From NCBI GenBank assembly GCA_035651995.1, contig DASRER010000035.1, forward strand, positions 1 to 64,000: a stretch of DNA of 64,000 bases. The letters run 5' to 3'. The notes under the pieces are model-generated. The model was not told the DNA's origin and searched no databases. It was given only the letters and a program-made list of their open reading frames with translations. This document shows, piece by piece, positions 1-64,000 of this stretch (the stretch's first letter is position 1; each line of letters begins with the position of its first letter). The position numbers were made by a program, and so were the translations under genes. This DNA comes from Terriglobales bacterium. Lineage in GTDB: Bacteria > Acidobacteriota > Terriglobia > Terriglobales > Acidobacteriaceae.

Positions 1-141
1 GCGCCGACGAACCCGACCGATGGTGTGCTTTGTGAACGTCAAAAGCGTGGACCGAATCATCTACTCCATTTTCCAGAGATTTACCCTGGAATGGAAAACC
101 CGCACCCTCAAGCTATTTACACAAGCCGCGTGACATCACCC

Positions 142-239
142 CTGGCAGTTGGCCCTCCGCCCTTGGCCCCTGCGGGCGCTATTTTGGCGCACAACATAGG
201 ACCCTAACCGCCAAGTGCCAACTGCTAAATGCTGGTGCC
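142..239. repeat. inverted heptamer array upstream of DNA ligase
   Basis: The left half (142-169) reads as four 7-nt units (ctggcag, ttggccc, tccgccc, ttggccc). The right half (210-237) reads gccaagt, gccaact, gctaaat, gctggtg. The right half is approximately the reverse complement of the left, with about 40 nt between them. A possible ligase start at 215 falls inside the array, which argues for the start at 263. Confidence 0.6.
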
Positions 240-262
240 GATTCTGCGACAATGACACGTTC

Positions 263-2146
263 GTGCTCGCCTTTGCCCAGACTGCCGGCGCCGTTTCCGC
301 CACCACCAGGAAGACGGAAAAGGTCCGCCTGGTGGCCGAACTGCTCAAGTCACGCCCGATCGAGGAAGCGGGCATCGCGGCGCTTTTTTTCTCCGGGCGC
401 GTCTTCCCCGCCTACACCGAAACCACGTTGCAGGTGGGCGGCGCGCTGCTCTGGCAGGCCATTGCCGAGGTCAGCGGCGCGGGCGAAGCGGCGCTCGCCG
501 CAGCTTATCGCCGCCACGGCGACCTCGGCGCCGCCGCGCACGACGTCCTCGCCCGCCGCAAGTTACAACCGCCGGCCTCCTCCTCGCCGCTCACCCTCCC
601 CGACGTCGTGTCCCGATTCGCCGCCATCGCTTCGGCGCGCGGACCAGCGGCCAAGCTGGCGCTGGTCATTTATCTGTTGGCGCGCGCGTCCACGCTCGAG
701 GCCAAGTACCTGGTCAAGCTGATGGCCGGCGAGCTGCGCATCGGCCTGCGCGAGGGCCTGGTCGAGGAAGCGATTGCCAAGGCCTGCGACGCGGACATTA
801 AGTCGGTGCAGCGCGCCAACATGCTGCTGGGCGACATCGGTGAGACTCTCCGTCTCGCCGCCGCAGGACGCCTGTCCGACGCTCGCATGCGGTTGTTTCA
901 CCCGATCGGCTTCATGCTGGCCACCCCGGCCGGCTCCGCCGAAGAAGCCTTCGCCGGGTTCCCCGAAGCCGCGGTCGAAGACAAATACGACGGCATCCGC
1001 GCGCAGGCGCACATCGGCCCCGCCGATGACCAGGGCGCGCCCGGCGCGCGCCGCGTCCGCCTCTTCTCGCGCACGCTCGACGAAGTCACCGGTTCGTTTC
1101 CCGAGTTGGTCGCTCCGCTCGGAGGCTTCAGCGAAGACCTCATCCTCGACGGCGAAATCGTCGCCTGGTCGTCGCTGATCCCCGGAGAAACAGCTCCCGG
1201 CGCACTTCCCGGCCGCGCCCTGCCGTTCTCCGAGCTGCAGAAGCGCCTGGGACGCAAGCGCGTCACGCCGGCCATGATGCGCAGCGTGCCCGTGGCTTAC
1301 GTCGCCTTCGACCTGCTCTATGCCGGCGGCGAGTTGCAGATCGATCGCCCGCTGCGCGAGCGCGCCGCGCTGCTCGACCAGGTCTTCGCCCGGCGCGCGC
1401 CGGTCGCATCGCACCCACCCGCGCCGCGCTCGCAGTCGCGCCTCGCATTCGAAGACGCCGCGCCCGCGCCGCTGGCCGATGCCGCCATCTCCGCCCAGGT
1501 GCTGCGCGCGCCCGCTTTCCGCGCCACGTCAGCGGAAGAACTCGACCGCCTCTTCGACGCTGCCCAGGCGCGCGGCAACGAAGGCCTGATGATCAAAGAC
1601 CTTGCCTCCGCCTACACTCCCGGCCGCCGCGGCCGCGCATGGCTCAAAATGAAGCGCGAGCTGGCCACGCTCGACGTGGTCGTCACCCTTGCCGAGTACG
1701 GACACGGCAAGCGAGTGGGCCTGCTCAGTGACTACACCTTCGCCGTGCGCTCAGGCGACGAGCTGCTCAACGTCGGCAAGGCCTACTCCGGCCTCACCGA
1801 CGCCGAAATCCTCGAACTCACCCAGTGGTTCCTGGCGCACACCCTCGAAGACCGCGGCTTCTCGCGCCTCGTCGAGCCCAGGATCGTGTTGGAAGTCGCC
1901 TTCAACGCCGTGATGCGCTCCGACCGCCACAGCAGCGGCTTCGCGCTGCGCTTCCCGCGCATACTGCGCATTCGAACCGACAAGCCTGTGGATGAGATCG
2001 ACACGCTCGACCGCGTGCGCGAAATATTTCAGCAACAGTCCTCGCTCACTGCCCTTCGGCCGTCAGCCGGGCTTCCGCAAGGCGGCGACGATGAGAACGG
2101 GAGGTTGGGCCAGGGACCGAAGACCGAAGGCCGACAACGCTCCTAG
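263..2146 (+). CDS. lig: ATP-dependent DNA ligase (bacterial LigB/archaeal Lig1-like)
   Basis: Nick-sealing ligase that adenylates itself on lysine with ATP. About 627 residues, the usual length for the long family with an N-terminal DNA-binding domain (about 1-215), adenylation domain and C-terminal OB fold. Motif I KYDGIR has the nucleophile at K241 of this start. EGLMIK (near 440) and WLKMKR are motifs IV and V. The GTG at 263 was preferred because family N termini resemble LAFAQT..., and because the alternative GTG at 215 encodes an atypical Cys-rich extension lying in a repeat array. It overlaps the convergent CDF gene by 4 nt at the 3' end. Such ligases are accessory to NAD-dependent LigA and are thought to act in repair. 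Function is confident; the start less so. Confidence 0.9.
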   Translation: MLAFAQTAGAVSATTRKTEKVRLVAELLKSRPIEEAGIAALFFSGRVFPAYTETTLQVGGALLWQAIAEVSGAGEAALAAAYRRHGDLGAAAHDVLARRKLQPPASSSPLTLPDVVSRFAAIASARGPAAKLALVIYLLARASTLEAKYLVKLMAGELRIGLREGLVEEAIAKACDADIKSVQRANMLLGDIGETLRLAAAGRLSDARMRLFHPIGFMLATPAGSAEEAFAGFPEAAVEDKYDGIRAQAHIGPADDQGAPGARRVRLFSRTLDEVTGSFPELVAPLGGFSEDLILDGEIVAWSSLIPGETAPGALPGRALPFSELQKRLGRKRVTPAMMRSVPVAYVAFDLLYAGGELQIDRPLRERAALLDQVFARRAPVASHPPAPRSQSRLAFEDAAPAPLADAAISAQVLRAPAFRATSAEELDRLFDAAQARGNEGLMIKDLASAYTPGRRGRAWLKMKRELATLDVVVTLAEYGHGKRVGLLSDYTFAVRSGDELLNVGKAYSGLTDAEILELTQWFLAHTLEDRGFSRLVEPRIVLEVAFNAVMRSDRHSSGFALRFPRILRIRTDKPVDEIDTLDRVREIFQQQSSLTALRPSAGLPQGGDDENGRLGQGPKTEGRQRS

Positions 2147-3063
2147 AGCGTGTGCCCGCTCTGCTGTTGCCCTACCGGCGCCACGCAGCCGTGCGCCACT
2201 TCACACACCGCGTGCTCGAACTGGATCGTGGTGTGGTAAATGCGGAAGCGCTCGCGCAGCGCGATCTTGACGTCGCGCAGGATCGCTTCGCTCTCCGACG
2301 GCGGAATGTCGGCGATGCTGATGTGGCACGACAGCGCGTGCGATTCCGACCCCAGGCTCCACACGTGCAGGTCGTGCACGTCGTTTACGCCCGGAATGGC
2401 GTGGATGGCTTCCGCAATCCGCCCTAGCTGCATCCCCCGCGGCGTCCCTTCCAGCAGGATGTTCAGCGTCTCGCGCACAATGCCGAGCGACGACCACAGG
2501 ATCAGCACCGCAATCCCGATCGAGAGTGCCGGATCGATCCACGTCTGCCCCGTCCACAGGATCGCCCAGCCGCCCAGGATCACCGCCGCCGTCGAAAGCG
2601 TGTCGCCCACCTCGTGCAGGAAGGCGCTGCGGATGTTCACGTCGCGGCTCGATCGCCACAGCAGCAGCGCGATCACGCCGTTCATGATCACGCCCGCCCC
2701 GCCCACCATCATCATCAGGTCGGGATGCACCTCCACCGGCGCGTTCAGCCGGCGGAACGCCTCGTAGAAAATGCCGAAGCTGATCACCACCAGCGTGCCC
2801 GCGTTCAGGAACGCCGCCAGCACGCCCGCGCGCTGATAGCCAAACGTCTTGGTCGACGACGGCGGACGCTGCTGGATGTACACCGCCGCCAGCGAAAGCA
2901 GCAGCGCCAGCAGGTCCGAAACGTTGTGTCCCGCCTCCGACAGCAGCGCCAGGCTGTGCGCCCGGATGCCGGCAAACACCAGCAGGCCGATGTAGACCAG
3001 GGTGGCGGCGAGCGAAAACTTCAGCACGCGCGAGGTGTCTTGACGGTGCGCGTGCTTATGCAT
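2143..3063 (-). CDS. cation diffusion facilitator metal exporter (CzcD/ZitB type)
   Basis: Inner-membrane proton-coupled exporter of Zn2+ or similar divalent cations. 306 residues, normal for the family. A short His-containing N terminus (MHKHAH) precedes six predicted membrane segments. The paired metal-site motifs HNVSD (membrane segment 2) and HEVGD (segment 5) are present, giving the HxxxD/HxxxD arrangement typical of zinc transporters. The C-terminal cytoplasmic domain contains the conserved GVNDVHDLHVWSLG stretch. It converges on the ligase with a 4-nt overlap, and no dedicated terminator is visible between them. Confidence 0.93.
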   Translation of the reverse strand: MHKHAHRQDTSRVLKFSLAATLVYIGLLVFAGIRAHSLALLSEAGHNVSDLLALLLSLAAVYIQQRPPSSTKTFGYQRAGVLAAFLNAGTLVVISFGIFYEAFRRLNAPVEVHPDLMMMVGGAGVIMNGVIALLLWRSSRDVNIRSAFLHEVGDTLSTAAVILGGWAILWTGQTWIDPALSIGIAVLILWSSLGIVRETLNILLEGTPRGMQLGRIAEAIHAIPGVNDVHDLHVWSLGSESHALSCHISIADIPPSESEAILRDVKIALRERFRIYHTTIQFEHAVCEVAHGCVAPVGQQQSGHTL

Positions 3064-3324
3064 GCGTTCAGTTTACTGTCGCGTGCGAGCGGCGTTCAAC
3101 AACCCTGCAGAAGCCGGCTCTTGGCATTTCGCAACGAGCATTTGACCGGGCAGCGTGGGACGCGCCGGGGCGAAGGGCTGACTGCCAGGTTCTAAATGCC
3201 CGCCCACCTTGGGCACCGGCGTGCCCACAATTCCCGGCCCGCTCCCGCCACCCCGCCAGGGCCCTCTGCGGGCCGCGACTCTGCTTGTAAGTAGCTCGAT
3301 TTCCGCCATTTACGGGCAGCCCCG

Positions 3325-3370
3325 CGCGCCTGGGCTGCACCCAATGGTGTACAGCGTGCAGCCAGGCGCG
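3325..3370 (+). promoter_or_regulatory. strong stem-loop upstream of BON-domain gene
   Basis: A 15-bp stem with one bulged G pairs 3325-3340 (cgcgcctgggctgcac) with 3356-3370 (gtgcagccaggcgcg) around a 15-nt loop. It lies about 110 nt before the start codon at 3481 and is not followed by a T run, so it is not a classical terminator. It could be a 5' UTR structure or a REP-like element. The rest of 3064-3480 shows nothing recognisable. Confidence 0.5.
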
Positions 3371-3480
3371 AAGGAGTGAGTTCTACTGGCCGCTCGATAT
3401 TTCCTTTGCGCGCCCTTCGTCAATTTCGCGGGCACATCCCGCGGCATCGCACACAAAAATCCATCGGGGAGACAAGAGTT

Positions 3481-4833
3481 ATGAGCAAGCACGTCTATAC
3501 ATGGGTTCTGGCGCTGGCCGTTTCAGCGACCCTGGCCTATGCGCAGGCGCCTTCGCAGACGCCGGGCTATCCGCAGGCGTCGCCCGGACAAGCGCCCACA
3601 ACCCCTTCCACGTTCCCGCAGACCAGCGATCCCACACAGACCAACAAGAATCCTGACCAGACCAAGGACGAGACCCAGCAGCCGGCCAGGACCGAACCGG
3701 CCAAGCCTGAGAAGGCCGAGGCCAGGGTCGACGATGCAACGCTGGAGCGCCAGGTCAAAGAGCAGCTTTCGACCGACAGCAGCATGTCGAACGTTGTCGT
3801 GAAGGTTGAGAACGGCAAGGTCACCCTCACCGGCAGCGTCGCCAACAAGGACGACAGGAAGAAGGCGAAGGAAATGGCGAAGGCCGTTCCCGGCGTCCAC
3901 AAGGTCGAGACCAAGCTGGAAGTTGCGCCCTCCACCGGCGCCTCCGCGTCGAGCAAGGCGCCAGGCAGCACCGACGCGCACGCCACGGCTGACACGCAGA
4001 AGTCCACCGCCGGCGCGACCGCTGGCAGCGCCACCAGCGCCAACGCCGGCGAGGGCCGCGCTGACACGATGGGCTCTGTCCCCAGTGGCAGCCAGAGCGC
4101 CGCGCCAAGCAGCGCCAACCCGAGCACATCGTCGCAGAGCGGCATGGGGCAGACGCCGAGCAGCGCCTCTGGTGCCACTGCGGCAGGCTCGGCGGCGCAG
4201 GCCCAGTCGCAGATTCAGGGCGCCCTCATGCAGCAAACCAACCTGAGCGGCGTAACGGTTGCGGCGGCCAGCGACAGCAGCAACAACATTCAGCTTTCCG
4301 GTACCGTCTCCAGCGAGGCTGACAGGGACCAGGCCACGCGCATCGCGCAGTCCGTGGCGCCCAACATCAACATCGTTGACAACATCAAGGTGACCGGCTC
4401 ACCGTCCGGCTCATCCAGCGGCGCGATCGCCGGCGCCGGATCCACTGGCGCGCCCGGTCTGCCGCAAACCGACCAGCCTCCTGCCGGCCAGACCAGCGGC
4501 TCGCAGGCGTCCGGCAGCCAGGCGGGCACTCAGTCCGGCGCTCAGCAGTCGACCACGGGCGGCCTCGCCGCCGGCGGCCAGACCGTGGGCGGCGACCTGC
4601 AATCGCAGATCCAGACCGCGATCAAGAACGAGAGCACGCTGGCCACGAGCAACATCAACGTCAACGTCACCGACTCAGAGATCGAGCTGACCGGCGCCGT
4701 CTCCACCGGCAAAGAGAAGCAGACCGCCAAGCGCATCGCCCAGTCCTACGCGGGCAATCGCAAGGTCGTGGATCACATCACCGTGACCGGCAAGGGCAAA
4801 GACTCGAGCGACTCGATGACGCCGCCGAAATAG
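3481..4833 (+). CDS. secreted protein with three BON domains
   Basis: Exported protein of 450 residues. The start at 3481 follows GGGGAG and gives a clean signal peptide (MSKHVYTWVLALAVSATLAYA), so the upstream in-frame codons are not used. Pro/Gln/Thr-rich linkers separate three BON domains at about 84-148, 244-306 and 371-438, each ending in a V-(hydrophobic)-V-T-G/E-like strand. BON domains occur in OsmY, secretins and channel proteins and are thought to bind phospholipid or the envelope. OsmY has two copies; three with long low-complexity Ser/Ala/Gln linkers is less usual. A strong terminator follows directly, so the gene is probably monocistronic. Exact role unknown. Confidence 0.85.
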   Translation: MSKHVYTWVLALAVSATLAYAQAPSQTPGYPQASPGQAPTTPSTFPQTSDPTQTNKNPDQTKDETQQPARTEPAKPEKAEARVDDATLERQVKEQLSTDSSMSNVVVKVENGKVTLTGSVANKDDRKKAKEMAKAVPGVHKVETKLEVAPSTGASASSKAPGSTDAHATADTQKSTAGATAGSATSANAGEGRADTMGSVPSGSQSAAPSSANPSTSSQSGMGQTPSSASGATAAGSAAQAQSQIQGALMQQTNLSGVTVAAASDSSNNIQLSGTVSSEADRDQATRIAQSVAPNINIVDNIKVTGSPSGSSSGAIAGAGSTGAPGLPQTDQPPAGQTSGSQASGSQAGTQSGAQQSTTGGLAAGGQTVGGDLQSQIQTAIKNESTLATSNINVNVTDSEIELTGAVSTGKEKQTAKRIAQSYAGNRKVVDHITVTGKGKDSSDSMTPPK

Positions 4834-4855
4834 CCTCGTTCGGCGTCCAACTCCG

Positions 4856-4890
4856 GCGGCTGCCGCAGACGGCAGCCGCTCTTCTTTTCT
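4856..4890 (+). terminator. rho-independent terminator of BON gene
   Basis: A perfect 10-bp stem (gcggctgccg / cggcagccgc) with a 4-nt loop is followed by cttcttttcttct. It lies 20 nt after the stop codon at 4833. Confidence 0.85.
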
Positions 4891-5059
4891 TCTCACAGGT
4901 TTTGCTTCGAACGGGCGCCGGCATGGTGCCCCACGCCTGCCCTGTTTTGCCGGACGTGGACCGGCGATTGCGTCGTCGCCGCCAGCGCGTCCCTGCCACC
5001 CCCGCCAATCCGCTCTCCGGCATGAGATAATCACAGCAGATTCCCACGTCTGGAGAAGT

Positions 5060-6052
5060 TTGTTGCGTCCTGTCCAAAGATCTGTTTTCTGGTTATTGCT
5101 GGTTGCGCTGGGGTGCTCAGCGCAGTCGGCCTCGAATTCCGATGTCAACCGCCGCGTGGAACACCTGCTGCGGGCCCACTACAACATTCCCGCCAGCGTA
5201 AACATCGCCATCGGTCCGCGCCGCCCCAGCAGCGAGTTCCCCACTTACGACCTAGTCCAGGTCACGCTCAGCCGCGCCGACAAGACCACCACCCGCGAGT
5301 TCCTGCTCTCCAAAGACGGGCAAACGCTGAAGCAGTTGGTCAACATCGACGACCCGACGGAAAAGATTGACCTCAAGGGCCGTCCCTGGCGCGGCGCCAA
5401 AGACGCCAAGGTCACCGTCATTACCTACGACGACTTCCAGTGCCCCTTCTGCTCGCGCAACCACCAGACCATGTTCGACGCCCTGCTCAAGAGCTACGGC
5501 GATCGCGTGCGCTTCGTCTACAAGGACCTGCCGCTGGCCACGCTGCATCCCTGGGCCACGCGCGCGGCCATCGATTCCAACTGCCTGAACGCGCAGAGCA
5601 ACGACGCCTACTGGGATTTCGCCGACTACGTGCACGCCAACCAGCGCGCCATCACCGGCGCCCAGCGCACGCCTCCCACCGATCCCAGTCCTGAGAAAGT
5701 GAAGGAATTCCAGCAGCAGGCGGCCACCGACCGCGCCGGCCAGTTCGCCCGCCTCGACGGCGCCGCGCAGGATGCCGCCCGCAAGCACGGGCTCGACCTG
5801 CCCAGGCTCCAGGCCTGCCTGAAGAGCCAGCCCGACGACGCCGTGAAGGCCTCGCTGGCCGAAGCCGAAACCCTTGGCCTCGATTCCACGCCGGTGAATT
5901 TCGTCAATGGGGTCAAACTCGACGGCGCCGTACCCGAAGAAGACTTTCGCAAGGCGCTGGATCAGGCCCTGCGCACTGCCGGGCAGCCTGCCGGTCCGGC
6001 CGGCGCCTCCGGCCCCAATGACGCGTCAGGCCAGGGCCGTAATTCCAACTAG
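5060..6052 (+). CDS. DsbA-like thioredoxin-fold periplasmic protein
   Basis: Exported thiol oxidoreductase-like protein of about 330 residues. The start is TTG at 5060 or 5063, the codons best placed after TGGAGAAG at 5051-5058; the resulting N terminus is a signal peptide ending near GCSAQS, possibly lipidated at the Cys. An N-terminal region of about 95 residues precedes a DsbA-type domain (Thioredoxin_4 family) with active site C128-P-F-C131 and the cis-Pro loop STPVNFVNG near residue 279. The C terminus is Pro/Gly/Ala-rich. It is followed 12 nt later by a parvulin lipoprotein, suggesting a two-gene envelope-folding operon. Substrate unknown. Confidence 0.85.
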   Translation: MLRPVQRSVFWLLLVALGCSAQSASNSDVNRRVEHLLRAHYNIPASVNIAIGPRRPSSEFPTYDLVQVTLSRADKTTTREFLLSKDGQTLKQLVNIDDPTEKIDLKGRPWRGAKDAKVTVITYDDFQCPFCSRNHQTMFDALLKSYGDRVRFVYKDLPLATLHPWATRAAIDSNCLNAQSNDAYWDFADYVHANQRAITGAQRTPPTDPSPEKVKEFQQQAATDRAGQFARLDGAAQDAARKHGLDLPRLQACLKSQPDDAVKASLAEAETLGLDSTPVNFVNGVKLDGAVPEEDFRKALDQALRTAGQPAGPAGASGPNDASGQGRNSN

Positions 6053-6064
6053 CGGGAGCACGAT

Positions 6065-7138
6065 CTGATCGCATCGTTCATTCGCAAACCTGGGCCAGTG
6101 GCGGCGCTGGTACTGCTCATGGCCGCTGCCGTCGCCTGCAAGGCCAAGCCGGGCGGCGACGTGGTCGCCACCGTCAACGGCAAGAAGATCCTCCGCGCCG
6201 AACTGGAGAAGTACTATCGCAACCAGACTGCCGGCACGCCGCAGCAGCCCGCCCAGCCGGTCAGCGACGAGCAGTCCGCCAGCCTGCGCCTCAGCATCCT
6301 CAAGGAACTCATCGACAACGAAATCATCATGCAGCACGCCGAGAAGCTGGCGCTGCTCGCCACCGACGAAGAAGTGGACGACAAGCTCAAGGAGATCAAG
6401 TCGCCCTACTCGGCCGACGAATTCAAAAAGCGCCTGCAGGAAAAAGGCATCACCGAAGAGGACTTCAAGCGCGACCTGCGCCGCTCCCTCACCGCGCAGA
6501 AGGTCCTGAACAAGGAGATCACGTCCAAGATCAACGTCTCCGACAAGGACATCGAGAGCTATTACAACTCGCACAAGGCTGAGTTCAACCTCATCGAGCC
6601 CCAGTACCACCTGGCCCACATCATCGTCACGCCCATGCCCAATCCGCAGGTTCGCAACCTGAAGAACGACAAGGCCAACGGCGACGCCGAAGCGCGCAAG
6701 AAGGCGCAGATGCTGATCAACCGCCTCGACAGCGGTGAAGATTTCTCCACCGTGGCGATGAACTACTCCGAAGACCCCGACTCCAGCAGCAACGGCGGCG
6801 ACATGGGCTTCGTCCCCGAGTCGGCGCTGAAGGGGACCGACCCGCTCACCCGCGACGCCGTGATGAAGCTCAAGCCTGGCCAGTACAGCGCCATCATCCG
6901 CGCCGTCGATCCGCGCACCGGACAGGTGGTGGGCTACCGCATCGTGAAGCTCATCTCCAAGGAACCCGCGGGTCAGCGGGACCTCACCGATCCGCGCGTG
7001 CAGCAGGCCATCCGCGAGCAGCTCCGCGACCGCCGCGAGCAGTTGCTCAAGGCCGCGTACTACGAGAGCATCCGCGACCAGGCAAAAGTGGAAAACTTCT
7101 TCGCCGATGAAGTTCTGAAGAACGCCGGCGCGCGCTAA
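6065..7138 (+). CDS. parvulin-type peptidyl-prolyl isomerase, lipoprotein (SurA/PrsA-like)
   Basis: Probable envelope foldase. A SurA-N-like helical region (about 30-165) precedes one rotamase domain (about 173-300) with the typical HLAHIIV and GGDMGFV strands, then a helical tail. The start is uncertain: the first canonical codon is GTG at 6098, which would leave MAALVLLMAAAVAC without a charged n-region. The in-frame CTG at 6065 sits 6 nt after GGGAG and yields IASFIRKPGPVAALVLLMAAAVAC, a complete lipoprotein signal with the lipidated Cys at residue 25. Either start gives the same mature lipoprotein. It is probably co-transcribed with the DsbA-like gene 12 nt upstream. Confidence 0.85.
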   Translation: MIASFIRKPGPVAALVLLMAAAVACKAKPGGDVVATVNGKKILRAELEKYYRNQTAGTPQQPAQPVSDEQSASLRLSILKELIDNEIIMQHAEKLALLATDEEVDDKLKEIKSPYSADEFKKRLQEKGITEEDFKRDLRRSLTAQKVLNKEITSKINVSDKDIESYYNSHKAEFNLIEPQYHLAHIIVTPMPNPQVRNLKNDKANGDAEARKKAQMLINRLDSGEDFSTVAMNYSEDPDSSSNGGDMGFVPESALKGTDPLTRDAVMKLKPGQYSAIIRAVDPRTGQVVGYRIVKLISKEPAGQRDLTDPRVQQAIREQLRDRREQLLKAAYYESIRDQAKVENFFADEVLKNAGAR

Positions 7139-7223
7139 AAACGCTTGCCGCCGATTTCCGCGGATAAACGCGGATCAAAACAGCCAGGACCTCAGGTCGC
7201 TCTTCTCCCGGCAAGTTTTTTCG

Positions 7224-7796
7224 TTACTCGACTACCGCTAACACATCCCCGGCATTCACCGCCGCCCCCTCGCTGACGGCAATCTTGCTGACAGTCCCCG
7301 CCTTGGGCGATTTCAGCTCGTTCTGCATCTTCATCGCCTCGATCACCAGCACGCCTTCGCCGGCCTCGACCTTGGCGCCCACGGGCGCAAGCACCCGAAT
7401 CACCTTGCCTGGCATAGGGGCCAGCAGCCTGCGAGGGCCGTCGGCATGTCCGGCGGCTGCGCGCCGGCTGCGCAGCGCCCTGGGATCGCGGACCTCCACC
7501 AGGAAGCGCCGCCCGCGCACTCGGATTTCTGCCGCGCCGTTCTCGGTGATGGTGGCATCGCGAAAGACTTCGTAGGACCTCCCGCCAATCAGCAGTGACA
7601 GCATGTCGCGCCCGACAGCGACCGCATCCGCTGTCACTTCCCGGCCGTCCACCAGCACCCGCCACTTGCGGCTGCCCCGCTCAAGCCTTCCGTTGGCTTG
7701 AGCGGGATCTTCGGCGGACGCTCCTGCGCCCGCGTTTTCCAGCGCTTTCAGCTCCACCCGGCGCCGCTTGCCGTCAACCATGACGTCGTAAATCAT
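7224..7796 (-). CDS. biotin carboxyl carrier protein of an acyl-CoA carboxylase
   Basis: 190-residue carrier. The C-terminal 75 residues form a biotinyl domain with the biotin-accepting lysine at K156 in EAMKMQ. The N-terminal half (IYDVMVDGKRRRVEL) is a beta-rich domain seen in carriers encoded next to biotin carboxylase in acidobacteria. The ATG at 7796 overlaps the stop codon of the upstream carboxylase as ATGA, so translation is probably coupled. The linker at about 31-41 (DPAQANGRLERG) is encoded by a near-perfect palindrome, probably an inserted element. The acyl-CoA substrate cannot be read from sequence. Confidence 0.88.
   Translation of the reverse strand: MIYDVMVDGKRRRVELKALENAGAGASAEDPAQANGRLERGSRKWRVLVDGREVTADAVAVGRDMLSLLIGGRSYEVFRDATITENGAAEIRVRGRRFLVEVRDPRALRSRRAAAGHADGPRRLLAPMPGKVIRVLAPVGAKVEAGEGVLVIEAMKMQNELKSPKAGTVSKIAVSEGAAVNAGDVLAVVE
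7676..7706. repeat. palindromic element inside biotin carrier gene
   Basis: Perfect inverted repeat cccgctcaagcc / ggcttgagcggg around a 7-nt loop. It encodes the AQANGRLERG linker of the carrier in frame. A related copy lies at 7864-7898 in the neighbouring gene and encodes PQANGGPEWG in the same frame. Confidence 0.75.
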
Positions 7797-9349
7797 CGCA
7801 GCGACTCCTCGCGCGCCGCCCGCTTCCAGTTCCCCTTCTGCGGTTGCACCGGGCCGTTCCGGGCGCCCCACTCAGGCCCTCCATTGGCTTGAGGGGCGAA
7901 GTTGGCCGGCACAACTCCTGCGCTTCCGTTCAGTGCGCTGAAGATGGCCGCCGCGGCCGCCGCAACTTCCGCCAGGTCGCCGTCCTCGCGCTCCGCGCCC
8001 CCTTCAGCCCGCGCCAGCAGCCGATCCAGGAAGCCCGTGTCGATTTGCCCCGCCACAAACTCGGGGTCGCGCAGGATGCGGCGAAACAACGAGAGATTGC
8101 TGCGGATCCCGCCGATGAAGTACTCATCGAGCGCGCGCCGCAGCCGCGCGATGGCCGAAGCCCGGTCGTCGCCGAACGCGATCAGCTTGGAGAGCAGCGG
8201 ATCGTAGTCGAGCGGCACGGTCCATCCTTCGTACACCCCGCTGTCCTCGCGTATGCCGGGCCCGGAGGGCGTCACCAGCCGCGCAATGCGCCCCGGCGAA
8301 GGAAAAAAATTGTTCTCCGGGTCCTCGGCGTACACCCGGCATTCGATCGCGTGCCCGCGCAGTTGCACATCGTCTTGCGCGAAGGGCAGCGGCTCACCCG
8401 CCGCGATGCGCAGTTGCAGGTGCACCAGGTCGAGCCCGGTGACCAGCTCCGTCACCGGATGCTCCACCTGCAAACGCGTGTTCATCTCCAGGAAGTAAAA
8501 GTTGCGTTGCGCGTCCACGAGAAACTCGATCGTCCCCGCGTTGGTATAGCCCGCCGCCAGCGCCGCCCGGACGGCCGCCTCGCCCATGGCGCGCCGCATC
8601 CGCTCATCCACCAGCGGCGATGGCGCCTCTTCCACCACCTTCTGATGCCGCCGCTGCAGGGAGCACTCGCGCTCGCCCAGGTAAACGCAGTGGCCGTGCT
8701 CATCGGCCAGGACCTGGATTTCGATATGCCGCGGCCGCTCGATCAGTTTCTCGATGTAGACCTCGCCGTCGCCGAACGCGCGCAGCGCCTCGCTCTGCGC
8801 GTCGCGCAGCGCGGCCCCGAGCTCGCTTTCGCTGCGCACCAGCCGCATGCCCTTGCCGCCGCCGCCCGCCGCGGCCTTGAGCATCACCGGATATCCGATG
8901 TCGCGCGCCAACCGGCGCGCCTCCTCTGCTGACGCAAGGCCGCGCGTCGACCCCGGCACCATCGGGACGCCCGCCGCCCGCATCGCCTGCCGGGCGCGGG
9001 TCTTCGACCCCATCAGCTCCATCGCCGCCGCCGTCGGCCCAATGAACTTAATGCCCGCTTCCTGGCAGGCGCGCGGAAACTCCGGCCGCTCCGACAGGAA
9101 CCCGTAGCCGGGATGCGCCGCCTCGGCCCCGCTGCGCCGCGCCACCTCGATCAGCTTGCCGACGTTCAGGTAAGACTCCGCCGCCGGCGCCGCCCCGATC
9201 CCGTACGCCTCGTCGGCCTGCTGAACATGCAGCGCCGCGCGGTCCACGTCCGAATAGACGGCGACCGTGGCGATGCCCGCCTCGCGGCACGCGCGAATCA
9301 CCCGCACCGCGATCTCACCGCGATTGGCAATCAGCACTTTGCGGAACAT
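7793..9349 (-). CDS. accC: biotin carboxylase subunit of acetyl/propionyl-CoA carboxylase
   Basis: ATP-dependent carboxylation of the biotin carrier. 518 residues, longer than E. coli AccC (449). The core is canonical: N-terminal FRKVLIANRGEIAVRVIRAC, ATP-grasp glycine loop AAAGGGGKGMRLV, ERECSLQRRHQKVVEEAPSP, and the catalytic EMNTRLQVEHPVTE loop. The extra C-terminal 60 residues are low-complexity and include a stretch (PQANGGPEWG) encoded by a palindromic element. It overlaps the carrier gene by the ATGA at 7793-7796. No carboxyltransferase is adjacent; accD in this window lies 31 kb away. Confidence 0.92.
   Translation of the reverse strand: MFRKVLIANRGEIAVRVIRACREAGIATVAVYSDVDRAALHVQQADEAYGIGAAPAAESYLNVGKLIEVARRSGAEAAHPGYGFLSERPEFPRACQEAGIKFIGPTAAAMELMGSKTRARQAMRAAGVPMVPGSTRGLASAEEARRLARDIGYPVMLKAAAGGGGKGMRLVRSESELGAALRDAQSEALRAFGDGEVYIEKLIERPRHIEIQVLADEHGHCVYLGERECSLQRRHQKVVEEAPSPLVDERMRRAMGEAAVRAALAAGYTNAGTIEFLVDAQRNFYFLEMNTRLQVEHPVTELVTGLDLVHLQLRIAAGEPLPFAQDDVQLRGHAIECRVYAEDPENNFFPSPGRIARLVTPSGPGIREDSGVYEGWTVPLDYDPLLSKLIAFGDDRASAIARLRRALDEYFIGGIRSNLSLFRRILRDPEFVAGQIDTGFLDRLLARAEGGAEREDGDLAEVAAAAAAIFSALNGSAGVVPANFAPQANGGPEWGARNGPVQPQKGNWKRAAREESLR
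7864..7898. repeat. palindromic element inside biotin carboxylase gene
   Basis: Imperfect inverted repeat (outer cgcccc/ggggcg, inner ctcaggcc/ggcttgag, 7-nt loop) homologous to the copy at 7676-7706. It lies in the dispensable C-terminal tail of the carboxylase and is read in the same frame (PQANGGPEWG). Confidence 0.7.
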
Positions 9350-9465
9350 AAAAGGACGCTGCTGCTCCTCGCTGATTCCTGCTGGACAATGCGCCGCCGC
9401 TTCCCCTCAATGATTGCCCTTGGCGGGGTTCAGCCAGTGGCCGGCGGCCGGCAGCGTTTTCCGAT

Positions 9466-9499
9466 TCTAAAAGAAAAGCCCGGCCGCTTCGGCCGGGCT
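9466..9499 (-). terminator. terminator of TPR lipoprotein operon
   Basis: On the minus strand a 10-bp stem (agcccggccg / cggccgggct, 3-nt loop) is followed by a ttttctttt tract, 17 nt after the stop codon at 9517. It would end the exbD/TPR transcript. Confidence 0.85.
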
Positions 9500-9516
9500 C
9501 TGATCACAGGCAACCC

Positions 9517-10374
9517 TCACTTGGTCGGCTGGTCGAGCGTGATGCCGCCCGGACCTTGCTGCTTCTCCGCCTTGGCCTTCTTGGTGGCCATGGTCTTGTC
9601 CACCCACTCGTCAGCCGTCTTCAGGTCCGCCTGCCGCGCTTCCGAATCGCCGCACGCGATGTCACCCTTGCGCCGATACAGCAGGTTCATGTAGGCCATC
9701 GCGTCGTCGTAATCGGGACGCAGATCGAGCGCCTTCTTCAGCATATCAATGCCTTCATTCACACGCGGCTCGTTCTTCTCCTTCAGCTGCTGGCAGAGCT
9801 TGTCGTTCTTCTTGCCGGTGACGTCGTCGTCCACCTTCATCCCTTCGGCGGCCTTCAGGTCGGCCGAGTCCTTGTAGGACTGCGTCCAGTCGATCACCGC
9901 CACCGAGTAGTACGCCTCGGGATCGTTGGGATCGAGTTCGATCGCCTTCTTGTAGTACTCCTTCGCGTCGTCGAACTTCTTCATCTGCAGATACAGGTAC
10001 GCGATGCCCTTCACGCTGTTCACGTTCTTGGAATCGCGCTGCAGTACGTTCTTGTACTCTTCGATCGCCTGCTCGCCGTACTTCACGTTGTCGGGGCTGT
10101 CGACGCCGGGGATGTACTGTTGCGCATAAGCGGTGGCCAGGTAGAGCCGCGCGTTGATCAGCGAGGGGTCCTGCTGCACCGCGTTCTTGAAGTGGTCAAT
10201 CGCCTCTTCGTAGCGCGCGTTCTTGTAGGACTGCACGCCCTTGTTGAGCTGGTCGCGTGCCCGCAGCTTGTCGCAGCCGGCGGCCACCAGCATCACCCCC
10301 GCCAGGGCGCAGATCGCCAGCGCCCTCCCCGCGGTTTTCCTGCCTCCGTTCACCCTCTGTTCGCTTCGCCTCAT
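9517..10374 (-). CDS. tetratricopeptide-repeat lipoprotein
   Basis: 285-residue lipoprotein. The signal ends in LVAAGC with the lipidated Cys at 34. At least three TPR units follow (INARLYLATAYAQQYIPG, VNSVKGIAYLYLQMKKFD, PEAYYSVAVIDWTQSYKD). It is last in the tonB-exbB-exbD-exbD run and ends at a strong terminator. The context suggests a periplasm-facing scaffold working with the TonB energiser, comparable to TPR proteins beside ExbBD clusters in other phyla. That role is inference. Confidence 0.82.
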   Translation of the reverse strand: MRRSEQRVNGGRKTAGRALAICALAGVMLVAAGCDKLRARDQLNKGVQSYKNARYEEAIDHFKNAVQQDPSLINARLYLATAYAQQYIPGVDSPDNVKYGEQAIEEYKNVLQRDSKNVNSVKGIAYLYLQMKKFDDAKEYYKKAIELDPNDPEAYYSVAVIDWTQSYKDSADLKAAEGMKVDDDVTGKKNDKLCQQLKEKNEPRVNEGIDMLKKALDLRPDYDDAMAYMNLLYRRKGDIACGDSEARQADLKTADEWVDKTMATKKAKAEKQQGPGGITLDQPTK

Positions 10375-10513
10375 TTGAGTTCCATCACTCCGTAAGGAAT
10401 TCGCCGGGCCCCTTGCGCCGCGCCCATCGGGCGCCCCGCAAACGCGGGATTATACGCGCGCCAGCGGCGCGCCATCGTGACTCAACCGGCCGTGTCCGCA
10501 AAATTGTTTGGGC

Positions 10514-10548
10514 CGAAAAGCCGCGCGCCCGGCGCCATGCGCCGGGCC
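10514..10548 (-). terminator. possible weak terminator or hairpin after exbD
   Basis: On the minus strand an 8-bp GC stem (cccggcgc / gcgccggg, 3-nt loop) lies about 14 nt after the exbD stop. A short tttt follows 8 nt later. It could attenuate transcription before the TPR gene or be a plain hairpin. Confidence 0.4.
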
Positions 10549-10559
10549 CGCGTGACGTC

Positions 10560-11000
10560 TTAGCCGCCCTGCTCGATCTTCGCCGTGATCAGGCCGATCT
10601 TCAGGTCGGGGTCGGCGCCGTGCGCGATGTCGATCACCTGCGCCACGTCGGCGAAGGGCAGATTGTCGTCCGCCTTCACGAACATTACCTTCTGCGCGCG
10701 CGTCTTGTAGATGTCGGTTAGCCGTCCCTGCAGCGACTCCCAGGTCACATCGTCCTGGTTGATCTTCAGCGACGGCTTGTCGGTGCCGTTGGAGATGAGC
10801 TGCACCACAATGGTGCGGTCCATCGGCTCACTCTGCTTGGTCTGGTCCTTCGGCGGCTGCGGCACCAGCGCGTCCAGGCCCTTGGGCGTGAGCGGTGTGA
10901 TCACCATGAAGATGATGAGCAGCACCAGCAGCACGTCAATCAGCGGCGTTACGTTGATGTCGGCGGAGGGCCCGTTGCCACTCCCCATGCTCATTGCCAT
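10560..11000 (-). CDS. exbD: ExbD/TolR-family energiser subunit (second copy)
   Basis: 146-residue inner-membrane protein: short cytosolic N terminus, one membrane helix (VLLVLLIIFMVITPL) with the conserved proton-path Asp just before it in TPLIDVLLV, and a periplasmic domain. It forms the proton-driven motor with ExbB that powers TonB. AAAGG lies 8 nt before the start. It is the second of two non-identical ExbD genes in tandem, a pattern known in Xanthomonas and several acidobacteria. Confidence 0.93.
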   Translation of the reverse strand: MAMSMGSGNGPSADINVTPLIDVLLVLLIIFMVITPLTPKGLDALVPQPPKDQTKQSEPMDRTIVVQLISNGTDKPSLKINQDDVTWESLQGRLTDIYKTRAQKVMFVKADDNLPFADVAQVIDIAHGADPDLKIGLITAKIEQGG

Positions 11001-11049
11001 AGCCGGAACCTTTCGTCAGCCCGCTCGCGGCGGGCTTGAATTCTTGCCG

Positions 11050-11520
<471 letters not shown>

Positions 11521-11633
11521 GCTCTGCTATCTCCCGCCTCAGCCGCTGTTTTCGCGCCTGCGGGCCCGCCCTGCCGTTGGCAGCCGGGCGGACCCGATTC
11601 AGGCTGGAGGAAAACAACCTCGAGGCCCTGGAA

Positions 11634-12389
11634 CTACGGTCGGCGCGCTGCGCCCCGCCGCTTCAGGAAGTAATCGATCAGCTCGCTCGACGAGTTGTCC
11701 ATCTCCACGTCGAACGCTTCCACGCGGTTGGTGAAGTAGTTGAACATCATCACCGCGGGAATGGCCACGAACAGCCCGATGGCCGTCGTCACCAGCGCTT
11801 CGGAAATGCCGCCCGCCACCGCGCCCAGTCCGGTTGCCTTCTGGTTCGAGATTTCGCGGAATGCGTTCAGAATGCCCACCACCGTGCCGAACAGGCCCAC
11901 GAACGGCGCCGTCGATCCGATGGTCGCCAACCCGCCCAGGCCGCGCTTCAGCTCGGCGTGAACGATGGCTTCGGCGCGCTCCAGCGCGCGCTTGGAGGCT
12001 TCAATCGTCTCGCCCGGAATGTCCGAGGAATCCGAGTGCGCCCGGAATTCCTGCAATCCCGCGGTCACGACCTTCGCCAGGTGGCTCTTCTTGTTGCGCT
12101 CGGCTACGCGGATCGCCTCATCGATCTTGCCTTCGCGCAGCGCTCCCGCCACCGCCGGCGCGAAGGCGCGCGACTGCTTGCGGGCGGCGCTGAACGCCAT
12201 CCAGCGGTCAATCATCACCCCGATCGACCAGCCCGACATGATGAACAGGATGATGACCACGATCCGGGCCAGCCACCCCATCTGCTTCCACAATGAAACC
12301 GGGTCCCATCCAACCGCGCCCTCTCCCTGCATCCAGAGCGCCAGGGTCCCGGCATGCGTCATTGCCAGTGCTGCTAGGTTTGCCAACAT
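11634..12389 (-). CDS. exbB: ExbB/TolQ/MotA-family proton channel
   Basis: 251 residues with three membrane helices: VVIILFIMSGWSIGVMID, then IGSTAPFVGLFGTVVGILNAF and LVTTAIGLFVAIPAVMMFNYF. The last two line the proton path (the TAPFVGLFGTV and TTAIGLFVAIPAV signatures are diagnostic). It works with ExbD and TonB to energise outer-membrane receptors, two of which lie at 54-61 kb. A GAGGAGG lies rather far (13 nt) upstream of the ATG. Confidence 0.93.
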   Translation of the reverse strand: MLANLAALAMTHAGTLALWMQGEGAVGWDPVSLWKQMGWLARIVVIILFIMSGWSIGVMIDRWMAFSAARKQSRAFAPAVAGALREGKIDEAIRVAERNKKSHLAKVVTAGLQEFRAHSDSSDIPGETIEASKRALERAEAIVHAELKRGLGGLATIGSTAPFVGLFGTVVGILNAFREISNQKATGLGAVAGGISEALVTTAIGLFVAIPAVMMFNYFTNRVEAFDVEMDNSSSELIDYFLKRRGAARRP

Positions 12390-12631
12390 GAGTTGTTGTT
12401 TTCCTCCTCAGGAACTCGTTACGAATGACCGATTGCTGAAAAACTCCGGGCCGCCTGCGTCCATCCTTGCCGGCGGCCCCGGCCTTCTTACAGACAACGT
12501 CTCAGACGCCGCGAAAATCCCACGATTGTACGCCTCCGCGCCAGCCCGGCGGCCACAGCAGCTTTGATTCCTCGTACCTGCTCCGGGTGGGCCTGCCCTA
12601 CCCATTGCCGCCTGCGTCCGGCCCAAGACGT

Positions 12632-13375
12632 TTAGCCGCCCGAGAGCGTGAAGTTCACCGTAATCTGCGTCTCCACCTCGACCGGTTCGCCGTTCAGGAT
12701 GTACGGCTTGTAGCGCCACTGCTTCACCGCATCGAGCGCCGCCTGCACCAGCATCGGGTGTCCGCTGGCCACCCTCAGGCCTTCGATCGTGCCCTGCTTG
12801 CTGATGATGGCTTGCAGCACCACTGCGCCCTGCACGCGCGCCGCCTTGGCGATCGCCGGATAAATCGGCTTCACGTCGTGGATCAGGTTGCCCGTGGTCA
12901 CGCCCTGCGAGACGCGCACCCGCTGCGGTGTCGCCACCTTCGGCACCGCCACCGGCGCGGAGCTGATGATGCCGCCAATGACGCCGCCCATCTGCCCGCC
13001 CGGCACGCCGCCGGGCACGCCGCCCACCACGCCCGCCACCCCGGAAACCGGCGGCGGCGCTTCCTCTTCCTTGATCATCTGGATCTTCTGGGGAATCTTG
13101 GTGGGTGTGCGGAGCTGCCCGTTTTCAATTTCCGTCTGGACGATCTTGACCACCTTCACCGGAGTGGCCGCCGGAGGCGGCGGTGGCGGAGGTGGCGGTG
13201 GCGGGGCCACCAGGAACGTCATGAGCTGCTGCTTCGGCAGCGCCTCGGTATAAATCAGCGGGATCAAAATCAGGATGATGATCAGCCCGGTCTGGAAGGC
13301 GAACGAGAAAATCGTCGTCCAGCCCCGCTTCGTTTTTAGCCGGCCGCCGGATTCAATAAGGCTGTCTTCAAACAT
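12632..13375 (-). CDS. tonB: TonB-family energy transducer
   Basis: 247 residues starting at the ATG at 13375, which is preceded by AGGGGGG; longer in-frame extensions have no membrane function. One membrane helix (IFSFAFQTGLIIILILIPL) near residue 25 is followed by an eleven-proline run, a Gly/Pro-rich spacer and a C-terminal TonB domain (YPAIAKAARVQGAVVLQAII ... ALDAVKQWRYKPYILNG). It spans the periplasm and transfers energy from ExbBD to receptors. It sits directly between secF and exbB, linking export and import machineries in one run. Confidence 0.92.
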   Translation of the reverse strand: MFEDSLIESGGRLKTKRGWTTIFSFAFQTGLIIILILIPLIYTEALPKQQLMTFLVAPPPPPPPPPPPAATPVKVVKIVQTEIENGQLRTPTKIPQKIQMIKEEEAPPPVSGVAGVVGGVPGGVPGGQMGGVIGGIISSAPVAVPKVATPQRVRVSQGVTTGNLIHDVKPIYPAIAKAARVQGAVVLQAIISKQGTIEGLRVASGHPMLVQAALDAVKQWRYKPYILNGEPVEVETQITVNFTLSGG

Positions 13376-13518
13376 AGCCTCATACCCCCCTGCAACACGT
13401 GTCCCTGTTGTTTTGACACCGGAAGCCGCCAGTTTGCTCCCGGGATGGTCTCTGCTGCTGGGCCCTTTCCGCCCCATCGCGCCAAAACCCGGCGCCACGG
13501 GGCCGTTTTCCTTGGAAA

Positions 13519-14745
13519 TTATGCCTTTACCCGGACCTTCTGCTTCCGGGCCGGTTCACTGGCCACCGGGGCCAGGGTCCTGCGTCCCTGCTTCGCGCGC
13601 CACTCCTGGTAAGCCACCAGCATGGGCGCGGCGACCGCGACGGACGAATACGTACCGATTAAGATGCCGATTACCAGGGCAAAGGAGAACCCATGCAGGA
13701 CCTCCCCGCCGAACACATACAACGAGAGCACCGTCAGGAATGTCAAGCCTGAGGTCAGGATCGTCCGGCTCAGCGTCTGGTTGATGCTCCGGTTCACGAT
13801 GTCGCCCAGCGGCTCGCGCCGCAGCAGCTTCAGGTTCTCGCGAATGCGGTCGAAGATCACGATCGTGTCATTCATCGAGTAGCCGACCAGCGTCAGGATG
13901 GCGGCAATCACCGTCAGGCTGATTTCCTTGTTGGTCAGCGAGAACGCGCCCACCGTGATCAGCGTGTCGTGGAACACGGCCACCACCGCCGCCACGCCGT
14001 AGATCAGTTCGAAGCGGAACCACAGGTACACCAGCATGCCCGCCAGCGATCCGAGGATCGCCCAGCGCGCCTGGGTCTGCAGTTGCTTGCCGACCTGGGG
14101 CCCTACGATCTCCACGTTGCGCACGCCGAAGCCGGAAAGATAAAAGCCGTCTTTCAGCGCGTCCACTACTTTCGCATCCACCGCCTGGCGCAGGTCGTCA
14201 ATCGAGCGCAGCACGCCCCCGTGCGCCTTGTCGCGGAAGCTCACAATCTTCTGCGCTTCGGCCTGGTATTTCTGCGTCGCGTCGGTCCCGGCGCGCAGCG
14301 GGTCTTTTTCCATCAGGAAATTCTGGATGGTGAGCGAGCTGGCGTTGTTCAGGTCTCGCTTGCCGGCGTTGGCGGCGGCCTGCGAGGCCGGCGAACTCTT
14401 CTCCAGCGCCTCGATGATGGTGTTCTTGCCCTTGTCCAGCGAGGCCTCGCTGGTTTCCTTCTCTGCCAGGCCGATCAGCACCTCATTGCTGCCAGCTTCG
14501 CCGTAGCGCTGGATGCGGGCGTTCTTCAGCCCGGCGCGGTCCAGGTCGCCGCGGATCTGGTCCAGGTTCGGCGTGTCCACGAACTTCACATACGCGTCGG
14601 TGCCGCCGCGAAAGTCAACACCCAGCGGAATGCCGTGCCACAACAGCATGCTGAGCACGCCCGCCACGCTGAACATCAGCGAGAAGCCGAGAAAGTACCA
14701 CTTCTTCCCTAACCAGTCGATGTTCGGATTACGAAAAAACTCCAC
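13519..14745 (-). CDS. secF: protein translocase subunit SecF
   Basis: 408 residues, longer than E. coli SecF (323) because of an inserted, mostly helical periplasmic segment at about 115-170. The SecF signatures are present: GVDFRGGT near residue 44 and the VGYSMNDTIVIFDRIREN loop between membrane helices. Partner of SecD in proton-driven late steps of Sec export. Encoded 112 nt after secD. Confidence 0.95.
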   Translation of the reverse strand: MEFFRNPNIDWLGKKWYFLGFSLMFSVAGVLSMLLWHGIPLGVDFRGGTDAYVKFVDTPNLDQIRGDLDRAGLKNARIQRYGEAGSNEVLIGLAEKETSEASLDKGKNTIIEALEKSSPASQAAANAGKRDLNNASSLTIQNFLMEKDPLRAGTDATQKYQAEAQKIVSFRDKAHGGVLRSIDDLRQAVDAKVVDALKDGFYLSGFGVRNVEIVGPQVGKQLQTQARWAILGSLAGMLVYLWFRFELIYGVAAVVAVFHDTLITVGAFSLTNKEISLTVIAAILTLVGYSMNDTIVIFDRIRENLKLLRREPLGDIVNRSINQTLSRTILTSGLTFLTVLSLYVFGGEVLHGFSFALVIGILIGTYSSVAVAAPMLVAYQEWRAKQGRRTLAPVASEPARKQKVRVKA

Positions 14746-14765
14746 AAGTACCCCGGAATTCCTTA

Positions 14766-14857
14766 TTTGTCGTTTCCTGTTGGTCCTTTGTCATGGGCGG
14801 CGCTCTTCGACGCCATCCCGCGCTCTCGCCAGGTAACCGATATCAAATCACCAGTCG
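14766..14857. repeat. probable inverted heptamer array between secD and secF
   Basis: The left half reads tttgtcg, tttcctg, ttggtcc, tttgtca from 14766. The right half (about 14833-14857) is a loose reverse complement (accgata, tcaaatc, accagtc) and abuts the secD stop codon at 14858. This is the weakest of the arrays. Confidence 0.4.
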
Positions 14858-16477
14858 CTAAATGCTCAGCGCTTCGCCCGGCTGCTTGCGGTTCAGCACC
14901 GCATCGAAGATCACGCGCGAAACGAACACAGCCGTAAACAGGTTCGCCAGCAGGCCGAAGGTCAGCGTGACCGCAAAGCCGCGCACCGGCCCGGTGCCGA
15001 ACACGAACAGAATGAATGCCGAAACAATCGTGGTGACGTGCGTATCCACGATCGTCACCCAGGCGTGCTTGAAGCCCTGGTCGATCGCCGCCGCAGCCGA
15101 CTTGCCCGCGCGCAGCTCCTCCCGGATGCGCTCGAAAATCAGCACGTTGGAATCCACGCCCATGCCGACCGTCAGGATCACGCCGGCAATGCCCGGCAGC
15201 GTGAGCGTAGCCCCGGTGAAGCCGAGGAAGCCCAGCAGGATGATCAGGTTCAAAATCAGCCCGACGTTGGCGTTGATGCCCGCGCCGCGGTAGTACACCA
15301 GCATGAAGATCAGCACCGCCGCCATGCCGATGATGGCCGCGCGCACGCCCTGCCGGATCGAATCGGCGCCCAGCGACGGCCCCACCGTGCGCTCCTCCAG
15401 GTACCGGATGCCGGCCGGCAGCGCCCCCGAGCGCAGCACCATGGCCACGTCTTTCGCGCGCTGCTCGTCGCCAATGCCGGTGATCTGGCCGCTGTCGTGA
15501 ATCGTTTCCTGGATGGTCGCCACTTCCTGCACTTTGTTGTCGAGCACCACCGCGAGCTGGTCGCCCACGTGCGACCCGGTGAAGGCCGCGAAGCGGCGTC
15601 CGCCGTCGCCGGTCAGGTTGAAGTGCACCGCCGGACGCCCGTTCTCATCCCGCGATGACGAAGCGTCCCGCAGGTCGCGCCCCGCCACGGCCGAGCTGCG
15701 CGAAATCAGGTAGAAGGCCTCGGCCGGCTGGTCCCCGCCACCCGAGCGGAAGTTCCGCCCCTTCATCAGCACCTGGTCAGGTGGGATCGACCCGTTGTGC
15801 GCCGCCAGCGCTTCCTGCTCGCTCGCGTACGGCCCGCCAAACGACTGCCGGATTTCCAGCATGGCGGTGGACTGCATGATCTCTTTCACCCGCCCCGGAT
15901 CGTCGACGCCGGGGAGCTGAACAAGAATCTGGTAATCGCCCAGGCCGTGCTCCTGGATGATCGGCTCGCTCACGCCCAATTGGTCAATGCGGTTGCGGAT
16001 GGTCTCGATCGCCTGCTGCACCGCCTGGTTCTTCAGCGCGGCCAGCGACTGCGCCTTCATCGAGAGCGTCCACGTGTTCTCGGCCCCGGAAGCCAGGTCC
16101 CACTCGGGAAGCTGCTCACTCACCAGGTTGCGCACCTGGCTGGTCGCGTCGGGCGGAACTCCGCGGATCACCACTTTGTCGGGCGCGCTCGCCGCGTCGG
16201 GCTTGCTGATGTCGCTGTAGGTAACGCCGGCGCGCTTCAGTTGGTCCTTCAGGCGCTCCACCACGCGGTCGGATTCGGCGTTGACCGCGTCGGCAACCTG
16301 CACTTGCAGGATCAGGTGCGTGCCACCCTTCAGGTCGAGCCCGAGATGAATGCGGTCGGTAATCCCGGCCAGCAGCGCGCCGCCGCTCACGCCCTTCGGT
16401 ATCCCAACGATGCCGAACAGGAACACCAGCAGCACCGCGCCAATCAGTATCGTTTTGCCGAGTAGGTTCTTCTTCAT
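14858..16477 (-). CDS. secD: protein translocase subunit SecD
   Basis: 539 residues with six membrane helices and a large periplasmic domain. Signatures include HLGLDLKGGTHLILQV near residue 42, a C-terminal RND-type core with VGMGVDSNVLIFERIREEL, and GFKHAWVTIVDTHVTT. It works with SecF and YajC at SecYEG. AGGGCAG lies 5 nt before the ATG. Confidence 0.96.
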   Translation of the reverse strand: MKKNLLGKTILIGAVLLVFLFGIVGIPKGVSGGALLAGITDRIHLGLDLKGGTHLILQVQVADAVNAESDRVVERLKDQLKRAGVTYSDISKPDAASAPDKVVIRGVPPDATSQVRNLVSEQLPEWDLASGAENTWTLSMKAQSLAALKNQAVQQAIETIRNRIDQLGVSEPIIQEHGLGDYQILVQLPGVDDPGRVKEIMQSTAMLEIRQSFGGPYASEQEALAAHNGSIPPDQVLMKGRNFRSGGGDQPAEAFYLISRSSAVAGRDLRDASSSRDENGRPAVHFNLTGDGGRRFAAFTGSHVGDQLAVVLDNKVQEVATIQETIHDSGQITGIGDEQRAKDVAMVLRSGALPAGIRYLEERTVGPSLGADSIRQGVRAAIIGMAAVLIFMLVYYRGAGINANVGLILNLIILLGFLGFTGATLTLPGIAGVILTVGMGVDSNVLIFERIREELRAGKSAAAAIDQGFKHAWVTIVDTHVTTIVSAFILFVFGTGPVRGFAVTLTFGLLANLFTAVFVSRVIFDAVLNRKQPGEALSI

Positions 16478-16487
16478 GAACTGCCCT

Positions 16488-16604
16488 GGGTCATTGAAGA
16501 TCGGGTCATTGAAGATCGGGTCATTGTCTCATCGGGTCATTTGGCCGCTGTCGGCTCACGTGTCCAGTCTCAATGACCCGATGACCCGATGGCCCGATGT
16601 TCAC
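16488..16604. repeat. inverted CATCGGGTCATTG array between yajC and secD
   Basis: Left half: gggtcattgaagatc twice, then gggtcattgtctc and atcgggtcat (16488-16541). Right half (16571-16604): caatgacccgatgacccg and ggcccgatgttcac, the reverse complement type. It ends 5 nt before the yajC stop codon (16610). The same unit recurs at 24464-24540 and 28587-28637. Confidence 0.75.
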
Positions 16605-16609
16605 TGCTA

Positions 16610-16927
16610 TCAACTTTTTTCTTCCGCCACCTGCACCACCGACGACCGCGTCACTTCCAGCCGCAGGTTGTCGGGCGGCACGCGCAACTGCACCGCGTCC
16701 TCCTTGATGGCGATGATGGTGCCGCGCAGGCCGCCGCTGGTCACCACTTTGTCGCCCGTCTTCAGCGCGTTCAGCATCTCCTGCCACTTCCGCTGGCGCC
16801 GCTGCTGCGGCAGGATCAGCAGAAAGTAAAAGACACCGAAAATGAACACCAGGGGCAGCCACATCAGGATGCCCCCGCTGCCGCCCGGCGCCTGCAGGAG
16901 GACGCCTGCGCTGCTGAAGACTGTCAT
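16610..16927 (-). CDS. yajC: Sec translocase accessory protein YajC
   Basis: About 105 residues: a short N terminus, one membrane helix (WLPLVFIFGVFYFLLILPQ), the QQRRQRKWQEML basic segment and a small KTGDKVVTSGGLRGTI domain. It is the conserved partner of SecDF. The ATG at 16927 was chosen; a TTG at 16939 is closer to GAGAGGAC but only 2 nt from it. Gene order tgt-yajC-secD-secF is widespread, but here tgt is 820 bp upstream. Confidence 0.92.
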   Translation of the reverse strand: MTVFSSAGVLLQAPGGSGGILMWLPLVFIFGVFYFLLILPQQRRQRKWQEMLNALKTGDKVVTSGGLRGTIIAIKEDAVQLRVPPDNLRLEVTRSSVVQVAEEKS

Positions 16928-16939
16928 CGGAGCGGCCAA

Positions 16940-17389
16940 GTCCTCTCAACCGGGAACTCGCAGCGCCCATGCTCGTGCTCGTCGCTGCCCAGTCTTTCCT
17001 CTGTGCTTCTGCTTCGGGATTCGGGTCCCCAGGGGTACAAGCCTCGGGGATGTCCTTGCCGCTCAGGCGCGCGCGGACAACTGCTGCTTCCGTCCCTTGC
17101 CCCAGGCGCCTGCTTGCCGCCGTCCGCGTGGTGCCTCGGTGAAGGTCGGGCGTTACAGACTGGGGTGCTGCTCAATGCCACTTCGGAATGCCGCGTCCCG
17201 CCGCCACCCCCGCAAACTGCCCCGAACGCGGCGCAGGGGGACCTCAGACACAAGCCCTGCCAACTCCCCAAGTCCCATAGAATGCCGCAGCCTGCGCGCA
17301 AGTGTCAAGGTTCCAGAGACAACAGAGAGAGCGCCGGGACAAAACGGTGCAGTACGCACAATTTACGTTGCACTCACAACCGTTTTGCA
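16940..17389. other. intergenic region with no gene seen
   Basis: First 450 bp of the gap between yajC and tgt. No reading frame with coding character, RNA gene or repeat was recognised. A yajC promoter should lie here but no clear boxes are visible. Confidence 0.5.
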
Positions 17390-17640
17390 CGCCGGCGACC
17401 TCGCCCGCGAGCATCCCGGCACGAATATCTCGGCCCAGCACAACCCGCGTGGCGCGGGCGCCCTCGTCCGCGAGCTGGCCACCACTGCCCTCGAGGCTGT
17501 AGCGACGGGCGCCCTCGCCCGTCGGCACGCCACCTCACCCGGTTGTAGAGCAAACGCGGGAGCTCACGTAGCGACGGGCGCCCTCGCCCGTCGGCACGTC
17601 ACCACCGACCGTGGGGATGTAGGCGACCTCGCCCGCACCC
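17390..17640. repeat. cluster of five REP-like palindromes
   Basis: Five units of the type (g)cgGGCGccctCGCCCg(c): about 17392-17412, 17449-17475, 17499-17529, 17568-17598 and 17618-17640. Units three and four are identical over 31 nt (17499-17529 and 17568-17598), containing cgacgggcg / cgcccgtcg. Related single palindromes occur at 26376, 28538, 45406, 46436 and 48763. No transposase accompanies them. Confidence 0.7.
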
Positions 17641-17663
17641 AGGTCCATGCACTCGACCTCTGC

Positions 17664-17757
17664 CAACCACCCCGCCCGCAAAGCGGGCGACATTCGTTGG
17701 CCCAGGGCCGAAGCCCCGGGGTACACGCCGGGAAACCATCGTGCCCTGGAGGGGCGG
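17664..17757. repeat. second palindromic element abutting tgt
   Basis: A composite inverted structure: gcccgcaaagcgggc hairpin, then ttggcccagggc, with gccctggaggggcgg at the far end. It ends 4 nt before the tgt stop codon and differs in sequence from the five units to its left. Confidence 0.5.
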
Positions 17758-17760
17758 CAC

Positions 17761-18900
17761 TCACCGCGCCACCGAAGCTCCCTGCTCAATCCGCTCCCTT
17801 ACCCCGCGCATCACGCCCAGGTAATACGCCAGGTTGTGCGCCGTGTTCAGCACCCCCGCCAGCGACTCGTTCGTCGCATACAAGTGCCGCAGATACGCCC
17901 GCGAATAGCGCGCGCACACCTTGCACCCGCACCGCGGATCGAGCGGCCCGTCGTCCGCCGCGTAGCGCGCATTCTTGATCGTGATGCGCCCCTCGCTGGT
18001 GAACAGCAGCCCGTGCCGCGCCGCCCGCGTGGGCAGCACGCAGTCCATCATGTCAATCCCCATCTGGGCGTACTGCACAATTTCTTCCGGAGTGCCCACG
18101 CCCATCAGGTAGCGCGGCTTGTCTTCAGGAAGCAGCGGCACGGTCGCCGCCACCACCTCGCGTGTCATCTCGCGCGGCTCGCCCACGCTCAACCCGCCGA
18201 TCGCATAGCCATCGAAACCGATCTCGATCGTGCGCTCGGCTGATTCTTTCCGCAGATCGGGGAAGACGCCGCCTTGCACGATGCCAAACAACGATTGCAG
18301 TCCGGCGGTTTCACTCGGTACTCGGCACTCGGCACTTGGCACTTCTACCCAAGGCGCCTCGTGCTTGTGCGCCTCGAAATACGCCCGGCACCTCCCCGCC
18401 CAGCGCGCGCTCAACTCCATGCTCTCCCGCGCCCGTTCCCGCTCCGCCGGATACTCGGTGCACTCGTCGAACGCCATGATGATGTCGGCGCCCAGCGCGA
18501 TCTGCGCCGCCGTCGCGCTCTCCGGTCCCAGAAAACACGACGCGCCGTCCAGGTGCGAGCGGAACTCCACGCCGTCTTCGCTGATCTTGCGCAAGTCGCT
18601 CAGGCTGAACACCTGGAACCCGCCCGAATCGGTCAGGATGGGCCGCGGCCAGCTCATGAACTGGTGCAGCCCGCCCAGTTGCCGCACCTGCTCCACGCCC
18701 GGCCTCAAATAGAGATGATAGGTATTGCTCAGAAGGATCTCGACGCCCAGCTCCTCGAGCACATCCTGCGGCACGCTCTTCACCGTCGCCAGCGTCCCCA
18801 CCGGCATGAAGACAGGCGTCTCCACCGTGCCGTGCGGCAAGCACAGCCGCCCGCGGCGCGCAGCGCCGGAGCGGGCAAGGATATCGAAGCGGAGGGACAC
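17761..18900 (-). CDS. tgt: queuine tRNA-guanine transglycosylase
   Basis: Exchanges G34 for preQ1 in tRNAs with GUN anticodons. 379 residues. The TIM-barrel signatures are present: LSNTYHLYLRPG, the base-binding TDSGGFQVFSL (Asp near 91), FGIVQGG, GGLSVGE, and GIDMMDCVLPTR carrying the catalytic Asp. Zinc ligands C-x-C-x2-C...H are in CGCKVCARYSRAYLRHL. About 12 residues (EVPSAECRVPSE, near 186-197) immediately before AGLQSLFGIVQGG are encoded by five heptamer repeats at 18311-18345 and have no counterpart in ordinary Tgt. The insertion is in frame, so the enzyme is probably active. Confidence 0.95.
   Translation of the reverse strand: MSLRFDILARSGAARRGRLCLPHGTVETPVFMPVGTLATVKSVPQDVLEELGVEILLSNTYHLYLRPGVEQVRQLGGLHQFMSWPRPILTDSGGFQVFSLSDLRKISEDGVEFRSHLDGASCFLGPESATAAQIALGADIIMAFDECTEYPAERERARESMELSARWAGRCRAYFEAHKHEAPWVEVPSAECRVPSETAGLQSLFGIVQGGVFPDLRKESAERTIEIGFDGYAIGGLSVGEPREMTREVVAATVPLLPEDKPRYLMGVGTPEEIVQYAQMGIDMMDCVLPTRAARHGLLFTSEGRITIKNARYAADDGPLDPRCGCKVCARYSRAYLRHLYATNESLAGVLNTAHNLAYYLGVMRGVRERIEQGASVAR
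18311..18345. repeat. heptamer array inside tgt
   Basis: Five exact-phase 7-nt units: tcactcg, gtactcg, gcactcg, gcacttg, gcacttc. Read on the minus strand in frame they encode the VPSAECRVPS insertion in Tgt. Elsewhere in the window such arrays are intergenic. Confidence 0.8.
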
Positions 18901-18941
18901 AACAGAATTCTAGCGGACGGGAATGCGGTCAGTTCGGCGGC

Positions 18942-19157
18942 TCACAGGTCTTTCGGTTTCAGTCCCGTGTACTTCGCGATTTTCTTCAGGGCAATCGGAC
19001 CGGTCTCCACCGAGTCGTGCCACGCCCACGTGAACTCCCGATATCCTTCGCGCTCACGCTGAACGTGCGATCCGCCTTTGCCAGGTTTGCGACGCCACCC
19101 GATGCGCAGCAAGGCTTGGTAAACACGCCGTGCTTTGCTGCCCGGCAACGAATTCAC
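18942..19157 (-). CDS. hicA: HicA-family mRNA interferase toxin
   Basis: 71 residues with the double-stranded-RNA-binding-like fold of YcfA/HicA. The catalytic His lies in GKGGSHVQ. Family hallmarks PGSKARRVYQALLRIGW and the C-terminal ALKKIAKYTGL are present. The GTG start at 19157 overlaps the stop codon of hicB as GTGA, so production is coupled to the antitoxin. Cleaves mRNA independently of ribosomes in characterised homologues. Confidence 0.87.
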   Translation of the reverse strand: MNSLPGSKARRVYQALLRIGWRRKPGKGGSHVQREREGYREFTWAWHDSVETGPIALKKIAKYTGLKPKDL

Positions 19158-19381
19158 TGGAACTTGATAGCTTTCGGAGGCTTTCTCGACTCCTCGGTGC
19201 GATCTGCAATCACGCGCAATGCCAGCGCGGTAACCGCGACTTCGGCGTCCTCCCTGGTCGCGCCATAGGCCATGACTCCCGGCAGTTCGGGGACCTCGGC
19301 GAGCCATCGGCCGCCGGTTTCGCGTTCAAAAACGATGCTGAACGATTCCGGTCTCTCCGGTGGCTGCGGAACGGTGGCCAT
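19154..19381 (-). CDS. hicB: HicB-family antitoxin
   Basis: 75 residues starting at the ATG at 19381, which follows GGGAGAG 3 nt away; an upstream ATG at 19426 lacks such a site. The partial RNase H fold signature is present (FSIVFERETGGRWLAEVPELPGVMAYGATREDA). It is short and has no C-terminal DNA-binding domain, so autoregulation may need another protein. It precedes hicA, the reverse of E. coli hicAB order. Confidence 0.87.
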   Translation of the reverse strand: MATVPQPPERPESFSIVFERETGGRWLAEVPELPGVMAYGATREDAEVAVTALALRVIADRTEESRKPPKAIKFQ

Positions 19382-19498
19382 TCGCTCTCCCTGCAACTGG
19401 CAGGAACTGAACTTGAAAGCGATCATGGGGATTCAAGCGGCCCGCGCTCGTTCCACCATCCGAGACCGTCCAGCACCCCACATTTACAATGCTCCCCC

Positions 19499-20614
19499 AT
19501 GCGACGACTCTTTCCCGTGCTGCTGTTCGCCATCATCACGACTACCGCGTGCCGCTCCGCCGAAGTCGATCTCAACCGCCTCCACCTCCCGCCCGGCTTC
19601 CACATCTCCATCTTTGCCGAGACCGGCGCGCATCCGCGCCTCATGGCCTTCAGCCCCGGCGGCGTGCTGCTGGCCACCTCGCAGAGCGACGGCCTGGTGC
19701 TGGCGTTCCCCGATCCCCTGCACACCGGCAAAGCGCAGCGCGTCGTGAAGGTCCTCGAAGACCTCGACGTGCCCCACGGCATCGCCTTCCACAACGGCAA
19801 GCTCTACATCGCGGAAACCAACCGCGTCGTCCGCTACGACTGGGACGAAGCCAGCCTGAAGGCCACCAACCCGCAGCCCATCCTGGAGACCCCGCGCAGC
19901 GGCATGCACTCCACCCGCACCATCGTCTTCGCCAACGGCAAGCTCTACGTCTCCATCGGCTCGTCGGAAAACGTCACGCCCGAAAAAGACCCGCGCCGCG
20001 CCAGCGTCATGGAGTTCAACGAAGACGGCGCCGGCGGACACGTCTTCGCCCGCGGCCTGCGCAACGCCGTCGGCCTCGCCTACAACGAGAAGACCGGCAC
20101 CGTCTGGGCCGGCGACAACGGACGCGACTGGCTCGGCGACAACCTCCCTCCGGAAGAAATCAACGACCTGGGCAAGACCGGCGGCGACTTCGGCTGGCCC
20201 TACTGCTACGGCGACCGCGTCATCGATCCGGCCAACGCCGCCGAAGGCGCCAGGCGCTGCCCCTCCACCATTCCGCCGAAGGTGAAGTACCAGGCGCACT
20301 CGGCGCCGCTCGGCATCGCGTTCTACTACGGCTCGCAATTCCCCGCCGAATACCGCAACAGCCTCTTCGTCGCCTTCCACGGCTCGTGGAACCGCAGCGT
20401 CCCCACCGGATACAAAGTCGTCCGCATCCCGCTCCCCGATGGCTCCACGCCCGGCACGCCGCAGGACTTCATCACCGGCTGGCTCAAGCCCGGCGAAACC
20501 AAAAAGGGCGAATGGATGGGCCGGCCCGTGGGCATCGCCTTCGACAGCCAGGGCTCCATGTACGTCACCGACGACGCCAGCGGCCCCATCTACAAGATCA
20601 CTTACGGTAAATAG
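19499..20614 (+). CDS. GSDH-type beta-propeller dehydrogenase lipoprotein (L-sorbosone/PQQ sugar dehydrogenase family)
   Basis: 371 residues. The start at 19499 gives a lipoprotein signal MRRLFPVLLFAIITTTAC with Cys at 18. The remainder is a six-bladed propeller of the glucose/sorbosone dehydrogenase family: PHGIAFHNGKLYIAETNRVV, RGLRNAVGLAYNEKTGTVW, DLGKTGGDFGWPYCYGDRV and FVAFHGSWNRSVPTGYKVV. PQQ dependence is known for part of this family and is not proven here. It would act on the periplasmic side of a membrane. It is divergent from hicBA. Confidence 0.88.
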   Translation: MRRLFPVLLFAIITTTACRSAEVDLNRLHLPPGFHISIFAETGAHPRLMAFSPGGVLLATSQSDGLVLAFPDPLHTGKAQRVVKVLEDLDVPHGIAFHNGKLYIAETNRVVRYDWDEASLKATNPQPILETPRSGMHSTRTIVFANGKLYVSIGSSENVTPEKDPRRASVMEFNEDGAGGHVFARGLRNAVGLAYNEKTGTVWAGDNGRDWLGDNLPPEEINDLGKTGGDFGWPYCYGDRVIDPANAAEGARRCPSTIPPKVKYQAHSAPLGIAFYYGSQFPAEYRNSLFVAFHGSWNRSVPTGYKVVRIPLPDGSTPGTPQDFITGWLKPGETKKGEWMGRPVGIAFDSQGSMYVTDDASGPIYKITYGK

Positions 20615-20627
20615 GACGGTCATTGCG

Positions 20628-20651
20628 TTGTAGTTACATTTGTAGCTACAA
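20628..20651. promoter_or_regulatory. tandem 12-bp operators of a BrnTA-type module
   Basis: Two adjacent 12-mers, ttgtagttacat (20628-20639) and ttgtagctacaa (20640-20651). The second is a perfect palindrome. They lie 4 nt before the GTG start of the brnT-like frame. Similar TTGTA-nn-TACAA palindromes lie before brnT genes and are bound by BrnA. The second operator contains TACAAT, which could serve as a -10 box. Confidence 0.6.
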
Positions 20652-20655
20652 TACG

Positions 20656-20880
20656 GTGCGATTTGAATGGGACGAGCGCAAGCGCGCTCTCAATCTCAAG
20701 AAGCACGGAATTGACTTCGCGGATAACGCGATCCGAATCGCGCCACGCAAGAAACAAGTCACCCTTCGAGTCGACGCAGACGTTCTGGAGTTCTTCCGCA
20801 AGCGCGGCAAGGGTTATCAGACCGCAATCAACCTGTTGCTTCGGCGCTATATGGATGCTCAAAAGAAACGTGCCAGCTAG
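20656..20880 (+). pseudogene. brnT-brnA deletion fusion (toxin head joined to antitoxin tail)
   Basis: 74 residues starting at GTG 20656. Residues 1-20 (RFEWDERKRALNLKKHGIDF) match the N terminus of BrnT toxins. From about residue 28 (PRKKQVTLRVDADVLEFFRK ... GYQTAINLLLRRYMDAQKK) the sequence is the C-terminal DNA-binding part of BrnA antitoxins. The rest of BrnT and the start of BrnA are missing, as if one deletion removed about 120 codons yet kept frame. The toxin active site is lost while the DNA-binding region and upstream operators remain, so the product could still be a repressor. No intact partner is nearby. Confidence 0.7.
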
Positions 20881-20906
20881 CCCTGTCTCTGTGTCTCTGC
20901 GGTGAA
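20881..20906. repeat. ctctgtgtctctgcggtgaa-type intergenic motif
   Basis: The sequence ctctgtgtctctgcggtgaa follows the brn-like stop codon. Related degenerate copies are at 37582-37606, 46012-46043 (reverse orientation) and 48836-48868. Spacing of the ctctgtg/tctctgc units is 7 nt. Function unknown. Confidence 0.4.
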
Positions 20907-20911
20907 CACCT

Positions 20912-22027
20912 TTACCCCGTCACCCTTCGGTGCTGCTCCAAAATAAAGTTGTCGGTCATCCCCGCGATGTAGTCGCACACCACGCGCGCCAGAGGTTCCT
21001 GTCGCGCTTTCTCCTGGTAGCTGCGCGGCAGGTCTTCGGGTTTCTGCATCCAGTGCGCGAACAGCTCTGAGATCACCCGATCGGCGTGCTCCTTCTCCGG
21101 CTTGAGATCAGGACTGTAATAGAGCGCCTCGTACAGAAACGCCTTCGCCTGCGCGCGCTGCCGCTCCACCGCATCGCTGAACGCCGCCAGTCGCTGCGGA
21201 TTCGCGCGCACGTCTTCCACGCTCTTCACGCCGGCCGACGCGATGCGCGCCCGCGTGTTCTCGATCAGGTCGGTCACCAAGCGGTCGAGCATGCGCTTCA
21301 GCGCATCGTTGAAGCGCAGCTTCTCCGGAGCTGAAGGATGTTTCCGTCCCGCCTCGTCGTAGAAGCCCGCGAAAAGCTCCACCCGCTCCCGCACCTGCTC
21401 CAGCTTGAGAATGCGCGCTTCCATCCCGTCGTCGATATCGGCCGTGTTGTAGGCGATCTCGTCGGCCAGGTCGATCAGCTGCGCCTCCAGCGGTGGCCGC
21501 TCGTCCAGCAGGTACTCCGCCAGCTCGGGAAACTCGCCCGCGCTCCAGTCGCGCGAGTGCTTGATGATGCCTTCGCGCAGCTCGAACGTCAGGTTCAGTC
21601 CGGAAAACTCGGCGTAGCGCTGCTCGAAGCTCTCCACCGTGCGCAGGGCGTGCAGGTTGTGGTCGAAGCTCAGACCGTGCGCGCGCATTTCGGCGTCCAG
21701 CGCCTTCTCACCCGCGTGTCCGAACGGCGGATGCCCAATGTCGTGCGCCAGCGCCAGCGCTTCCACCAGGTCTTCGTTCAGCCCGAGCTGGGCCGCCACG
21801 GTGCGCGCGATCTGCGCCACCTCGATGGTGTGCGTGAGCCGGTTGCGGAAGTGGTCGGAGTAGCGCCGCGTGAAGACCTGCGTCTTGTTCTCCAGCCGGC
21901 GAAACGCGCGCGCATGGATCACCCGGTCGCGGTCGCGCTGGAAGGCGTCGCGATACGGATGCGGCGGCTCAGCGTGCCGTCGTCCGCGCGAGTCCTCGGC
22001 GCGTACCGCGTAAGGCGCCAGCATCAC
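20912..22027 (-). CDS. dgt: dGTP triphosphohydrolase-like HD protein
   Basis: 371 residues, the size of the short, type 2 dGTPase-like family. The HD-domain metal ligands are in RLTHTIEVAQ, AHDIGHPPFGHAGE and a later DLADEIAYNTADIDD. FDHNLHALRTVE and RAFRRLENKTQVF are family signatures. Hydrolyses dNTPs to nucleosides and tripolyphosphate in characterised members; true substrate preference cannot be inferred. Starts at two consecutive ATGs. Confidence 0.93.
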   Translation of the reverse strand: MMLAPYAVRAEDSRGRRHAEPPHPYRDAFQRDRDRVIHARAFRRLENKTQVFTRRYSDHFRNRLTHTIEVAQIARTVAAQLGLNEDLVEALALAHDIGHPPFGHAGEKALDAEMRAHGLSFDHNLHALRTVESFEQRYAEFSGLNLTFELREGIIKHSRDWSAGEFPELAEYLLDERPPLEAQLIDLADEIAYNTADIDDGMEARILKLEQVRERVELFAGFYDEAGRKHPSAPEKLRFNDALKRMLDRLVTDLIENTRARIASAGVKSVEDVRANPQRLAAFSDAVERQRAQAKAFLYEALYYSPDLKPEKEHADRVISELFAHWMQKPEDLPRSYQEKARQEPLARVVCDYIAGMTDNFILEQHRRVTG

Positions 22028-22084
22028 GTGAATTTATCACGCGCGGCCCCTCCAACCCCGGCGACGCCGCGGCGCCGAGAAACG

Positions 22085-22118
22085 GAAAGAAAAAGAGACG
22101 CAGTCACGCTGCGTCTCT
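22085..22118 (-). terminator. terminator of large TPR gene
   Basis: On the minus strand a 10-bp stem (agagacgcag / ctgcgtctct, 5-nt loop) is followed by tttttctttcc. It lies 35 nt after the TPR stop codon at 22153. Confidence 0.85.
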
Positions 22119-22123
22119 CCCGG

Positions 22124-22151
22124 GAACTGAGGACTGTGAACTGAGGACGGC
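22124..22151. repeat. heptamer array after TPR gene
   Basis: Four 7-nt units gaactga, ggactgt, gaactga, ggacggc, abutting the stop codon at 22153-22155 of the minus-strand TPR gene and lying before its terminator. Confidence 0.65.
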
Positions 22152-22152
22152 T

Positions 22153-24267
22153 CTACTTCACGCTGCTCTGCTGCTGCGCCAGCTTCGTTTTCGCCGACTC
22201 GAGCTTCTTCTGCACTTTGGCGACGTCGTTGTTGTCCACTTCCGCCGCCACCGACCTGTTCCACTCCTCCAGCGCGCGTTCCCAGTGCGCTGCCGCCAGC
22301 TTCAGGCGTCCTGTCTTGTTGAACAGGTCGCCGAGATGGTCCTGGATGGTTGCGTCGTTGTTGATCTTCTCGCTCGCCTTGCGCAGGTTGTCTTCCGCCA
22401 GCTCGTAGTTGCCCATCTTGTAGTAGACCCAGCCCAGCGAATCCAGGTACGCGCCGTTCTGTGGATCGAGTTCCACCGCCTTCTTGATGTATCCCAGCGC
22501 CTCGTCCAGCCGCACGCCGCGGTCGGCCAACATGTACCCGAGATAGTTCAGCGCCATCGCGCTGTTCGGGTCCGACGCGATCACCCGCTTGAAGGCCTCT
22601 TCCGCGGACTCGTACTTCTTCTGCCGCTCGTAGATCGAGCCCTGGATGAAGGCGGCATAGTCCTTCTCTTCCTGCTTCTTCGAGAGATCGAGCGCCTTGG
22701 CGATCGCCTCTTCCGCCTCCGGCCAGTGCCGCAGCCGGCTCTGGATTTGCGCCAGCGCGATATACACCTCGCGGTCCTCGGGCGCGCCCTTCAGCATCGC
22801 CTTCACCTGCGCAACCGCCTCTTCGCTCTTGCCGGAGTCGGCCATCTGGCCGGCGAGCACCAGCTTCATGGCGCGGTTCTGCGGCAGCCGCCCAACCGCT
22901 TCCTGCGCCGTGTTCGTGGCGTCCTGCCACTGCTTGGCGTCGCGATAAGTTTCGATCAGCTGGTCATACCCGCGCGCCACGTTCTCATCGCCCAGGTCGA
23001 GCATCTTGCGGAAGGCCTCGACGGCCAGCTGCGTTTTGCCCGCCTCGCGATACACCGTGCCCAGCCGCTCCAGAAACACCGCGCGATTGTTGCGCTCGGC
23101 GTTGCTCGGCGTGCTCCCCGCCGGCTTGCGGTTCGCGAGCTGGTTCAGGATCACCGCCGCTTCGTCGTACCGCCCCTGCGCCTCGTAGATCAGCGCCCGG
23201 TTGTACGGAATCTCGATCGAGTCCTGCACCAGCGCTTCGGCTTTCTTCAGCACGTCGAGTCCCGCGTCGAACTTGCCGTTGCGCCGGTAGATGTCGGCCA
23301 TGCGCACCAGCGTGGTCGTGTCCTGCGGATCGGAGTCGGCAATCACCTTGAACTGCTCCAGCGCCGCCTCTGCCTGGCCGTCGTTCAGCAGGTTTTGCGC
23401 CAGCCCCCGCACCGCGTCCAGGTTGTCCTTGTCCTGGTCGGTGGCCTTGCGGTAGGCGTCAACCGCCTTCTTGTATTCCTTCTGCTGCTCGTAGGTGTAG
23501 CCCAGCGCCATGTACAGCTTGGCGGTGCGCGCCGCGTCGGGCACGCTGCTCAGCACCTGCGCCGCCTTCGCCGTGTTGCCCTCTTCGTTGTACAGGTAGG
23601 CCAGCGTTGTCACCGCGTCTTCCGAATCCGGATCGATGCTGATCGCCGTCTTGAATTCCTGCTCCGCCTTCAGCAGTTCGTTGTTCATGCGGTACAGGCG
23701 GCCCAGCAGCACGTGATCTTCAACGCTGGTGGGATCGATGCGCACGATCTGCTCGTACTGCTGGATGGCCAGCCTGAGCATCTCGTTCGAGCCCTGTCCG
23801 CCCTGCACGTCGCCCAGCGACCGCAGATAGATGCGCCCCAGCAGCTTGCGCGCGTCCAGGTTGTTCGGGTTTTTCTTGATGATCTCCTGCGCCTCGAGCA
23901 CCGCGTCGCGGATGCGCCCCGTCTTGGCGTACAGCTCGGCCAGCCCGGCGCTCAGATACGACGAGTCCGGATCGTTCTCCAGCGCCAGCTTGTATTCCTC
24001 GATGGCCCGGTTGCCGTACTCGGTGCGGCCGTACATCACCACCAGCTCTTCGAAGATGTGCGCCATCGCGTAGTGGTAGTAGGCCGAGGCGCGGTCCGGC
24101 GCCTTCGGCGCGGCCGCCTTCGGGGCCGGCGGCGCGTCCTGCGGAGCTGCCTGTTCCGTTGCCGGCGCGGGACTTGCGGGAGCGCTGGCCGGTTCGGTCT
24201 TCTTCTGTTGCGCCAACGCGCCCGCGCACGTGAGACTCAGGATAAGTACGGTTGCCGTTTTCTTCAT
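22153..24267 (-). CDS. large exported tetratricopeptide-repeat protein
   Basis: 704 residues from the ATG at 24267 (AGG 6 nt upstream). Signal peptide MKKTATVLILSLTCAGALAQ, a Pro/Ala/Lys linker, then about fourteen TPRs to the C terminus, for example NLDARKLLGRIYLRSLGDVQ, AMALNYLGYMLADRGVRLDE and GAYLDSLGWVYYKMGNYELA. The last three resemble the repeats typical of bacterial outer-membrane-associated TPR scaffolds. Ends with a Gln/Ser/Val tail. Partners cannot be inferred; the adjacent gene dgt is unrelated. Confidence 0.88.
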   Translation of the reverse strand: MKKTATVLILSLTCAGALAQQKKTEPASAPASPAPATEQAAPQDAPPAPKAAAPKAPDRASAYYHYAMAHIFEELVVMYGRTEYGNRAIEEYKLALENDPDSSYLSAGLAELYAKTGRIRDAVLEAQEIIKKNPNNLDARKLLGRIYLRSLGDVQGGQGSNEMLRLAIQQYEQIVRIDPTSVEDHVLLGRLYRMNNELLKAEQEFKTAISIDPDSEDAVTTLAYLYNEEGNTAKAAQVLSSVPDAARTAKLYMALGYTYEQQKEYKKAVDAYRKATDQDKDNLDAVRGLAQNLLNDGQAEAALEQFKVIADSDPQDTTTLVRMADIYRRNGKFDAGLDVLKKAEALVQDSIEIPYNRALIYEAQGRYDEAAVILNQLANRKPAGSTPSNAERNNRAVFLERLGTVYREAGKTQLAVEAFRKMLDLGDENVARGYDQLIETYRDAKQWQDATNTAQEAVGRLPQNRAMKLVLAGQMADSGKSEEAVAQVKAMLKGAPEDREVYIALAQIQSRLRHWPEAEEAIAKALDLSKKQEEKDYAAFIQGSIYERQKKYESAEEAFKRVIASDPNSAMALNYLGYMLADRGVRLDEALGYIKKAVELDPQNGAYLDSLGWVYYKMGNYELAEDNLRKASEKINNDATIQDHLGDLFNKTGRLKLAAAHWERALEEWNRSVAAEVDNNDVAKVQKKLESAKTKLAQQQSSVK

Positions 24268-24463
24268 TGAGACCTGCAGGGAACCTGATTGCACGTTTTT
24301 TGGATGCCGCCACCCCGCCCCGGTATGCTGGCTATTTTACGCCGTTTCGCCCCCAACCGCGCTCAGGAAGAACGCCGGAGCGGCGCGAAATTGCGACGCA
24401 TGGAACGTCGGTGCCATCGCGTCATGGGGTTCAATGTTTCACGATGTCCATTGAATTGCGCCG

Positions 24464-24540
24464 CATTGAACATCCCATCACCGGCTCATTGGTCCGCCTG
24501 CGGCCCAATCTTCACTGACCCGATGACCTGATATTCAATG
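24464..24540. repeat. inverted CATTGAACATC...CATCGGGTCA array
   Basis: The left arm 24464-24492 and right arm 24512-24540 match as reverse complements at 21 of 29 positions by hand count (catTGAA.ATC...TCA.CGG.TCA). The right arm overlaps the stop codon of the DUF2277 gene (24535-24537). Same family as 16488-16604 and 28587-28637. Confidence 0.7.
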
Positions 24541-24810
24541 TTGGCTTCCAAATCGCAGCGCTGCCCTCGCCTTCGCCTTGGCGGCTTCTTCTTCTCGATT
24601 GCGCGGTGGAGCGCTGGTCTCCAGTGAGCGCAGCAGGCGCAAGGAAATCTCGGCCACGTCCTCAATCGCCCCGTTGAACGCCGCCTCGTTCGCCTTCGAC
24701 GGCTTGTTGAACCCGGTGATCTTGCGCACGAACTGCAGCGACGCCGCCCGCACCTCGTCTTCGGTCACCGGCGGCTCAAAGTTGAACAGCGTTTTGATGT
24801 TCCGGCACAT
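24535..24810 (-). CDS. DUF2277 family protein
   Basis: 91 residues from the ATG at 24810. The family signature MCRNIKTLFNFEPPVT followed by EVRAASLQFVRKITGFNKPS is clear. Small cytosolic helical protein with no known function. It ends inside the inverted array described at 24464-24540. Confidence 0.85.
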   Translation of the reverse strand: MCRNIKTLFNFEPPVTEDEVRAASLQFVRKITGFNKPSKANEAAFNGAIEDVAEISLRLLRSLETSAPPRNREEEAAKAKARAALRFGSQH

Positions 24811-24845
24811 GTGGATTGGATATCCTAAACCGCCGCCGCCGCGCT

Positions 24846-25943
24846 TCAATCACCTTTCACGCTTCGCGATACGGCGGCAATCACGCCGCCTGGCGCCGAC
24901 TCCCCGGCCGGAGTCATCCTTTGAAGCTCCTCCACCACCGCCTGCGTCATCGCAACCAGCAGCGGACCGGCCAGCAACCCGATGGGCCCAATCGCAAACG
25001 TCCCGCCCAGCATGGAGAATCCCACCAGCACGGGATTCATCTTTACCCGCTTGCCCACCACGAGCGGCCGCAGAATGTTGTCCAGCGAGCCCACAAACAG
25101 GGAGCCCCACAGCGCCAGCCCGATTGCCTTCCAGTAAGAACCCGCCATCGCCAGCCAGATCGCCATCGGCGCCCAGACCAGCGGCGCCCCCACCAGGGGA
25201 ATAATGGACGCCACGCCCCCGAAAAATCCCCACAATAGCGGCGAGCTAACCTCCACGAACCAGAACGCCAGCGTCAGGCATACTCCCTGTGCCAGCGCCA
25301 CCACGAACACGCCGTTCACGTTGGCGACAATCGAGTCCCGCGCCGTCCGCAGCAGGTTGTCGGTCACGCCAGGACTCAGCGGCGACAGCGCCGCCACATG
25401 CCTCACCCACCCTGCCCCGTATCGCAGCAGGTAATAGAGGAAGAAGGTCGCCAGCAGCACCGTGATCAGCGCCGACGTCGCCCCGGCGAAGCCCTCCCGA
25501 ATCTTGCCCAGAAGATAGGTCCCGCCCACCTTGACGCCCGAAATCAACTGCTCTCGAATCGTCTCCCGCGGCACCGGCAGCCGCGCCGCCAGTGCATCCA
25601 GCACGCGGTCGGTGGCTGCGGTGATCTTGTTGCCGCCGCCTTGCGATTGCTGCTTCACCGCTTCCTGCAGCCGCACCGCGTCTTTCACCAGCCGCACGCC
25701 GAACAGCGAGACCGTTGACCACATGACAACGAACACCGCCAGCGTGGTCAGAAGGCTCGCCAATCCGGGACGCCGCAATCGGCGGCTGGTCCGTTCATTC
25801 GCCGGGTGCAGCACGATCGCAATTACGCCCGCCAGCAGGAAGGCGCTGACAAACGGCCAGGCAAACCAGAAGAGCAGCAGGAGCTGCACCCCAAGCATGG
25901 TCCCGAGAACAATCCGCTGTTGTGAAACGGAGGGATGTGCCAT
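24846..25943 (-). CDS. AI-2E family transporter (PerM/YdiK type)
   Basis: 365-residue polytopic membrane protein with about seven helices. The family core is seen in ALITVLLATFFLYYLLRYG, GVASIIPLVGAPLVWAPMA and the C-terminal GGTFAIGPIGLLAGPLLVAM. Members export diverse substrates, including quorum signal AI-2 in TqsA and Na+/H+ exchange in others; the name does not define this substrate. Confidence 0.88.
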   Translation of the reverse strand: MAHPSVSQQRIVLGTMLGVQLLLLFWFAWPFVSAFLLAGVIAIVLHPANERTSRRLRRPGLASLLTTLAVFVVMWSTVSLFGVRLVKDAVRLQEAVKQQSQGGGNKITAATDRVLDALAARLPVPRETIREQLISGVKVGGTYLLGKIREGFAGATSALITVLLATFFLYYLLRYGAGWVRHVAALSPLSPGVTDNLLRTARDSIVANVNGVFVVALAQGVCLTLAFWFVEVSSPLLWGFFGGVASIIPLVGAPLVWAPMAIWLAMAGSYWKAIGLALWGSLFVGSLDNILRPLVVGKRVKMNPVLVGFSMLGGTFAIGPIGLLAGPLLVAMTQAVVEELQRMTPAGESAPGGVIAAVSRSVKGD

Positions 25944-26061
25944 GCGAGGACCTCGACCGTCGCTCCCGCCTTCGGGCCGTCGGGAGTTCGGTGGCGCGCT
26001 CCGGGCGCAGCGAATCAGAACATCATAATGGACGCCGGCGGGCGCCTGTCGTAAAGGCCTC

Positions 26062-26205
26062 CTACCTTGCCGTCACCACCACCGTCTGCTGTGTCCGCCC
26101 GTACTGGTTGGTCGCATAGAGGGTATAGGTCGTGGCGGCCGTCGGAGTCACCACCGCGCTGGTTCCCCGCACCGCGCCTACCTGCGGCGACACTACTCCG
26201 CTTTG
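26062..26205 (-). pseudogene. C-terminal remnant of an Ig-like-domain protein
   Basis: Reading the minus strand gives SGVVSPQVGAVRGTSAVV, TPTAATTYTLYATNQYGR and TQQTVVVTAR before TAG at 26062. The motif P-T-x-T-T-Y-T-L-x-A-T-N-x-x-G is the last strand pair of bacterial Ig-like repeats in large secreted proteins. No start codon or upstream domain follows: the frame is cut at 26205-26232 by a palindromic element. Probably the tail of a deleted gene. Confidence 0.6.
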
Positions 26206-26232
26206 AAGGGGCACGGCTTCAGCCGTGCCGAA
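26205..26232. repeat. REP-like palindrome
   Basis: Contains the perfect inverted repeat ggcacggct-tc-agccgtgcc (26210-26229). It lies exactly where the Ig-like remnant breaks off. Confidence 0.7.
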
Positions 26233-26569
26233 ACGACTCCTTGATTCACCTCGCGCGCCGAGGAAGCTACGCGACTGAGGCGCGACACCCCTAGCAGACG
26301 CCGGACGGGTGGCCTCTCAGCGGGCGACCGACAAACCTGTACATGACCGTTGGTGCCCCTATCTCCCAAGTCTGCGTGGCGCCGGACGTTTCGTCCGGCG
26401 GCGCCCACCACGCCCCTTCCCTTCGGTGGCCGAATAGTTGTTCCCATCAGCATCTTTTCACGCGCCTTTCACACTGACGCTTCATGACGCTTGCCAAAAA
26501 CCGAGGGGGGGGAGAACACTGACACCAATCGTTCGCTTCAATGGAGTAAAGCACGTGTACAGGAGAAGA
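26233..26569. other. intergenic region with palindrome and G tract
   Basis: No gene seen. It contains a palindrome gccggacg-ttt-cgtccggc at 26381-26399 (flanks extend it to about 26376-26408) and a run of eight G near 26505. A promoter for the gene at 26573 is expected here but no convincing boxes are visible. Confidence 0.5.
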
Positions 26570-26572
26570 ATG

Positions 26573-27005
26573 ATGACAACTTGGAAAATGTGCTGCGCAT
26601 TTTGTGCTGTTAGCGAGTAGCGCGCTGTTCGGTGCTACGTGCCCGCTTCCTCAAGTACAGAACATTTCGTGCTCAAACGAGAATGGCTGCCGTGGGAGTG
26701 TAGGCGTTGATGTCTGCTCCGGCCCCGCGGCTTCTAACGCCAAGTGCATTAACAGCACGGGTATGTTCCACTTCTGCTGCGGCCAGGTTTACTCCGATGC
26801 GACACAGAACGGCTCTTGTGGGTCGGGGGGTACGGGACCAGCGGCGATGAAGGAGATTCCATTCGGCGCTCGAATTCGGCTTCAGGTAGCGGACTGCGAT
26901 GGACGATACCTTCCCGTCGCATGGAATTCGTCACCCAAAGAGAACGCCGGGGAAAGGCTGGACGATCTGATTCCAACTCGGGGCAGCGCCGGGGGCTTGT
27001 GGTGA
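26573..27005 (+). pseudogene. Cys-rich secreted protein, frameshifted in its signal peptide
   Basis: AGGAG at 26561-26565 precedes ATGs at 26570 and 26573, whose frame stops at codon 16 (MTTWKMCCAFCAVSE). The run TTTT at 26600-26603 marks the break: removing one T gives MTTWKMCCAFVLLASSALFGA, a good signal peptide continuing in the long frame to 27005. The mature part has about ten cysteines (CPLPQ...CSNENGC...CCGQ...) and no recognised domain. It overlaps the next gene by GTGA. If the T run is a sequencing error the gene is intact; without it, a GTG at 26604 could still start a shortened form. Confidence 0.6.
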
Positions 27006-28126
27006 GGCCAATCGTCGCCCCGTTGCTGCTGCTCAACGTCGTCGTGCTTCTTGGTGTTGCGGCCGTTGCTCAAAAGCAATTGGCGGGAAAAGAACTGGTA
27101 GTCTCATCGGAACTGAATCGCCCCATCTACAATCCTGTGCGATGCGACGCGAAGGGCAACATCTATGCGCGGATCTATGCTCCAGGACAGGTCGAGCCTG
27201 TCCTACGCGTCGATCCCAGGGGACAGACAACGAAACTCTCCTTCGCACAGGATACTGATCTGCGGGATGCCACGGCGTACGACTTTGCGGTGAACGCCGA
27301 CGGCGAGGTCTTTCAGGCTCCCTACGCTGATGGTGTCGGGTATTTGGTGAGGTACTCCGCGGATGGAGCCTACCGCGGCAAAACGAAGCTTGAAGGTCGC
27401 TTCTGGGTGGCGCACCTCGCGCCTCTCGCGCCGAGGAACTTCCTGGTCACCGGCTCGGAAATTACTGGAGAGGGGACAGCGGATCCTCCTAGCAATCCAC
27501 CCCAAAGGCCTGTGACTCTCATCATGAACGACAGCGGGCAGGTGGTGAGAGATCTTGTACTGCCCGGCGATATAGTTAAGGAGGTTGCTGCTACACCACT
27601 CAGATCGCAAAGGGGAGCTCCCACGGAGGCAGCGCGGAAGCAAGGGGAAAACACACCCGAAGTGAAAGCGTCCGAATCGAAAAATGGAACAGACTCCGAC
27701 TCGGACACTGATATGGCCATGTTGCCACTTCTCCTGGGCGATATTCGAGACGGCGGCGATGGTTATGCGTACCTCCTCCGCCGCGGTTCGCCCGCGCTCG
27801 TGTACGTGATCTCTCCAAGCGGCCGCGTAAGGCGTACGCTCAAGCTACCCTCGCCGCGACCAGAGCTCATGGTCAGTTCAATGCATGTGGCTGCGGGGCG
27901 ACTAGCGCTAATGTTTCGTCAAGCTGCGCAGAAGCCAGATGGCGAGCCCGAGCGCATACCGGCAATGGTTGTTCTCTTTGACGCCAGCACAGGCGAGAAG
28001 ATTGCCGAGTACCAAGAGACTCGAAAGACGGGAGGCACGTTTGCCTGCTATCAGCCCCCCGATAGGTTCGCGTTCATAACCTCCTCGCAGGGTAAGTTGG
28101 CGATTCGGTGGGCCGAGCCAGAGTAG
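27002..28126 (+). CDS. exported hypothetical protein, probable beta-propeller
   Basis: 374 residues from GTG 27002, which overlaps the preceding stop (GTGA) and follows a GGGGG tract. N-terminal signal MRPIVAPLLLLNVVVLLGVAAVAQ. The body has propeller-like blades (YNPVRCDAKGNIYARIY, YDFAVNADGEVFQAPYADG, YVISPSGRVRRTLKLPSP) resembling NHL/6-bladed proteins, plus a charged linker (ASESKNGTDSDSDTD). Function unknown. Coupling to the Cys-rich gene suggests the two products act together outside the cytoplasm. Confidence 0.65.
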   Translation: MRPIVAPLLLLNVVVLLGVAAVAQKQLAGKELVVSSELNRPIYNPVRCDAKGNIYARIYAPGQVEPVLRVDPRGQTTKLSFAQDTDLRDATAYDFAVNADGEVFQAPYADGVGYLVRYSADGAYRGKTKLEGRFWVAHLAPLAPRNFLVTGSEITGEGTADPPSNPPQRPVTLIMNDSGQVVRDLVLPGDIVKEVAATPLRSQRGAPTEAARKQGENTPEVKASESKNGTDSDSDTDMAMLPLLLGDIRDGGDGYAYLLRRGSPALVYVISPSGRVRRTLKLPSPRPELMVSSMHVAAGRLALMFRQAAQKPDGEPERIPAMVVLFDASTGEKIAEYQETRKTGGTFACYQPPDRFAFITSSQGKLAIRWAEPE

Positions 28127-28586
28127 TACGCCTGGGCCATTCGGCAGGTTGAAACAGGGGTGGACCGGTGCCGGTACGCGTCCGTCGCTGAGCTTCGCCG
28201 TTGCTGAGCAGGGCGCGCCGCTCTCCGCTACGCCTGTGTGAGCAAACGCAGAAGTGTTGTCAAGCCCCTTTCGCCGCAGATTCCCCGCAACCCCAACGAA
28301 ATGCTCACACAAAACTTCGGTCCCGCCTTCCCATTCTCCCCACCCAATCTGCTAGGCTGGAAGCAGGCCTGCGCACACGCGCGGGCTTCGCTCTTTGACA
28401 GCTAAGTCCTTGCGGCGCCTGAACATAGCTCTAACCCCTGTAGATCGCCTGTATTGGCGGAAATTTCTCGCTAAAGCACTGATTTGCAAGGACCGGGGGG
28501 GGAGGGGGGTACCCGGACAACGGAACGGTCCGCCGAAACGCGGACGCGGTTTGCCCGCGTCCACACGCTCCGCGCTGCATTCGGGC
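28127..28586. other. intergenic region with G tracts and a palindrome
   Basis: About 460 bp with no gene seen. It holds G8-A-G6 at 28495-28509 and a palindrome of the REP-like family at 28538-28565 (ggacgcgg / ccgcgtcc), homologous to the in-gene copy at 46436-46467. Confidence 0.5.
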
Positions 28587-28637
28587 TATCGGCTCATTGA
28601 ACATCGGGCCCAATGACCTGATGGCCCGATGACCCGA
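28587..28637. repeat. CATCGGGTCAT-family array abutting purH stop
   Basis: The units ctatcgg, ctcattg, aacatcgggcc are followed by caatgacctgatggcccg and atgacccgat, ending exactly at the purH stop codon (28638-28640). Third locus of this unit, after 16488 and 24464. Confidence 0.65.
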
Positions 28638-30200
28638 TTAATGCCGGAAGTGGCGTACGCCGGTAAACACCATCGCCAGCCCCAAACGGTCGGCCGCGTC
28701 AATCACTTCCTGGTCGCGCACCGAGCCCCCGGGCTGGATGATGGCCGTCGAGCCGGCGCGGGCGATTTCTTCCACGCCGTCGGGAAACGGGAAGAACGCG
28801 TCCGAGGCGGCGACCGTGCCCTCGAGCGGCAGCACGGCCTTCATCGCGCCGATCTTGGTGGAGTCCACGCGCGACATCTGCCCCGCGCCCACGCCCACCG
28901 TCTGGCCTTCGCGCGCGTAGACGATGGCGTTGGACTTGACGTGCTTAGCCACCTTCCAGGCGAAGAGCAGCGCGCGCAGCTCCGCGTCGGTGGGTGCTCG
29001 CTTGGTTGCGACCTTGAGGTCGCGGGCGGTGATGGGATGCACGTCCGCGTCCTGCACCAGCATTCCGCCGGAGACGTGCTTGTACACCCACTTGGGCGCG
29101 GCGCGCTTCACCTCGACCAGGCGGAGGTTTTTCTTCGCCGCCAGCGCCTCGCGTGCGGCGGCTGAAAACGATGGCGCGGCAATCGCCTCCACGAACAGCT
29201 TGGCGACTTCGGCGGCCGTGTCGCCCTCGACCTCGCGGTTGAAGCCGATCACGCCGCCGAAGGCCGACACCGGATCGGCCTCGAGCGCTTTCTTGTACGC
29301 CTCGACTTGCGTCGCCGCGGTCGCCGTGCCCGACGGGTTGGTGTGCTTGATGATGGCGCACACCGTCTCGTCGAACTCGCTGGCCAGCTCCCACGCCGCC
29401 TCCAGGTCAACGATGTTGTTGAACGAAAGCTCTTTGCCCTGGAGTTGGCGCGCGTTGGCGATGCCGGCATCGCCGCGGTTTTGAAAAGAAGTAGCTTCGC
29501 GGTAGAGCGCGGCCTTCTGGTGCGGGTTCTCGCCGTAGCGCAGGTCCATCGCCTTCTGATACTGCAGTCGCAACGACGGCGGAAACGGCGGCGCCGGCGC
29601 TTCGCCTGCGGGCGAGATGCCTTCCAGCGTGGAAGCAATCGCGGCGTCGTATGCGGCCGTGGCCGCGAACGCCTTCTGCGCCAGGCGCCAGCGCGTTTCG
29701 CGCGAGAGAGACATTTTGTTCGCCGCCATCTCGTCGGCGATGGCGGCGTAGTCGTCCGGCGATGTGACGACGGCTACGTCTTCCCAGTTCTTCGCCGCCG
29801 AGCGGATCATCGAAGGCCCGCCGATGTCGATGTTCTCGATGAGTTCGTCGAGCTTCACGCCCGGTTTCGCGGCCGTCTGCTCGAAGGCGTAGAGGTTGAC
29901 CACCACCATGTCGATGGGCGCGATGCCGTGCGCGGCGACCGCTTCGCGATGCGACGCATCCCCGCGGCGATGCAGAATGCCGCCGTGGACCTTGGGATGC
30001 AGCGTTTTCACGCGGCCGTCGAGCATCTCGGGAAAGCCGGTGAGCTCGCTGACGTCGCGCACGGCGAGCCCTGCGTCGCGCAGCGCGCGCGCCGTTCCGC
30101 CGGTCGAAACCAGCTCGACTTTCATCCCGGCTAAGCGCCGGGCCAGGTCCACCAGTCCGCTCTTGTCGGTGACGCTGAGGAGGGCGCGTTGTATGGGCAT
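28638..30200 (-). CDS. purH: bifunctional AICAR transformylase / IMP cyclohydrolase
   Basis: Last two steps of purine synthesis: formyl transfer to AICAR and ring closure to IMP. 520 residues from ATG 30200. The N-terminal MGS-like cyclohydrolase domain has SVTDKSGLVDLARRL, STGGTARALRDAGL and DGRVKTLHPKVHGGIL. The C-terminal transformylase domain has LRYGENPHQKAALY and the catalytic Lys-His pair in IIKHTNPSG. Length and motifs are normal. An inverted array lies right before the start and no Shine-Dalgarno sequence is evident. Confidence 0.97.
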   Translation of the reverse strand: MPIQRALLSVTDKSGLVDLARRLAGMKVELVSTGGTARALRDAGLAVRDVSELTGFPEMLDGRVKTLHPKVHGGILHRRGDASHREAVAAHGIAPIDMVVVNLYAFEQTAAKPGVKLDELIENIDIGGPSMIRSAAKNWEDVAVVTSPDDYAAIADEMAANKMSLSRETRWRLAQKAFAATAAYDAAIASTLEGISPAGEAPAPPFPPSLRLQYQKAMDLRYGENPHQKAALYREATSFQNRGDAGIANARQLQGKELSFNNIVDLEAAWELASEFDETVCAIIKHTNPSGTATAATQVEAYKKALEADPVSAFGGVIGFNREVEGDTAAEVAKLFVEAIAAPSFSAAAREALAAKKNLRLVEVKRAAPKWVYKHVSGGMLVQDADVHPITARDLKVATKRAPTDAELRALLFAWKVAKHVKSNAIVYAREGQTVGVGAGQMSRVDSTKIGAMKAVLPLEGTVAASDAFFPFPDGVEEIARAGSTAIIQPGGSVRDQEVIDAADRLGLAMVFTGVRHFRH

Positions 30201-30212
30201 AAATCGCTGCGG

Positions 30213-30341
30213 GCTGCCAGCTACTGGCCGCTGGCAAAAATCGCGAACGAACAGTGATTCTAAACGCAGCTCCTTGTTTCGCCCGCTCCTGGAGAGGACA
30301 ACGGGGGAGCGCATTGGCCGGCAGCCAGCAGCCAGCGGCTA
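30213..30341. repeat. inverted heptamer array between purH and upstream gene
   Basis: Left half gctgcca, gctactg, gccgctg (30213-30233). Right half agccagc, agccagc, ggctaga (30323-30343) is the reverse-complement type. The right half overlaps the stop codon at 30339-30341 of the upstream minus-strand gene. The 75-nt spacer is unremarkable. Confidence 0.7.
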
Positions 30342-30947
30342 GATTTTGGCCCTCGCCTTCAGGCGCACTTGTCCGCTCTCGATTTCGACCGAGTACTCGA
30401 CGCTGCTGCATCCATAGTCTTTGCGGATCTGCTCGGTCTTCTTCTTGACGAAGGCCTTGAACGAGTCGAAGGCGGCGCCGGAGGCGTTGGCGTCGCCGGC
30501 CTGCCTGCGCGCCGCGATCATGGCGTCAAAGAGCGAGCGCACGCGGTCGGCGTCGGCGTCGGCATCGGAGCAGGAGATCCTGAAGGGCTGCGCGCCGGCG
30601 TCGGCGGCAGCGCCCATGGCGCGCGCCGCTTCCTTTTCCTCGCCGGTGCGCATGCCCTGGATGCCGAGCGCGGCGTCCTGCGGACGGCGATAGCCTTCTT
30701 CCTTGATCTTCAGCTTCTGCCGCCACAGGTCGCTGAACAGCGCGTAGCGCTGCACGATGCTGTTGTAGCGGAAGCGCTGCGGAAAGGTGAGCTTGCTGCT
30801 GTCGCTGAACTTCCTGATGAGCGACTGCACGCGCCACTCGGTGTCGCTGGGCGGCTTCTTGGAGCCGCCGCCGAAGAAGACGTCGTACTCGATCTTGAGG
30901 CGCCGGACCTGCTCTTCCAGGACGTTCAGTTCTTCGTCAATGGTCAC
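30339..30947 (-). CDS. conserved protein resembling MXAN_5187 C-terminal family
   Basis: 202 residues from GTG 30947, which follows AGGGG 7 nt upstream; longer frames lack a ribosome site. Residues 1-85 are helical and probably coiled coil (VLEEQVRRLKIEYDVFFGGG, FPQRFRYNSIVQRYALFSDL), resembling the C-terminal domain of myxobacterial MXAN_5187. The C-terminal region (AFDSFKAFVKKKTEQIRKDY) is a second conserved segment with the final strand VEYSVEIESGQVRLKARAKI. Cytosolic, function unknown. Confidence 0.65.
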   Translation of the reverse strand: MTIDEELNVLEEQVRRLKIEYDVFFGGGSKKPPSDTEWRVQSLIRKFSDSSKLTFPQRFRYNSIVQRYALFSDLWRQKLKIKEEGYRRPQDAALGIQGMRTGEEKEAARAMGAAADAGAQPFRISCSDADADADRVRSLFDAMIAARRQAGDANASGAAFDSFKAFVKKKTEQIRKDYGCSSVEYSVEIESGQVRLKARAKI

Positions 30948-31144
30948 GCCGCGGCCCCTGATGGCGGCGGCAGCGCTGCTGCCGCGAGAAGAAGCGGAAT
31001 ATACCACACGGCTGCGGGCCCCTCGTGGGCCTTAGTTCGCATCCTAGTCAGGAAGCAAAGCCCTGCGCGGAGCGCAGCTCTGGCCGAAGTAGGCGCTGGA
31101 ACCAGCGACCGCGCGGGCGCATCCGGCCCTCGTCAAAGGCCATT

Positions 31145-31891
31145 ATGAAAGCGAAAGAGAAGGAGCAGAACAAGAAGGACCACGGCCAGGCGCCGGGCGG
31201 CAACGCCGAACCGCAAGCCGGACTGCACAACGGCGAGGGTGAGCGCGAAAAGATCAACATCGTGATCGCCGACGATCATGCCGTGCTGCGTGAGTCGCTG
31301 GTGGCGCTGCTCAACACGCAGCCCGATTTCCTCGTGGTGGGCTCGGCATCGAGCGGAACCGAAGCCCTGTCGCTGGTGCAGCAGCACCGTCCCCAGGTGC
31401 TGGTGCTCGACCTGTTCATGCCCGAAGGCGACGGCTTCGATGTGCTGCGTACCCTCGACCAGGCCGGCAATCGCGTCGCCGCCGTGGTGCTCACCGGCTC
31501 GGAGAGCCAGACCGACTACGTGCAGACGGTGCGGTTGGGCGCGCGCGGCCTGGTGCTGAAGAGCGACGGGCCGGAGAAACTGTTTGCCGCCATCCGCAGC
31601 GTGGCCGGGGGCGAGCTGGCCTTCTCCGATGAGGTTGCGCACCGCGTGCTCACCGCCATGGTGGAAGACACGCGCACCGAAACGCGCTCGCTCGCCCGCC
31701 TGAGCGACCGCGAGCGGCAGATTTCCTTCCTCGTAGCCCGCGGGCTGAAGAACCGCGACATCGCCACCGAATTGCAAATCAGCGAGAACACGGTGAAGCG
31801 CCATTTGCAGAGCATCTTTTCCAAGACCGGCGCGCGCGATCGCCTGGAGCTGGCAGTGATGGCGCTGAGCGAGGCGACGAAGGCGGCATAA
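31145..31891 (+). CDS. NarL/FixJ-family response regulator
   Basis: 248 residues from ATG 31145. A 36-residue Lys/Glu/Gly-rich head precedes a receiver domain: acidic pair in IVIADDHAV, phospho-Asp in VLVLDLFMPEG, Thr/Ser in VVLTGSES, Lys in VLKSDGPEKL. The C-terminal LuxR helix-turn-helix reads LSDRERQISFLVARGLKNRD, ATELQISENTVKRHLQSIFS. It has no adjacent sensor kinase, so its input is encoded elsewhere. Divergent from the gene at 30339-30947. Confidence 0.92.
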   Translation: MKAKEKEQNKKDHGQAPGGNAEPQAGLHNGEGEREKINIVIADDHAVLRESLVALLNTQPDFLVVGSASSGTEALSLVQQHRPQVLVLDLFMPEGDGFDVLRTLDQAGNRVAAVVLTGSESQTDYVQTVRLGARGLVLKSDGPEKLFAAIRSVAGGELAFSDEVAHRVLTAMVEDTRTETRSLARLSDRERQISFLVARGLKNRDIATELQISENTVKRHLQSIFSKTGARDRLELAVMALSEATKAA

Positions 31892-31900
31892 AGCCGGCAA

Positions 31901-32055
31901 TCAGCACTCAGCACTTGGCATTCAGCCCCTGAACGTCTGGGCGAATCATAGGCGGCGCCGCAGAAGCCGTTCGGTGCAAGGTGTTCTCTTACCGCGAATA
32001 TCCCGCTCTCTTGAGCAGAAACACGCAAGGGCTGAATGCTGAATGCTGAGTGCTC
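31901..32055. repeat. inverted heptamer array between convergent genes
   Basis: Left half tcagcac, tcagcac, ttggcat, tcagccc (31901-31928). Right half from 32030 (ggctgaatgctgaatgctga, then gtgctc) is its reverse-complement type. They flank 100 nt between the stop codons of the response regulator (31891) and larE (32061). Confidence 0.75.
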
Positions 32056-32060
32056 GCGGA

Positions 32061-32888
32061 TCAGCTACCCGATTTGGCCAGCGATTCCGCGCTGAGCAGC
32101 GCGTTCATCGAGCCGGAGCGGAAGCCTTCCAGATCCAGCGTGACGTAAGTGAAGCCGAGCGGCTTGAAGATGGCGGTGAGGCGCGCGGCCATGGCGGGCG
32201 TGAGCGCGCGGGGAAGCTCGTCGGGCGCGATCTCGATGCGCACGATGGCGCCGTGATGCCGCACGCGGAACTGGCGGAAGCCGAGTTCGCGCAGCGCGTC
32301 TTCACCGCGTTCCACCGCCGAGAGCGCTTCGGGTGTGACGGCGCGTCCGTACTCGATGCGCGAAGCGAGGCACGCTGAGGCGGGCTTGTCCCAGACGCGC
32401 AGGCCGGCTTGCTTTGCCAGTTCGCGGATGTCGCTCTTGCCCAAGGCGCAATCGAGCAGCGGCGCGGCAATATTGTGCTCGCGGGCGGCACGCTGGCCGG
32501 GACGAAAGTCACCCTGGTCGTCGCGGTTCACGCCGTAGGCAACGGCGTCGAATCCGCGCTCGCGGCGAAGGTCCTCGAGCACGTTGAAGAGCTCGTCCTT
32601 GCAGTGGAAGCAGCGCTGCGCATCGTTGCGCGCGTACTCGGGATTGTCGAGCTCGGCGGTGTTCACCACTTCGACCGGGATGTGCTGCTCGGCGGCGAAA
32701 GCGAGCCCGTCGGCCAACTGCGTGCGGGCCAGCGAAGGCGAATCGGCGATGACCGCGAGCATATCGTTGCCCAGCGCGCGATGCGCCGCCCAGGCGAGAA
32801 ACGCCGAGTCGACACCGCCGGAGTAGGCAACGATGAGGCGACCGAGCCCGCGAAGATGGGCGTCGAGTTGGGCGAGGCGATCCGGCAT
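32061..32888 (-). CDS. larE: ATP-dependent sacrificial sulfur transferase LarE
   Basis: 275 residues. PP-loop ATP pyrophosphatase with SGGVDSAFLAW at about 24; family motifs RCFHCKDELFNVL and DKPASACLASRIEYGR, the latter carrying the conserved cysteine that donates sulfur. LarE thiolates the pyridinium precursor of the nickel-pincer cofactor of lactate racemase. larB, larC and larA are not in this window, so the gene is an orphan here. Confidence 0.88.
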   Translation of the reverse strand: MPDRLAQLDAHLRGLGRLIVAYSGGVDSAFLAWAAHRALGNDMLAVIADSPSLARTQLADGLAFAAEQHIPVEVVNTAELDNPEYARNDAQRCFHCKDELFNVLEDLRRERGFDAVAYGVNRDDQGDFRPGQRAAREHNIAAPLLDCALGKSDIRELAKQAGLRVWDKPASACLASRIEYGRAVTPEALSAVERGEDALRELGFRQFRVRHHGAIVRIEIAPDELPRALTPAMAARLTAIFKPLGFTYVTLDLEGFRSGSMNALLSAESLAKSGS

Positions 32889-32900
32889 CGCGGTCTATTC

Positions 32901-32984
32901 TAACGGTAACGTTTGGCGCCGTGCCGGTCGAGGGCGACCAGGCTCCATTGCGCCTGGTCCCCAACCCGTTACCACTCGTTACCG
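32901..32984. repeat. nested inverted repeat upstream of larE
   Basis: Inner pair gaccaggc (32936-32943) and gcctggtc (32952-32959). Outer elements taacggtaacg (32901-32911) and cgttacc / cgttaccg (32967-32984). It occupies the divergent spacer between larE and the small frame at 33071 and may be an operator or a member of the array class. Confidence 0.45.
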
Positions 32985-33070
32985 AAGTACTCTTGTTGCT
33001 CCGGCGCTGATCTGCGGAAATAGTGGCTGCGGCGTGAAACTCCGGCGCCGCTGGAGCATCCAAACCAGCC

Positions 33071-33277
33071 GTGACCCTGCAATTCATTGACGACCTGCTG
33101 GCACGCAGCAGCCGCCCGCTGTGGTTTGAATCGATGAACCTGGCGCGCCTGCTGTGGACCTCGGCGCTGGTGATGGCCGTCGGCATCTTCAATCTGAGCT
33201 TTGGCCTGACGGCGCTGGGGCTGGACACCGCGGTCGAGGTCACGAGCGACATCGCGCAGCGCGCGATTGGGAAGTAG
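33071..33277 (+). CDS. small hypothetical membrane protein
   Basis: 68 residues starting at GTG; an internal ATG at 33134 is possible. One strongly hydrophobic segment (LLWTSALVMAVGIFNLSFGL) would span the membrane. No family recognised and no good Shine-Dalgarno sequence. The stop codon is immediately followed by a heptamer array, as for many genuine genes in this window, which mildly supports it. Confidence 0.4.
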   Translation: MTLQFIDDLLARSSRPLWFESMNLARLLWTSALVMAVGIFNLSFGLTALGLDTAVEVTSDIAQRAIGK

Positions 33278-33325
33278 TTCTCAGGGCTCAGTCTCAGTTC
33301 TCACGCCTCAGTTCTCACGCTCCAC
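33277..33325. repeat. heptamer array after small gene
   Basis: Seven 7-nt units in phase: gttctca, gggctca, gtctcag, ttctcac, gcctcag, ttctcac, gctccac. It begins at the stop codon of the 33071-33277 frame. Confidence 0.75.
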
Positions 33326-33412
33326 AAAGACTGCGCCGTCCCGCCGCGGCGCCCGCCAGCGGGCGAAGTCCCCCGCGCCCACACAGTCCGTGCCGTCTCG
33401 CTAAATTCGCGT

Positions 33413-34318
33413 TTATCGGCTGCGGCGTTCTTCGGTGCGGGAGCGCTCTTGGGAGCGCACGGCGAGCAGGGCCTTGTCGGCGCGATGGATGGTGCGCTCC
33501 AGCGACTCGCCGCCTTCCCGCGCGGCCCATCCGAGCGAAAACGACACCGGGACCTCGCGCGCGCCAAGTTGCTTCAGGCGGTCGGCGGGGCGCTCGGTGC
33601 TGGCCGCGTCGGCGCCAGCGAGGAGCACGACAAACTCATCGCCGCCGAAGCGGACCACGCCTTCGTCGGCGCGCGTCTGGCGCATGAGGAAGCGGCTCAC
33701 GCGACGCAGCACCTGGTCGCCGATCTGGTGGCCGAAGCGGTCGTTGTATTCCTTGAAGCGGTCCACGTCGAGCACGATGCAGCCCCAGTCGCGGTGCTGG
33801 CGCAGCATGTGGCTTTCGAATTCGCCCAGGTAGCGGCGGTTGAAGCAGCCGGTAAGCGGATCGCGGATGCTCTGCTCGACCAGCTGTTCTTCAAGGCGCT
33901 TGCGCTCGGTGATGTCGACCAGAATGCCGTAGTACAGCGTCTCGCCGTTGGGCGCTTTGACGGCGTAGGCGGCATCGATCACGGTGCGGACCTGGCCGTC
34001 GGGGCGGCGGATCTTGAGTTCGTAATCGCGCAGCGAGCCGTACTCGCGCAGCAGCCGCACCTGGCGCTCGCGCTCTTCCGGGTCGACGAGCAGGTCGGCG
34101 GCGCTATACTGGCGAAGATCGGCGAGGGAAGCGACGCCGAGAATTTCCAGAAATGCGGGATTGGCGTCGAGGATGCGCCCGCGTTCAGTGGTGACGTAGA
34201 TGCCCTCTTTCAGGCGACGTACCAGCTGGCGCAGGCTCTCGGGGTCCTCCAGACCGCGAAACTCGGGCTCGGACAATCCGCCTCCCTGGATCGCTGCCGC
34301 TCGCGCTGTGGCGGGCAT
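33413..34318 (-). CDS. PAS-domain diguanylate cyclase
   Basis: About 301 residues from ATG 34318 (start uncertain; no clear ribosome site). A PAS/PAC sensor domain at about 30-140 (GRILDANPAFLEILGVASLA ... TLYYGILVDITERK) is followed by a GGDEF domain: DPLTGCFNRRYL, DVDRFKEYNDRFGHQIGD and the active site RFGGDEF. It should make cyclic di-GMP. The inhibitory site five residues before GGDEF reads RADE rather than RxxD, so product inhibition may be weak. No membrane segment seen. Confidence 0.9.
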   Translation of the reverse strand: MPATARAAAIQGGGLSEPEFRGLEDPESLRQLVRRLKEGIYVTTERGRILDANPAFLEILGVASLADLRQYSAADLLVDPEERERQVRLLREYGSLRDYELKIRRPDGQVRTVIDAAYAVKAPNGETLYYGILVDITERKRLEEQLVEQSIRDPLTGCFNRRYLGEFESHMLRQHRDWGCIVLDVDRFKEYNDRFGHQIGDQVLRRVSRFLMRQTRADEGVVRFGGDEFVVLLAGADAASTERPADRLKQLGAREVPVSFSLGWAAREGGESLERTIHRADKALLAVRSQERSRTEERRSR

Positions 34319-34618
34319 ATCGTAACAGCAGTGGCCCGGCTGCTCGGGTATTTCTCGCCGCCCGCCGGACAAAATTACCGGGGACGGCGCAGAGGGCCGC
34401 GATTGGGGCTCGTGAGGTGTTTCTAAGTAGTTGACTGATAGTGCTTTGCAGGCGGTCGAGGCCGGCCGCTTTGGCATCTGAATTGATATAACGCAAGCCG
34501 AGCGAGCACGGTCCAAAGCCGGCCGCGAAAGTTTCTAAAGCCCCGGGGTACCGGCATACGGGCTACGGCCCATGGCCGGGAACAGCTTCCGAAGGCTCCC
34601 CTAGTCGGAGGAATCGCA

Positions 34619-35731
34619 ATGAAGAACCGCACGTTACTCGCGCTACTGCTGATCGCCGGGCTGGCTGTTACGGCCGTGGCGCAACAGCAGACGCCCTCAT
34701 CGCGGCCGGCGCCCGCGGCGCAAAGCGCGCCGCCGCAGACCGATCAGACGCCGCCGTCCAGCGCGCCCAGCGACCCGAACACGAGCCAGGCAGCCAAGGA
34801 CCAGGCCAGCCAGCAGCCTTCCAACCTGGCGAGCGGCAAGCAACCGCTGGCCTATGAAGACCACCAGGGCTTCTGGGGCAAGATCAACCCGTTCGCGCGG
34901 AAGAAGTATGTGCAGCGGCAGCTGACGCCGGTGCGCGATCGCGTCAACGAACTCGATGAACTCACCGCCGCCAATTCGAAGATGATCCGCGACGTGGATG
35001 CGCGCGCCAGCGAGGGCATCCGGCTGGCGGCGTCGAAGGCCAGTGAGGCCGACCAGCACGCCATTGACGCAGGCAACCGCGCCCAGATGGCGCACCAGAC
35101 CGCGCAACAGGCCAACGAGCGGCTTGCGGGCGTGGAGCAGGTGGTGGGAACGCTGGACCAGTACAAGGCGGCCACGCAGGTGGAGTTGATCTTCCGTCCG
35201 GGCCAGCTGGCGCTCAGCCAGAAGGCGAAGGGAGCGCTCGACGAGCTGGCTGCCTCGCTGAAGGCCAAGCGCGGCTACATCGTCGAGGTACAGGGCTTCT
35301 CCAGCGGACGCGGCGCCGAGGCGATCCAGAATTCGCAGAAGATGGCCGACGCGGTGGTGCGTTACCTGGTGCTGAATCACGAGGTGCCGGTGTACCGCAT
35401 CTACACGCTGGGCATGGGCAACGCGCCGGTGCCGGCGTCGAGCGATACCGGCAAGACGCGGCGCACCCGCGGTGGCCGGGTGGAAGTCAGCCTGATGACC
35501 AACGCGCTGGCCGACATGAGCCAGTCGGCGCAGAACACCGCGCCGGCAACCATGGGCAGCACGTCGGGCAGTTCGACGGAACCGGCGGCGAGCGGCAGCT
35601 CGAGCATGCCGCAGTCGGACAACCCACCGGCAGCGCCCGCGGTGACCACGCAACCGTCGGCTCCGCAGGCGCCCGCCACCACGCAGCCTGGGCAGCAGCA
35701 GACGCCGCCGCCCACGCCGCCGAAGATGTAA
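34619..35731 (+). CDS. exported OmpA-like-domain protein
   Basis: 370 residues; the start follows GGAGG. Signal peptide MKNRTLLALLLIAGLAVTAVAQ, Pro/Gln/Ser-rich linker, a helical coiled-coil-like segment (about 95-185) and a C-terminal OmpA-like domain (VELIFRPGQLALSQKAKGAL ... GRGAEAIQNSQKMADAVVRY) normally binding peptidoglycan. A Pro/Thr/Ser-rich tail of about 80 residues closes the protein. Probably anchors or senses the cell wall. Two hairpins follow, the second a terminator. Confidence 0.82.
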   Translation: MKNRTLLALLLIAGLAVTAVAQQQTPSSRPAPAAQSAPPQTDQTPPSSAPSDPNTSQAAKDQASQQPSNLASGKQPLAYEDHQGFWGKINPFARKKYVQRQLTPVRDRVNELDELTAANSKMIRDVDARASEGIRLAASKASEADQHAIDAGNRAQMAHQTAQQANERLAGVEQVVGTLDQYKAATQVELIFRPGQLALSQKAKGALDELAASLKAKRGYIVEVQGFSSGRGAEAIQNSQKMADAVVRYLVLNHEVPVYRIYTLGMGNAPVPASSDTGKTRRTRGGRVEVSLMTNALADMSQSAQNTAPATMGSTSGSSTEPAASGSSSMPQSDNPPAAPAVTTQPSAPQAPATTQPGQQQTPPPTPPKM

Positions 35732-35750
35732 GTCAGTCTGCCGTCGGCGG

Positions 35751-35774
35751 CCCGGCTTCGCAGGGGAAGCCGGG
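35751..35774. repeat. hairpin after OmpA-like gene
   Basis: Perfect 9-bp stem cccggcttc / gaagccggg with a 6-nt loop, 19 nt after the stop codon. No T run follows, so it is not a complete terminator. Confidence 0.5.
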
Positions 35775-35829
35775 CTACCGCAAAGCAGGCACCACAATCC
35801 GAGTTCCCCCGGGTTGTATGCAGCAACAG

Positions 35830-35863
35830 AGGCCCTTCGCAAAGCGGAGGGCCTTGTTGTTTT
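35830..35863 (+). terminator. terminator downstream of OmpA-like gene
   Basis: Stem aggccct / agggcct with an inner cgc/gcg pairing, followed by tgttgtttta. A heptamer array begins 8 nt later. Confidence 0.75.
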
Positions 35864-35870
35864 ACAGCAA

Positions 35871-35905
35871 GTTTCACGTTTCGCGTTTCACGGTTCACGT
35901 TCCTG
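35871..35905. repeat. heptamer array
   Basis: Five 7-nt units in exact phase: gtttcac, gtttcgc, gtttcac, ggttcac, gttcctg. Single orientation, immediately after a terminator. Confidence 0.7.
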
Positions 35906-36003
35906 CCGGTAGCAGGTCTCGGCAATTGGACGTGATAGCCCGAGATGAAGTGGCCACATACCAGGCGCCAGGTGCGATTAGCGGAAGCGGAAAACGGCCT
36001 TTC

Positions 36004-36210
36004 CTACGGTTGTTGGCGCATGGCGCCAATCTCAGCCAGGACTTCGCGGCTGACCTCGCGGCCCCCTTCATACTGAACATGAATCACGCGCACGGCGCTC
36101 TGGCGTCCACGGGCGACGGCGTTGGCCAGCGCCAGGTCGGGGAACCACCCTATCGGCTCCCAGCGGGTACCGTTGAGCCTCCAGACTTCGTATTGCTCCC
36201 AGTGGGCCAC
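36004..36210 (-). CDS. small conserved hypothetical protein
   Basis: 68 residues from GTG 36210. The sequence VAHWEQYEVWRLNGTRWEPI, then FPDLALANAVARG and IHVQYEGGREVSREVLAEIG looks like a compact alpha/beta domain. Upstream in-frame codons run through a heptamer array and were excluded. I do not recognise a named family. It is divergent from ruvB. Confidence 0.55.
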   Translation of the reverse strand: MAHWEQYEVWRLNGTRWEPIGWFPDLALANAVARGRQSAVRVIHVQYEGGREVSREVLAEIGAMRQQP

Positions 36211-36234
36211 TGCACAAGATTTGGATGCGAAAAG

Positions 36235-36353
36235 AAGTGGATCGTGAACCGTGGAAAGTGGACCGTGAAGCTCGGGATCCGCCGGCCTCTGTCGAAGTCT
36301 CCAGCGTGAGTTGCCGCTGTTCACTTTCCACTGTTCACTTTCCACTGCTTTCA
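36235..36353. repeat. inverted heptamer array between small gene and ruvB
   Basis: Left half agtggat, cgtgaac, cgtggaa, agtggac, cgtgaag (36236-36270). Right half gttcact, ttccact, gttcact, ttccact, gctttca (36319-36353) is the reverse-complement type. It fills the divergent intergenic region and ends 18 nt before the ruvB start. Same family as 44911-44987. Confidence 0.8.
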
Positions 36354-36371
36354 GCTTAGACTCCGAAAACG

Positions 36372-37448
36372 GTGGAATTTTCGGAGAAGCAATCGCGAAA
36401 GGCGGCGGTGGCCGCAGCGGAGGGCGCGCCACAGCGCATGGTGTCGGCAGCGGCGGTGGACGACGATGCGTCGTTTGAGCTGAAGCTGCGGCCCAGGCGC
36501 TTGCAGGAGTTCATCGGCCAGAGCAAGGTCAAGGAGAACCTGGGGGTGGCGATTGCGGCGGCGCGGCAGCGCGGCGAGCCGCTCGACCACGTGCTGCTCT
36601 ACGGGCCGCCCGGCCTGGGCAAGACGACGCTGGCCACCATCATCGCCAACGAAATGGGCGCGGCGTTCCAGCAGACGTCAGGGCCGACGCTGCAAATCAA
36701 GGGCGACCTGACGGCCATCCTCACCAACATCCGCGAACGGCAGGTGCTGTTCATTGACGAGATTCACCGGCTGCAGCCGGCGCTGGAGGAATTGCTCTAC
36801 TCGGCGCTGGAGGACTACCGGCTCGACATCATGATCGGGCAGGGGCCGGCGGCGCGCACGCACACGCTCGAAGTGAGACCGTTCACCTTCGTGGGCGCGA
36901 CCACGCGCGCCGGGCTGCTCTCGGCGCCGCTGCGTTCGCGATTCGGGATCGTGCTGCGGCTGGAGTTCTATACGACCGAAGACCTGCGCGTGATCGTGGA
37001 GCGTTCGGCCGAGATTCTCGGCGTTGCTATTGATGCGGGAGGCGCCACCGAGATTGCGGCACGGTCGCGCGGCACGCCGCGCATCGCCAACCGGCTGCTG
37101 CGCCGCGTGCGCGACTACGCCCAGATCAAGGGCACATCCGGCGGACGCATTGACCAGGCCACAGCGCGCGCGGCCCTGGAGATGCTGGAAGTGGACCAGC
37201 ACGGTTTTGATGAAGTCGATCGCCGGCTGCTGCTGACCATCATCGAGAAGTATCAGGGCGGGCCGGTGGGCGTGAACACGCTGGCAGCCGCCCTGGCGGA
37301 AGAGGCCGAGGCAATCGAAGAAATCTACGAACCGTTCCTCATCCAGATTGGCTTCCTCGACCGCACACCGCGCGGGCGCGTGGCCACGCAGTTGGCCTAT
37401 CAGCACTTCGGGCTGACGCAGAAGCGGAAACAGAACAGTTTGTTCTGA
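36372..37448 (+). CDS. ruvB: Holliday junction branch-migration ATPase RuvB
   Basis: 358 residues. AAA+ motor with Walker [12 protein letters not shown], Walker [11 protein letters not shown], sensor [18 protein letters not shown], and the C-terminal winged helix ending in [20 protein letters not shown]. Forms a hexameric ring driving RuvA-bound junctions. The start is GTG at 36372; an ATG at codon 23 is an alternative. ruvA and ruvC are not adjacent. Confidence 0.97.
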
Positions 37449-37581
37449 ATTCGCCAACCGCGGACTCGGAGCCGCAAAGGCAACTGGAAAACCGGCTTGC
37501 CAGGGATGCGCGCGGATTTCCACCGATCGCAGGCACGTGAGGGTCGGTGAGAATCCGCGGAATCCGTGGCGAGGATTGTCT

Positions 37582-37606
37582 CGGTTGCTCCGCGTCTCCG
37601 CGGTCA
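37582..37606. repeat. ctccgcgtctccgcggt-type intergenic motif
   Basis: The sequence gctccgcgtctccgcggtca just beyond the stop codon of the minus-strand redoxin gene is a copy of the motif at 20881-20906. Nearby gcgcggatttccaccgat and gagaatccgcggaatccg resemble the tract at 7150-7180. Confidence 0.35.
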
Positions 37607-37607
37607 T

Positions 37608-38546
37608 TCAGATTCCCACAGCTTCGTAATCGTCCGTATCGTCGCGCGACGGGCGGCGGCGCTGCTCGATTTCGTATGGCAAGCGCCGTTTTAGGCGCTC
37701 GCGTCGCAAGCGGCTGCCGCCCATCAGCGCCGCCGTGATCACGCCGCCGGCAAGCAGCGCGCCGGCCGCGGCGTTGCCCGGATTGAGCACGATCGGTTCG
37801 ACCACGCGGCTGCCCATGAGCGTGAGGCGGCCGGGAATGCCGACGGCTTCCTGAAAGTTTTCGATGCTGCGGCGTCCGCCGCGCTCCAGGGCGCGCCACA
37901 TGAAGACGGCGGCGCCGGTGTAGGGCGTGGATGTGTCTTCGCCGCCGCGCACGACGACGGACTCGTGGCGGCCGTCGCCTTCGGCCGCGCGCTGCTGCAA
38001 CCTCAGCAGCTCGTCGAGCGCGGCTGCCAGTGGGCGTCCCTGCGCCCACAGCATGCGGTAGGCAACGCGACCGGACTTGTCGATGACAAACGCGGGGTTC
38101 GCCAGCTTTCCCCAGCGGCGATGGACGGTGCCGCGCACGTCATCGATCGCGATGGGAATGTGGACATCTTCTTCGTCGCGCAGACACTCGGCGGCGGCGG
38201 CCTTCTGCGCCGGCGTGCGGTGCGCCGGCAGCTGGTCTCCAGGATGCGCCTCGCGAACGTAGATGAGCGCGAACTCCACGTCATCGCTGGCGTAGCGCTT
38301 GGCAAGGCGATTGAGGCTGCGAATGGAGGCGGCGGTCATGGGACACGTCGCGGAACCAAAGCTCAGGACCAGGTTCTTGTTGCCGCGAAAGTCGCTCAGG
38401 CGGAAAGGGTCACCATCGAGCGTGCGCAGGGTGAAGTCGGGTGCGCGTTCGCCCGGTTCCGGGGCGTCACGGAAACCGGCCCTGAGGTTCTCCAGCCCCT
38501 GCTCGCGGGTGAAGGCGGCGTAGTTGTAGGGCTTGTAGCCAAACAT
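37608..38546 (-). CDS. iodothyronine-deiodinase-like redoxin
   Basis: 312 residues from ATG 38546 (AAGGAG 9 nt upstream). A thioredoxin-fold domain at about 30-190 begins [20 protein letters not shown], with a single active cysteine in [14 protein letters not shown], where animal deiodinases carry selenocysteine (S-U-T-C-P). The [11 protein letters not shown]-like part reads [20 protein letters not shown]. The C-terminal 120 residues include one hydrophobic segment ([20 protein letters not shown]) and are unassigned. It is divergent from the probable seleno-peroxiredoxin. Deiodinase activity is not implied. Confidence 0.78.
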
Positions 38547-38794
38547 GGCTCGGAACTCCTTGGCTGGAAATTTTACGCTTGGCCCCGGGCGCGCAGGCCG
38601 CGCGACCACCGATTTTGATGCCGCGGGCGCGCGGCGGCGTTGACCGGCTGATTGATTTTTCCAAGCGCGGATTTTTTGTGAGCGCGCCCTTGTTACCGCG
38701 GATGCCTTACGTGGCGACTTGTCGCATCCTGACGCACCCAATAAAATGCCAGTTCCACTTTTTTCTGCGGTTCAATCCCCTAAGTGGAGGTTGC

Positions 38795-39280
38795 ATGGCA
38801 CCACTGAAAGTCGGAGACATGGCGCCCGACTTCGAACTGCCGGCGGTCACCGGCGAACAGCGGCACCGGGTTCGGCTGAGTGACTTCCGCGGCAAGAAGC
38901 ACGTGGTGATTGCTTTTTATCCCCTCGCCTGGACTCCGGTGTGAGCGGCCCAGATGCCGGCGTACAACGCGGACTATGACAAGTTCGCCGGCTACGATGC
39001 CCAGGTCGTGGGCATCAGCGTAGATTCCATCCCCAGCCACCTGGCGTGGCAGAAGCGCGACATCGGAATACTGCGGTATCCGCTGGCGAGCGACTTTTGG
39101 CCGCACGGCGAGACGGCCCGCAAATTTGGCGTCCTGCGCGAGGGCGATCCCATTCCGGGGATCAACGAACGCGCCGTCTTCATCGTGGACAAGGAAGGCA
39201 AGATCGTCTTCTCCAAGGTGTATCCCCTTGACCGCCAGCCCGATAACGAAGACGCGTTTGAGGTGCTCAGAAAGCTTTAG
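38795..39280 (+). CDS. peroxiredoxin with in-frame TGA at the peroxidatic Cys (probable selenoprotein)
   Basis: 161 codons. The start follows GGAGG. The AhpC/TSA-type domain opens with [18 protein letters not shown] and [13 protein letters not shown], then TGA (38942-38944, codon 50), then [20 protein letters not shown] in the same frame. The TGA occupies precisely the peroxidatic Cys position of the PxxxTxxC motif ([10 protein letters not shown] in ordinary homologues). The rest is undamaged: [56 protein letters not shown]. There is no other Cys in the protein. A hairpin suited to a bacterial SECIS begins 11 nt after TGA. The simplest reading is a selenocysteine peroxiredoxin reducing peroxides. 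A recent nonsense mutation is the alternative. selA/selB are not in the window. Confidence 0.8.
38942..38992 (+). promoter_or_regulatory. TGA codon plus candidate bacterial SECIS hairpin
   Basis: After TGA at 38942-38944, a perfect 7-bp stem pairs gccggcg (38956-38962) with cgccggc (38986-38992). An inner aac/gtt pairing (38966-38968 with 38983-38985) leaves a 14-nt loop starting with G. The loop lies about 24-38 nt after TGA, within the window known for bacterial SECIS elements. Identified by eye; folding was not computed. Confidence 0.6.
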
Positions 39281-39301
39281 CAGCACTTCACGACCTGCAG
39301 G

Positions 39302-39335
39302 AAGGCCGCCCGCAACCGGGTGGCCTTTGTTTTTG
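39302..39335 (+). terminator. terminator of peroxiredoxin gene
   Basis: Stem aaggccgcccg / cgggtggcctt with a 4-nt loop followed by tgttttt, 21 nt after the stop codon at 39280. An intact terminator supports the whole frame being one expressed unit. Confidence 0.85.
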
Positions 39336-39392
39336 CCATGACCCCGATAAAAGTTTCGTTCGCGACTCCAGCGCTACCGGCGCCCACAAGAC

Positions 39393-39720
39393 ATGGAAGC
39401 CCATCCTCGTCCGCCGCTGTGGAAGACGCTGTTCGCCTTCGCGATGATTTACTTCGTCTGGGGGCCCGACGTTACTGGCGATTCGCGTCGGCGTGGAGGA
39501 GGTGCCGCCGTTCCTGCTGGCGGCCATCCGCTTCCTCATCGCCGGCCTGGTCCTTTACGGCTGGATGCTCGCGGTGGTGGTCGGGTATTTCTTCGGCGGC
39601 GAGGCGCTTGACCTGAGGACGATCTTGGGCACGTTCCTCGTGCTGGCGGGCGTGGTGGTAATCACCACCACGCCGGCGAAGGTGAACATTGCGGCGCGCG
39701 CGGTGGAAGAGTCAGGTTGA
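39393..39720 (+). pseudogene. EamA/DMT-family transporter, frameshifted and internally deleted
   Basis: Starts MEAHPRPPLWKTLFAFAMIYFVWG, the first helix of an EamA permease. In ggggcccgac near 39462 the frame slips; the other frame continues TLLAIRVGVEEVPPFLLAAI, RFLIAGLVLYGWML, then jumps directly to AVVVGYFFGGEALDLRTILG and LVLAGVVVITTTPAK, the last helices. About 180-200 residues of the normal 300 are absent. The wreck overlaps the 3' end of the tetR-like gene by 9 nt. Confidence 0.85.
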
Positions 39721-40347
39721 GGACTCGCCGCGTTGGGCCACCACGAAGGCCGAGATGGCCGCGTCGAAGATGGCGGTGAACTCGCGCCGCGTGAAGCTGG
39801 CGGGATAGCCGGCGCGCTCGGCGAGCAGATGGTCGCGCATCAGCCCTTCAAACATTCCAATGAGCGCCGAGCGGATGGCCTGCGGATGGAGTTCGGCGCG
39901 CAGCTGGCCCGCGGCCTTCAACTCGGCGACGGTCTGATCGATGAAGCTCACCAGTTGCAGGTAGCCGGCGGTCATCAGGACGGCGTTGCCTTCGCGCCGG
40001 ACGCGGCGTCCCTCCAGCAGCATCAGCTCTCTCATCTCGGGATCGTTGTCGAGCGCCTGGACGATCAGCTCCATGGTGGAGCGCAGGCGCGCCACCGGCT
40101 CGGGGACGCCTTGCAGGGCATGCAGTCGGCCGCTCATCGCCTGCCAGCCGCGCTCGAAGATGGCCTCCAGCAGACCTTCCTTGCTGCCGAAGTGCTTGGT
40201 GAGCTGCGACTCGCTGGTGCCGGCCAGCCGGGCGATGGCCACGGTGCTGGTGCTCTCGTATCCGCGGGTGGCAAACAGCCGCTTGGCCGCGGCCAGAATA
40301 CGGTCGTGCGAGGAAACCGGCGCCGGGGAGTTGGACTGCTGCGCCAT
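39712..40347 (-). CDS. TetR-family transcriptional regulator
   Basis: 211 residues from ATG 40347. The N-terminal helix-turn-helix is clear: RILAAAKRLFATRGYESTST, IARLAGTSESQLTKHFGSKE, GLLEAIFERGW. The C-terminal ligand-binding part is helical and not assignable. It converges with the EamA wreck, which may once have been a neighbour under its control; no intact target gene is adjacent. Confidence 0.9.
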   Translation of the reverse strand: MAQQSNSPAPVSSHDRILAAAKRLFATRGYESTSTVAIARLAGTSESQLTKHFGSKEGLLEAIFERGWQAMSGRLHALQGVPEPVARLRSTMELIVQALDNDPEMRELMLLEGRRVRREGNAVLMTAGYLQLVSFIDQTVAELKAAGQLRAELHPQAIRSALIGMFEGLMRDHLLAERAGYPASFTRREFTAIFDAAISAFVVAQRGESST

Positions 40348-40457
40348 GGGTAGTAATGGTACTACGCGCACATCCACCACAAAGACACCGAGGAGCCAAC
40401 CAGCGCAGGAAACGTTGCGCTATCAATCTCGGTGCCCCTGTGTTTCGGGAGTGGATC

Positions 40458-41309
40458 TCAGCTTCCGTTCGTGGTCATAAACTCGAAGGCGCGCGCCAGG
40501 TAGGCCTTCATGTCCTTGCGGTGGACGACGGCGTCGAGGATGCCGTGTTCCAGCAGGAACTCGCTGCGCTGGAAGCCTTCGGGAAGCTTCTGGCGGATGG
40601 TGTCTTCGATGACGCGCGGTCCGGCGAAACCGATCAGCGCGCCCGGCTCGGCGATGTTCAGGTCACCGAGGAGAGCATAGGAGGCGCTCACGCCGCCGGT
40701 GGTGGGGTCGGTGAGGACGGAAATGTACGGCACCCTGGCCTGGTCGAGGCGGGCGAGCGCGGCGGAGATTTTCGCCATCTGCATCAGGCTGACCACGCCC
40801 TCCATCATGCGCGCGCCGCCGGAGGCGGAGACAACGACAAGCGGATGTTTCAGCTCGCGGGCGCGCTCGACGGCGCGTGTGATCGCTTCGCCCACCACCG
40901 CGCCCATGCTGCCGCCGATGAACGAGTACTCCATGGCGCTGACCACTACGTCGCGGCCGTTCAGCTTGCCGCGCGCGTTGACGATGGCGTCTTTCAGCCC
41001 GGTTTCGGACTGCGCCTGGCGGAGGCGGTCGGCGTAGGCGCGCTTGTCGGCGAACTTGAGCGGGTCGGTGGAGGCCAGATTCTGGTCGTCCACCGTGTAC
41101 TGGCCGTCGTCAAGCAGCAATTCCAGGCGGCGGCGCGCGCCAATACGGAAGTGGCGCTGGCAGCGCGGGCAGACGTTCAGGTTCTCATCCAGTTCTTTCT
41201 TCCAGATGATCTGGCGGCAGTCGTCGCACTTGACCCACAGGCCTTCGGTGCGGACGCGCTTTTCGCCGCCGGGTTCCAGCTCGCCGGGTTCGCGTTTGAA
41301 CCAGCTCAC
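40458..41309 (-). CDS. accD: acetyl-CoA carboxylase carboxyltransferase beta subunit
   Basis: 283 residues from GTG 41309 (family start SWFKRE). The N-terminal zinc ribbon is complete: WVKCDDCRQIIWKKELD with NVCPRCQRHFRIGARRR. The crotonase-like domain has ALNG-type features GKLNGRDVVVSAMEYSFIGG, VVVSASGGARMMEGVVSLMQ and PTTGGVSASYALLGD. Transfers carboxyl from biotin to acetyl-CoA with AccA, which is not in this window. The codons directly before the start are heptamer repeats and no Shine-Dalgarno sequence is visible. Confidence 0.95.
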   Translation of the reverse strand: MSWFKREPGELEPGGEKRVRTEGLWVKCDDCRQIIWKKELDENLNVCPRCQRHFRIGARRRLELLLDDGQYTVDDQNLASTDPLKFADKRAYADRLRQAQSETGLKDAIVNARGKLNGRDVVVSAMEYSFIGGSMGAVVGEAITRAVERARELKHPLVVVSASGGARMMEGVVSLMQMAKISAALARLDQARVPYISVLTDPTTGGVSASYALLGDLNIAEPGALIGFAGPRVIEDTIRQKLPEGFQRSEFLLEHGILDAVVHRKDMKAYLARAFEFMTTNGS

Positions 41310-41347
41310 GTTCGGTCGTTGGCCCTCGGTCGTTGGTCGTTGGCCAA
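41310..41347. repeat. heptamer array abutting accD start codon
   Basis: Five 7-nt units in phase from 41313: cggtcgt, tggccct, cggtcgt, tggtcgt, tggccaa. It replaces the normal position of the ribosome-binding site of accD. Confidence 0.75.
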
Positions 41348-41449
41348 GCGCTCGCGGCAACGGCCCCGCACGCGATCGTAGATGAAAATGGGCATGACGG
41401 TGGCGCTCAGGATGCTGCCCGCAAGCCGGACCCACTCAACCGTGCGCAA

Positions 41450-41986
41450 TCAGTACTCGATTCCCCGCTGCGCCTGCACGCCCTTTTCGTAGGCGTGCTT
41501 GACCTGGCGCATTTCGGTAACTGTGTCAGCTACTTCGATGATTGTCGGATGCGCGTTGCGCCCGGTCAAGATGACGTGCACCATCTCGGGCTTGCGCTTG
41601 AGCGCTTCGACAACCTTGGCCGGATCGAGCATGCCGTAGCTGATGGCGTAGTTGATTTCATCGAGCACCACCAGGTCCCACTGGCCCGACAGGATGGCCT
41701 GTTCGGCTTCGCGCCAGGCGTCTTCCACCAGCTTGATGTCCTCGGGATCGGTTTCGGCGCCGCCCACCTTCACGAAACCGCGGCCCATCTGCTTCATGAC
41801 GAACCTGTCGCCGAAGGCCTTCACCGCGTCGAGTTCGCCGTAGTGCCACGAACCTTTCAGAAATTGCAGCATGAGCACGCGCATGCCGTTGCCGACGGCG
41901 CGCAGCGCCGTGCCCATGGCGGCGGTAGTTTTGCCTTTGCCCGGGCCGGTGTTGACGATGATGAGACCGCGACGAATATCGCTCAT
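41450..41986 (-). CDS. cobO: cob(I)yrinic acid a,c-diamide adenosyltransferase
   Basis: 178 residues of the CobA/CobO/BtuR type. The P-loop NTGPGKGKTTAAMG binds ATP in inverted fashion in this family; VLMLQFLKGSWHYGE, DLVVLDEINYAISYGMLD and HVILTGRNAHPTIIEVADTV follow. Adenosylates corrinoids to make adenosylcobalamin, probably for salvage, as no other cobalamin genes are near. Confidence 0.94.
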   Translation of the reverse strand: MSDIRRGLIIVNTGPGKGKTTAAMGTALRAVGNGMRVLMLQFLKGSWHYGELDAVKAFGDRFVMKQMGRGFVKVGGAETDPEDIKLVEDAWREAEQAILSGQWDLVVLDEINYAISYGMLDPAKVVEALKRKPEMVHVILTGRNAHPTIIEVADTVTEMRQVKHAYEKGVQAQRGIEY

Positions 41987-42132
41987 TAGCGCCGCTCTAA
42001 CAGGACCTCACGAACCGCAGTTCGAATGCGTTCAGCGCCTTTCAGCAGTTTGTTCAGCGCTCTCCTTCGACGAAGGTTCCTGCGTTGCCTCACGCCAATC
42101 CTCAAATCTCGAGTCCATCTCATAGCCTGCCG

Positions 42133-43617
42133 CTAATATGCCTTCGCGAACACCGCCCGCTTCACGGCTTCCTTCCCCGTGTACACGCACTTTCCTGTTC
42201 CGGCGGGCTGCTCGAGCGGGAGGCAGCGTATCGTCGCCTTCGTCTCTTCCTGGATTCTTTCCTCGTCCTCGCGCGAGCCGGCCCACCAGGCCCAGACGAA
42301 GCCTTTTTCCACGCGCTCCTTCAGTTCTTCGTAATCCGACGCCTCGAAGGTGTGCTCTTCGCGGAACTTGAGCGCGCGCTGGAACAAGCCGCTCTGCATC
42401 TGCGCGAGCAGCCCCATGACGTGCTCGGTGAGCCCCGCCTGCGGCACGAACGACTTCGGCGCTTTCGCCGGCTTTCCGCCTGCGGCCTGCGCAACCGGCT
42501 GCGAGTTGTTCAGCTGGATGCGCTGGGCGATCGCGACGCTTCCCTTCTCCACGTCTTTGGGGCCGACTTCGACGCGCAGCGGGATGCCTTTCAGCTCCCA
42601 CTCGTTGAACTTGAAGCCGGGCGTGAGGTGGTCGCGCGTGTCCACGTGGAAGCGGATGCGTCCCTTCCAGTCAGCGGTGATCTTCTGCACCGCGTCGAGC
42701 ACGGTGGCGCGCTCGGCGTCGGTCTTATAGATGGGCACCACGACAGCCTGGATGGGCGCCAGGCGCGGCGGCAGCACTAGGCCGTCATCATCGGAGTGCG
42801 CCATGATGAGCGCGCCGATCAGGCGCGTGGTCACGCCCCAACTGGTGGTCCAGGCGTGCTGCACCTGGTTGTTCTTGTCGGCGTACTTGATGTCGAACAC
42901 CTTGGCGAAGTTCTGCCCGAGGTTGTGCGAGGTCCCCGCCTGCAGCGCGCGGCCATCCTGCATCATGGCCTCCATGCAGTAGGTCCGCAGCGCGCCGGGA
43001 AACTTTTCTTTCTCGGTTTTCAGCCCCTGGATGACCGGGACTGCCATTTCCTTTTCCACGAAGTCGGCATAGACCTCGCGGAGAATCAGCAGGGTCTCGC
43101 GCTCGGCATCGGTTTCGTCAACGTGGACGGTGTGGCCTTCCTGCCAGAGGAACTCGGTAGTCCGAAGGAACGGGCGCGTGCGCAGCTCCCAGCGCATGAC
43201 GTTGGCCCACTGGTTGATGAGCAGCGGCAGGTCGCGCCAGGAGCGCACCCACTTGGCGTAGAAGTAGCCGATGATGGTCTCCGACGTCGGCCGGATTACG
43301 TACGGCTCGGCCAGCTCTTCGCCGCCGGCGCGCGTCACCTCGGCGACCTGGGGCGCGAAGCCTTCCACGTGCTCGGCTTCCTTCATCAGGAAAGACTTTG
43401 GAATGAGCAGCGGGAAGTAAGCGTTTACGTGCCCGGTCGCCTTGATGCGGTCGTCGAGTCCGCGCTGGATGGCTTCCCATAGCGCGTAGCCAGTCGGCTT
43501 GAAGACGATGCAGCCGCGGACGACCTCGGCGTAGTCGGCCAGGTCGGCACCGCGAACGATATCGAGATACCACTGCGCGTAATCCTGCGCGCGGGGAGTG
43601 ATGCCCTCTTTTGCCAT
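42133..43617 (-). CDS. proS: prolyl-tRNA synthetase (archaeal/eukaryotic-type)
   Basis: 494 residues, no editing insertion. Class II motifs: motif 2 RTRPFLRTTEFLWQEGHTVH, motif 3 GALIMAHSDDDGLVLPPRLA; proline-site loop PTSETIIGYFYAKWVRSWRD. The C-terminal zinc-binding-like domain ends in Tyr (VFAKAY), characteristic of the short archaeal-type ProRS. Charges tRNA-Pro. A single-orientation heptamer array lies 11 nt upstream. Confidence 0.97.
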   Translation of the reverse strand: MAKEGITPRAQDYAQWYLDIVRGADLADYAEVVRGCIVFKPTGYALWEAIQRGLDDRIKATGHVNAYFPLLIPKSFLMKEAEHVEGFAPQVAEVTRAGGEELAEPYVIRPTSETIIGYFYAKWVRSWRDLPLLINQWANVMRWELRTRPFLRTTEFLWQEGHTVHVDETDAERETLLILREVYADFVEKEMAVPVIQGLKTEKEKFPGALRTYCMEAMMQDGRALQAGTSHNLGQNFAKVFDIKYADKNNQVQHAWTTSWGVTTRLIGALIMAHSDDDGLVLPPRLAPIQAVVVPIYKTDAERATVLDAVQKITADWKGRIRFHVDTRDHLTPGFKFNEWELKGIPLRVEVGPKDVEKGSVAIAQRIQLNNSQPVAQAAGGKPAKAPKSFVPQAGLTEHVMGLLAQMQSGLFQRALKFREEHTFEASDYEELKERVEKGFVWAWWAGSREDEERIQEETKATIRCLPLEQPAGTGKCVYTGKEAVKRAVFAKAY

Positions 43618-43627
43618 GATTCGCTTT

Positions 43628-43655
43628 TAGCTCTTGGCTTTTGGCTACAGCTTCG
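43628..43655. repeat. heptamer array before proS
   Basis: Units tagctct, tggcttt, tggctac, agcttcg from 43628, 11 nt from the proS start at 43617. Related in sequence to the right arm at 30323. Confidence 0.6.
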
Positions 43656-43742
43656 CCTCTGGCACGGATTGGAGCGTGTGCAAAGGGCGAAACTCTGATT
43701 GTAGCGGATTCAGCGCGGTGCGTCGGCCAGCTTGCGCGATTG

Positions 43743-44894
43743 TCAGTACACCGCCCGCGCGCGCACCGTTTTCTTGGCGGCGAGGGCGAAGCGGGGTTCC
43801 GGCGCGCCGCTGCCGGCAACCGTGGACGCCACGTACTCGCCGACCATGGGACCGTGTTTGAAGCCGTGTCCGGAGCCGCCGCCGACCAGCCACACGTTCG
43901 TCCACTCGGGATGGCGATCGATGAGGAAGTCGCCGCTGGAGGTGTTCTCGTACTGGCAGACGCGGGTTTCGACGATGGGCGCATTCGCCAGCGCGGGAAG
44001 TCGGCGGGCCACCACGGCGCGCATGGCATCGGCGGAGTTTTGTGAGACCACGCGCGAACCGGTGTCGGGATCGAAAGCTTCGCCGTGGCGGTCGAGGGAT
44101 ATCTTCACACCGCGGTTCTCGACGTCGGGCATGCCGTACACGTCTTCGGCATGCCGCAGCCAGGTCGGCATGGCGGGAGGGCGGAAGCGAGTGTCGCCGG
44201 CGGGCGCGCCGAAGAAAAAGACTTCCTGGCGCGTGGGAAAGATGCGCGCGCCGAGCAGCTCGGGAAATAGGCGCGGCAGCCACGGCCCGCAGGCGAAGAG
44301 GTAAGTGCCCGCGCTGAGCTGGTGGCCATCGCGGGTGCGAACGGCGTCGAGTCTTCCCACAGCGCCGGGCGGCTCGACCGCGGCCTGGCGGAACTCGACG
44401 CCGAGCGCTGCGGCGCGCTCTACGAGCGCCCGGACGCCGCGACGCGCCATCAGAACGCCGCTCTCGCCTTCCAGGAAACCCCAGGTCACATCGTCGAGCG
44501 CGAACTGCGGATAGCGACGCGCGAGTTCGGCACGCTTCATCTCTTCAACGGCGACGCCGTTTCGCTTCACCACGTCGAATGATGTGCGGCTGTACGCGTC
44601 GGCGTCGTCGGCGAGCCAGAGCACGCCGGTCCGGAGGAAGATCGTGCTGCGAGTTTCCTCAGCCAGTTGCTTCCAGCGCGCGAGCGAGGCGATGGCCCAG
44701 CGGGTGTAGAGCTCATCGGCGCCGTAGGCCGTGCGAATGATGCGCGTCTCGCCGCCCGACGACGCGCGGCTGTTGCCCGGACCGTAGGCGTCGACGAGCA
44801 GGACGGAGTGTCCGGCGCGGCGCAGCGCCAGCGCCGTCCAGGCGCCGAAGACGCCGGCGCCGATGACGAGAGTGTCTGCCGTGGTGCGCGGCAT
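43743..44894 (-). CDS. FAD-dependent amine oxidase (monomeric sarcosine oxidase/MTOX type)
   Basis: 383 residues of the DAO family. Dinucleotide-binding N terminus TLVIGAGVFGAWTALALRRA and GPGNSRASSGGETRIIRTAY, which is typical of sarcosine/N-methyltryptophan oxidases. RVCQYENTSSGDFLIDRHPE carries the Cys that holds FAD covalently in that group. Oxidises a secondary or primary amino acid to an imine with H2O2. Substrate unknown. It lies 83 nt after an ornithine-cyclodeaminase-like gene, consistent with imino/amino acid catabolism. Confidence 0.85.
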   Translation of the reverse strand: MPRTTADTLVIGAGVFGAWTALALRRAGHSVLLVDAYGPGNSRASSGGETRIIRTAYGADELYTRWAIASLARWKQLAEETRSTIFLRTGVLWLADDADAYSRTSFDVVKRNGVAVEEMKRAELARRYPQFALDDVTWGFLEGESGVLMARRGVRALVERAAALGVEFRQAAVEPPGAVGRLDAVRTRDGHQLSAGTYLFACGPWLPRLFPELLGARIFPTRQEVFFFGAPAGDTRFRPPAMPTWLRHAEDVYGMPDVENRGVKISLDRHGEAFDPDTGSRVVSQNSADAMRAVVARRLPALANAPIVETRVCQYENTSSGDFLIDRHPEWTNVWLVGGGSGHGFKHGPMVGEYVASTVAGSGAPEPRFALAAKKTVRARAVY

Positions 44895-44910
44895 TTTTAG
44901 AATCTACAAC

Positions 44911-44987
44911 AAGTGGACAGTGAACGGTGAACAGCCACTTGGTTGTCCACGGCGCCCTGTGCACTGTTCACGGTCGACTATCCACTT
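44911..44987. repeat. inverted heptamer array between two amino-acid genes
   Basis: The left arm 44911-44934 (units gtggaca, gtgaacg, gtgaaca) and right arm 44964-44987 match as reverse complements at 20 of 24 positions by hand count. The right arm includes the stop codon at 44978-44980 and the last codons of the upstream gene. Same family as 36235-36353. Confidence 0.8.
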
Positions 44988-45916
44988 ATCACAACCCGCG
45001 CAGCCGCCAGGTCCTCCAGCGCACACCCGACACTCTTGAACAGCGTGATTTCGTCCGGCGAGCGGCGCGCGCGTTGCTTGCCGCTGACGACCTCGTGGAG
45101 GTCGCCGGCGACGTGATCGCGCGTGATGGCGCCCTCGGCGATGGGGATGAGCAGGTCGCCGGCTTCGGCGAGCGCGCCGGCGTATGTGTCCACTATGACG
45201 CGGGCGCGGGCGACAGTGGCGGTATCCACCTCGCGCGTGTGCGGCTGGAAAGCGCCAATCAGGTTGAGGTGGGTGCCGGGGCGCAGCCACTCGCCGGGAA
45301 AAAGCGGCGTGGCGCAGGTAGTGCAGGCGCAGATGACGTCGGACTCGCGGGCGAGTTGCTCGGGCGTGGCCGCGACGAGTTCGAAGCCTTGCCGAACTGC
45401 GCTCGGTGTGGCCGGACGGGACGTCCGGCCCCACGTGCGTACGAATGCTTCGGACTTTTCCGGCGAGCCCCCGGATACAAGCACACGGTGAAACCTGCGC
45501 ACCAGCGGCAGCGCGTCGAGATGGGCGCGTGCTTGCCGTCCGGTGCCGAAGATGCCGAGCGTCTCGGCGTCAGGACGCGCGAGCAGGTCGGTGGCGAGCG
45601 CGGAGGCGGCGGCGGTGCGGACGTCGGTGAGATAGTTGGCGGCGATGGTGGCCAGAACTTCGCCGGTCTTCGGATCGAGCCAGAGATAGGTCGCGCGAAC
45701 TGCGTCCGATACGCTGACCAGCTTCACACCGGCGGCGGGAACGGCCGGATCGAAGCAGGGCATGATAAGGAGGACTCCCCCGCCGGCGAGAGGCGCCTGC
45801 GTGCGCGTTGGCATTTCAAACGACGCCGGACCGCGCGCGAAGGCTGCGCGCAGGGCGACGAGGGCACGGGCGGGGGTGAGCGCGCGGATGACGTCGTCTT
45901 CGGAGAGCTGGAGCAT
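44978..45916 (-). CDS. ornithine cyclodeaminase/mu-crystallin family protein
   Basis: 312 residues from ATG 45916. Rossmann motif LGIFGTGRQARAHLDAL; GGGVLLIMPCFDPAVPAAGV and YLTDVRTAAASALATDLLAR are family signatures. Members act on ornithine, alanine or cyclic imines with NAD(P). Residues in FVRTWGRTSRPATPSAVRQG include a stretch (WGRTSRPAT) encoded by a palindrome at 45406-45434, probably an in-frame insertion. No good ribosome-binding site was seen before the start. Confidence 0.87.
   Translation of the reverse strand: MLQLSEDDVIRALTPARALVALRAAFARGPASFEMPTRTQAPLAGGGVLLIMPCFDPAVPAAGVKLVSVSDAVRATYLWLDPKTGEVLATIAANYLTDVRTAAASALATDLLARPDAETLGIFGTGRQARAHLDALPLVRRFHRVLVSGGSPEKSEAFVRTWGRTSRPATPSAVRQGFELVAATPEQLARESDVICACTTCATPLFPGEWLRPGTHLNLIGAFQPHTREVDTATVARARVIVDTYAGALAEAGDLLIPIAEGAITRDHVAGDLHEVVSGKQRARRSPDEITLFKSVGCALEDLAAARVVISG
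45406..45434. repeat. REP-like palindrome inside cyclodeaminase-like gene
   Basis: Stem ggccggac (45410-45417) and gtccggcc (45423-45430) with 5-nt loop; the flanks tgtg and ccac extend it. It encodes WGRTSRPAT in frame. Same class as 26376, 28538, 46436 and 48763. Confidence 0.7.
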
Positions 45917-46011
45917 CCGGGGGAGGGTAACAAGATGAAAAGCGTTCACACAAAGGACCCGGGACAACACGAAGGCCGCAAAGGAAGCTGGCATAATCGT
46001 GCGGCGAAAAT

Positions 46012-46043
46012 CTTCGCCACAGAGGGTACAGAGGAACACAGGG
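46012..46043. repeat. ctctgtg-type motif, reverse orientation
   Basis: cgccacagagggtacagagg followed by aacacaggg directly precedes the ATG at 46044 of the GH2 gene. It is the reverse complement type of the motif at 20881. Confidence 0.35.
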
Positions 46044-48698
46044 ATGAATGGCAGGGTGAGCTGCGCGGTCGTTTCGGCATTCGTGCTGTTCAGTGTGGCG
46101 GCGCATGCCGGTGAGCGCACCTACCTGCGCGAGGGCTGGCAGATTCAGTCTTCGTGCAGGGTTGGCGAAAAGGGCGAGACCATCTCGACCATCGCGTTCA
46201 AGCCGCAGGGCTGGATTCCGGCGACGGTGCCGACCACGGTGCTTGCGGCGCAAATAAAGGCGGGCGTGTTCGATTCGGTTTTCGACGCGAAGAACAAAGA
46301 CCCATACTTCGGGATGAACCTGCGGCAGGTTCCGGGGACGACGTATCCCATCGGCAAGATGTTCGCAAATTTGCCGATGCCGGTGGACTCACCCTATGCG
46401 TGCTCGTGGTGGTATCGGACGGAGTTTGGGCGGCCAAAAACGCGGGCGGGGTCGCCCGCGTCCCCACAAGCGACGCAGTTCTGGCTTCATTTTGCAGGTA
46501 TCGGGTTTCGCGGCAACGTGTGGCTGAACGGAAAAAAGATCGCCGACGCGAAAGATGTGGCCGGCACCTGGCGTGAATTTGAGTTCAACATTACGAGCGA
46601 TCTGGTGAGTGGCGGCAATGTTCTTGCGGTTGAAGTCTTCGCACAAGAGGACGACGACCTGGGCATCACCTTCGTGGACTGGAATCCGATGCCGCCGGAC
46701 AAAGACATGGGGCTGTGGCGGCCGGTGTGGGTGGAGAAGACGGGGCCGGTGCGTGTGCGCAACGGATTTGTGAGCAGCCGAATATCGGCCGATCTCAGGA
46801 CTGTGGATTTGAGCGCGTCTGTCGAACTTACAAACGCTTCCAACCATCGCGTGCGAGGCATTCTGGTGGAAACCGTGGAGCGACGCCAGACGCGTCAAGC
46901 GCGAAAAGCTGCTCCCATCGAGCTGGCGCCGCGGGAAACTCGCGTGGTGCACACGGACCTGCTGTTGCATCTGGGAGACGCGCAACTTTGGTGGCCATAC
47001 GGCATGGGACCACAGAGCCTGAACAAGGCCACCTTTGAGTTTGGGGCAGGTCCTTCGGCGGTTTCCGACGCGCAGGTGGTTCCGTTCGCCATCCGCTCCG
47101 TCACCTCCGAACTCACAGCCGACGGGCATCGGCTGTTCAAGATCAACGGCAAGCCCTTCCTCGTCCGCGGCGGTGGGTGGACGCCGGACATGATGCTGCG
47201 CTCGTCTCCCGAGCGCCTCCAGGCCGAGTTCAACTACGTGCGCGACATGGGGCTGAACACGATCCGGCTGGAGGGCAAGCTCGAGTCTGACGAGTTCTTC
47301 GAGACGGCCGACCGCATGGGCATCATGGTGATGCCCGGGTGGTGCTGCTGCGATCACTGGGAGCACTGGAAGAACTGGAAACCGGAGGACTACGAGATCG
47401 CGGCCGCGTCGCTGGAAGACCAGACAAAGCGGTTGCGGAATCATCCCAGCGTGCTGGCGTGGCTCTACGGCAGCGACAATCCGCCGCCCCCGGATGTCGA
47501 AAAACGCTATCTCGCCGTCTTCGACAAGGTGCAGTGGCCGAATCCGGTCTTGTCATCCGCCACGGCGAAGCCCACCAGCGTCACCGGCCCGAGCGGCGTG
47601 AAGATGGCAGGGCCCTATGACTTTGTCCCGCCGAATTACTGGCTGCTGGATACGGCGAAGTACGGAGGAGCCTACGGCTTCGCGACCGAAATCGGCCCCG
47701 GTCCGGCGATTCCGCCTGTTGAGAGCCTGCGCAAGTTTCTGCCCGCCGACCATCTGTGGCCGGTGGACGAGGTGTGGAACTTCCACGCCGGCGGAGGCAC
47801 GTTCAAGAACCTCGATCTCTACAACCGGTCCCTGGCCGCCCGCTATGGCGAACCGAAGTCGCTGCGCGACTACGAGCGCAAGTCGCAAGCGGCGGCCTAC
47901 GACGGCGAGCGGGCGATGTTCGAGGCCTACACACGCAACCGCTATCGCTCCACCGGCGTGATCGCATGGATGCTGAACAACGCCTGGCCTTCGACCATCT
48001 GGCACCTGTACGACTACTTCCTTCAGCCGGCAGGCGGGTACTTCGGAACGAAGAAGGCGAACGAGCGGGTGCACGCCATCTACGGCTACGACGACGGCAG
48101 CGTCACGGTAAGCAACATGACCAATGTCGCGCAGCGCGGTTTGAAGCTGCGGGCGCGCGTCTTAAATTTCGACATGAAGACGAAGTTCGAGCGCGAGGTG
48201 GCGGTGAACGTGACTGCCGACGCGACAGAGCGCGCCTTGGTCATTCCGCCGTTGCCCGACATCACGCCGGTTTACTTCGTCGATTTGAGGCTGGTGGAGG
48301 CGAGCGGCCGCGAGGTTAGCAACAACTTTTATTGGCTATCGAAGCAGCCGGACGTTTTGCAGTGGGAGAAGTCCACGTACTACCACACGCCGCAGTCGCA
48401 GTACGCGGACCTGACCGCATTGCAGTCGCTGCCGAAGGTGAAGCTGGAAGTGAACGGCCGGGTGGAGGGTGGCACGGCGCGGGTGACGGTGCGGAATCCG
48501 TCGCCGCATTTGGCGTTCATGGTTCGGGTACGCGCGGTCGATCCGGCGACGGGCGACGATGTCTTGCCGGTGCTGTGGAGCGACAATTATTTTTCGCTGC
48601 TCCCGGGCGAGAAGCGCGAGGCCATCGCTACCTTCGGAGCAAACGCGCTCACGGGAAAAAAGCCGGTCGTGAAGATCGAAGGTTGGAATGTTGAGTAG
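46044..48698 (+). CDS. exported GH2 glycosidase, exo-beta-D-glucosaminidase-like
   Basis: 884 residues from ATG 46044; signal peptide MNGRVSCAVVSAFVLFSVAAHA. GH2 architecture: jelly-roll sugar-binding domain (GDDDLGI-like region EVFAQEDDDLGITFVDWNP), Ig-like domain, TIM barrel, and C-terminal Ig domains. In the barrel, AWLYGSDNPPPP and FATEIGPGPAIP align with the Asp and Glu catalytic pair of exo-beta-glucosaminidase CsxA rather than with beta-galactosidases. Probably removes GlcN or mannose-like residues from chitosan-type glycans. Residues PKTRAGSPASPQ (near 131-142) come from a palindrome inserted in frame. Substrate is inference. Confidence 0.85.
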   Translation: MNGRVSCAVVSAFVLFSVAAHAGERTYLREGWQIQSSCRVGEKGETISTIAFKPQGWIPATVPTTVLAAQIKAGVFDSVFDAKNKDPYFGMNLRQVPGTTYPIGKMFANLPMPVDSPYACSWWYRTEFGRPKTRAGSPASPQATQFWLHFAGIGFRGNVWLNGKKIADAKDVAGTWREFEFNITSDLVSGGNVLAVEVFAQEDDDLGITFVDWNPMPPDKDMGLWRPVWVEKTGPVRVRNGFVSSRISADLRTVDLSASVELTNASNHRVRGILVETVERRQTRQARKAAPIELAPRETRVVHTDLLLHLGDAQLWWPYGMGPQSLNKATFEFGAGPSAVSDAQVVPFAIRSVTSELTADGHRLFKINGKPFLVRGGGWTPDMMLRSSPERLQAEFNYVRDMGLNTIRLEGKLESDEFFETADRMGIMVMPGWCCCDHWEHWKNWKPEDYEIAAASLEDQTKRLRNHPSVLAWLYGSDNPPPPDVEKRYLAVFDKVQWPNPVLSSATAKPTSVTGPSGVKMAGPYDFVPPNYWLLDTAKYGGAYGFATEIGPGPAIPPVESLRKFLPADHLWPVDEVWNFHAGGGTFKNLDLYNRSLAARYGEPKSLRDYERKSQAAAYDGERAMFEAYTRNRYRSTGVIAWMLNNAWPSTIWHLYDYFLQPAGGYFGTKKANERVHAIYGYDDGSVTVSNMTNVAQRGLKLRARVLNFDMKTKFEREVAVNVTADATERALVIPPLPDITPVYFVDLRLVEASGREVSNNFYWLSKQPDVLQWEKSTYYHTPQSQYADLTALQSLPKVKLEVNGRVEGGTARVTVRNPSPHLAFMVRVRAVDPATGDDVLPVLWSDNYFSLLPGEKREAIATFGANALTGKKPVVKIEGWNVE
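46436..46467. repeat. REP-like palindrome inside GH2 gene
   Basis: Stem cgcgggcg (46441-46448) and cgcccgcg (46453-46460), loop gggt, flanked by aaaaa and tcccca. It encodes KTRAGSPASP in frame in the first domain of the glycosidase. The intergenic relative at 28538-28565 shares the aaacgcgg-core-gcccgcgtcc layout. Confidence 0.75.
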
Positions 48699-48762
48699 CT
48701 TCGCGTAGCGCCGCCCCTCCGAGGCTTCCTCATTCCCTTCACGCTTACCCGCGCCACCCTGA

Positions 48763-48795
48763 CTGCGCGCGGACGAGGGCGTCCGCGCCACGCAG
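48763..48795. repeat. REP-like palindrome between GH2 and permease genes
   Basis: Stem gcgcggac (48767-48774) and gtccgcgc (48781-48788) with loop gagggc. A ctctgtg-type motif (ctctgtgcctccgcgatccc tgcggtgaa) follows at 48836-48868 up to the permease stop codon. Confidence 0.65.
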
Positions 48796-48873
48796 TTCAT
48801 GCCCAGCGACGTCAGCACAGAGCTCTTGCGCCCAATCTTCCTCTGTGCCTCCGCGATCCCTGCGGTGAAAGTC

Positions 48874-50226
48874 CTAGGCCCTTTCGAACGGCCACGTCGC
48901 ATTGCGCCTGGCGTGCCAGAAGAACACCACCACGCCGGCCAGCAGCGTGACCAGGCCTGCCGCGATGTACTTCCATCCTGATGTAAGGAAGATGTAGCTC
49001 CAGCCCAGGAACGCGACCACGGCCGGCGCCGGATACAGCCACATCTTGTAGGGACGCTGCTCGGGCGGCAGGCGGCGGCGCATGAGCGGCAGCGCCACGA
49101 TCTGCGCCAGGAACTGCACCAGCACTCGCGTGGTGATGAGCGCGCTGATGACCACGTCAAGCTCAAGGAATGCCGCTGAAATCGTGACGCCGGAGAGCAC
49201 CAGCAGCGAGACGTGGGGAAAATGCTTGGTGGGGTGGAGCCGGGCAAACGGCTTGAAGAAGTATCCGTCGCGCGCGGCGGCGTAGGGAATATGCGAGTAG
49301 CCGAGCAGCACCGCGAAGACGGCGGCGAACGCCGTCCACAGGATCGCAGCCGTGATGGCGACGGCGGCGGCGTGGCCGTGCAGGCGCTGCATGAAGTCGG
49401 AGACGACGAACTGCGACTGCATCGCCTGGCGCCACGGCACTACCCCGATGATGACCGTCTCGATGATCAGGTAGCCGGTGGCGGTGGCGATCACGCAATA
49501 AAGAATGGAGCGCGGGATGGTGCGCACCGGGTCGCGCACTTCGTCGGCGATGTAGCACACGTCGTAGTAGCCGACGTAGTCGTACATGGCGATGAGCATG
49601 GCGCTGCCCAGACCTAGAAAGAACCCGCGCGAGAAGGTGAACGCGCCCGGCGGAAAGCTGAAGGCGAGCTTGGGATCGAAATGCGGCACGCCGGCGATGA
49701 TGATGGCCAGCATGGTGGCCACCGTGCCGGCCCAAAGCGTAATCGTGATATGGGCCACGCCGGTGATCTTGCGGTAGAGCAGCCCGAGCGCGACCACGCC
49801 GACGGAGGCGGCGAGCAACTTCTGCTCCATCCCGGTCATGGTCGGCACCAGGTAGGTCGCGTACTTGGAGAAGCCGATCATGCCGCTGGCGATCTCCATG
49901 GGACCGCTCAGCACGAACGCCCATATGAAGAGGAAGGCCATCAGGCGTCCCGCGCCCTGGGGGCCGTAGGCCTCGCGCAGGTAGCGATAGCTGCCGCCCG
50001 ATCCCGGCCAGGCGGCGCCAAGCTCGCTCCACACCTGCCCGTCGCAGGCGGCCAGTAAGGCGCCCAGGATCCATCCGAGCAGTACCTGCGGGCCGCCCAT
50101 GCTGGCCAGCATGAGAGGAATGGTGATGAAGGGCCCGACGCCCACCACGTTCGACATGTTCAGCGCGGTGGCGTGCAGCAATCCGAACCCGCGCCTGGGC
50201 TCGGGAGAAGATTGAGTGGTGGCCAA
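48874..50226 (-). CDS. APC-family amino acid permease
   Basis: 450 residues, about twelve membrane helices. The first helix holds the APC signature GLLHATALNMSNVVGVGPFI; helix 3 region GSGGSYRYLREAYGPQGAGR and the helix 6 region AMYDYVGYYDVCYIADEVRD PVRT are typical of the LAT/AspT-like group. Imports or exchanges amino acids or polyamines; substrate not assignable. An inverted array separates it from the upstream winged-helix/PD40 gene. Confidence 0.9.
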   Translation of the reverse strand: MATTQSSPEPRRGFGLLHATALNMSNVVGVGPFITIPLMLASMGGPQVLLGWILGALLAACDGQVWSELGAAWPGSGGSYRYLREAYGPQGAGRLMAFLFIWAFVLSGPMEIASGMIGFSKYATYLVPTMTGMEQKLLAASVGVVALGLLYRKITGVAHITITLWAGTVATMLAIIIAGVPHFDPKLAFSFPPGAFTFSRGFFLGLGSAMLIAMYDYVGYYDVCYIADEVRDPVRTIPRSILYCVIATATGYLIIETVIIGVVPWRQAMQSQFVVSDFMQRLHGHAAAVAITAAILWTAFAAVFAVLLGYSHIPYAAARDGYFFKPFARLHPTKHFPHVSLLVLSGVTISAAFLELDVVISALITTRVLVQFLAQIVALPLMRRRLPPEQRPYKMWLYPAPAVVAFLGWSYIFLTSGWKYIAAGLVTLLAGVVVFFWHARRNATWPFERA

Positions 50227-50278
50227 AGTTCAGGCAGAGTCGCACGAACCGAATGAAGACGCAAGGAGGGAGCGGGCG

Positions 50279-50346
50279 TTTCGAGCTTCGAGTTGCGAGT
50301 TCGCGATCGCGATCACTCAAAACTTGAAACGGGAAACTCGAGACTG
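50279..50346. repeat. inverted heptamer array between PD40 and permease genes
   Basis: Left units cgagctt, cgagttg, cgagttc, gcgatcg (50282-50309). The right half cactcaaaacttgaaacggg then aaactcgagac (to 50345) is of reverse-complement type and ends 3 nt before the stop codon at 50349. Same cgaaactt family as 61868-61975. Confidence 0.7.
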
Positions 50347-50348
50347 CT

Positions 50349-52979
50349 CTACCGGAAGTTGTCGGCCACCATGATGTCGGCGCCGCTGCGGTCCATCTGC
50401 ATGTAGGCGACGCTGCGCCCGTCGGGCGCGATCGCCAGCCCCGGACCTGCCCTGGGTCCTTTTTCGAAGGCGAGCACGTCCTTCACCTTGTGTGTGGCAA
50501 AGCTGTAGAGCGCGAGCGCGGGATAGAGTTCGTCTTCCTTCTCGTGCCCGGGTTCTTTCGATTTCCGCTTCGCCGGCCGGACGTAGTAGATGCCGTGTTC
50601 GGTGACGGCCCAATATCCCCAGAGCCGAGGCAGCAGATCGGGGATGACCAGCACTTCGTCGTCCGAGGCGGATGGCGCTACGGGCGGCGCGTTTGCGCCG
50701 GGCGTTGGCGTGGCGGATTGCGTGACTTGCGGATGCGACGAGGCGTTCGGCTGAAGGGGCGGCCTTGGGACGGCGGGCGCGATCGGCTTGATCGGCGCCT
50801 GGCCTTGCTCTCCGCCGCGCCGTTGCCGCACGCCGCGTTCGTCGCGGCCATCGCGTTCGTGCTGTATCTCAGCCGTGCGCTCAATCGTGACAGATTCATG
50901 GCGCAACTCGGCGGCGCGCTCGAGCGTCGAAGAGGCACGCGGGCCCGCGACCTGGAGTGAGCGATGGCCCGGATTGAGCGATCGCGCGTAGAGCCCGGCC
51001 GCCTCCCACTTGGAGTAATACAAGGTGTTGCCGTCGGGCGACTCGAAGGCGCCGAAGCCGCCGTGGTGCGTGATCTGTTGGGCGTCAAGATCGTTGCCGT
51101 CGAGCGGCTGCCGCCAGATCTCCCACGTCCCGCCACGGTTTGAGCTGAAGTACACGTAGCGCCCGTCGCGCGAGAAGCTGGGAATCACGCTGTCGAACTT
51201 GGTCTGGGTCAGCCGCCGCACCGGACCGCCATCGGCGTTGATGAGGTAGATCTCGGAGTGTCCGCCGGGGCGTGAGTCGAAGGCGATCTGCTTGCCGTCG
51301 GGCGACCAGCGCGGCGTGCCGGTCTGCGGCCCGCCAAAGCTGGTGAGCTGGTGCGGCGACGAACCCTCGGCGTTCGCCGCCCAGATTTCCCAGTTGCCGC
51401 TGCGGTCGGAAGCAAACACCAGGCGCTTGCCGTCAGGCGAAAACTGCGCGCCCACCTGAAGGCGTGTTGATCCCACCAGGATGCCCGGCTTAGGTGTGGC
51501 GGCGCCCGCCGGCCCCGGCAGCGCATACGACCAGATGTTGGAGCTGTCCACGTGCTGCACGTAAGCGAGCCGTTCGCCGACGGGGGCGATATCGGGTTCG
51601 CTCACGTTGTCGCCGAACGGGATCCGTTCCGGCGTGTGGCCGCGTACCACCTTCACGCGCCACAACACGGCGGCTGAGGCGCCAGACCAGCGCGCGCCAT
51701 AGACGATTTCGCTGCCGTCTCTCGTAAATGCCAGGCCGGTGATGGGCAGCGAGTCGAAGGTGATGCGGCGCGGTTCACCGCCGTTGACCGAGACGATGAA
51801 CAGGTCGTCGGCGCCGCTGTGCAGCGTGCGGCTGAAGGCGACGAACCGGCCGTCGGGCGTGAAGCGTCCGTTCTGGTCGCCGGTGAAGCCGCGCGGCGGA
51901 AACGTGAGCTGCTTCTTCTCGTGCGTTTGCAGCGACACCAAGTAAAGAGCGTGCGGATCGGTGTCGCCCGGGCTGTCGCTGATGAGCAGCCACCTGCCGT
52001 CGGGCGACCAGGCCAGCGACGCCAGGTCGCGCACCGGCGTGATGCGCGTCTCCGGCCCGCCCAGCGCCGGCAGCGTGTAGACCGCAAGGTCGGGCGGCGG
52101 CTTGAGCAGCGTGCGGCGGTCGTCGTCGCTCGCCGGCCTGGCGTCGGGCGGCCTTGGCGGGCGCTGCATGCGCAGGCAGGCGAGGAATTTTCCGTCGGGC
52201 GACCAGACCGGAAGCCCGTAGCGGACGTCTTCGGCAACCGGCGTGATGCGCACCGGCGTCCCGGCGTCGAGGAGCTTGACGTAAACCGCCATCGCTTCGC
52301 CCCGATCGCCGGACCAGGCAAAAGCGATCTGCTTGCCGTCGGGTGAGAAGCGCGGCCCGATCTCCCATCCCATGGCGCTGGTAAGCGGCGCCACCCGCGT
52401 AACGGTCATGTTGCGCACACTGGGCGCGATGCGCGCCCGGCGGTTCAGATTCATGACCGTATTTGCGATTCCCATGATGGTCAACGCCGCCACCACCACC
52501 AGCGGCAGCACGAAGCGACGGCGACGCGCAGAAGCGGCGGCGGATCGGTCCAGCGGAACGGCGGTGGCCGGCGGCACTGCCGGCGACAGGGCGGGCGCGG
52601 CGACGGAAGGCGTCCCGTTGCCGTTGCCGTTCATTCTGACCGGGGCGATGAAGCGGTAGCCGCGCCGTGCCAGCGTCTCGATGAAGCGCGGGTTCTCGGC
52701 CGAGTCGCTGAGGGCGTCGCGCAGTTTCTTCACCGCCACGTTCAGGGCGTGGTCGAAGTCGCCAAAGCTGTCTTCCGGCCACAAGCGCCGGCGCAGTTCT
52801 TCGCGCGTGATGACCTCGCCGGGCTGCTCCAGCAGCGCCGCCAGCACCTTGAACGGCTGGTCCTGCACCCGGAGCCGCACACCGCCTTTGCGCAGTTCAC
52901 GCGCGCGCAGGTCAACCTCGTAGATCCCGAAGCGGACAACGTTGGGCACCTTGGCGTTCTGTCCCTCGATTGGCTGCAT
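50349..52979 (-). CDS. CadC-type winged-helix and PD40 beta-propeller fusion
   Basis: 876 residues. Residues 14-110 form an OmpR/PhoB-type winged helix (VDLRARELRKGGVRLRVQDQ, ITREELRRRLWPEDSFGDFD, LARRGYRFIAPV). One membrane helix (RFVLPLVVVAALTIMGIANT, near 155-175) follows, then TolB/WD40-like PD40 blades with repeated FSPDGKQIAF, WSPDGKFLAC, FTPDGRFVAF motifs in the periplasm. A membrane-anchored regulator sensing an outside signal is inferred; the combination is frequent in acidobacteria. A 90-residue charged then Pro-rich insert (about 665-755) interrupts the last blades. Confidence 0.9.
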   Translation of the reverse strand: MQPIEGQNAKVPNVVRFGIYEVDLRARELRKGGVRLRVQDQPFKVLAALLEQPGEVITREELRRRLWPEDSFGDFDHALNVAVKKLRDALSDSAENPRFIETLARRGYRFIAPVRMNGNGNGTPSVAAPALSPAVPPATAVPLDRSAAASARRRRFVLPLVVVAALTIMGIANTVMNLNRRARIAPSVRNMTVTRVAPLTSAMGWEIGPRFSPDGKQIAFAWSGDRGEAMAVYVKLLDAGTPVRITPVAEDVRYGLPVWSPDGKFLACLRMQRPPRPPDARPASDDDRRTLLKPPPDLAVYTLPALGGPETRITPVRDLASLAWSPDGRWLLISDSPGDTDPHALYLVSLQTHEKKQLTFPPRGFTGDQNGRFTPDGRFVAFSRTLHSGADDLFIVSVNGGEPRRITFDSLPITGLAFTRDGSEIVYGARWSGASAAVLWRVKVVRGHTPERIPFGDNVSEPDIAPVGERLAYVQHVDSSNIWSYALPGPAGAATPKPGILVGSTRLQVGAQFSPDGKRLVFASDRSGNWEIWAANAEGSSPHQLTSFGGPQTGTPRWSPDGKQIAFDSRPGGHSEIYLINADGGPVRRLTQTKFDSVIPSFSRDGRYVYFSSNRGGTWEIWRQPLDGNDLDAQQITHHGGFGAFESPDGNTLYYSKWEAAGLYARSLNPGHRSLQVAGPRASSTLERAAELRHESVTIERTAEIQHERDGRDERGVRQRRGGEQGQAPIKPIAPAVPRPPLQPNASSHPQVTQSATPTPGANAPPVAPSASDDEVLVIPDLLPRLWGYWAVTEHGIYYVRPAKRKSKEPGHEKEDELYPALALYSFATHKVKDVLAFEKGPRAGPGLAIAPDGRSVAYMQMDRSGADIMVADNFR

Positions 52980-53265
52980 GGCAAGTATGAACGACCGCTG
53001 CTCTGCTTTGGACGTTTCAACGCGCCAGGCAGTGCCCCGGTTTCACTCGCGCGGACTCGCCGCGATCCACGCGGAAGCTACGGCAGTTTACTACCGGCTG
53101 CATTTCGAGCGCCGCCGTGAGCGAGGTATTCCGCTTTGAAGATTGCGGCGCGTCATGCACTTAGCTGGATAGGCAGATTCTACGCAGAGGATAGCGGCAG
53201 AGCATTGAGGTACCCGCCGCCGGGCGGCAGATTCGCGTGGCCCGAAAAATTTTTTCGGGCGCGAA

Positions 53266-53826
53266 ATGCTCGTTCACCGCCGAATTTGTCTGCTGCTCAT
53301 CGCTTCGATGGCGATCACCGCCGGCGCACAACCCGCCCCGCCGGCAGGGGCCGGGGATTACGCCGCCGCAACCGGCGGCCCTGCGCGAGCCGAAAGCACG
53401 GCCGGGGCGTTGGTCGTCTGCGCCGGCGGCGTGGCTCCGGCAGACTGCGAACTGAACCGGGAGCGGGTGCGGCGCGCGCTGCGCCAACTCCGGCTCGATG
53501 GCGGGTTCGGCGGAAACTGGTGGCGCTACGTCGTGGTGGACGAAGCCGGCTGGCGGCAAACATTGCGGCAGTTTGGCGTCGAGCGCCATGTGCCTGCCTT
53601 TACTGCGCTGCCTGTCCGCACCACCTATCTGAACCTGGCGCTGCTCTCCACCGATGGCCGCGTGGACGAAGCCTTGCAACCCTTCGGCGACCGCGCCGTG
53701 ATCCTGGAGCGTGTGCTGGCCCATGAAGCCGGGCACGTTCTGTGCCGAACGCACCGCGAGAGCCTTGCAGAAAACGCGGGCGCGCGGCTGCGCTACGGCA
53801 GCGGGCGAAGCTTGAACTGCCGATAA
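53266..53826 (+). CDS. exported protein with HEAGH zinc-site motif
   Basis: 186 residues. Signal peptide MLVHRRICLLLIASMAITAGAQ. The mature part contains VILERVLAHEAGHVLC, an HExxH zinc-protease type motif (HEAGH) about 38 residues from the end, plus CAGGVAPADCELNRERVRRA resembling a small disulfide loop. The third metal ligand is not evident; a downstream ENAG could supply Glu. Otherwise unrecognised. Divergent from the PD40 gene. Probable small metallopeptidase. Confidence 0.6.
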   Translation: MLVHRRICLLLIASMAITAGAQPAPPAGAGDYAAATGGPARAESTAGALVVCAGGVAPADCELNRERVRRALRQLRLDGGFGGNWWRYVVVDEAGWRQTLRQFGVERHVPAFTALPVRTTYLNLALLSTDGRVDEALQPFGDRAVILERVLAHEAGHVLCRTHRESLAENAGARLRYGSGRSLNCR

Positions 53827-53828
53827 TC

Positions 53829-54165
53829 ACCCCCACCTACGTGCGCCACCCTTGCGCGCCGATCATCTCTCCTGATTTGCGTATTCGGCGGAAAGCGCTT
53901 ATTTCGTCCCAAGTTCCAAGAAAAATGGCCGGCTCGCACTCCGAACACCTCCGTTTTTTGGAAGATAGGTGGCCAACTAAGTCCTTGGAAATCATTCACT
54001 TCTTTGTTGACACGCGTTTCACATGAACCTACGATAGCGCCCGCGTTCTTCATCTCTGGAATCTGTGACTGGTCTTTGCTGCGCCGCATTTCCGTGCCGG
54101 CAGTTCTCCGCATGCGGAGTTGCGGAATTTCACTCGACAAAATGCATTTCCATGTGGGGGATTCT
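53829..54165. other. leader region of first TonB-dependent receptor
   Basis: No gene is seen. The region contains the promoter at 54007-54035 and a 5' untranslated leader of about 120 nt before the start at 54166. Confidence 0.55.
54007..54035 (+). promoter_or_regulatory. sigma-70-type promoter of receptor 1
   Basis: TTGACA (54007-54012), 17-nt spacer, TACGAT (54030-54035), followed by agcgc. Nearly the same arrangement precedes the second receptor gene. Confidence 0.75.
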
Positions 54166-57100
54166 ATGTGTTTGAGAGTTTTTGCAGCTCTGTGCTGCTG
54201 CCTTCTGCTGCTCTCCAGTGTTGCCTGGTCACAGGGCGTGACCGCGACGATCGTGGGCACGGTGACCGATGCCACGGGCGCGGTGGTTCCGAACGCCAGT
54301 GTCACCATCAGCAACCAAGAAAAGAACATTGTCGTGCGAACGCTCGCGAGCGGTAGCAACGGCGAGTTTTCCGCTCCCTTGCTTCCGCTGGGTCACTACA
54401 CGGTGACGGTCGAAGCCAAAGGCTTCAAGAAGTTCCAGCAGTCGAACCTGGAGCTGAACGTGGGCGACAAAGTGACCGTCAACGCCACGCTCTCGGTCGG
54501 CGCCACCGGCGAAGTGGTGACCGTCGAGGCCAATCCCCTCCAGGTGGAACTGCAGAACGCCAGCCCGGCCGGCTTGATCAGCGGCACGCAGGTTCGCGAG
54601 CTCTCCATCAATAATCGCAACTACGAGCAGCTGGTGGGGCTGCTGCCGGGCGTGAGCTACGGCGGGCAGGACCAGATTTACATCGGCACCACGAACTATG
54701 CATCGGGCACGTCGAACCAGCTGCTGTTCGCGATTAACGGCAACCGCAAGAGCCAGAACAACTGGACGGTGGATGGCGCCGACAACGTGGACCGTGGTTC
54801 CAACCTCACGCTGCTCAACTATCCCAGCGTGGATGCCATTGCCGAATTCAAGGTGACTCGCGGCGACTACACGGCTGAAACCGGACGCGCCGGCGGCGCG
54901 CAGATCAACGTGGTCACGCGCTCCGGGACGAGCTCGTTCCACGGAAGCGCCTACGAGTTCTTCCGCAACGACGTGCTGAACGCGAACAATTATTTCAACA
55001 AGCCCAACCCCATCAACCTGACCACCAACATTAAGCGTCCGCCGCTGCGCTACAACAACTTCGGCTACACGTTCGGCGGACCCGTTTACATTCCGGGACA
55101 CTACAACCAGGAAAAGAACAAGGACTTCTTCTTCTGGTCCCAGGAGTGGCGGCGCATCATCACCTTCGGCCCCACGCAGAGCTACCTGGCGCCGACCGCG
55201 GGCGAATTGCAGGGCGTGTTCAGCGCGCCGGTGTGCATCGCCTTCTCGGCGAACCCGGGCGGCACCTGCACGGCGACCGGCACCACCATCACCAACATCA
55301 ATCCCGCGGCGGCCGCGTACATCAAGGACATCTGGTCGAAAATTCCGACGGCGGCCAGCGATTCCAGCCGCACCATCTTCGTCGGCTTGCGGAGCCAGTT
55401 CTTCTCGCGACAGGAGTTGCTGCGGGCTGATCATGTGTTCGGTCCGAAGCTCTCGGTGTACTTCCGCTACCTGAACGACTCGATCCCAACCGTCGAACCC
55501 GGCGGCCTGTTCACCGGCATCTTCATTCCGAATTACCAGATCACAAGCACGAACTCGCCGGGCCGCAGCTACATCGGCCGCGGCACGGCGACGTTCTCGC
55601 CGACCCTGTTGCTGGAAGCCGGCTACGCCTACAACTACGGCGCCATCGTCAGCGATCCGACGGGCCTGAACCTGAAATCGAATTCACCTGACGTGGTCTC
55701 GGCCATCACGCTGCCGTTCGCGTCCACGCTCAAGCGCGTGCCCAGCGTGACCATCAGCGGGATCTCCACGCTGACCGGTTTCGGCGAATATCGCGACTTC
55801 AACCGCAACCACTCAGCCTACGTCAATATGACGAAGGTCTCCGGCAGCCACACCATGAAGTACGGCGTGACCTACTACCACTACAACAAGGACGAAAACA
55901 GCGCCGGCAACAACGTGGGCAGCTTCAGCTTCAACACCGCCAACGGTCAGCCCACCAACCTGGGCAACTCGACGGCGCAACGCATGTGGGCGAACTTCCT
56001 GCTCGGCCGCGCTTCGTCGTTCTCACAGGCGTCGGTTGACTTGCGTGCCGACATCATTTCGCAGCAGGTTGAAGCGTTTGCTCAGGACGAATGGCGGGTG
56101 CGGCGCAATTTCACCCTCACCTACGGCCTGCGTTATTCCTACTTCGGACAGCCAACTGACGGCCTGGGCCGGCTGACCAGCTTCCTGCCTTCGGCCTACA
56201 AGGCGGCCAACGCGCCGCAGCTGACGCCGCAGGGCAACCTGGTGCTGGGCACGGGCGATCCGTTGAACGGCATCATCCTGAACGGCGTCACCAGCCCGTT
56301 CGGCGATGCCGTCTCCAACTCCAACAAGAAGAACTTCGCCCCGCGGCTGGGCTTCTCCTGGGACCCGTGGAGCAACGGCAAGACGGCGGTCCGCGGCGGA
56401 TACGGCCTCTACTACGACGTGTACTCGTACAGCCAGGCGGAGAACGACATCTTCACCAATCCTCCGTTTGTGCAGAGCCCGAGCACGCCGGCGACTCTGT
56501 TCACCAACCCGGCGGCGGCGGGCTTCAACATCAGCGCGACGACGCCCAACGGCATCCGCGCCATGCCCAGTGTGTCGCATCAGCCGTACGTCCAGCAGAT
56601 CAGCCTGGGCGTGCAGCGTGAGATTACACGCGGATGGTTTGGCGACGTGAGCTACGTCTACACCAAGGGCACGCACCTGGTGGGCCGCCTCGACATCAAC
56701 GAGGTCCCGCTCGGCGCGGCCGTGGCCCAGGGCCTGGTTCCGGCAGGGAGCATCAACACCACGTCGAACAACCCGATCCTGAACTTCGCCCGTCCGTTCC
56801 GTGGATATGGCGCCATCAACTCCATCCAGACCATCTACGGGTCGAACTACAACGCGCTCCAGGCGCAGTTGCAGAAGCGCTTCAAGGGCGACTCACTCAT
56901 CAACGTGAGCTACACCTGGTCGCACGGCCTGACCGACGCGCAGCAGGACACCAGCGCGCCACAGAATAGCTACGACGTGCGCGCCGAGTACGGCAACAGC
57001 GAACTTGACCGCACGCACGTGTTCTCGGCCAACTGGGTGTATGAACTGCCCTTCATGCGCTCGCAACAGGGCTTCGCCGGACACCTGATCGGCGGCTGGG

Positions 57101-57543
57101 AAGTCAGCGGCATCCTGGCGATGAACGCCGGGCTCCCGCTCACCATCACCACCAGCGGCGTGGATCCGGGCAACCAGGGCATTCTGGGCGCCAGCTTCTC
57201 CGCGCCGCGGCCGGACATGATTGGCGATCCCAATGGCGCCAAGACGATCACGTCGTGGTTCAACCAGGCGGCGTTCGCGCCGGCCCCATCGGGCCGTCCC
57301 GGCAACGCCGGCCGTGGCGTGGTTCGCGGGCCGGGCTTCTCGCGCACCGACCTCTCGCTCTTCAAGAACATCCGCATCAATGAATCGATCAAGTTCCAGT
57401 TCCGTGCTGAGGCTTTCAACGTCTGGAACCACACGAACTACAACGCCGTCGGCACCACGTTCACAACCACCAGCACGTTCGGCAAGGTGACTTCGGCACG
57501 TGATCCGCGCCTACTGCAACTCGGCCTGAAGTTCTACTTCTAA
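54166..57543 (+). CDS. TonB-dependent receptor with carboxypeptidase regulatory-like domain (Oar-type), copy 1
   Basis: 1125 residues from ATG 54166, 5 nt after GGGGG; gives signal peptide MCLRVFAALCCCLLLLSSVAWS. Residues about 25-110 are a CarboxypepD_reg-like Ig domain (TATIVGTVTDATGAVVPNAS, LLPLGHYTVTVEAKGFKKF). A plug-like region (NQLLFAINGNRKSQNNWTVD, FKVTRGDYTAETGRAGGAQI NVVTRSGT) and a long beta-barrel with C-terminal aromatic (LGLKFYF) follow. Outer-membrane channel for large substrates, probably oligosaccharide or peptide, energised by TonB/ExbBD. Large families of such receptors are typical of acidobacteria. Confidence 0.92.
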   Translation: MCLRVFAALCCCLLLLSSVAWSQGVTATIVGTVTDATGAVVPNASVTISNQEKNIVVRTLASGSNGEFSAPLLPLGHYTVTVEAKGFKKFQQSNLELNVGDKVTVNATLSVGATGEVVTVEANPLQVELQNASPAGLISGTQVRELSINNRNYEQLVGLLPGVSYGGQDQIYIGTTNYASGTSNQLLFAINGNRKSQNNWTVDGADNVDRGSNLTLLNYPSVDAIAEFKVTRGDYTAETGRAGGAQINVVTRSGTSSFHGSAYEFFRNDVLNANNYFNKPNPINLTTNIKRPPLRYNNFGYTFGGPVYIPGHYNQEKNKDFFFWSQEWRRIITFGPTQSYLAPTAGELQGVFSAPVCIAFSANPGGTCTATGTTITNINPAAAAYIKDIWSKIPTAASDSSRTIFVGLRSQFFSRQELLRADHVFGPKLSVYFRYLNDSIPTVEPGGLFTGIFIPNYQITSTNSPGRSYIGRGTATFSPTLLLEAGYAYNYGAIVSDPTGLNLKSNSPDVVSAITLPFASTLKRVPSVTISGISTLTGFGEYRDFNRNHSAYVNMTKVSGSHTMKYGVTYYHYNKDENSAGNNVGSFSFNTANGQPTNLGNSTAQRMWANFLLGRASSFSQASVDLRADIISQQVEAFAQDEWRVRRNFTLTYGLRYSYFGQPTDGLGRLTSFLPSAYKAANAPQLTPQGNLVLGTGDPLNGIILNGVTSPFGDAVSNSNKKNFAPRLGFSWDPWSNGKTAVRGGYGLYYDVYSYSQAENDIFTNPPFVQSPSTPATLFTNPAAAGFNISATTPNGIRAMPSVSHQPYVQQISLGVQREITRGWFGDVSYVYTKGTHLVGRLDINEVPLGAAVAQGLVPAGSINTTSNNPILNFARPFRGYGAINSIQTIYGSNYNALQAQLQKRFKGDSLINVSYTWSHGLTDAQQDTSAPQNSYDVRAEYGNSELDRTHVFSANWVYELPFMRSQQGFAGHLIGGWEVSGILAMNAGLPLTITTSGVDPGNQGILGASFSAPRPDMIGDPNGAKTITSWFNQAAFAPAPSGRPGNAGRGVVRGPGFSRTDLSLFKNIRINESIKFQFRAEAFNVWNHTNYNAVGTTFTTTSTFGKVTSARDPRLLQLGLKFYF

Positions 57544-57559
57544 CGCAGTCTGAAGCATT

Positions 57560-57590
57560 AAGGCCCTCGCTCACGCGAGGGCCTTTTCTT
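57560..57590 (+). terminator. terminator of receptor 1
   Basis: 11-bp stem aaggccctcgc / gcgagggcctt with 4-nt loop, followed by ttctt, 17 nt after the stop codon. Confidence 0.9.
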
Positions 57591-57625
57591 CGGCGGCGCG
57601 AAAGAAAGGCGCTACGCGTTTCTGT

Positions 57626-57654
57626 TTGACAGGCTGAATTCAGCGCCCTAGGAT
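57626..57654 (+). promoter_or_regulatory. sigma-70-type promoter of receptor 2
   Basis: TTGACA (57626-57631), 17-nt spacer, TAGGAT (57649-57654), followed by agcgcgc. The leader to the start codon at 57796 is about 135 nt. Confidence 0.75.
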
Positions 57655-57795
57655 AGCGCGCTACTGTGGCCCCGCATGCGGAGATCGCTTCCGCTGCGCT
57701 TCCGAAACGAAAAAACCAGGCCGGCGCACACCGTCGCTTTCGTGCGCCCGTCGAAATCTGAGTGTTCGGTCTTTGAAACCTTCAGGAGACTGTTT

Positions 57796-60700
57796 ATGAA
57801 GCGAGTAGTGTGCGCGACACTATTGCTGATGCTGGCTGCCGCCCTGGCCTGGCCGCAGGGCACTACCAGCCGCATCACCGGCATCGTCACCGACACGACC
57901 GGCGCGGTCGTGGCCGGCGCCGCCGTCACCGTGATCAACGAGGGCACCAACCAGTCCTTCCGGACCACTTCGAGCGGCAGCGGCGCCTACGTGGTGGACA
58001 GCCTGCAAATCGGCAGGTATTCGGTGAGCGTCGAGGCCCGAGGGTTTCGCAAGTTCGTCTCGACCGGCAACGTGCTGGAGATCGGCACGCCGGCCAGCGT
58101 GAACGTCATGCTCCAGGTCGGCGCTTCCACCGAGACCGTCGAAGTGCAGGGCGGCTACGAACTGGTGCAGACGCAGAGTTCGGGCAATTTCGGCGGCGTG
58201 GTGGACAACGCCACGCTCACCGAGCTGCCAGTGGTCGGGGTTCGCGGGCGCAACTCGCTCGACATCCTGCGGGTTGTCCCCGGTGTCCAGATCGGCGACG
58301 GACTCCGCTGCAACACTGGTGGGTGCTCAAGCGTCAACGGCCAACGCGACCGCTCGTTCAACTACACGCTCGACGGGATTGATACCAATGAGACCAGCGC
58401 CGGCGGCTCGGAGTTGTCGCCCGCGCGCATCAACCCCGATTCCATTTCAGAGTTCAAAGTGATCACCGGGCAGACGACGGCCGAATACGGCCGCAGCCCG
58501 GGTGCTCAGGTCACCATGGTGACCAAGTCGGGCACCAATCACTTCCATGGAAACGGCTTCTGGTTCTATCAGACGCCCGCGATCACCGCCAACACCAACG
58601 CCAACAAGTCGGCCACCCCGCAGATCGAGCGTCCGCAGTTCATCCAGAACATCTACGGCGGTTCGCTGGGAGGTCCCATCTGGAAGAACAAGACCTTCTT
58701 CTTCGCTAACGTTCAGTTGCTGCACGCCAAGAACAACAGCACCGTCACCCGCACGGTGTATACCGACACCATCAAGAACCAGGGTCTGTTCCGCTACGCG
58801 CTGGGGCAGCAGAACCGTCCCGCCGGCGTGGCCGGCGCGTCGGTGGATACCAACGGCAATCCCATCGTTCCCATCAGCAGCTACAACATCGTGACCAACG
58901 ACCCGGCGCACCTGGGGCTCGATCCGGTGATGAAGGCGTTCCTGGCGCTGGCGCCTTCGCCGAACAACTTCACCGTCGGCGACGGCCTCAATACCGCCGG
59001 GTTCACCTTCACTACGCCGCAACTGGAGCAGCAGGTGGACTCGGTCATTAAGATTGACCACGTTTTCGATGCCAAGAACAGTGTTTTCTTCCGCTGGGCC
59101 GGCGGACACCAGAACACCATCGCCGATACGGCGAACTCCGGGCAGCCGCGCTTTCCCTCCGCGCCGCCGTCGGTTAACACGCTGCGGCGCCCCCGCAACA
59201 TTGCCGTGAACTGGCGCACAACCCCCAACGCCAGCATCACCAACGAACTCGTTCTCGGCATGAACCGCTTTGGCTTCGAGTTCAATAATCCGGCCCTGGA
59301 GAACTCGAGCCAGACGTTTCCGCCGTTTGTGACCAACCTGGTGACCGATCCACGGCTGACCGCCGCTGGCAACTCGCGCTATCTGACCACCTATCAGTTG
59401 GTGGACAACTTTACTCTGGCCGGCGGCGCCCACACCTGGCGCTTCGGCACGAACCTGCGCTACGCGCGGCACATTGACCATCGTGGCGGCATCGGCTCCC
59501 TCAATGCCGAACCGCAGATCACGTTCAGCACCAGCGCCAATCCGGTGAACGACACCACCTTCGCCATTCCAACCACCGGCGCCAACGCAGTGAATTCGAA
59601 CGATCGCTCCCGCCTGCGCAGCGCGATCAATGACCTGCTGGGCCGTATCGGCGAGATCCAGCAGGGCTACGTGGCCGCCAACGACAGCACCTTCAAGCCC
59701 ATCGGCAGCTTCAACCTCATGGACCATCGCTGGCCCGAATACGATTTCTACGCGCAAGATACGTGGAAGCTCCGTCCCAACTTCGTGGTGGACCTCGGAC
59801 TGCGGCTGGAAGCGCGGCTGGCCCCCGATCTGGTCAGCTTCAAGAACCTGGTGCCTGACCAGCCATTCGCCTTCGGCACAACACCTTCGAGCACGCTCAA
59901 GTGGGTCGAAGGCAACTACTTCAAGAGCGACTGGAACAACCTGGGACCCTCGATTGGGTTTGCCTGGGACCCGTTCAAGTCCGGGAAGACTTCAATACGC
60001 GCCAACTACCGCCTGGCCTACGACCGCATCAACACCTTCTCGTTTTCCTCCACGGTTTTCCAGGGCCTGCCTGGGCTGACGTACCAGTTGCGCGACACCA
60101 CGCTGGGGCAGGGCGGGCTGCGCGCCAAGGACTGGCGCGTTCCTGCTCCGCCGACCACGCCGCTGGCCCTGCGCCAGCTGCCGGCGGTCAGCACCAACAG
60201 CATCACCGTTGCCGATCCGAACATGCGCACCCCCAAGGTGAACATGTACGGCCTCAGCATCGAGCGCGAAGTCTGGAAGAACACGGTGCTGAGCGCGACG
60301 TATAACGGACGCCACGGCGTGGGGCTGTACGGCGCCTACAACGCCAATCAGCTCGACTACCGCAACAATGGTTTCCTGGCCGCCTTCAAGGCCATCCAGG
60401 CGGGAGGAACCAGCGCGCTCATGGACCAGATCACCGCGCCCGACCGCAACGCCGGCGAGACCTCGCGCGCGTATATCACTCGCATGTCTTCCACCGCGCT
60501 GGCGACCAACGACGTTGCCGGGCTGGCCAACATTCTGGCGAACCGCATCCTGTCGAGCGGGCAGACGCTGGTGCAGGCAGCCGGGCTCAGCCCCTTCTTT
60601 TTCAAGCCCTACCCGCAGGTGTTGGGCGGCCTGATTGTGCTCGACACGAACGACTCTTCCACCTATCACGGGTTCACGCTGCAATTGCAGCAGCGGCCGA

Positions 60701-61494
60701 AGAACGGCCTGCTCTACGCCGTCTCCTGGACGTGGTCGAAGTCGGAGGACACGCGGTCATTCGACCCCACGTTCACGACGGCCGCCACCGGCTCGGGCCA
60801 GTCGGCCGCCTCCACGCCATGGGACATCCGCAACCGCAGCCTGAACTGGGCGCCCTCTGACCTGGACCGCACTCACGTCCTGCAAGGGCACTTTGTCTAC
60901 GAGCTGCCCTTCGGCCACGGCAAGCGCTTCGGCAGCAGCGCCAGCGGCTTTCTGGACCGCGTGATTGGCGGCTGGGAAGTTGCCAGCTTCTGGACCTATC
61001 AGACGGGACGGCCGGTGACCATCTACAGCGGAGCCAACACCTTCAGCAATAACGTTGGCACACCGGCATCGTGCGCCGGCAAGTGCGACCCGTACGTCGG
61101 CGCTGTGATGCGCGACCCCGCCACCAACAATCCTTTCTACATGTTCTCCCTGCCCTACAATTCCGCCGCGGGCACCCGCACCCTCTCCGACGGTTCGGTC
61201 CTCTCCATTCCGGCGGCGGGCGAATTCAGCAACCTCGGCCGCAACTACTGGCGTCTTCCGATTTACGCCAATGTGAACGCCACGTTTGCCAAATCGTTTC
61301 GCATCGTCGAAGGCCAGAGCCTGCAGCTTCGGCTGGAGGCGCAGAACCTGACCAACTCGTCCATGTATGACTTCGTCACCGCACGGACGTTCAACATTCA
61401 GGACCCGACGTTTATGCGGATCCGGCCTGACGTGGACGGCCCGGCCGGCAATTCGGCGCGCCGTATCCAGCTCTCCATGAAGTACAACTTCTAG
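57796..61494 (+). CDS. TonB-dependent receptor with carboxypeptidase regulatory-like domain (Oar-type), copy 2
   Basis: 1232 residues from ATG 57796 (AGGAGA 8 nt upstream); signal peptide MKRVVCATLLLMLAAALAWPQ. N-terminal Ig-like domain (TSRITGIVTDTTGAVVAGAA ... QIGRYSVSVEARGFRKF), plug region (NYTLDGIDTNETSAGGSELS, FKVITGQTTAEYGRSPGAQV) and barrel ending RRIQLSMKYNF. Only distantly similar to copy 1 in the barrel, so ligands probably differ. Each copy has its own promoter and terminator, so they are independent units. Confidence 0.92.
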   Translation: MKRVVCATLLLMLAAALAWPQGTTSRITGIVTDTTGAVVAGAAVTVINEGTNQSFRTTSSGSGAYVVDSLQIGRYSVSVEARGFRKFVSTGNVLEIGTPASVNVMLQVGASTETVEVQGGYELVQTQSSGNFGGVVDNATLTELPVVGVRGRNSLDILRVVPGVQIGDGLRCNTGGCSSVNGQRDRSFNYTLDGIDTNETSAGGSELSPARINPDSISEFKVITGQTTAEYGRSPGAQVTMVTKSGTNHFHGNGFWFYQTPAITANTNANKSATPQIERPQFIQNIYGGSLGGPIWKNKTFFFANVQLLHAKNNSTVTRTVYTDTIKNQGLFRYALGQQNRPAGVAGASVDTNGNPIVPISSYNIVTNDPAHLGLDPVMKAFLALAPSPNNFTVGDGLNTAGFTFTTPQLEQQVDSVIKIDHVFDAKNSVFFRWAGGHQNTIADTANSGQPRFPSAPPSVNTLRRPRNIAVNWRTTPNASITNELVLGMNRFGFEFNNPALENSSQTFPPFVTNLVTDPRLTAAGNSRYLTTYQLVDNFTLAGGAHTWRFGTNLRYARHIDHRGGIGSLNAEPQITFSTSANPVNDTTFAIPTTGANAVNSNDRSRLRSAINDLLGRIGEIQQGYVAANDSTFKPIGSFNLMDHRWPEYDFYAQDTWKLRPNFVVDLGLRLEARLAPDLVSFKNLVPDQPFAFGTTPSSTLKWVEGNYFKSDWNNLGPSIGFAWDPFKSGKTSIRANYRLAYDRINTFSFSSTVFQGLPGLTYQLRDTTLGQGGLRAKDWRVPAPPTTPLALRQLPAVSTNSITVADPNMRTPKVNMYGLSIEREVWKNTVLSATYNGRHGVGLYGAYNANQLDYRNNGFLAAFKAIQAGGTSALMDQITAPDRNAGETSRAYITRMSSTALATNDVAGLANILANRILSSGQTLVQAAGLSPFFFKPYPQVLGGLIVLDTNDSSTYHGFTLQLQQRPKNGLLYAVSWTWSKSEDTRSFDPTFTTAATGSGQSAASTPWDIRNRSLNWAPSDLDRTHVLQGHFVYELPFGHGKRFGSSASGFLDRVIGGWEVASFWTYQTGRPVTIYSGANTFSNNVGTPASCAGKCDPYVGAVMRDPATNNPFYMFSLPYNSAAGTRTLSDGSVLSIPAAGEFSNLGRNYWRLPIYANVNATFAKSFRIVEGQSLQLRLEAQNLTNSSMYDFVTARTFNIQDPTFMRIRPDVDGPAGNSARRIQLSMKYNF

Positions 61495-61508
61495 CCCCCG
61501 GAAGCACC

Positions 61509-61543
61509 AAGGCCCTTGCGCAAGCAAGGGCCTTTTCCTTTTC
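61509..61543 (+). terminator. terminator of receptor 2
   Basis: 11-bp stem aaggcccttgc / gcaagggcctt with loop gcaa, followed by ttccttttc, 15 nt after the stop codon. Similar in design to the terminator of receptor 1. Confidence 0.9.
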
Positions 61544-61622
61544 TGGCGCAGGAGAGACGCAGCAAGGACGTCTCTACAAAAAGTGCGTTCAGGGTTCCCG
61601 GGCAACGAGCAGGGAGCGACGG

Positions 61623-61847
61623 CTACTGGTTCTGCTGCGCGTCCTGGTACTCCTCGTACCAGGCCATCTGGATGGCTTCGAGTTTGCCCTCGTTCGAAGC
61701 CTTGGGATCGTCGGCGAAGGCGGGCAGGCCGGTGACCTTCTTGTGCAGGTCGGTGAAGCGGAGTTCGAGCGGGTTCTGGCCGGGATACGTCTCGGCCAGC
61801 AGAATGCCGATTTCTTCGGCGTCGTCCCAGGTGAGTTCGTCGGCCAT
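61623..61847 (-). CDS. iscX: Fe-S cluster assembly protein IscX
   Basis: 74 residues from ATG 61847 (AAAGGAG 7 nt upstream). The family sequence is clear: LTWDDAEEIGILLAETYPGQ, LRFTDLHKKVTGLPAF, DDPKASNEGKLEAIQMAWYE. IscX is a small acidic partner of cysteine desulfurase IscS that modulates Fe-S assembly. It is last in an hscA-fdx-iscX order, as in the E. coli isc operon. Confidence 0.93.
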   Translation of the reverse strand: MADELTWDDAEEIGILLAETYPGQNPLELRFTDLHKKVTGLPAFADDPKASNEGKLEAIQMAWYEEYQDAQQNQ

Positions 61848-61867
61848 GCGAGAGCTCCTTTTCGGAG

Positions 61868-61975
61868 TTTCAAGTTTCAAGGTTCAAGTTTCGAGTTTCA
61901 AACGCAAAAACTCAAAAATGCCGGGCTGCTTCCCCGGGGCCCTTGCTCGAAACTTGAAACTTGAAGCTCGAAACT
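61868..61975. repeat. inverted heptamer array between fdx and iscX
   Basis: Left half: five exact units tttcaag, tttcaag, gttcaag, tttcgag, tttcaaa (61868-61902). Right half: cgaaact, tgaaact, tgaagct, cgaaact (61948-61975), which overlaps the fdx stop codon (61974-61976). The 45-nt spacer holds a small gc hairpin. The clearest example of the array class. Confidence 0.85.
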
Positions 61976-62405
61976 AGTCCTTCTCGTGTCCGCCCTCCGA
62001 CACGTAATTCCTGTTCCACGCGGGAATCTCGACCACGACGTGGCCGGGCTTGGTGATCTGCGCCTGGCAACCGAGACGCGAATTGAGCTGCAGGTCGGCG
62101 GCCATGTCGAGGCGGTCGGCCTCGTCGTCATCCATCTCGGTGAGCGCGTCGGCGCCTTGCTTCACCCACACGTGGCAGGTTGTGCACGCGCAGTTTCCGC
62201 CGCAGGCGTGGTCGAGGAACACACCGTGGTTCAGCGCGATGTCGAGGATCGACTCCGGCTTGCCGTGGTCCTTGTACGGAAGCTTGCCGTGCTCGTACTC
62301 GACCGTCTTGTTCTCCGGCAGGAACGTGACGCGCACCGTGCCGGGGCGCTGCTCCTGCTCGGCCGTGGCGGTGGCGCCGGTTTGCGGGTTCTTCTCTTCA
62401 GGCAT
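61974..62405 (-). CDS. fdx: ISC-type [2Fe-2S] ferredoxin
   Basis: 143 residues from ATG 62405. An N-terminal extension of about 30 residues rich in Glu/Gln/Thr precedes the adrenodoxin-type fold. Cluster ligands are in HACGGNCACTTCHVW and LGCQAQIT. The C terminus PAWNRNYVSEG is the ISC ferredoxin signature. Supplies electrons for Fe-S assembly on IscU. Lies between hscA and iscX with heptamer arrays on both sides. Confidence 0.94.
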   Translation of the reverse strand: MPEEKNPQTGATATAEQEQRPGTVRVTFLPENKTVEYEHGKLPYKDHGKPESILDIALNHGVFLDHACGGNCACTTCHVWVKQGADALTEMDDDEADRLDMAADLQLNSRLGCQAQITKPGHVVVEIPAWNRNYVSEGGHEKD

Positions 62406-62418
62406 AGGAATATGTGTT

Positions 62419-62500
62419 CGTCGGTCTTCAAGCGTCGGTCTTCGGCAAATCAGCCTCCGGCGCAAATGGCCGGCGGCCAAGGGCCGACGACCGACGACTA
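62419..62500. repeat. inverted heptamer array between hscA and fdx
   Basis: Left half: cgtcggt, cttcaag, cgtcggt, cttcggc (62419-62446). Right half: ccgacga, ccgacga, cta (62484-62500), reaching the hscA stop codon at 62501. Different heptamer from the next array 500 bp away. Confidence 0.8.
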
Positions 62501-64000
62501 CTAGCTCTTCTCAATCTCCGCCGGCGCGAACGGATGCGGCGCCGCCGGGCCTTCGCCCACATCGGCCGTTTCCATCGTCTTGCCCTTGAGCGCGCTGGAG
62601 ACGGCGGAATCCATCATCAACTCGGCGAGCCGCTGGGTCGCCTGGTTCAGCCGCTCCACGGCTTCGCGGATGGCGCGGTAGTCGTCGGCCTTCGCCGCGC
62701 GTTTCACCTCGTCTTCGAATTTGGTGATCCGAGCACGCTCGTCGTTCGCCAGCTGCTGCCACGCCGGGTTCAGCCGCGCCTTTCCCAGGTGCAGCAGGAT
62801 GTTGTCGGCTTCCACGCGCGCTTCAGCGATCTGGCGGCGGCGGAAATCCTCCTCGGCGTAGTCAAACGACTCCAGGATCATGCTTTCGACCTGCTCATCG
62901 GTCAGGCCGTAGGTCGGCTTCACCGAGACCTCGGCCTCTTTGCCGCTGCGCTGCTCGCGCGCGGAGACGTGCAGGATGCCGTTGGCGTCAATCAGGAATT
63001 TCACTTCGATGCGCGGCAGGCCCGCCGGCATGGGCGGGATGCCCTTCAGGTCGAAGCGCGCCAGCGAGCGATTGTCGGCGGCGAGTTCGCGCTCGCCCTG
63101 CACGACGTGAATGGCCACGCTGGTCTGCCCTTCGACGCCGGTAGTGAAGTGCTCCGTCGCAGACGCTGGAATGGTCGAGTTGCGATGGATGATCTTGGCG
63201 ACCACGCCGCCCAGCGCCTCGATGCCGAGCGACAGCGGCGTGACGTCGAGCAGCAGCATCTCTTCGGTGGCGGCAGAGCCTCCGGCCAAAATGTTGGCCT
63301 GCACGGCCGCGCCGAGCGCGACGACTTCGTCGGGATTCAGCTCGATATGCGGCTCCCGCTGGAACAACTCGCGCACCAGCGCGCGCACGCGCGGAATGCG
63401 CGTGGAGCCGCCCACCAGCACGGCTTCGTCGATCTGCGCCGGCGTAAGCTTGGCGTCGGCCAGCGCCTGCTTCACCGGGCCGACGGTGCGCTGGATAATT
63501 GGCTCAATAAGCTGCTCGAATTGCTTGCGCGTGATTTCGCGCTGATACCTGTGTCCGCCCGGCAATTCGGCTTCGAGGAAGACCGGATCGCGCGACGAGA
63601 GCGCGATCTTGGCGTCGATCACCGCCTTGCGGATGGCTTGCACGGCCTCGGCGTTGCGGCGGAGGTCCACACCCATGTCCCCGCGGATGTCGTCGAGCGC
63701 GATGGTGATCAGCAGGTTGTCGATGTCGTCGCCGCCCAGGTGCGTGTCGCCGGCGGTCGCGATCACTTCGAAGATGCCCTCGTGCAGCTTGAGCACCGAG
63801 ATGTCGAACGTGCCACCGCCCAGGTCGTAGACGGCGACGATGCCGTCGCGCTTCTTGTCGAGCCCGTAGGCCAGCGACGCGGCCGTGGGCTCATTCACCA
63901 GGCGCAGGACCTCCAGTCCGGCGATGCGGCCGGCGTCTTTGGTGGCCTGGCGCTGCGCGTCATTGAAGTACGCCGGCACGGTGATGACCGCCTTTTTTAC
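62501..64000 (-). CDS. hscA: Fe-S assembly Hsp70 chaperone HscA (N-terminally cut by window end)
   Basis: About 499 of some 620 residues are present; the start lies beyond 64000. Hsp70 ATPase motifs: [49 protein letters not shown] and [12 protein letters not shown]. The substrate domain includes [20 protein letters not shown] and the helical lid ends near APAEIEKS. Promotes transfer of clusters from IscU. Assigned as HscA rather than DnaK by its position before fdx and iscX and its short lid. Confidence 0.92.

Follow-up and report, generated by a model that had tools for sequence, protein, structure and literature searches.

A selenocysteine peroxiredoxin gene of a Terriglobales bacterium with a probable two-hairpin recoding signal

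Introduction

Selenocysteine (Sec) peroxiredoxins are already known in bacteria (PMC13188914), and at the protein level the gene described here is a new member of known selenoproteins. The closest described enzymes are the TxxU Sec peroxiredoxins, namely the Eubacterium acidaminophilum and the Sargasso Sea peroxiredoxins, which share with our gene the AhpC/TSA family, a peroxidatic Sec and the PxxxTxxU motif (PMC13188914, PMC1088965). Our protein differs from them in having no second Cys and in falling below the curated PrxU cut-off (NF040737; 76.2 against 270 bits). It also resembles the one-Cys peroxiredoxins of the AhpE type (Rv2238c) in its short chain of about 160 residues. We take a DFWPHG-like segment to be common to the two. 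AhpE has Cys where our protein would have Sec, and in a structure comparison of the predicted model the Prx1-type chain 5zte ranked first, above the AhpE chains that came next (target TM-score 0.93 for 4x0x).

On the RNA side, published bacterial SECIS elements have an apical loop of 3-9 nt with a G in its first two places, often followed by G or U, an upper stem of 4-16 bp, a minimum free energy of at most -7.5 and a distance of 16-37 nt from the UGA to the loop (PMC13188914, section 5). According to the same section, the SECIS of some bacterial selenoprotein genes departs from the standard model, and there may be distinct classes. In the SECIS of E. coli fdhF the fixed sites are U17, G23 and U24 (PMC8659212). 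The gene reported here carries two hairpins past its UGA, hairpin 1 (proximal) and hairpin 2 (distal), and of the known elements those of fdhF and of SelD are most like hairpin 2, being coding-region hairpins past the UGA whose short G-C rich stem carries a GGU or GGY loop. Hairpin 2 differs from the SelD SECIS in the position of its loop, at 58-59 nt instead of 20 nt from the UGA with another hairpin between, and from the fdhF element in that the stem in the window gene lacks a bulged U like U17 (PMC8659212). A two-hairpin signal of this kind is not described for the TxxU Sec peroxiredoxins in the accessible portions of PMC13188914 and PMC1088965. The reading that we favor, at a probability of about 0.92, is that the gene encodes a Sec enzyme and that both hairpins belong to its RNA signal; the division of labor between the hairpins is excluded from that figure.

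Results

The gene lies in a window of 64,000 nucleotides from a soil acidobacterium of the order Terriglobales (Table 1). A sequence-only reading of this stretch had described one frame from a GGAGG-preceded ATG to position 39280, holding no Cys and interrupted by a single TGA right after FYPLAWTPV, and had predicted that standard gene calling would split it into two useless frames. Sequence and translation agreed with this description at every point, and translation table 11 does yield two separate frames. The strong terminator claimed downstream fared less well: a terminator-like hairpin is present, but it is weak when taken alone, as it occurs about as often in shuffles (Table 1).

Table 1. 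Features of the Sec peroxiredoxin locus, numbered from the first nucleotide of the window
Feature	Positions	Strand	Details and basis
GGAGG ribosome-binding site	38786..38790	+	4 nt upstream of ATG; sequence
Predicted Sec peroxiredoxin	38795..39280	+	161 codons + TAG, TGA = codon 50; AhpC-TSA 8.9e-36
In-frame TGA (predicted Sec codon)	38942..38944	+	peroxidatic position of PxxxTxxU; frame and alignment of relatives
Hairpin 1 (proximal)	38956..38992	+	7-bp outer stem, 11 nt past TGA; folding and comparison
Hairpin 2 (distal)	38996..39016	+	stem GAUGCCC / GGGCAUC, loop AGGUCGU, GGU = 39004-39006; comparison, covariance model
Intrinsic-terminator-like hairpin, then GTTTTT	39301..39328	+	1 found, 1.1 expected by chance in shuffles
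Divergent deiodinase-like redoxin (Cys form)	37608..38546	-	ATG start adopted, longest frame reaches 38741; T4_deiodinase match

With the TGA read as Cys, a profile search placed the product in the AhpC/TSA family (PF00578, 8.9e-36), and its predicted structure (mean pLDDT 96.5) was confidently that of a peroxiredoxin. Among 22 aligned peroxiredoxin sequences R126 was invariant, P43 was nearly so and position 47 was Thr or Ser; the domain, the fold, the PxxxTxxC/U motif and the active-site Arg of the window protein are together those of a peroxiredoxin. No signal peptide was visible in it. Lacking any Cys, the protein is expected to be a 1-Sec peroxiredoxin, reduced, we infer, by an outside thiol.

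Relatives were sought in 397 Terriglobales genomes, of which 135 gave a match at 1e-20. All 68 listed matches whose frame held a stop, among them the window gene, were fetched together with 42 without a stop, and as the latter are a selection among the matches listed, the two numbers are not a frequency. TGA stood exactly at the aligned codon 50 in all 68 of the matches listed with a stop, and the 42 carried Cys (26) or Ser (16) there. In a survey of named genomes, a few of which overlap with the order set, the best 80 of at least 579 relatives had TGA at 50 loci and Cys at 30, and the TGA loci among these 80 came from Acidobacteriota, Bacillota (Neobacillus, Litchfieldia, Anaerobacillus and Sulfobacillus), Chloroflexota, Anaeromyxobacter and Zixibacteria, among others. 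The expectation that homologues would show Cys or Sec at codon 50 was thus confirmed for both residues, with a clade of Ser paralogues besides, and the in-frame TGA of the window gene aligns with the catalytic Cys of homologues, as in bacterial selenoproteins. Past the TGA (codons 51-114) dN/dS was 0.06-0.15 in five pairs of close relatives and 0.14-0.28 between the window gene and six relatives; on these ratios, the codons past the TGA are under purifying selection. In one genome a decayed gene, or a sequencing error giving TGA for TGT or TGC, would look just like this, as a single stop in an intact frame, but the same TGA recurs in every stop-bearing match listed for the order and at 50 of the best 80 named loci, across several phyla, and the codons past it are under selection, which together refute that explanation and leave it a negligible probability.

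The machinery on which the sequence-only reading had made its case depend was all found in the window genome (99.35% complete): a tRNA-Sec with anticodon TCA (69.5 bits), selA (552 bits), selB (353 bits; cut-off 242) and selD (367 bits), the last with an in-frame TGA of its own and the tRNA gene on a different contig from the other three. Across the 397 order genomes, selB exceeded the cut-off in 61 of 65 TGA genomes against 104 of 332 others (Fisher 3e-22, uncorrected for kinship; hand-read), the TGA status being taken from among the matches listed. All four TGA genomes with selB below the cut-off are drafts (G303, G126, G364 and G167), in which assembly gaps or recent loss may account for a TGA peroxiredoxin without selB. 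Another way to read the locus is that the UGA is a regulated stop which another tRNA occasionally reads through, so that the product is either the 49-residue fragment or a C-terminal piece made by re-initiation. The two separate frames under table 11 and an ATG 9 nt past the TGA would suit it; the complete Sec machinery, the association with selB, the alternation of UGA with Cys at the catalytic residue and the fact that neither fragment holds the whole active site all speak against it, and we consider it very improbable. The alternation of TGA with Cys, the full machinery, the selB association and the hairpins tied to Sec described below instead uphold the earlier proposal of a selenocysteine enzyme, and by this comparative evidence the window gene encodes a predicted Sec peroxiredoxin of the TxxU kind.

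A 7-bp stem pairing 38956-38962 with 38986-38992 and starting 11 nt after the TGA had been noted from the letters and is indeed there. Taken by themselves, the 69 nt that begin at the TGA of the window gene folded no more stably than shuffles (z -0.48), and the RNA structures of the window stand out only by comparison. In Sec genes the region from +9 to +53, scored without a fixed register against codon-position shuffles, had a mean z of -2.76, with 99% of genes below -1 (n = 92), and in non-Sec genes the mean was 0.00 (Cys, n = 49) or 0.23 (Ser, n = 15). An upstream control region showed no difference in folding between Sec and non-Sec genes (p 0.17). A downstream control, +78 to +122, also differed slightly (mean z -0.65 in Sec against -0.02 in Cys and 0.77 in Ser genes; p 3e-5), so that part of a small fold shift may be composition. 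With the register fixed, all five core pairs of hairpin 1 were present in 67 of 114 TGA sequences and in none of 55 Cys or 16 Ser sequences, and in 60 order sequences, one register, 19 cells held compensatory changes, against a shuffle mean of 5.3 and above all 500 shuffles. On a tree with six independent Sec/non-Sec pairs on supported branches, hairpin 1 went with Sec in 3.6 contrasts and the reverse way in 0.0 on average (median p 0.125). The SECIS-like hairpin of the earlier reading is therefore real and, by its folding energy, tied to Sec genes, but it is probably not the whole SECIS, because a second conserved hairpin with a classical GGU loop follows 51 nt past the TGA.

This second hairpin, overlooked in the sequence-only reading and more invariant than the first, has a nearly invariant loop, A-GGU-NN-U. 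At least six of its seven pairs were present in 112 of 114 distinct TGA sequences from several phyla, but in only 10 of the 55 Cys and 2 of the 16 Ser sequences; GGU stood at its loop in 106 of the 114, 8 of the 55 and 5 of the 16. Among the 114 TGA sequences, pair +57/+71 was G-C in 83 and A-U in 27, pair +56/+72 was U-A in 90 and C-G in 12, and pair +58/+70 was a C-A mismatch in 21. Conservation past the TGA in the order TGA sequences was highest in hairpin 2. In the 65 order TGA sequences its Ala codon was GCC in every sequence that bears Ala (97%) and its Gln codon was always CAG; four codons, the commonest at 47%, were used at the same Ala site in the 42 Cys and Ser sequences of the order. 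On these codon counts, the synonymous sites at hairpin 2 are frozen in the order TGA sequences. Of the six tree contrasts an average of 5.5 placed hairpin 2 with Sec and 0.0 pointed the opposite way (p: median 0.031, range 0.031-0.375). The tree, built quickly from 156 proteins, carried a long-branch warning, and the codon 50 letters, Cys and Ser, had been left in its columns; none of the single pairs was significant on the tree. Being too invariant, hairpin 2 showed no excess over shuffles on three of five measures in 60 order sequences (paired cells 89.4 against 89.2%, no excess of two-sided changes), and it stood above shuffles only in further pair types (14 of 500) and in the covariation score (5 of 500). 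RNAalifold recovered hairpin 2 from +0 to +90 in the TGA set and nothing in the Cys and Ser sets; from +0 to +57 it returned no structure in any of the three. Between 38700 and 39400 there was no Rfam SECIS match, the sole match up to E 5 being a Phe leader (26.5 bits; gathering score 55).

A covariance model of hairpin 2, applied to the window genome, scored 53 bits on the window gene, 34.5 on a second strong match and 20.1 on the next. All 11 matches below 1e-6 in nine whole genomes lay in TGA peroxiredoxins, the genomes having been chosen for having the gene, three of them with sequences in the model and 150 candidates scored per genome; in G403 the only match, at 0.005, was within its own TGA peroxiredoxin. 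The unconstrained fold of the window gene (-31.9 kcal/mol) was 1.7 kcal/mol better than the two-hairpin fold (-30.2). When hairpin 2 was imposed, hairpin 1 spanned a median of 42 nt and ended a median of 2 nt short of hairpin 2.

Set against the published constraints, hairpin 1 has the distance and hairpin 2 has the loop. Hairpin 2 agrees with the published loop, stem and energy (-13.1 kcal/mol in the window gene), and its loop, 58-59 nt from the UGA, lies beyond the 16-37 nt range. We ran a simple scan of our own with the published constraints, which tolerated a single mismatch but no larger internal loop and was for that reason biased against hairpin 1. At 16-37 nt it found no hairpin with the remaining published properties in the window gene, and such hairpins in 11 of 114 Sec, 4 of 54 Cys and 0 of 16 Ser genes; at 56-61 nt the counts in the same genes were 88, 4 and 0.

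Hairpin 1 may itself be the SelB ligand, since it occupies the classical SECIS position: its start is most often 8 or 11 nt past the UGA, and its loop, at a median of 27 nt and a range of 18-30 nt, lies inside the published 16-37 nt (PMC13188914, section 5). It would then be the SelB-binding SECIS by itself, with an unusual loop (often GAYCU), and hairpin 2 would be auxiliary, for example a pause site or an enhancer. By folding energy hairpin 1 is as much tied to Sec as hairpin 2, position 30 is G in 73 and position 31 is A in 76 of 92 sequences, and 54 of the 87 single-hairpin folds have a G at loop position 1 or 2. Against this stand the variable loop and stem sequence of hairpin 1, in which the loop G is mostly followed by A instead of G or U, the peak of conservation at hairpin 2, and the scan, with few model-type hairpins at 16-37 nt against many at 56-61 nt, though biased against hairpin 1 as stated. 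The SelD SECIS elements of the same genomes weigh on the same side, as their loops nearly match that of hairpin 2. We recovered selD in 23 of 24 genomes with a TGA peroxiredoxin, 22 of them with a TGA in selD; each of these 22 had, in its predicted fold, a stem capped by GGC or GGU exactly 20 nt past the UGA, and the sole Cys copy of selD has lost the GGY hairpin. These GGY loops indicate that the SelB of these genomes most likely favors GGY, which points to hairpin 2 as its ligand, and we regard SECIS function of hairpin 1 alone as a tentative alternative, distinctly the less probable one. For comparison, the fdhF element, GCAGGUCUGC, was matched in 5368 of 5426 E. coli genomes, the three rows shown all being in fdhF.

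The opposite view, with hairpin 1 as a weak clade-specific stem and hairpin 2 as the only SECIS, had been based on the fixed-register count of 67 in 114 and on the few scan hits at 16-37 nt. It was dropped because the register-free energy test and the single folds tied both hairpins to Sec.

Discussion

The comparisons show a TGA where the catalytic codon stands, the machinery for Sec and a link of each hairpin to Sec, and in this way support a Sec enzyme with a signal that would include both hairpins. As a one-Sec peroxiredoxin of the AhpC/AhpE type, the protein would reduce peroxides with the selenolate of Sec50, positioned by Pro43, Thr47 and Arg126, and Sec50 would be recycled by an outside thiol donor; peroxidase activity and recycling are what we infer for it from its family and active site. 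UGA50 would be decoded by Sec-tRNA-Sec delivered by SelB. In the two-hairpin SECIS that we favor, hairpin 2, with a GGU loop of the sort that SelB would prefer, is probably the SelB ligand. Hairpin 1 would be a folded spacer, packing the roughly 40 nt between the UGA and hairpin 2, so that hairpin 2 would come to a SelD-like distance and lie near the mRNA entry of the ribosome while the UGA is in the A site; the medians of span and gap given above are consistent with such a role, towards which we incline with some reserve.

What is new is at the level of the RNA signal, namely a second, distal hairpin and the two-hairpin arrangement. In the literature searched, for the most part the text of openly available papers, no bacterial SECIS that is distal or made of two hairpins came up, and one may be in print. 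The balance tips slightly towards a distinct class of bacterial SECIS, in which the GGU hairpin recognized by SelB sits about 40 nt farther out and the gap is closed by another conserved hairpin acting as a spacer, the distance being set by the folded RNA and not by the count of nucleotides. Such a class would occur in the Sec peroxiredoxins of several phyla and not in the SelD of the same genomes, and if it holds true it would account for some selenoprotein genes missed by the standard model. The two-hairpin signal offers, for one candidate SECIS class, a concrete structure with predictions, it bears on how strictly the distance from UGA to SelB is set, and the covariance model of hairpin 2 finds genes of this kind, which standard gene calling would leave as two useless frames.

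Both distances seem to occur side by side. In the window genome a TGA redoxin of the PrxQ type (TPGU; G000:C20:244221-244607) has a GUU loop at 17 nt in its fold, so that, given the long distance of hairpin 2, one genome appears to use both. In a Sulfobacillus genome a TGA peroxiredoxin of another type forms a hairpin (-10 kcal/mol) whose loop lies at 19-20 nt.

A second putative Sec peroxiredoxin of the window genome (G000:C47:21816-22211; motif FTGGU), 37% identical to the window protein, has hairpin 2 at the same offset and is the 34.5-bit match of the covariance model; its start, judged by eye, is signal-peptide-like, and similar genes occur in G042 and G144. A further TGA redoxin of that genome has a UPNC motif (G000:C8:34384-34782). 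Candidate selenoproteins of the window genome are thus at least five, counting the window gene, the three genes just named on C47, C20 and C8, and SelD.

The neighboring gene had been taken for a divergently encoded, deiodinase-like redoxin in Cys form, and the profile match (T4_deiodinase, 4.5e-15) agrees, with the Cys in FGSATCPM. This Cys is presumably at the Sec site of the deiodinase family. Relatives of the redoxin lie on the opposite strand beside the peroxiredoxin in 24 other loci of the order, counted in flanks of 1-1.5 kb, some cut short by contig ends, and on the strength of these 24 pairs the two are probably functionally linked.

In the Ser paralogue clade (16 loci) Glu or Asp replaces the active-site Thr in 13 loci, as in NWEPVS, and 13 of the 16 genomes also carry a TGA form among the matches listed; the clade is perhaps a non-peroxidase relative. 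Relatives also occur on plasmid records, all below 60% identity, one of them on the Granulicella tundricola plasmid NC_015058.1.
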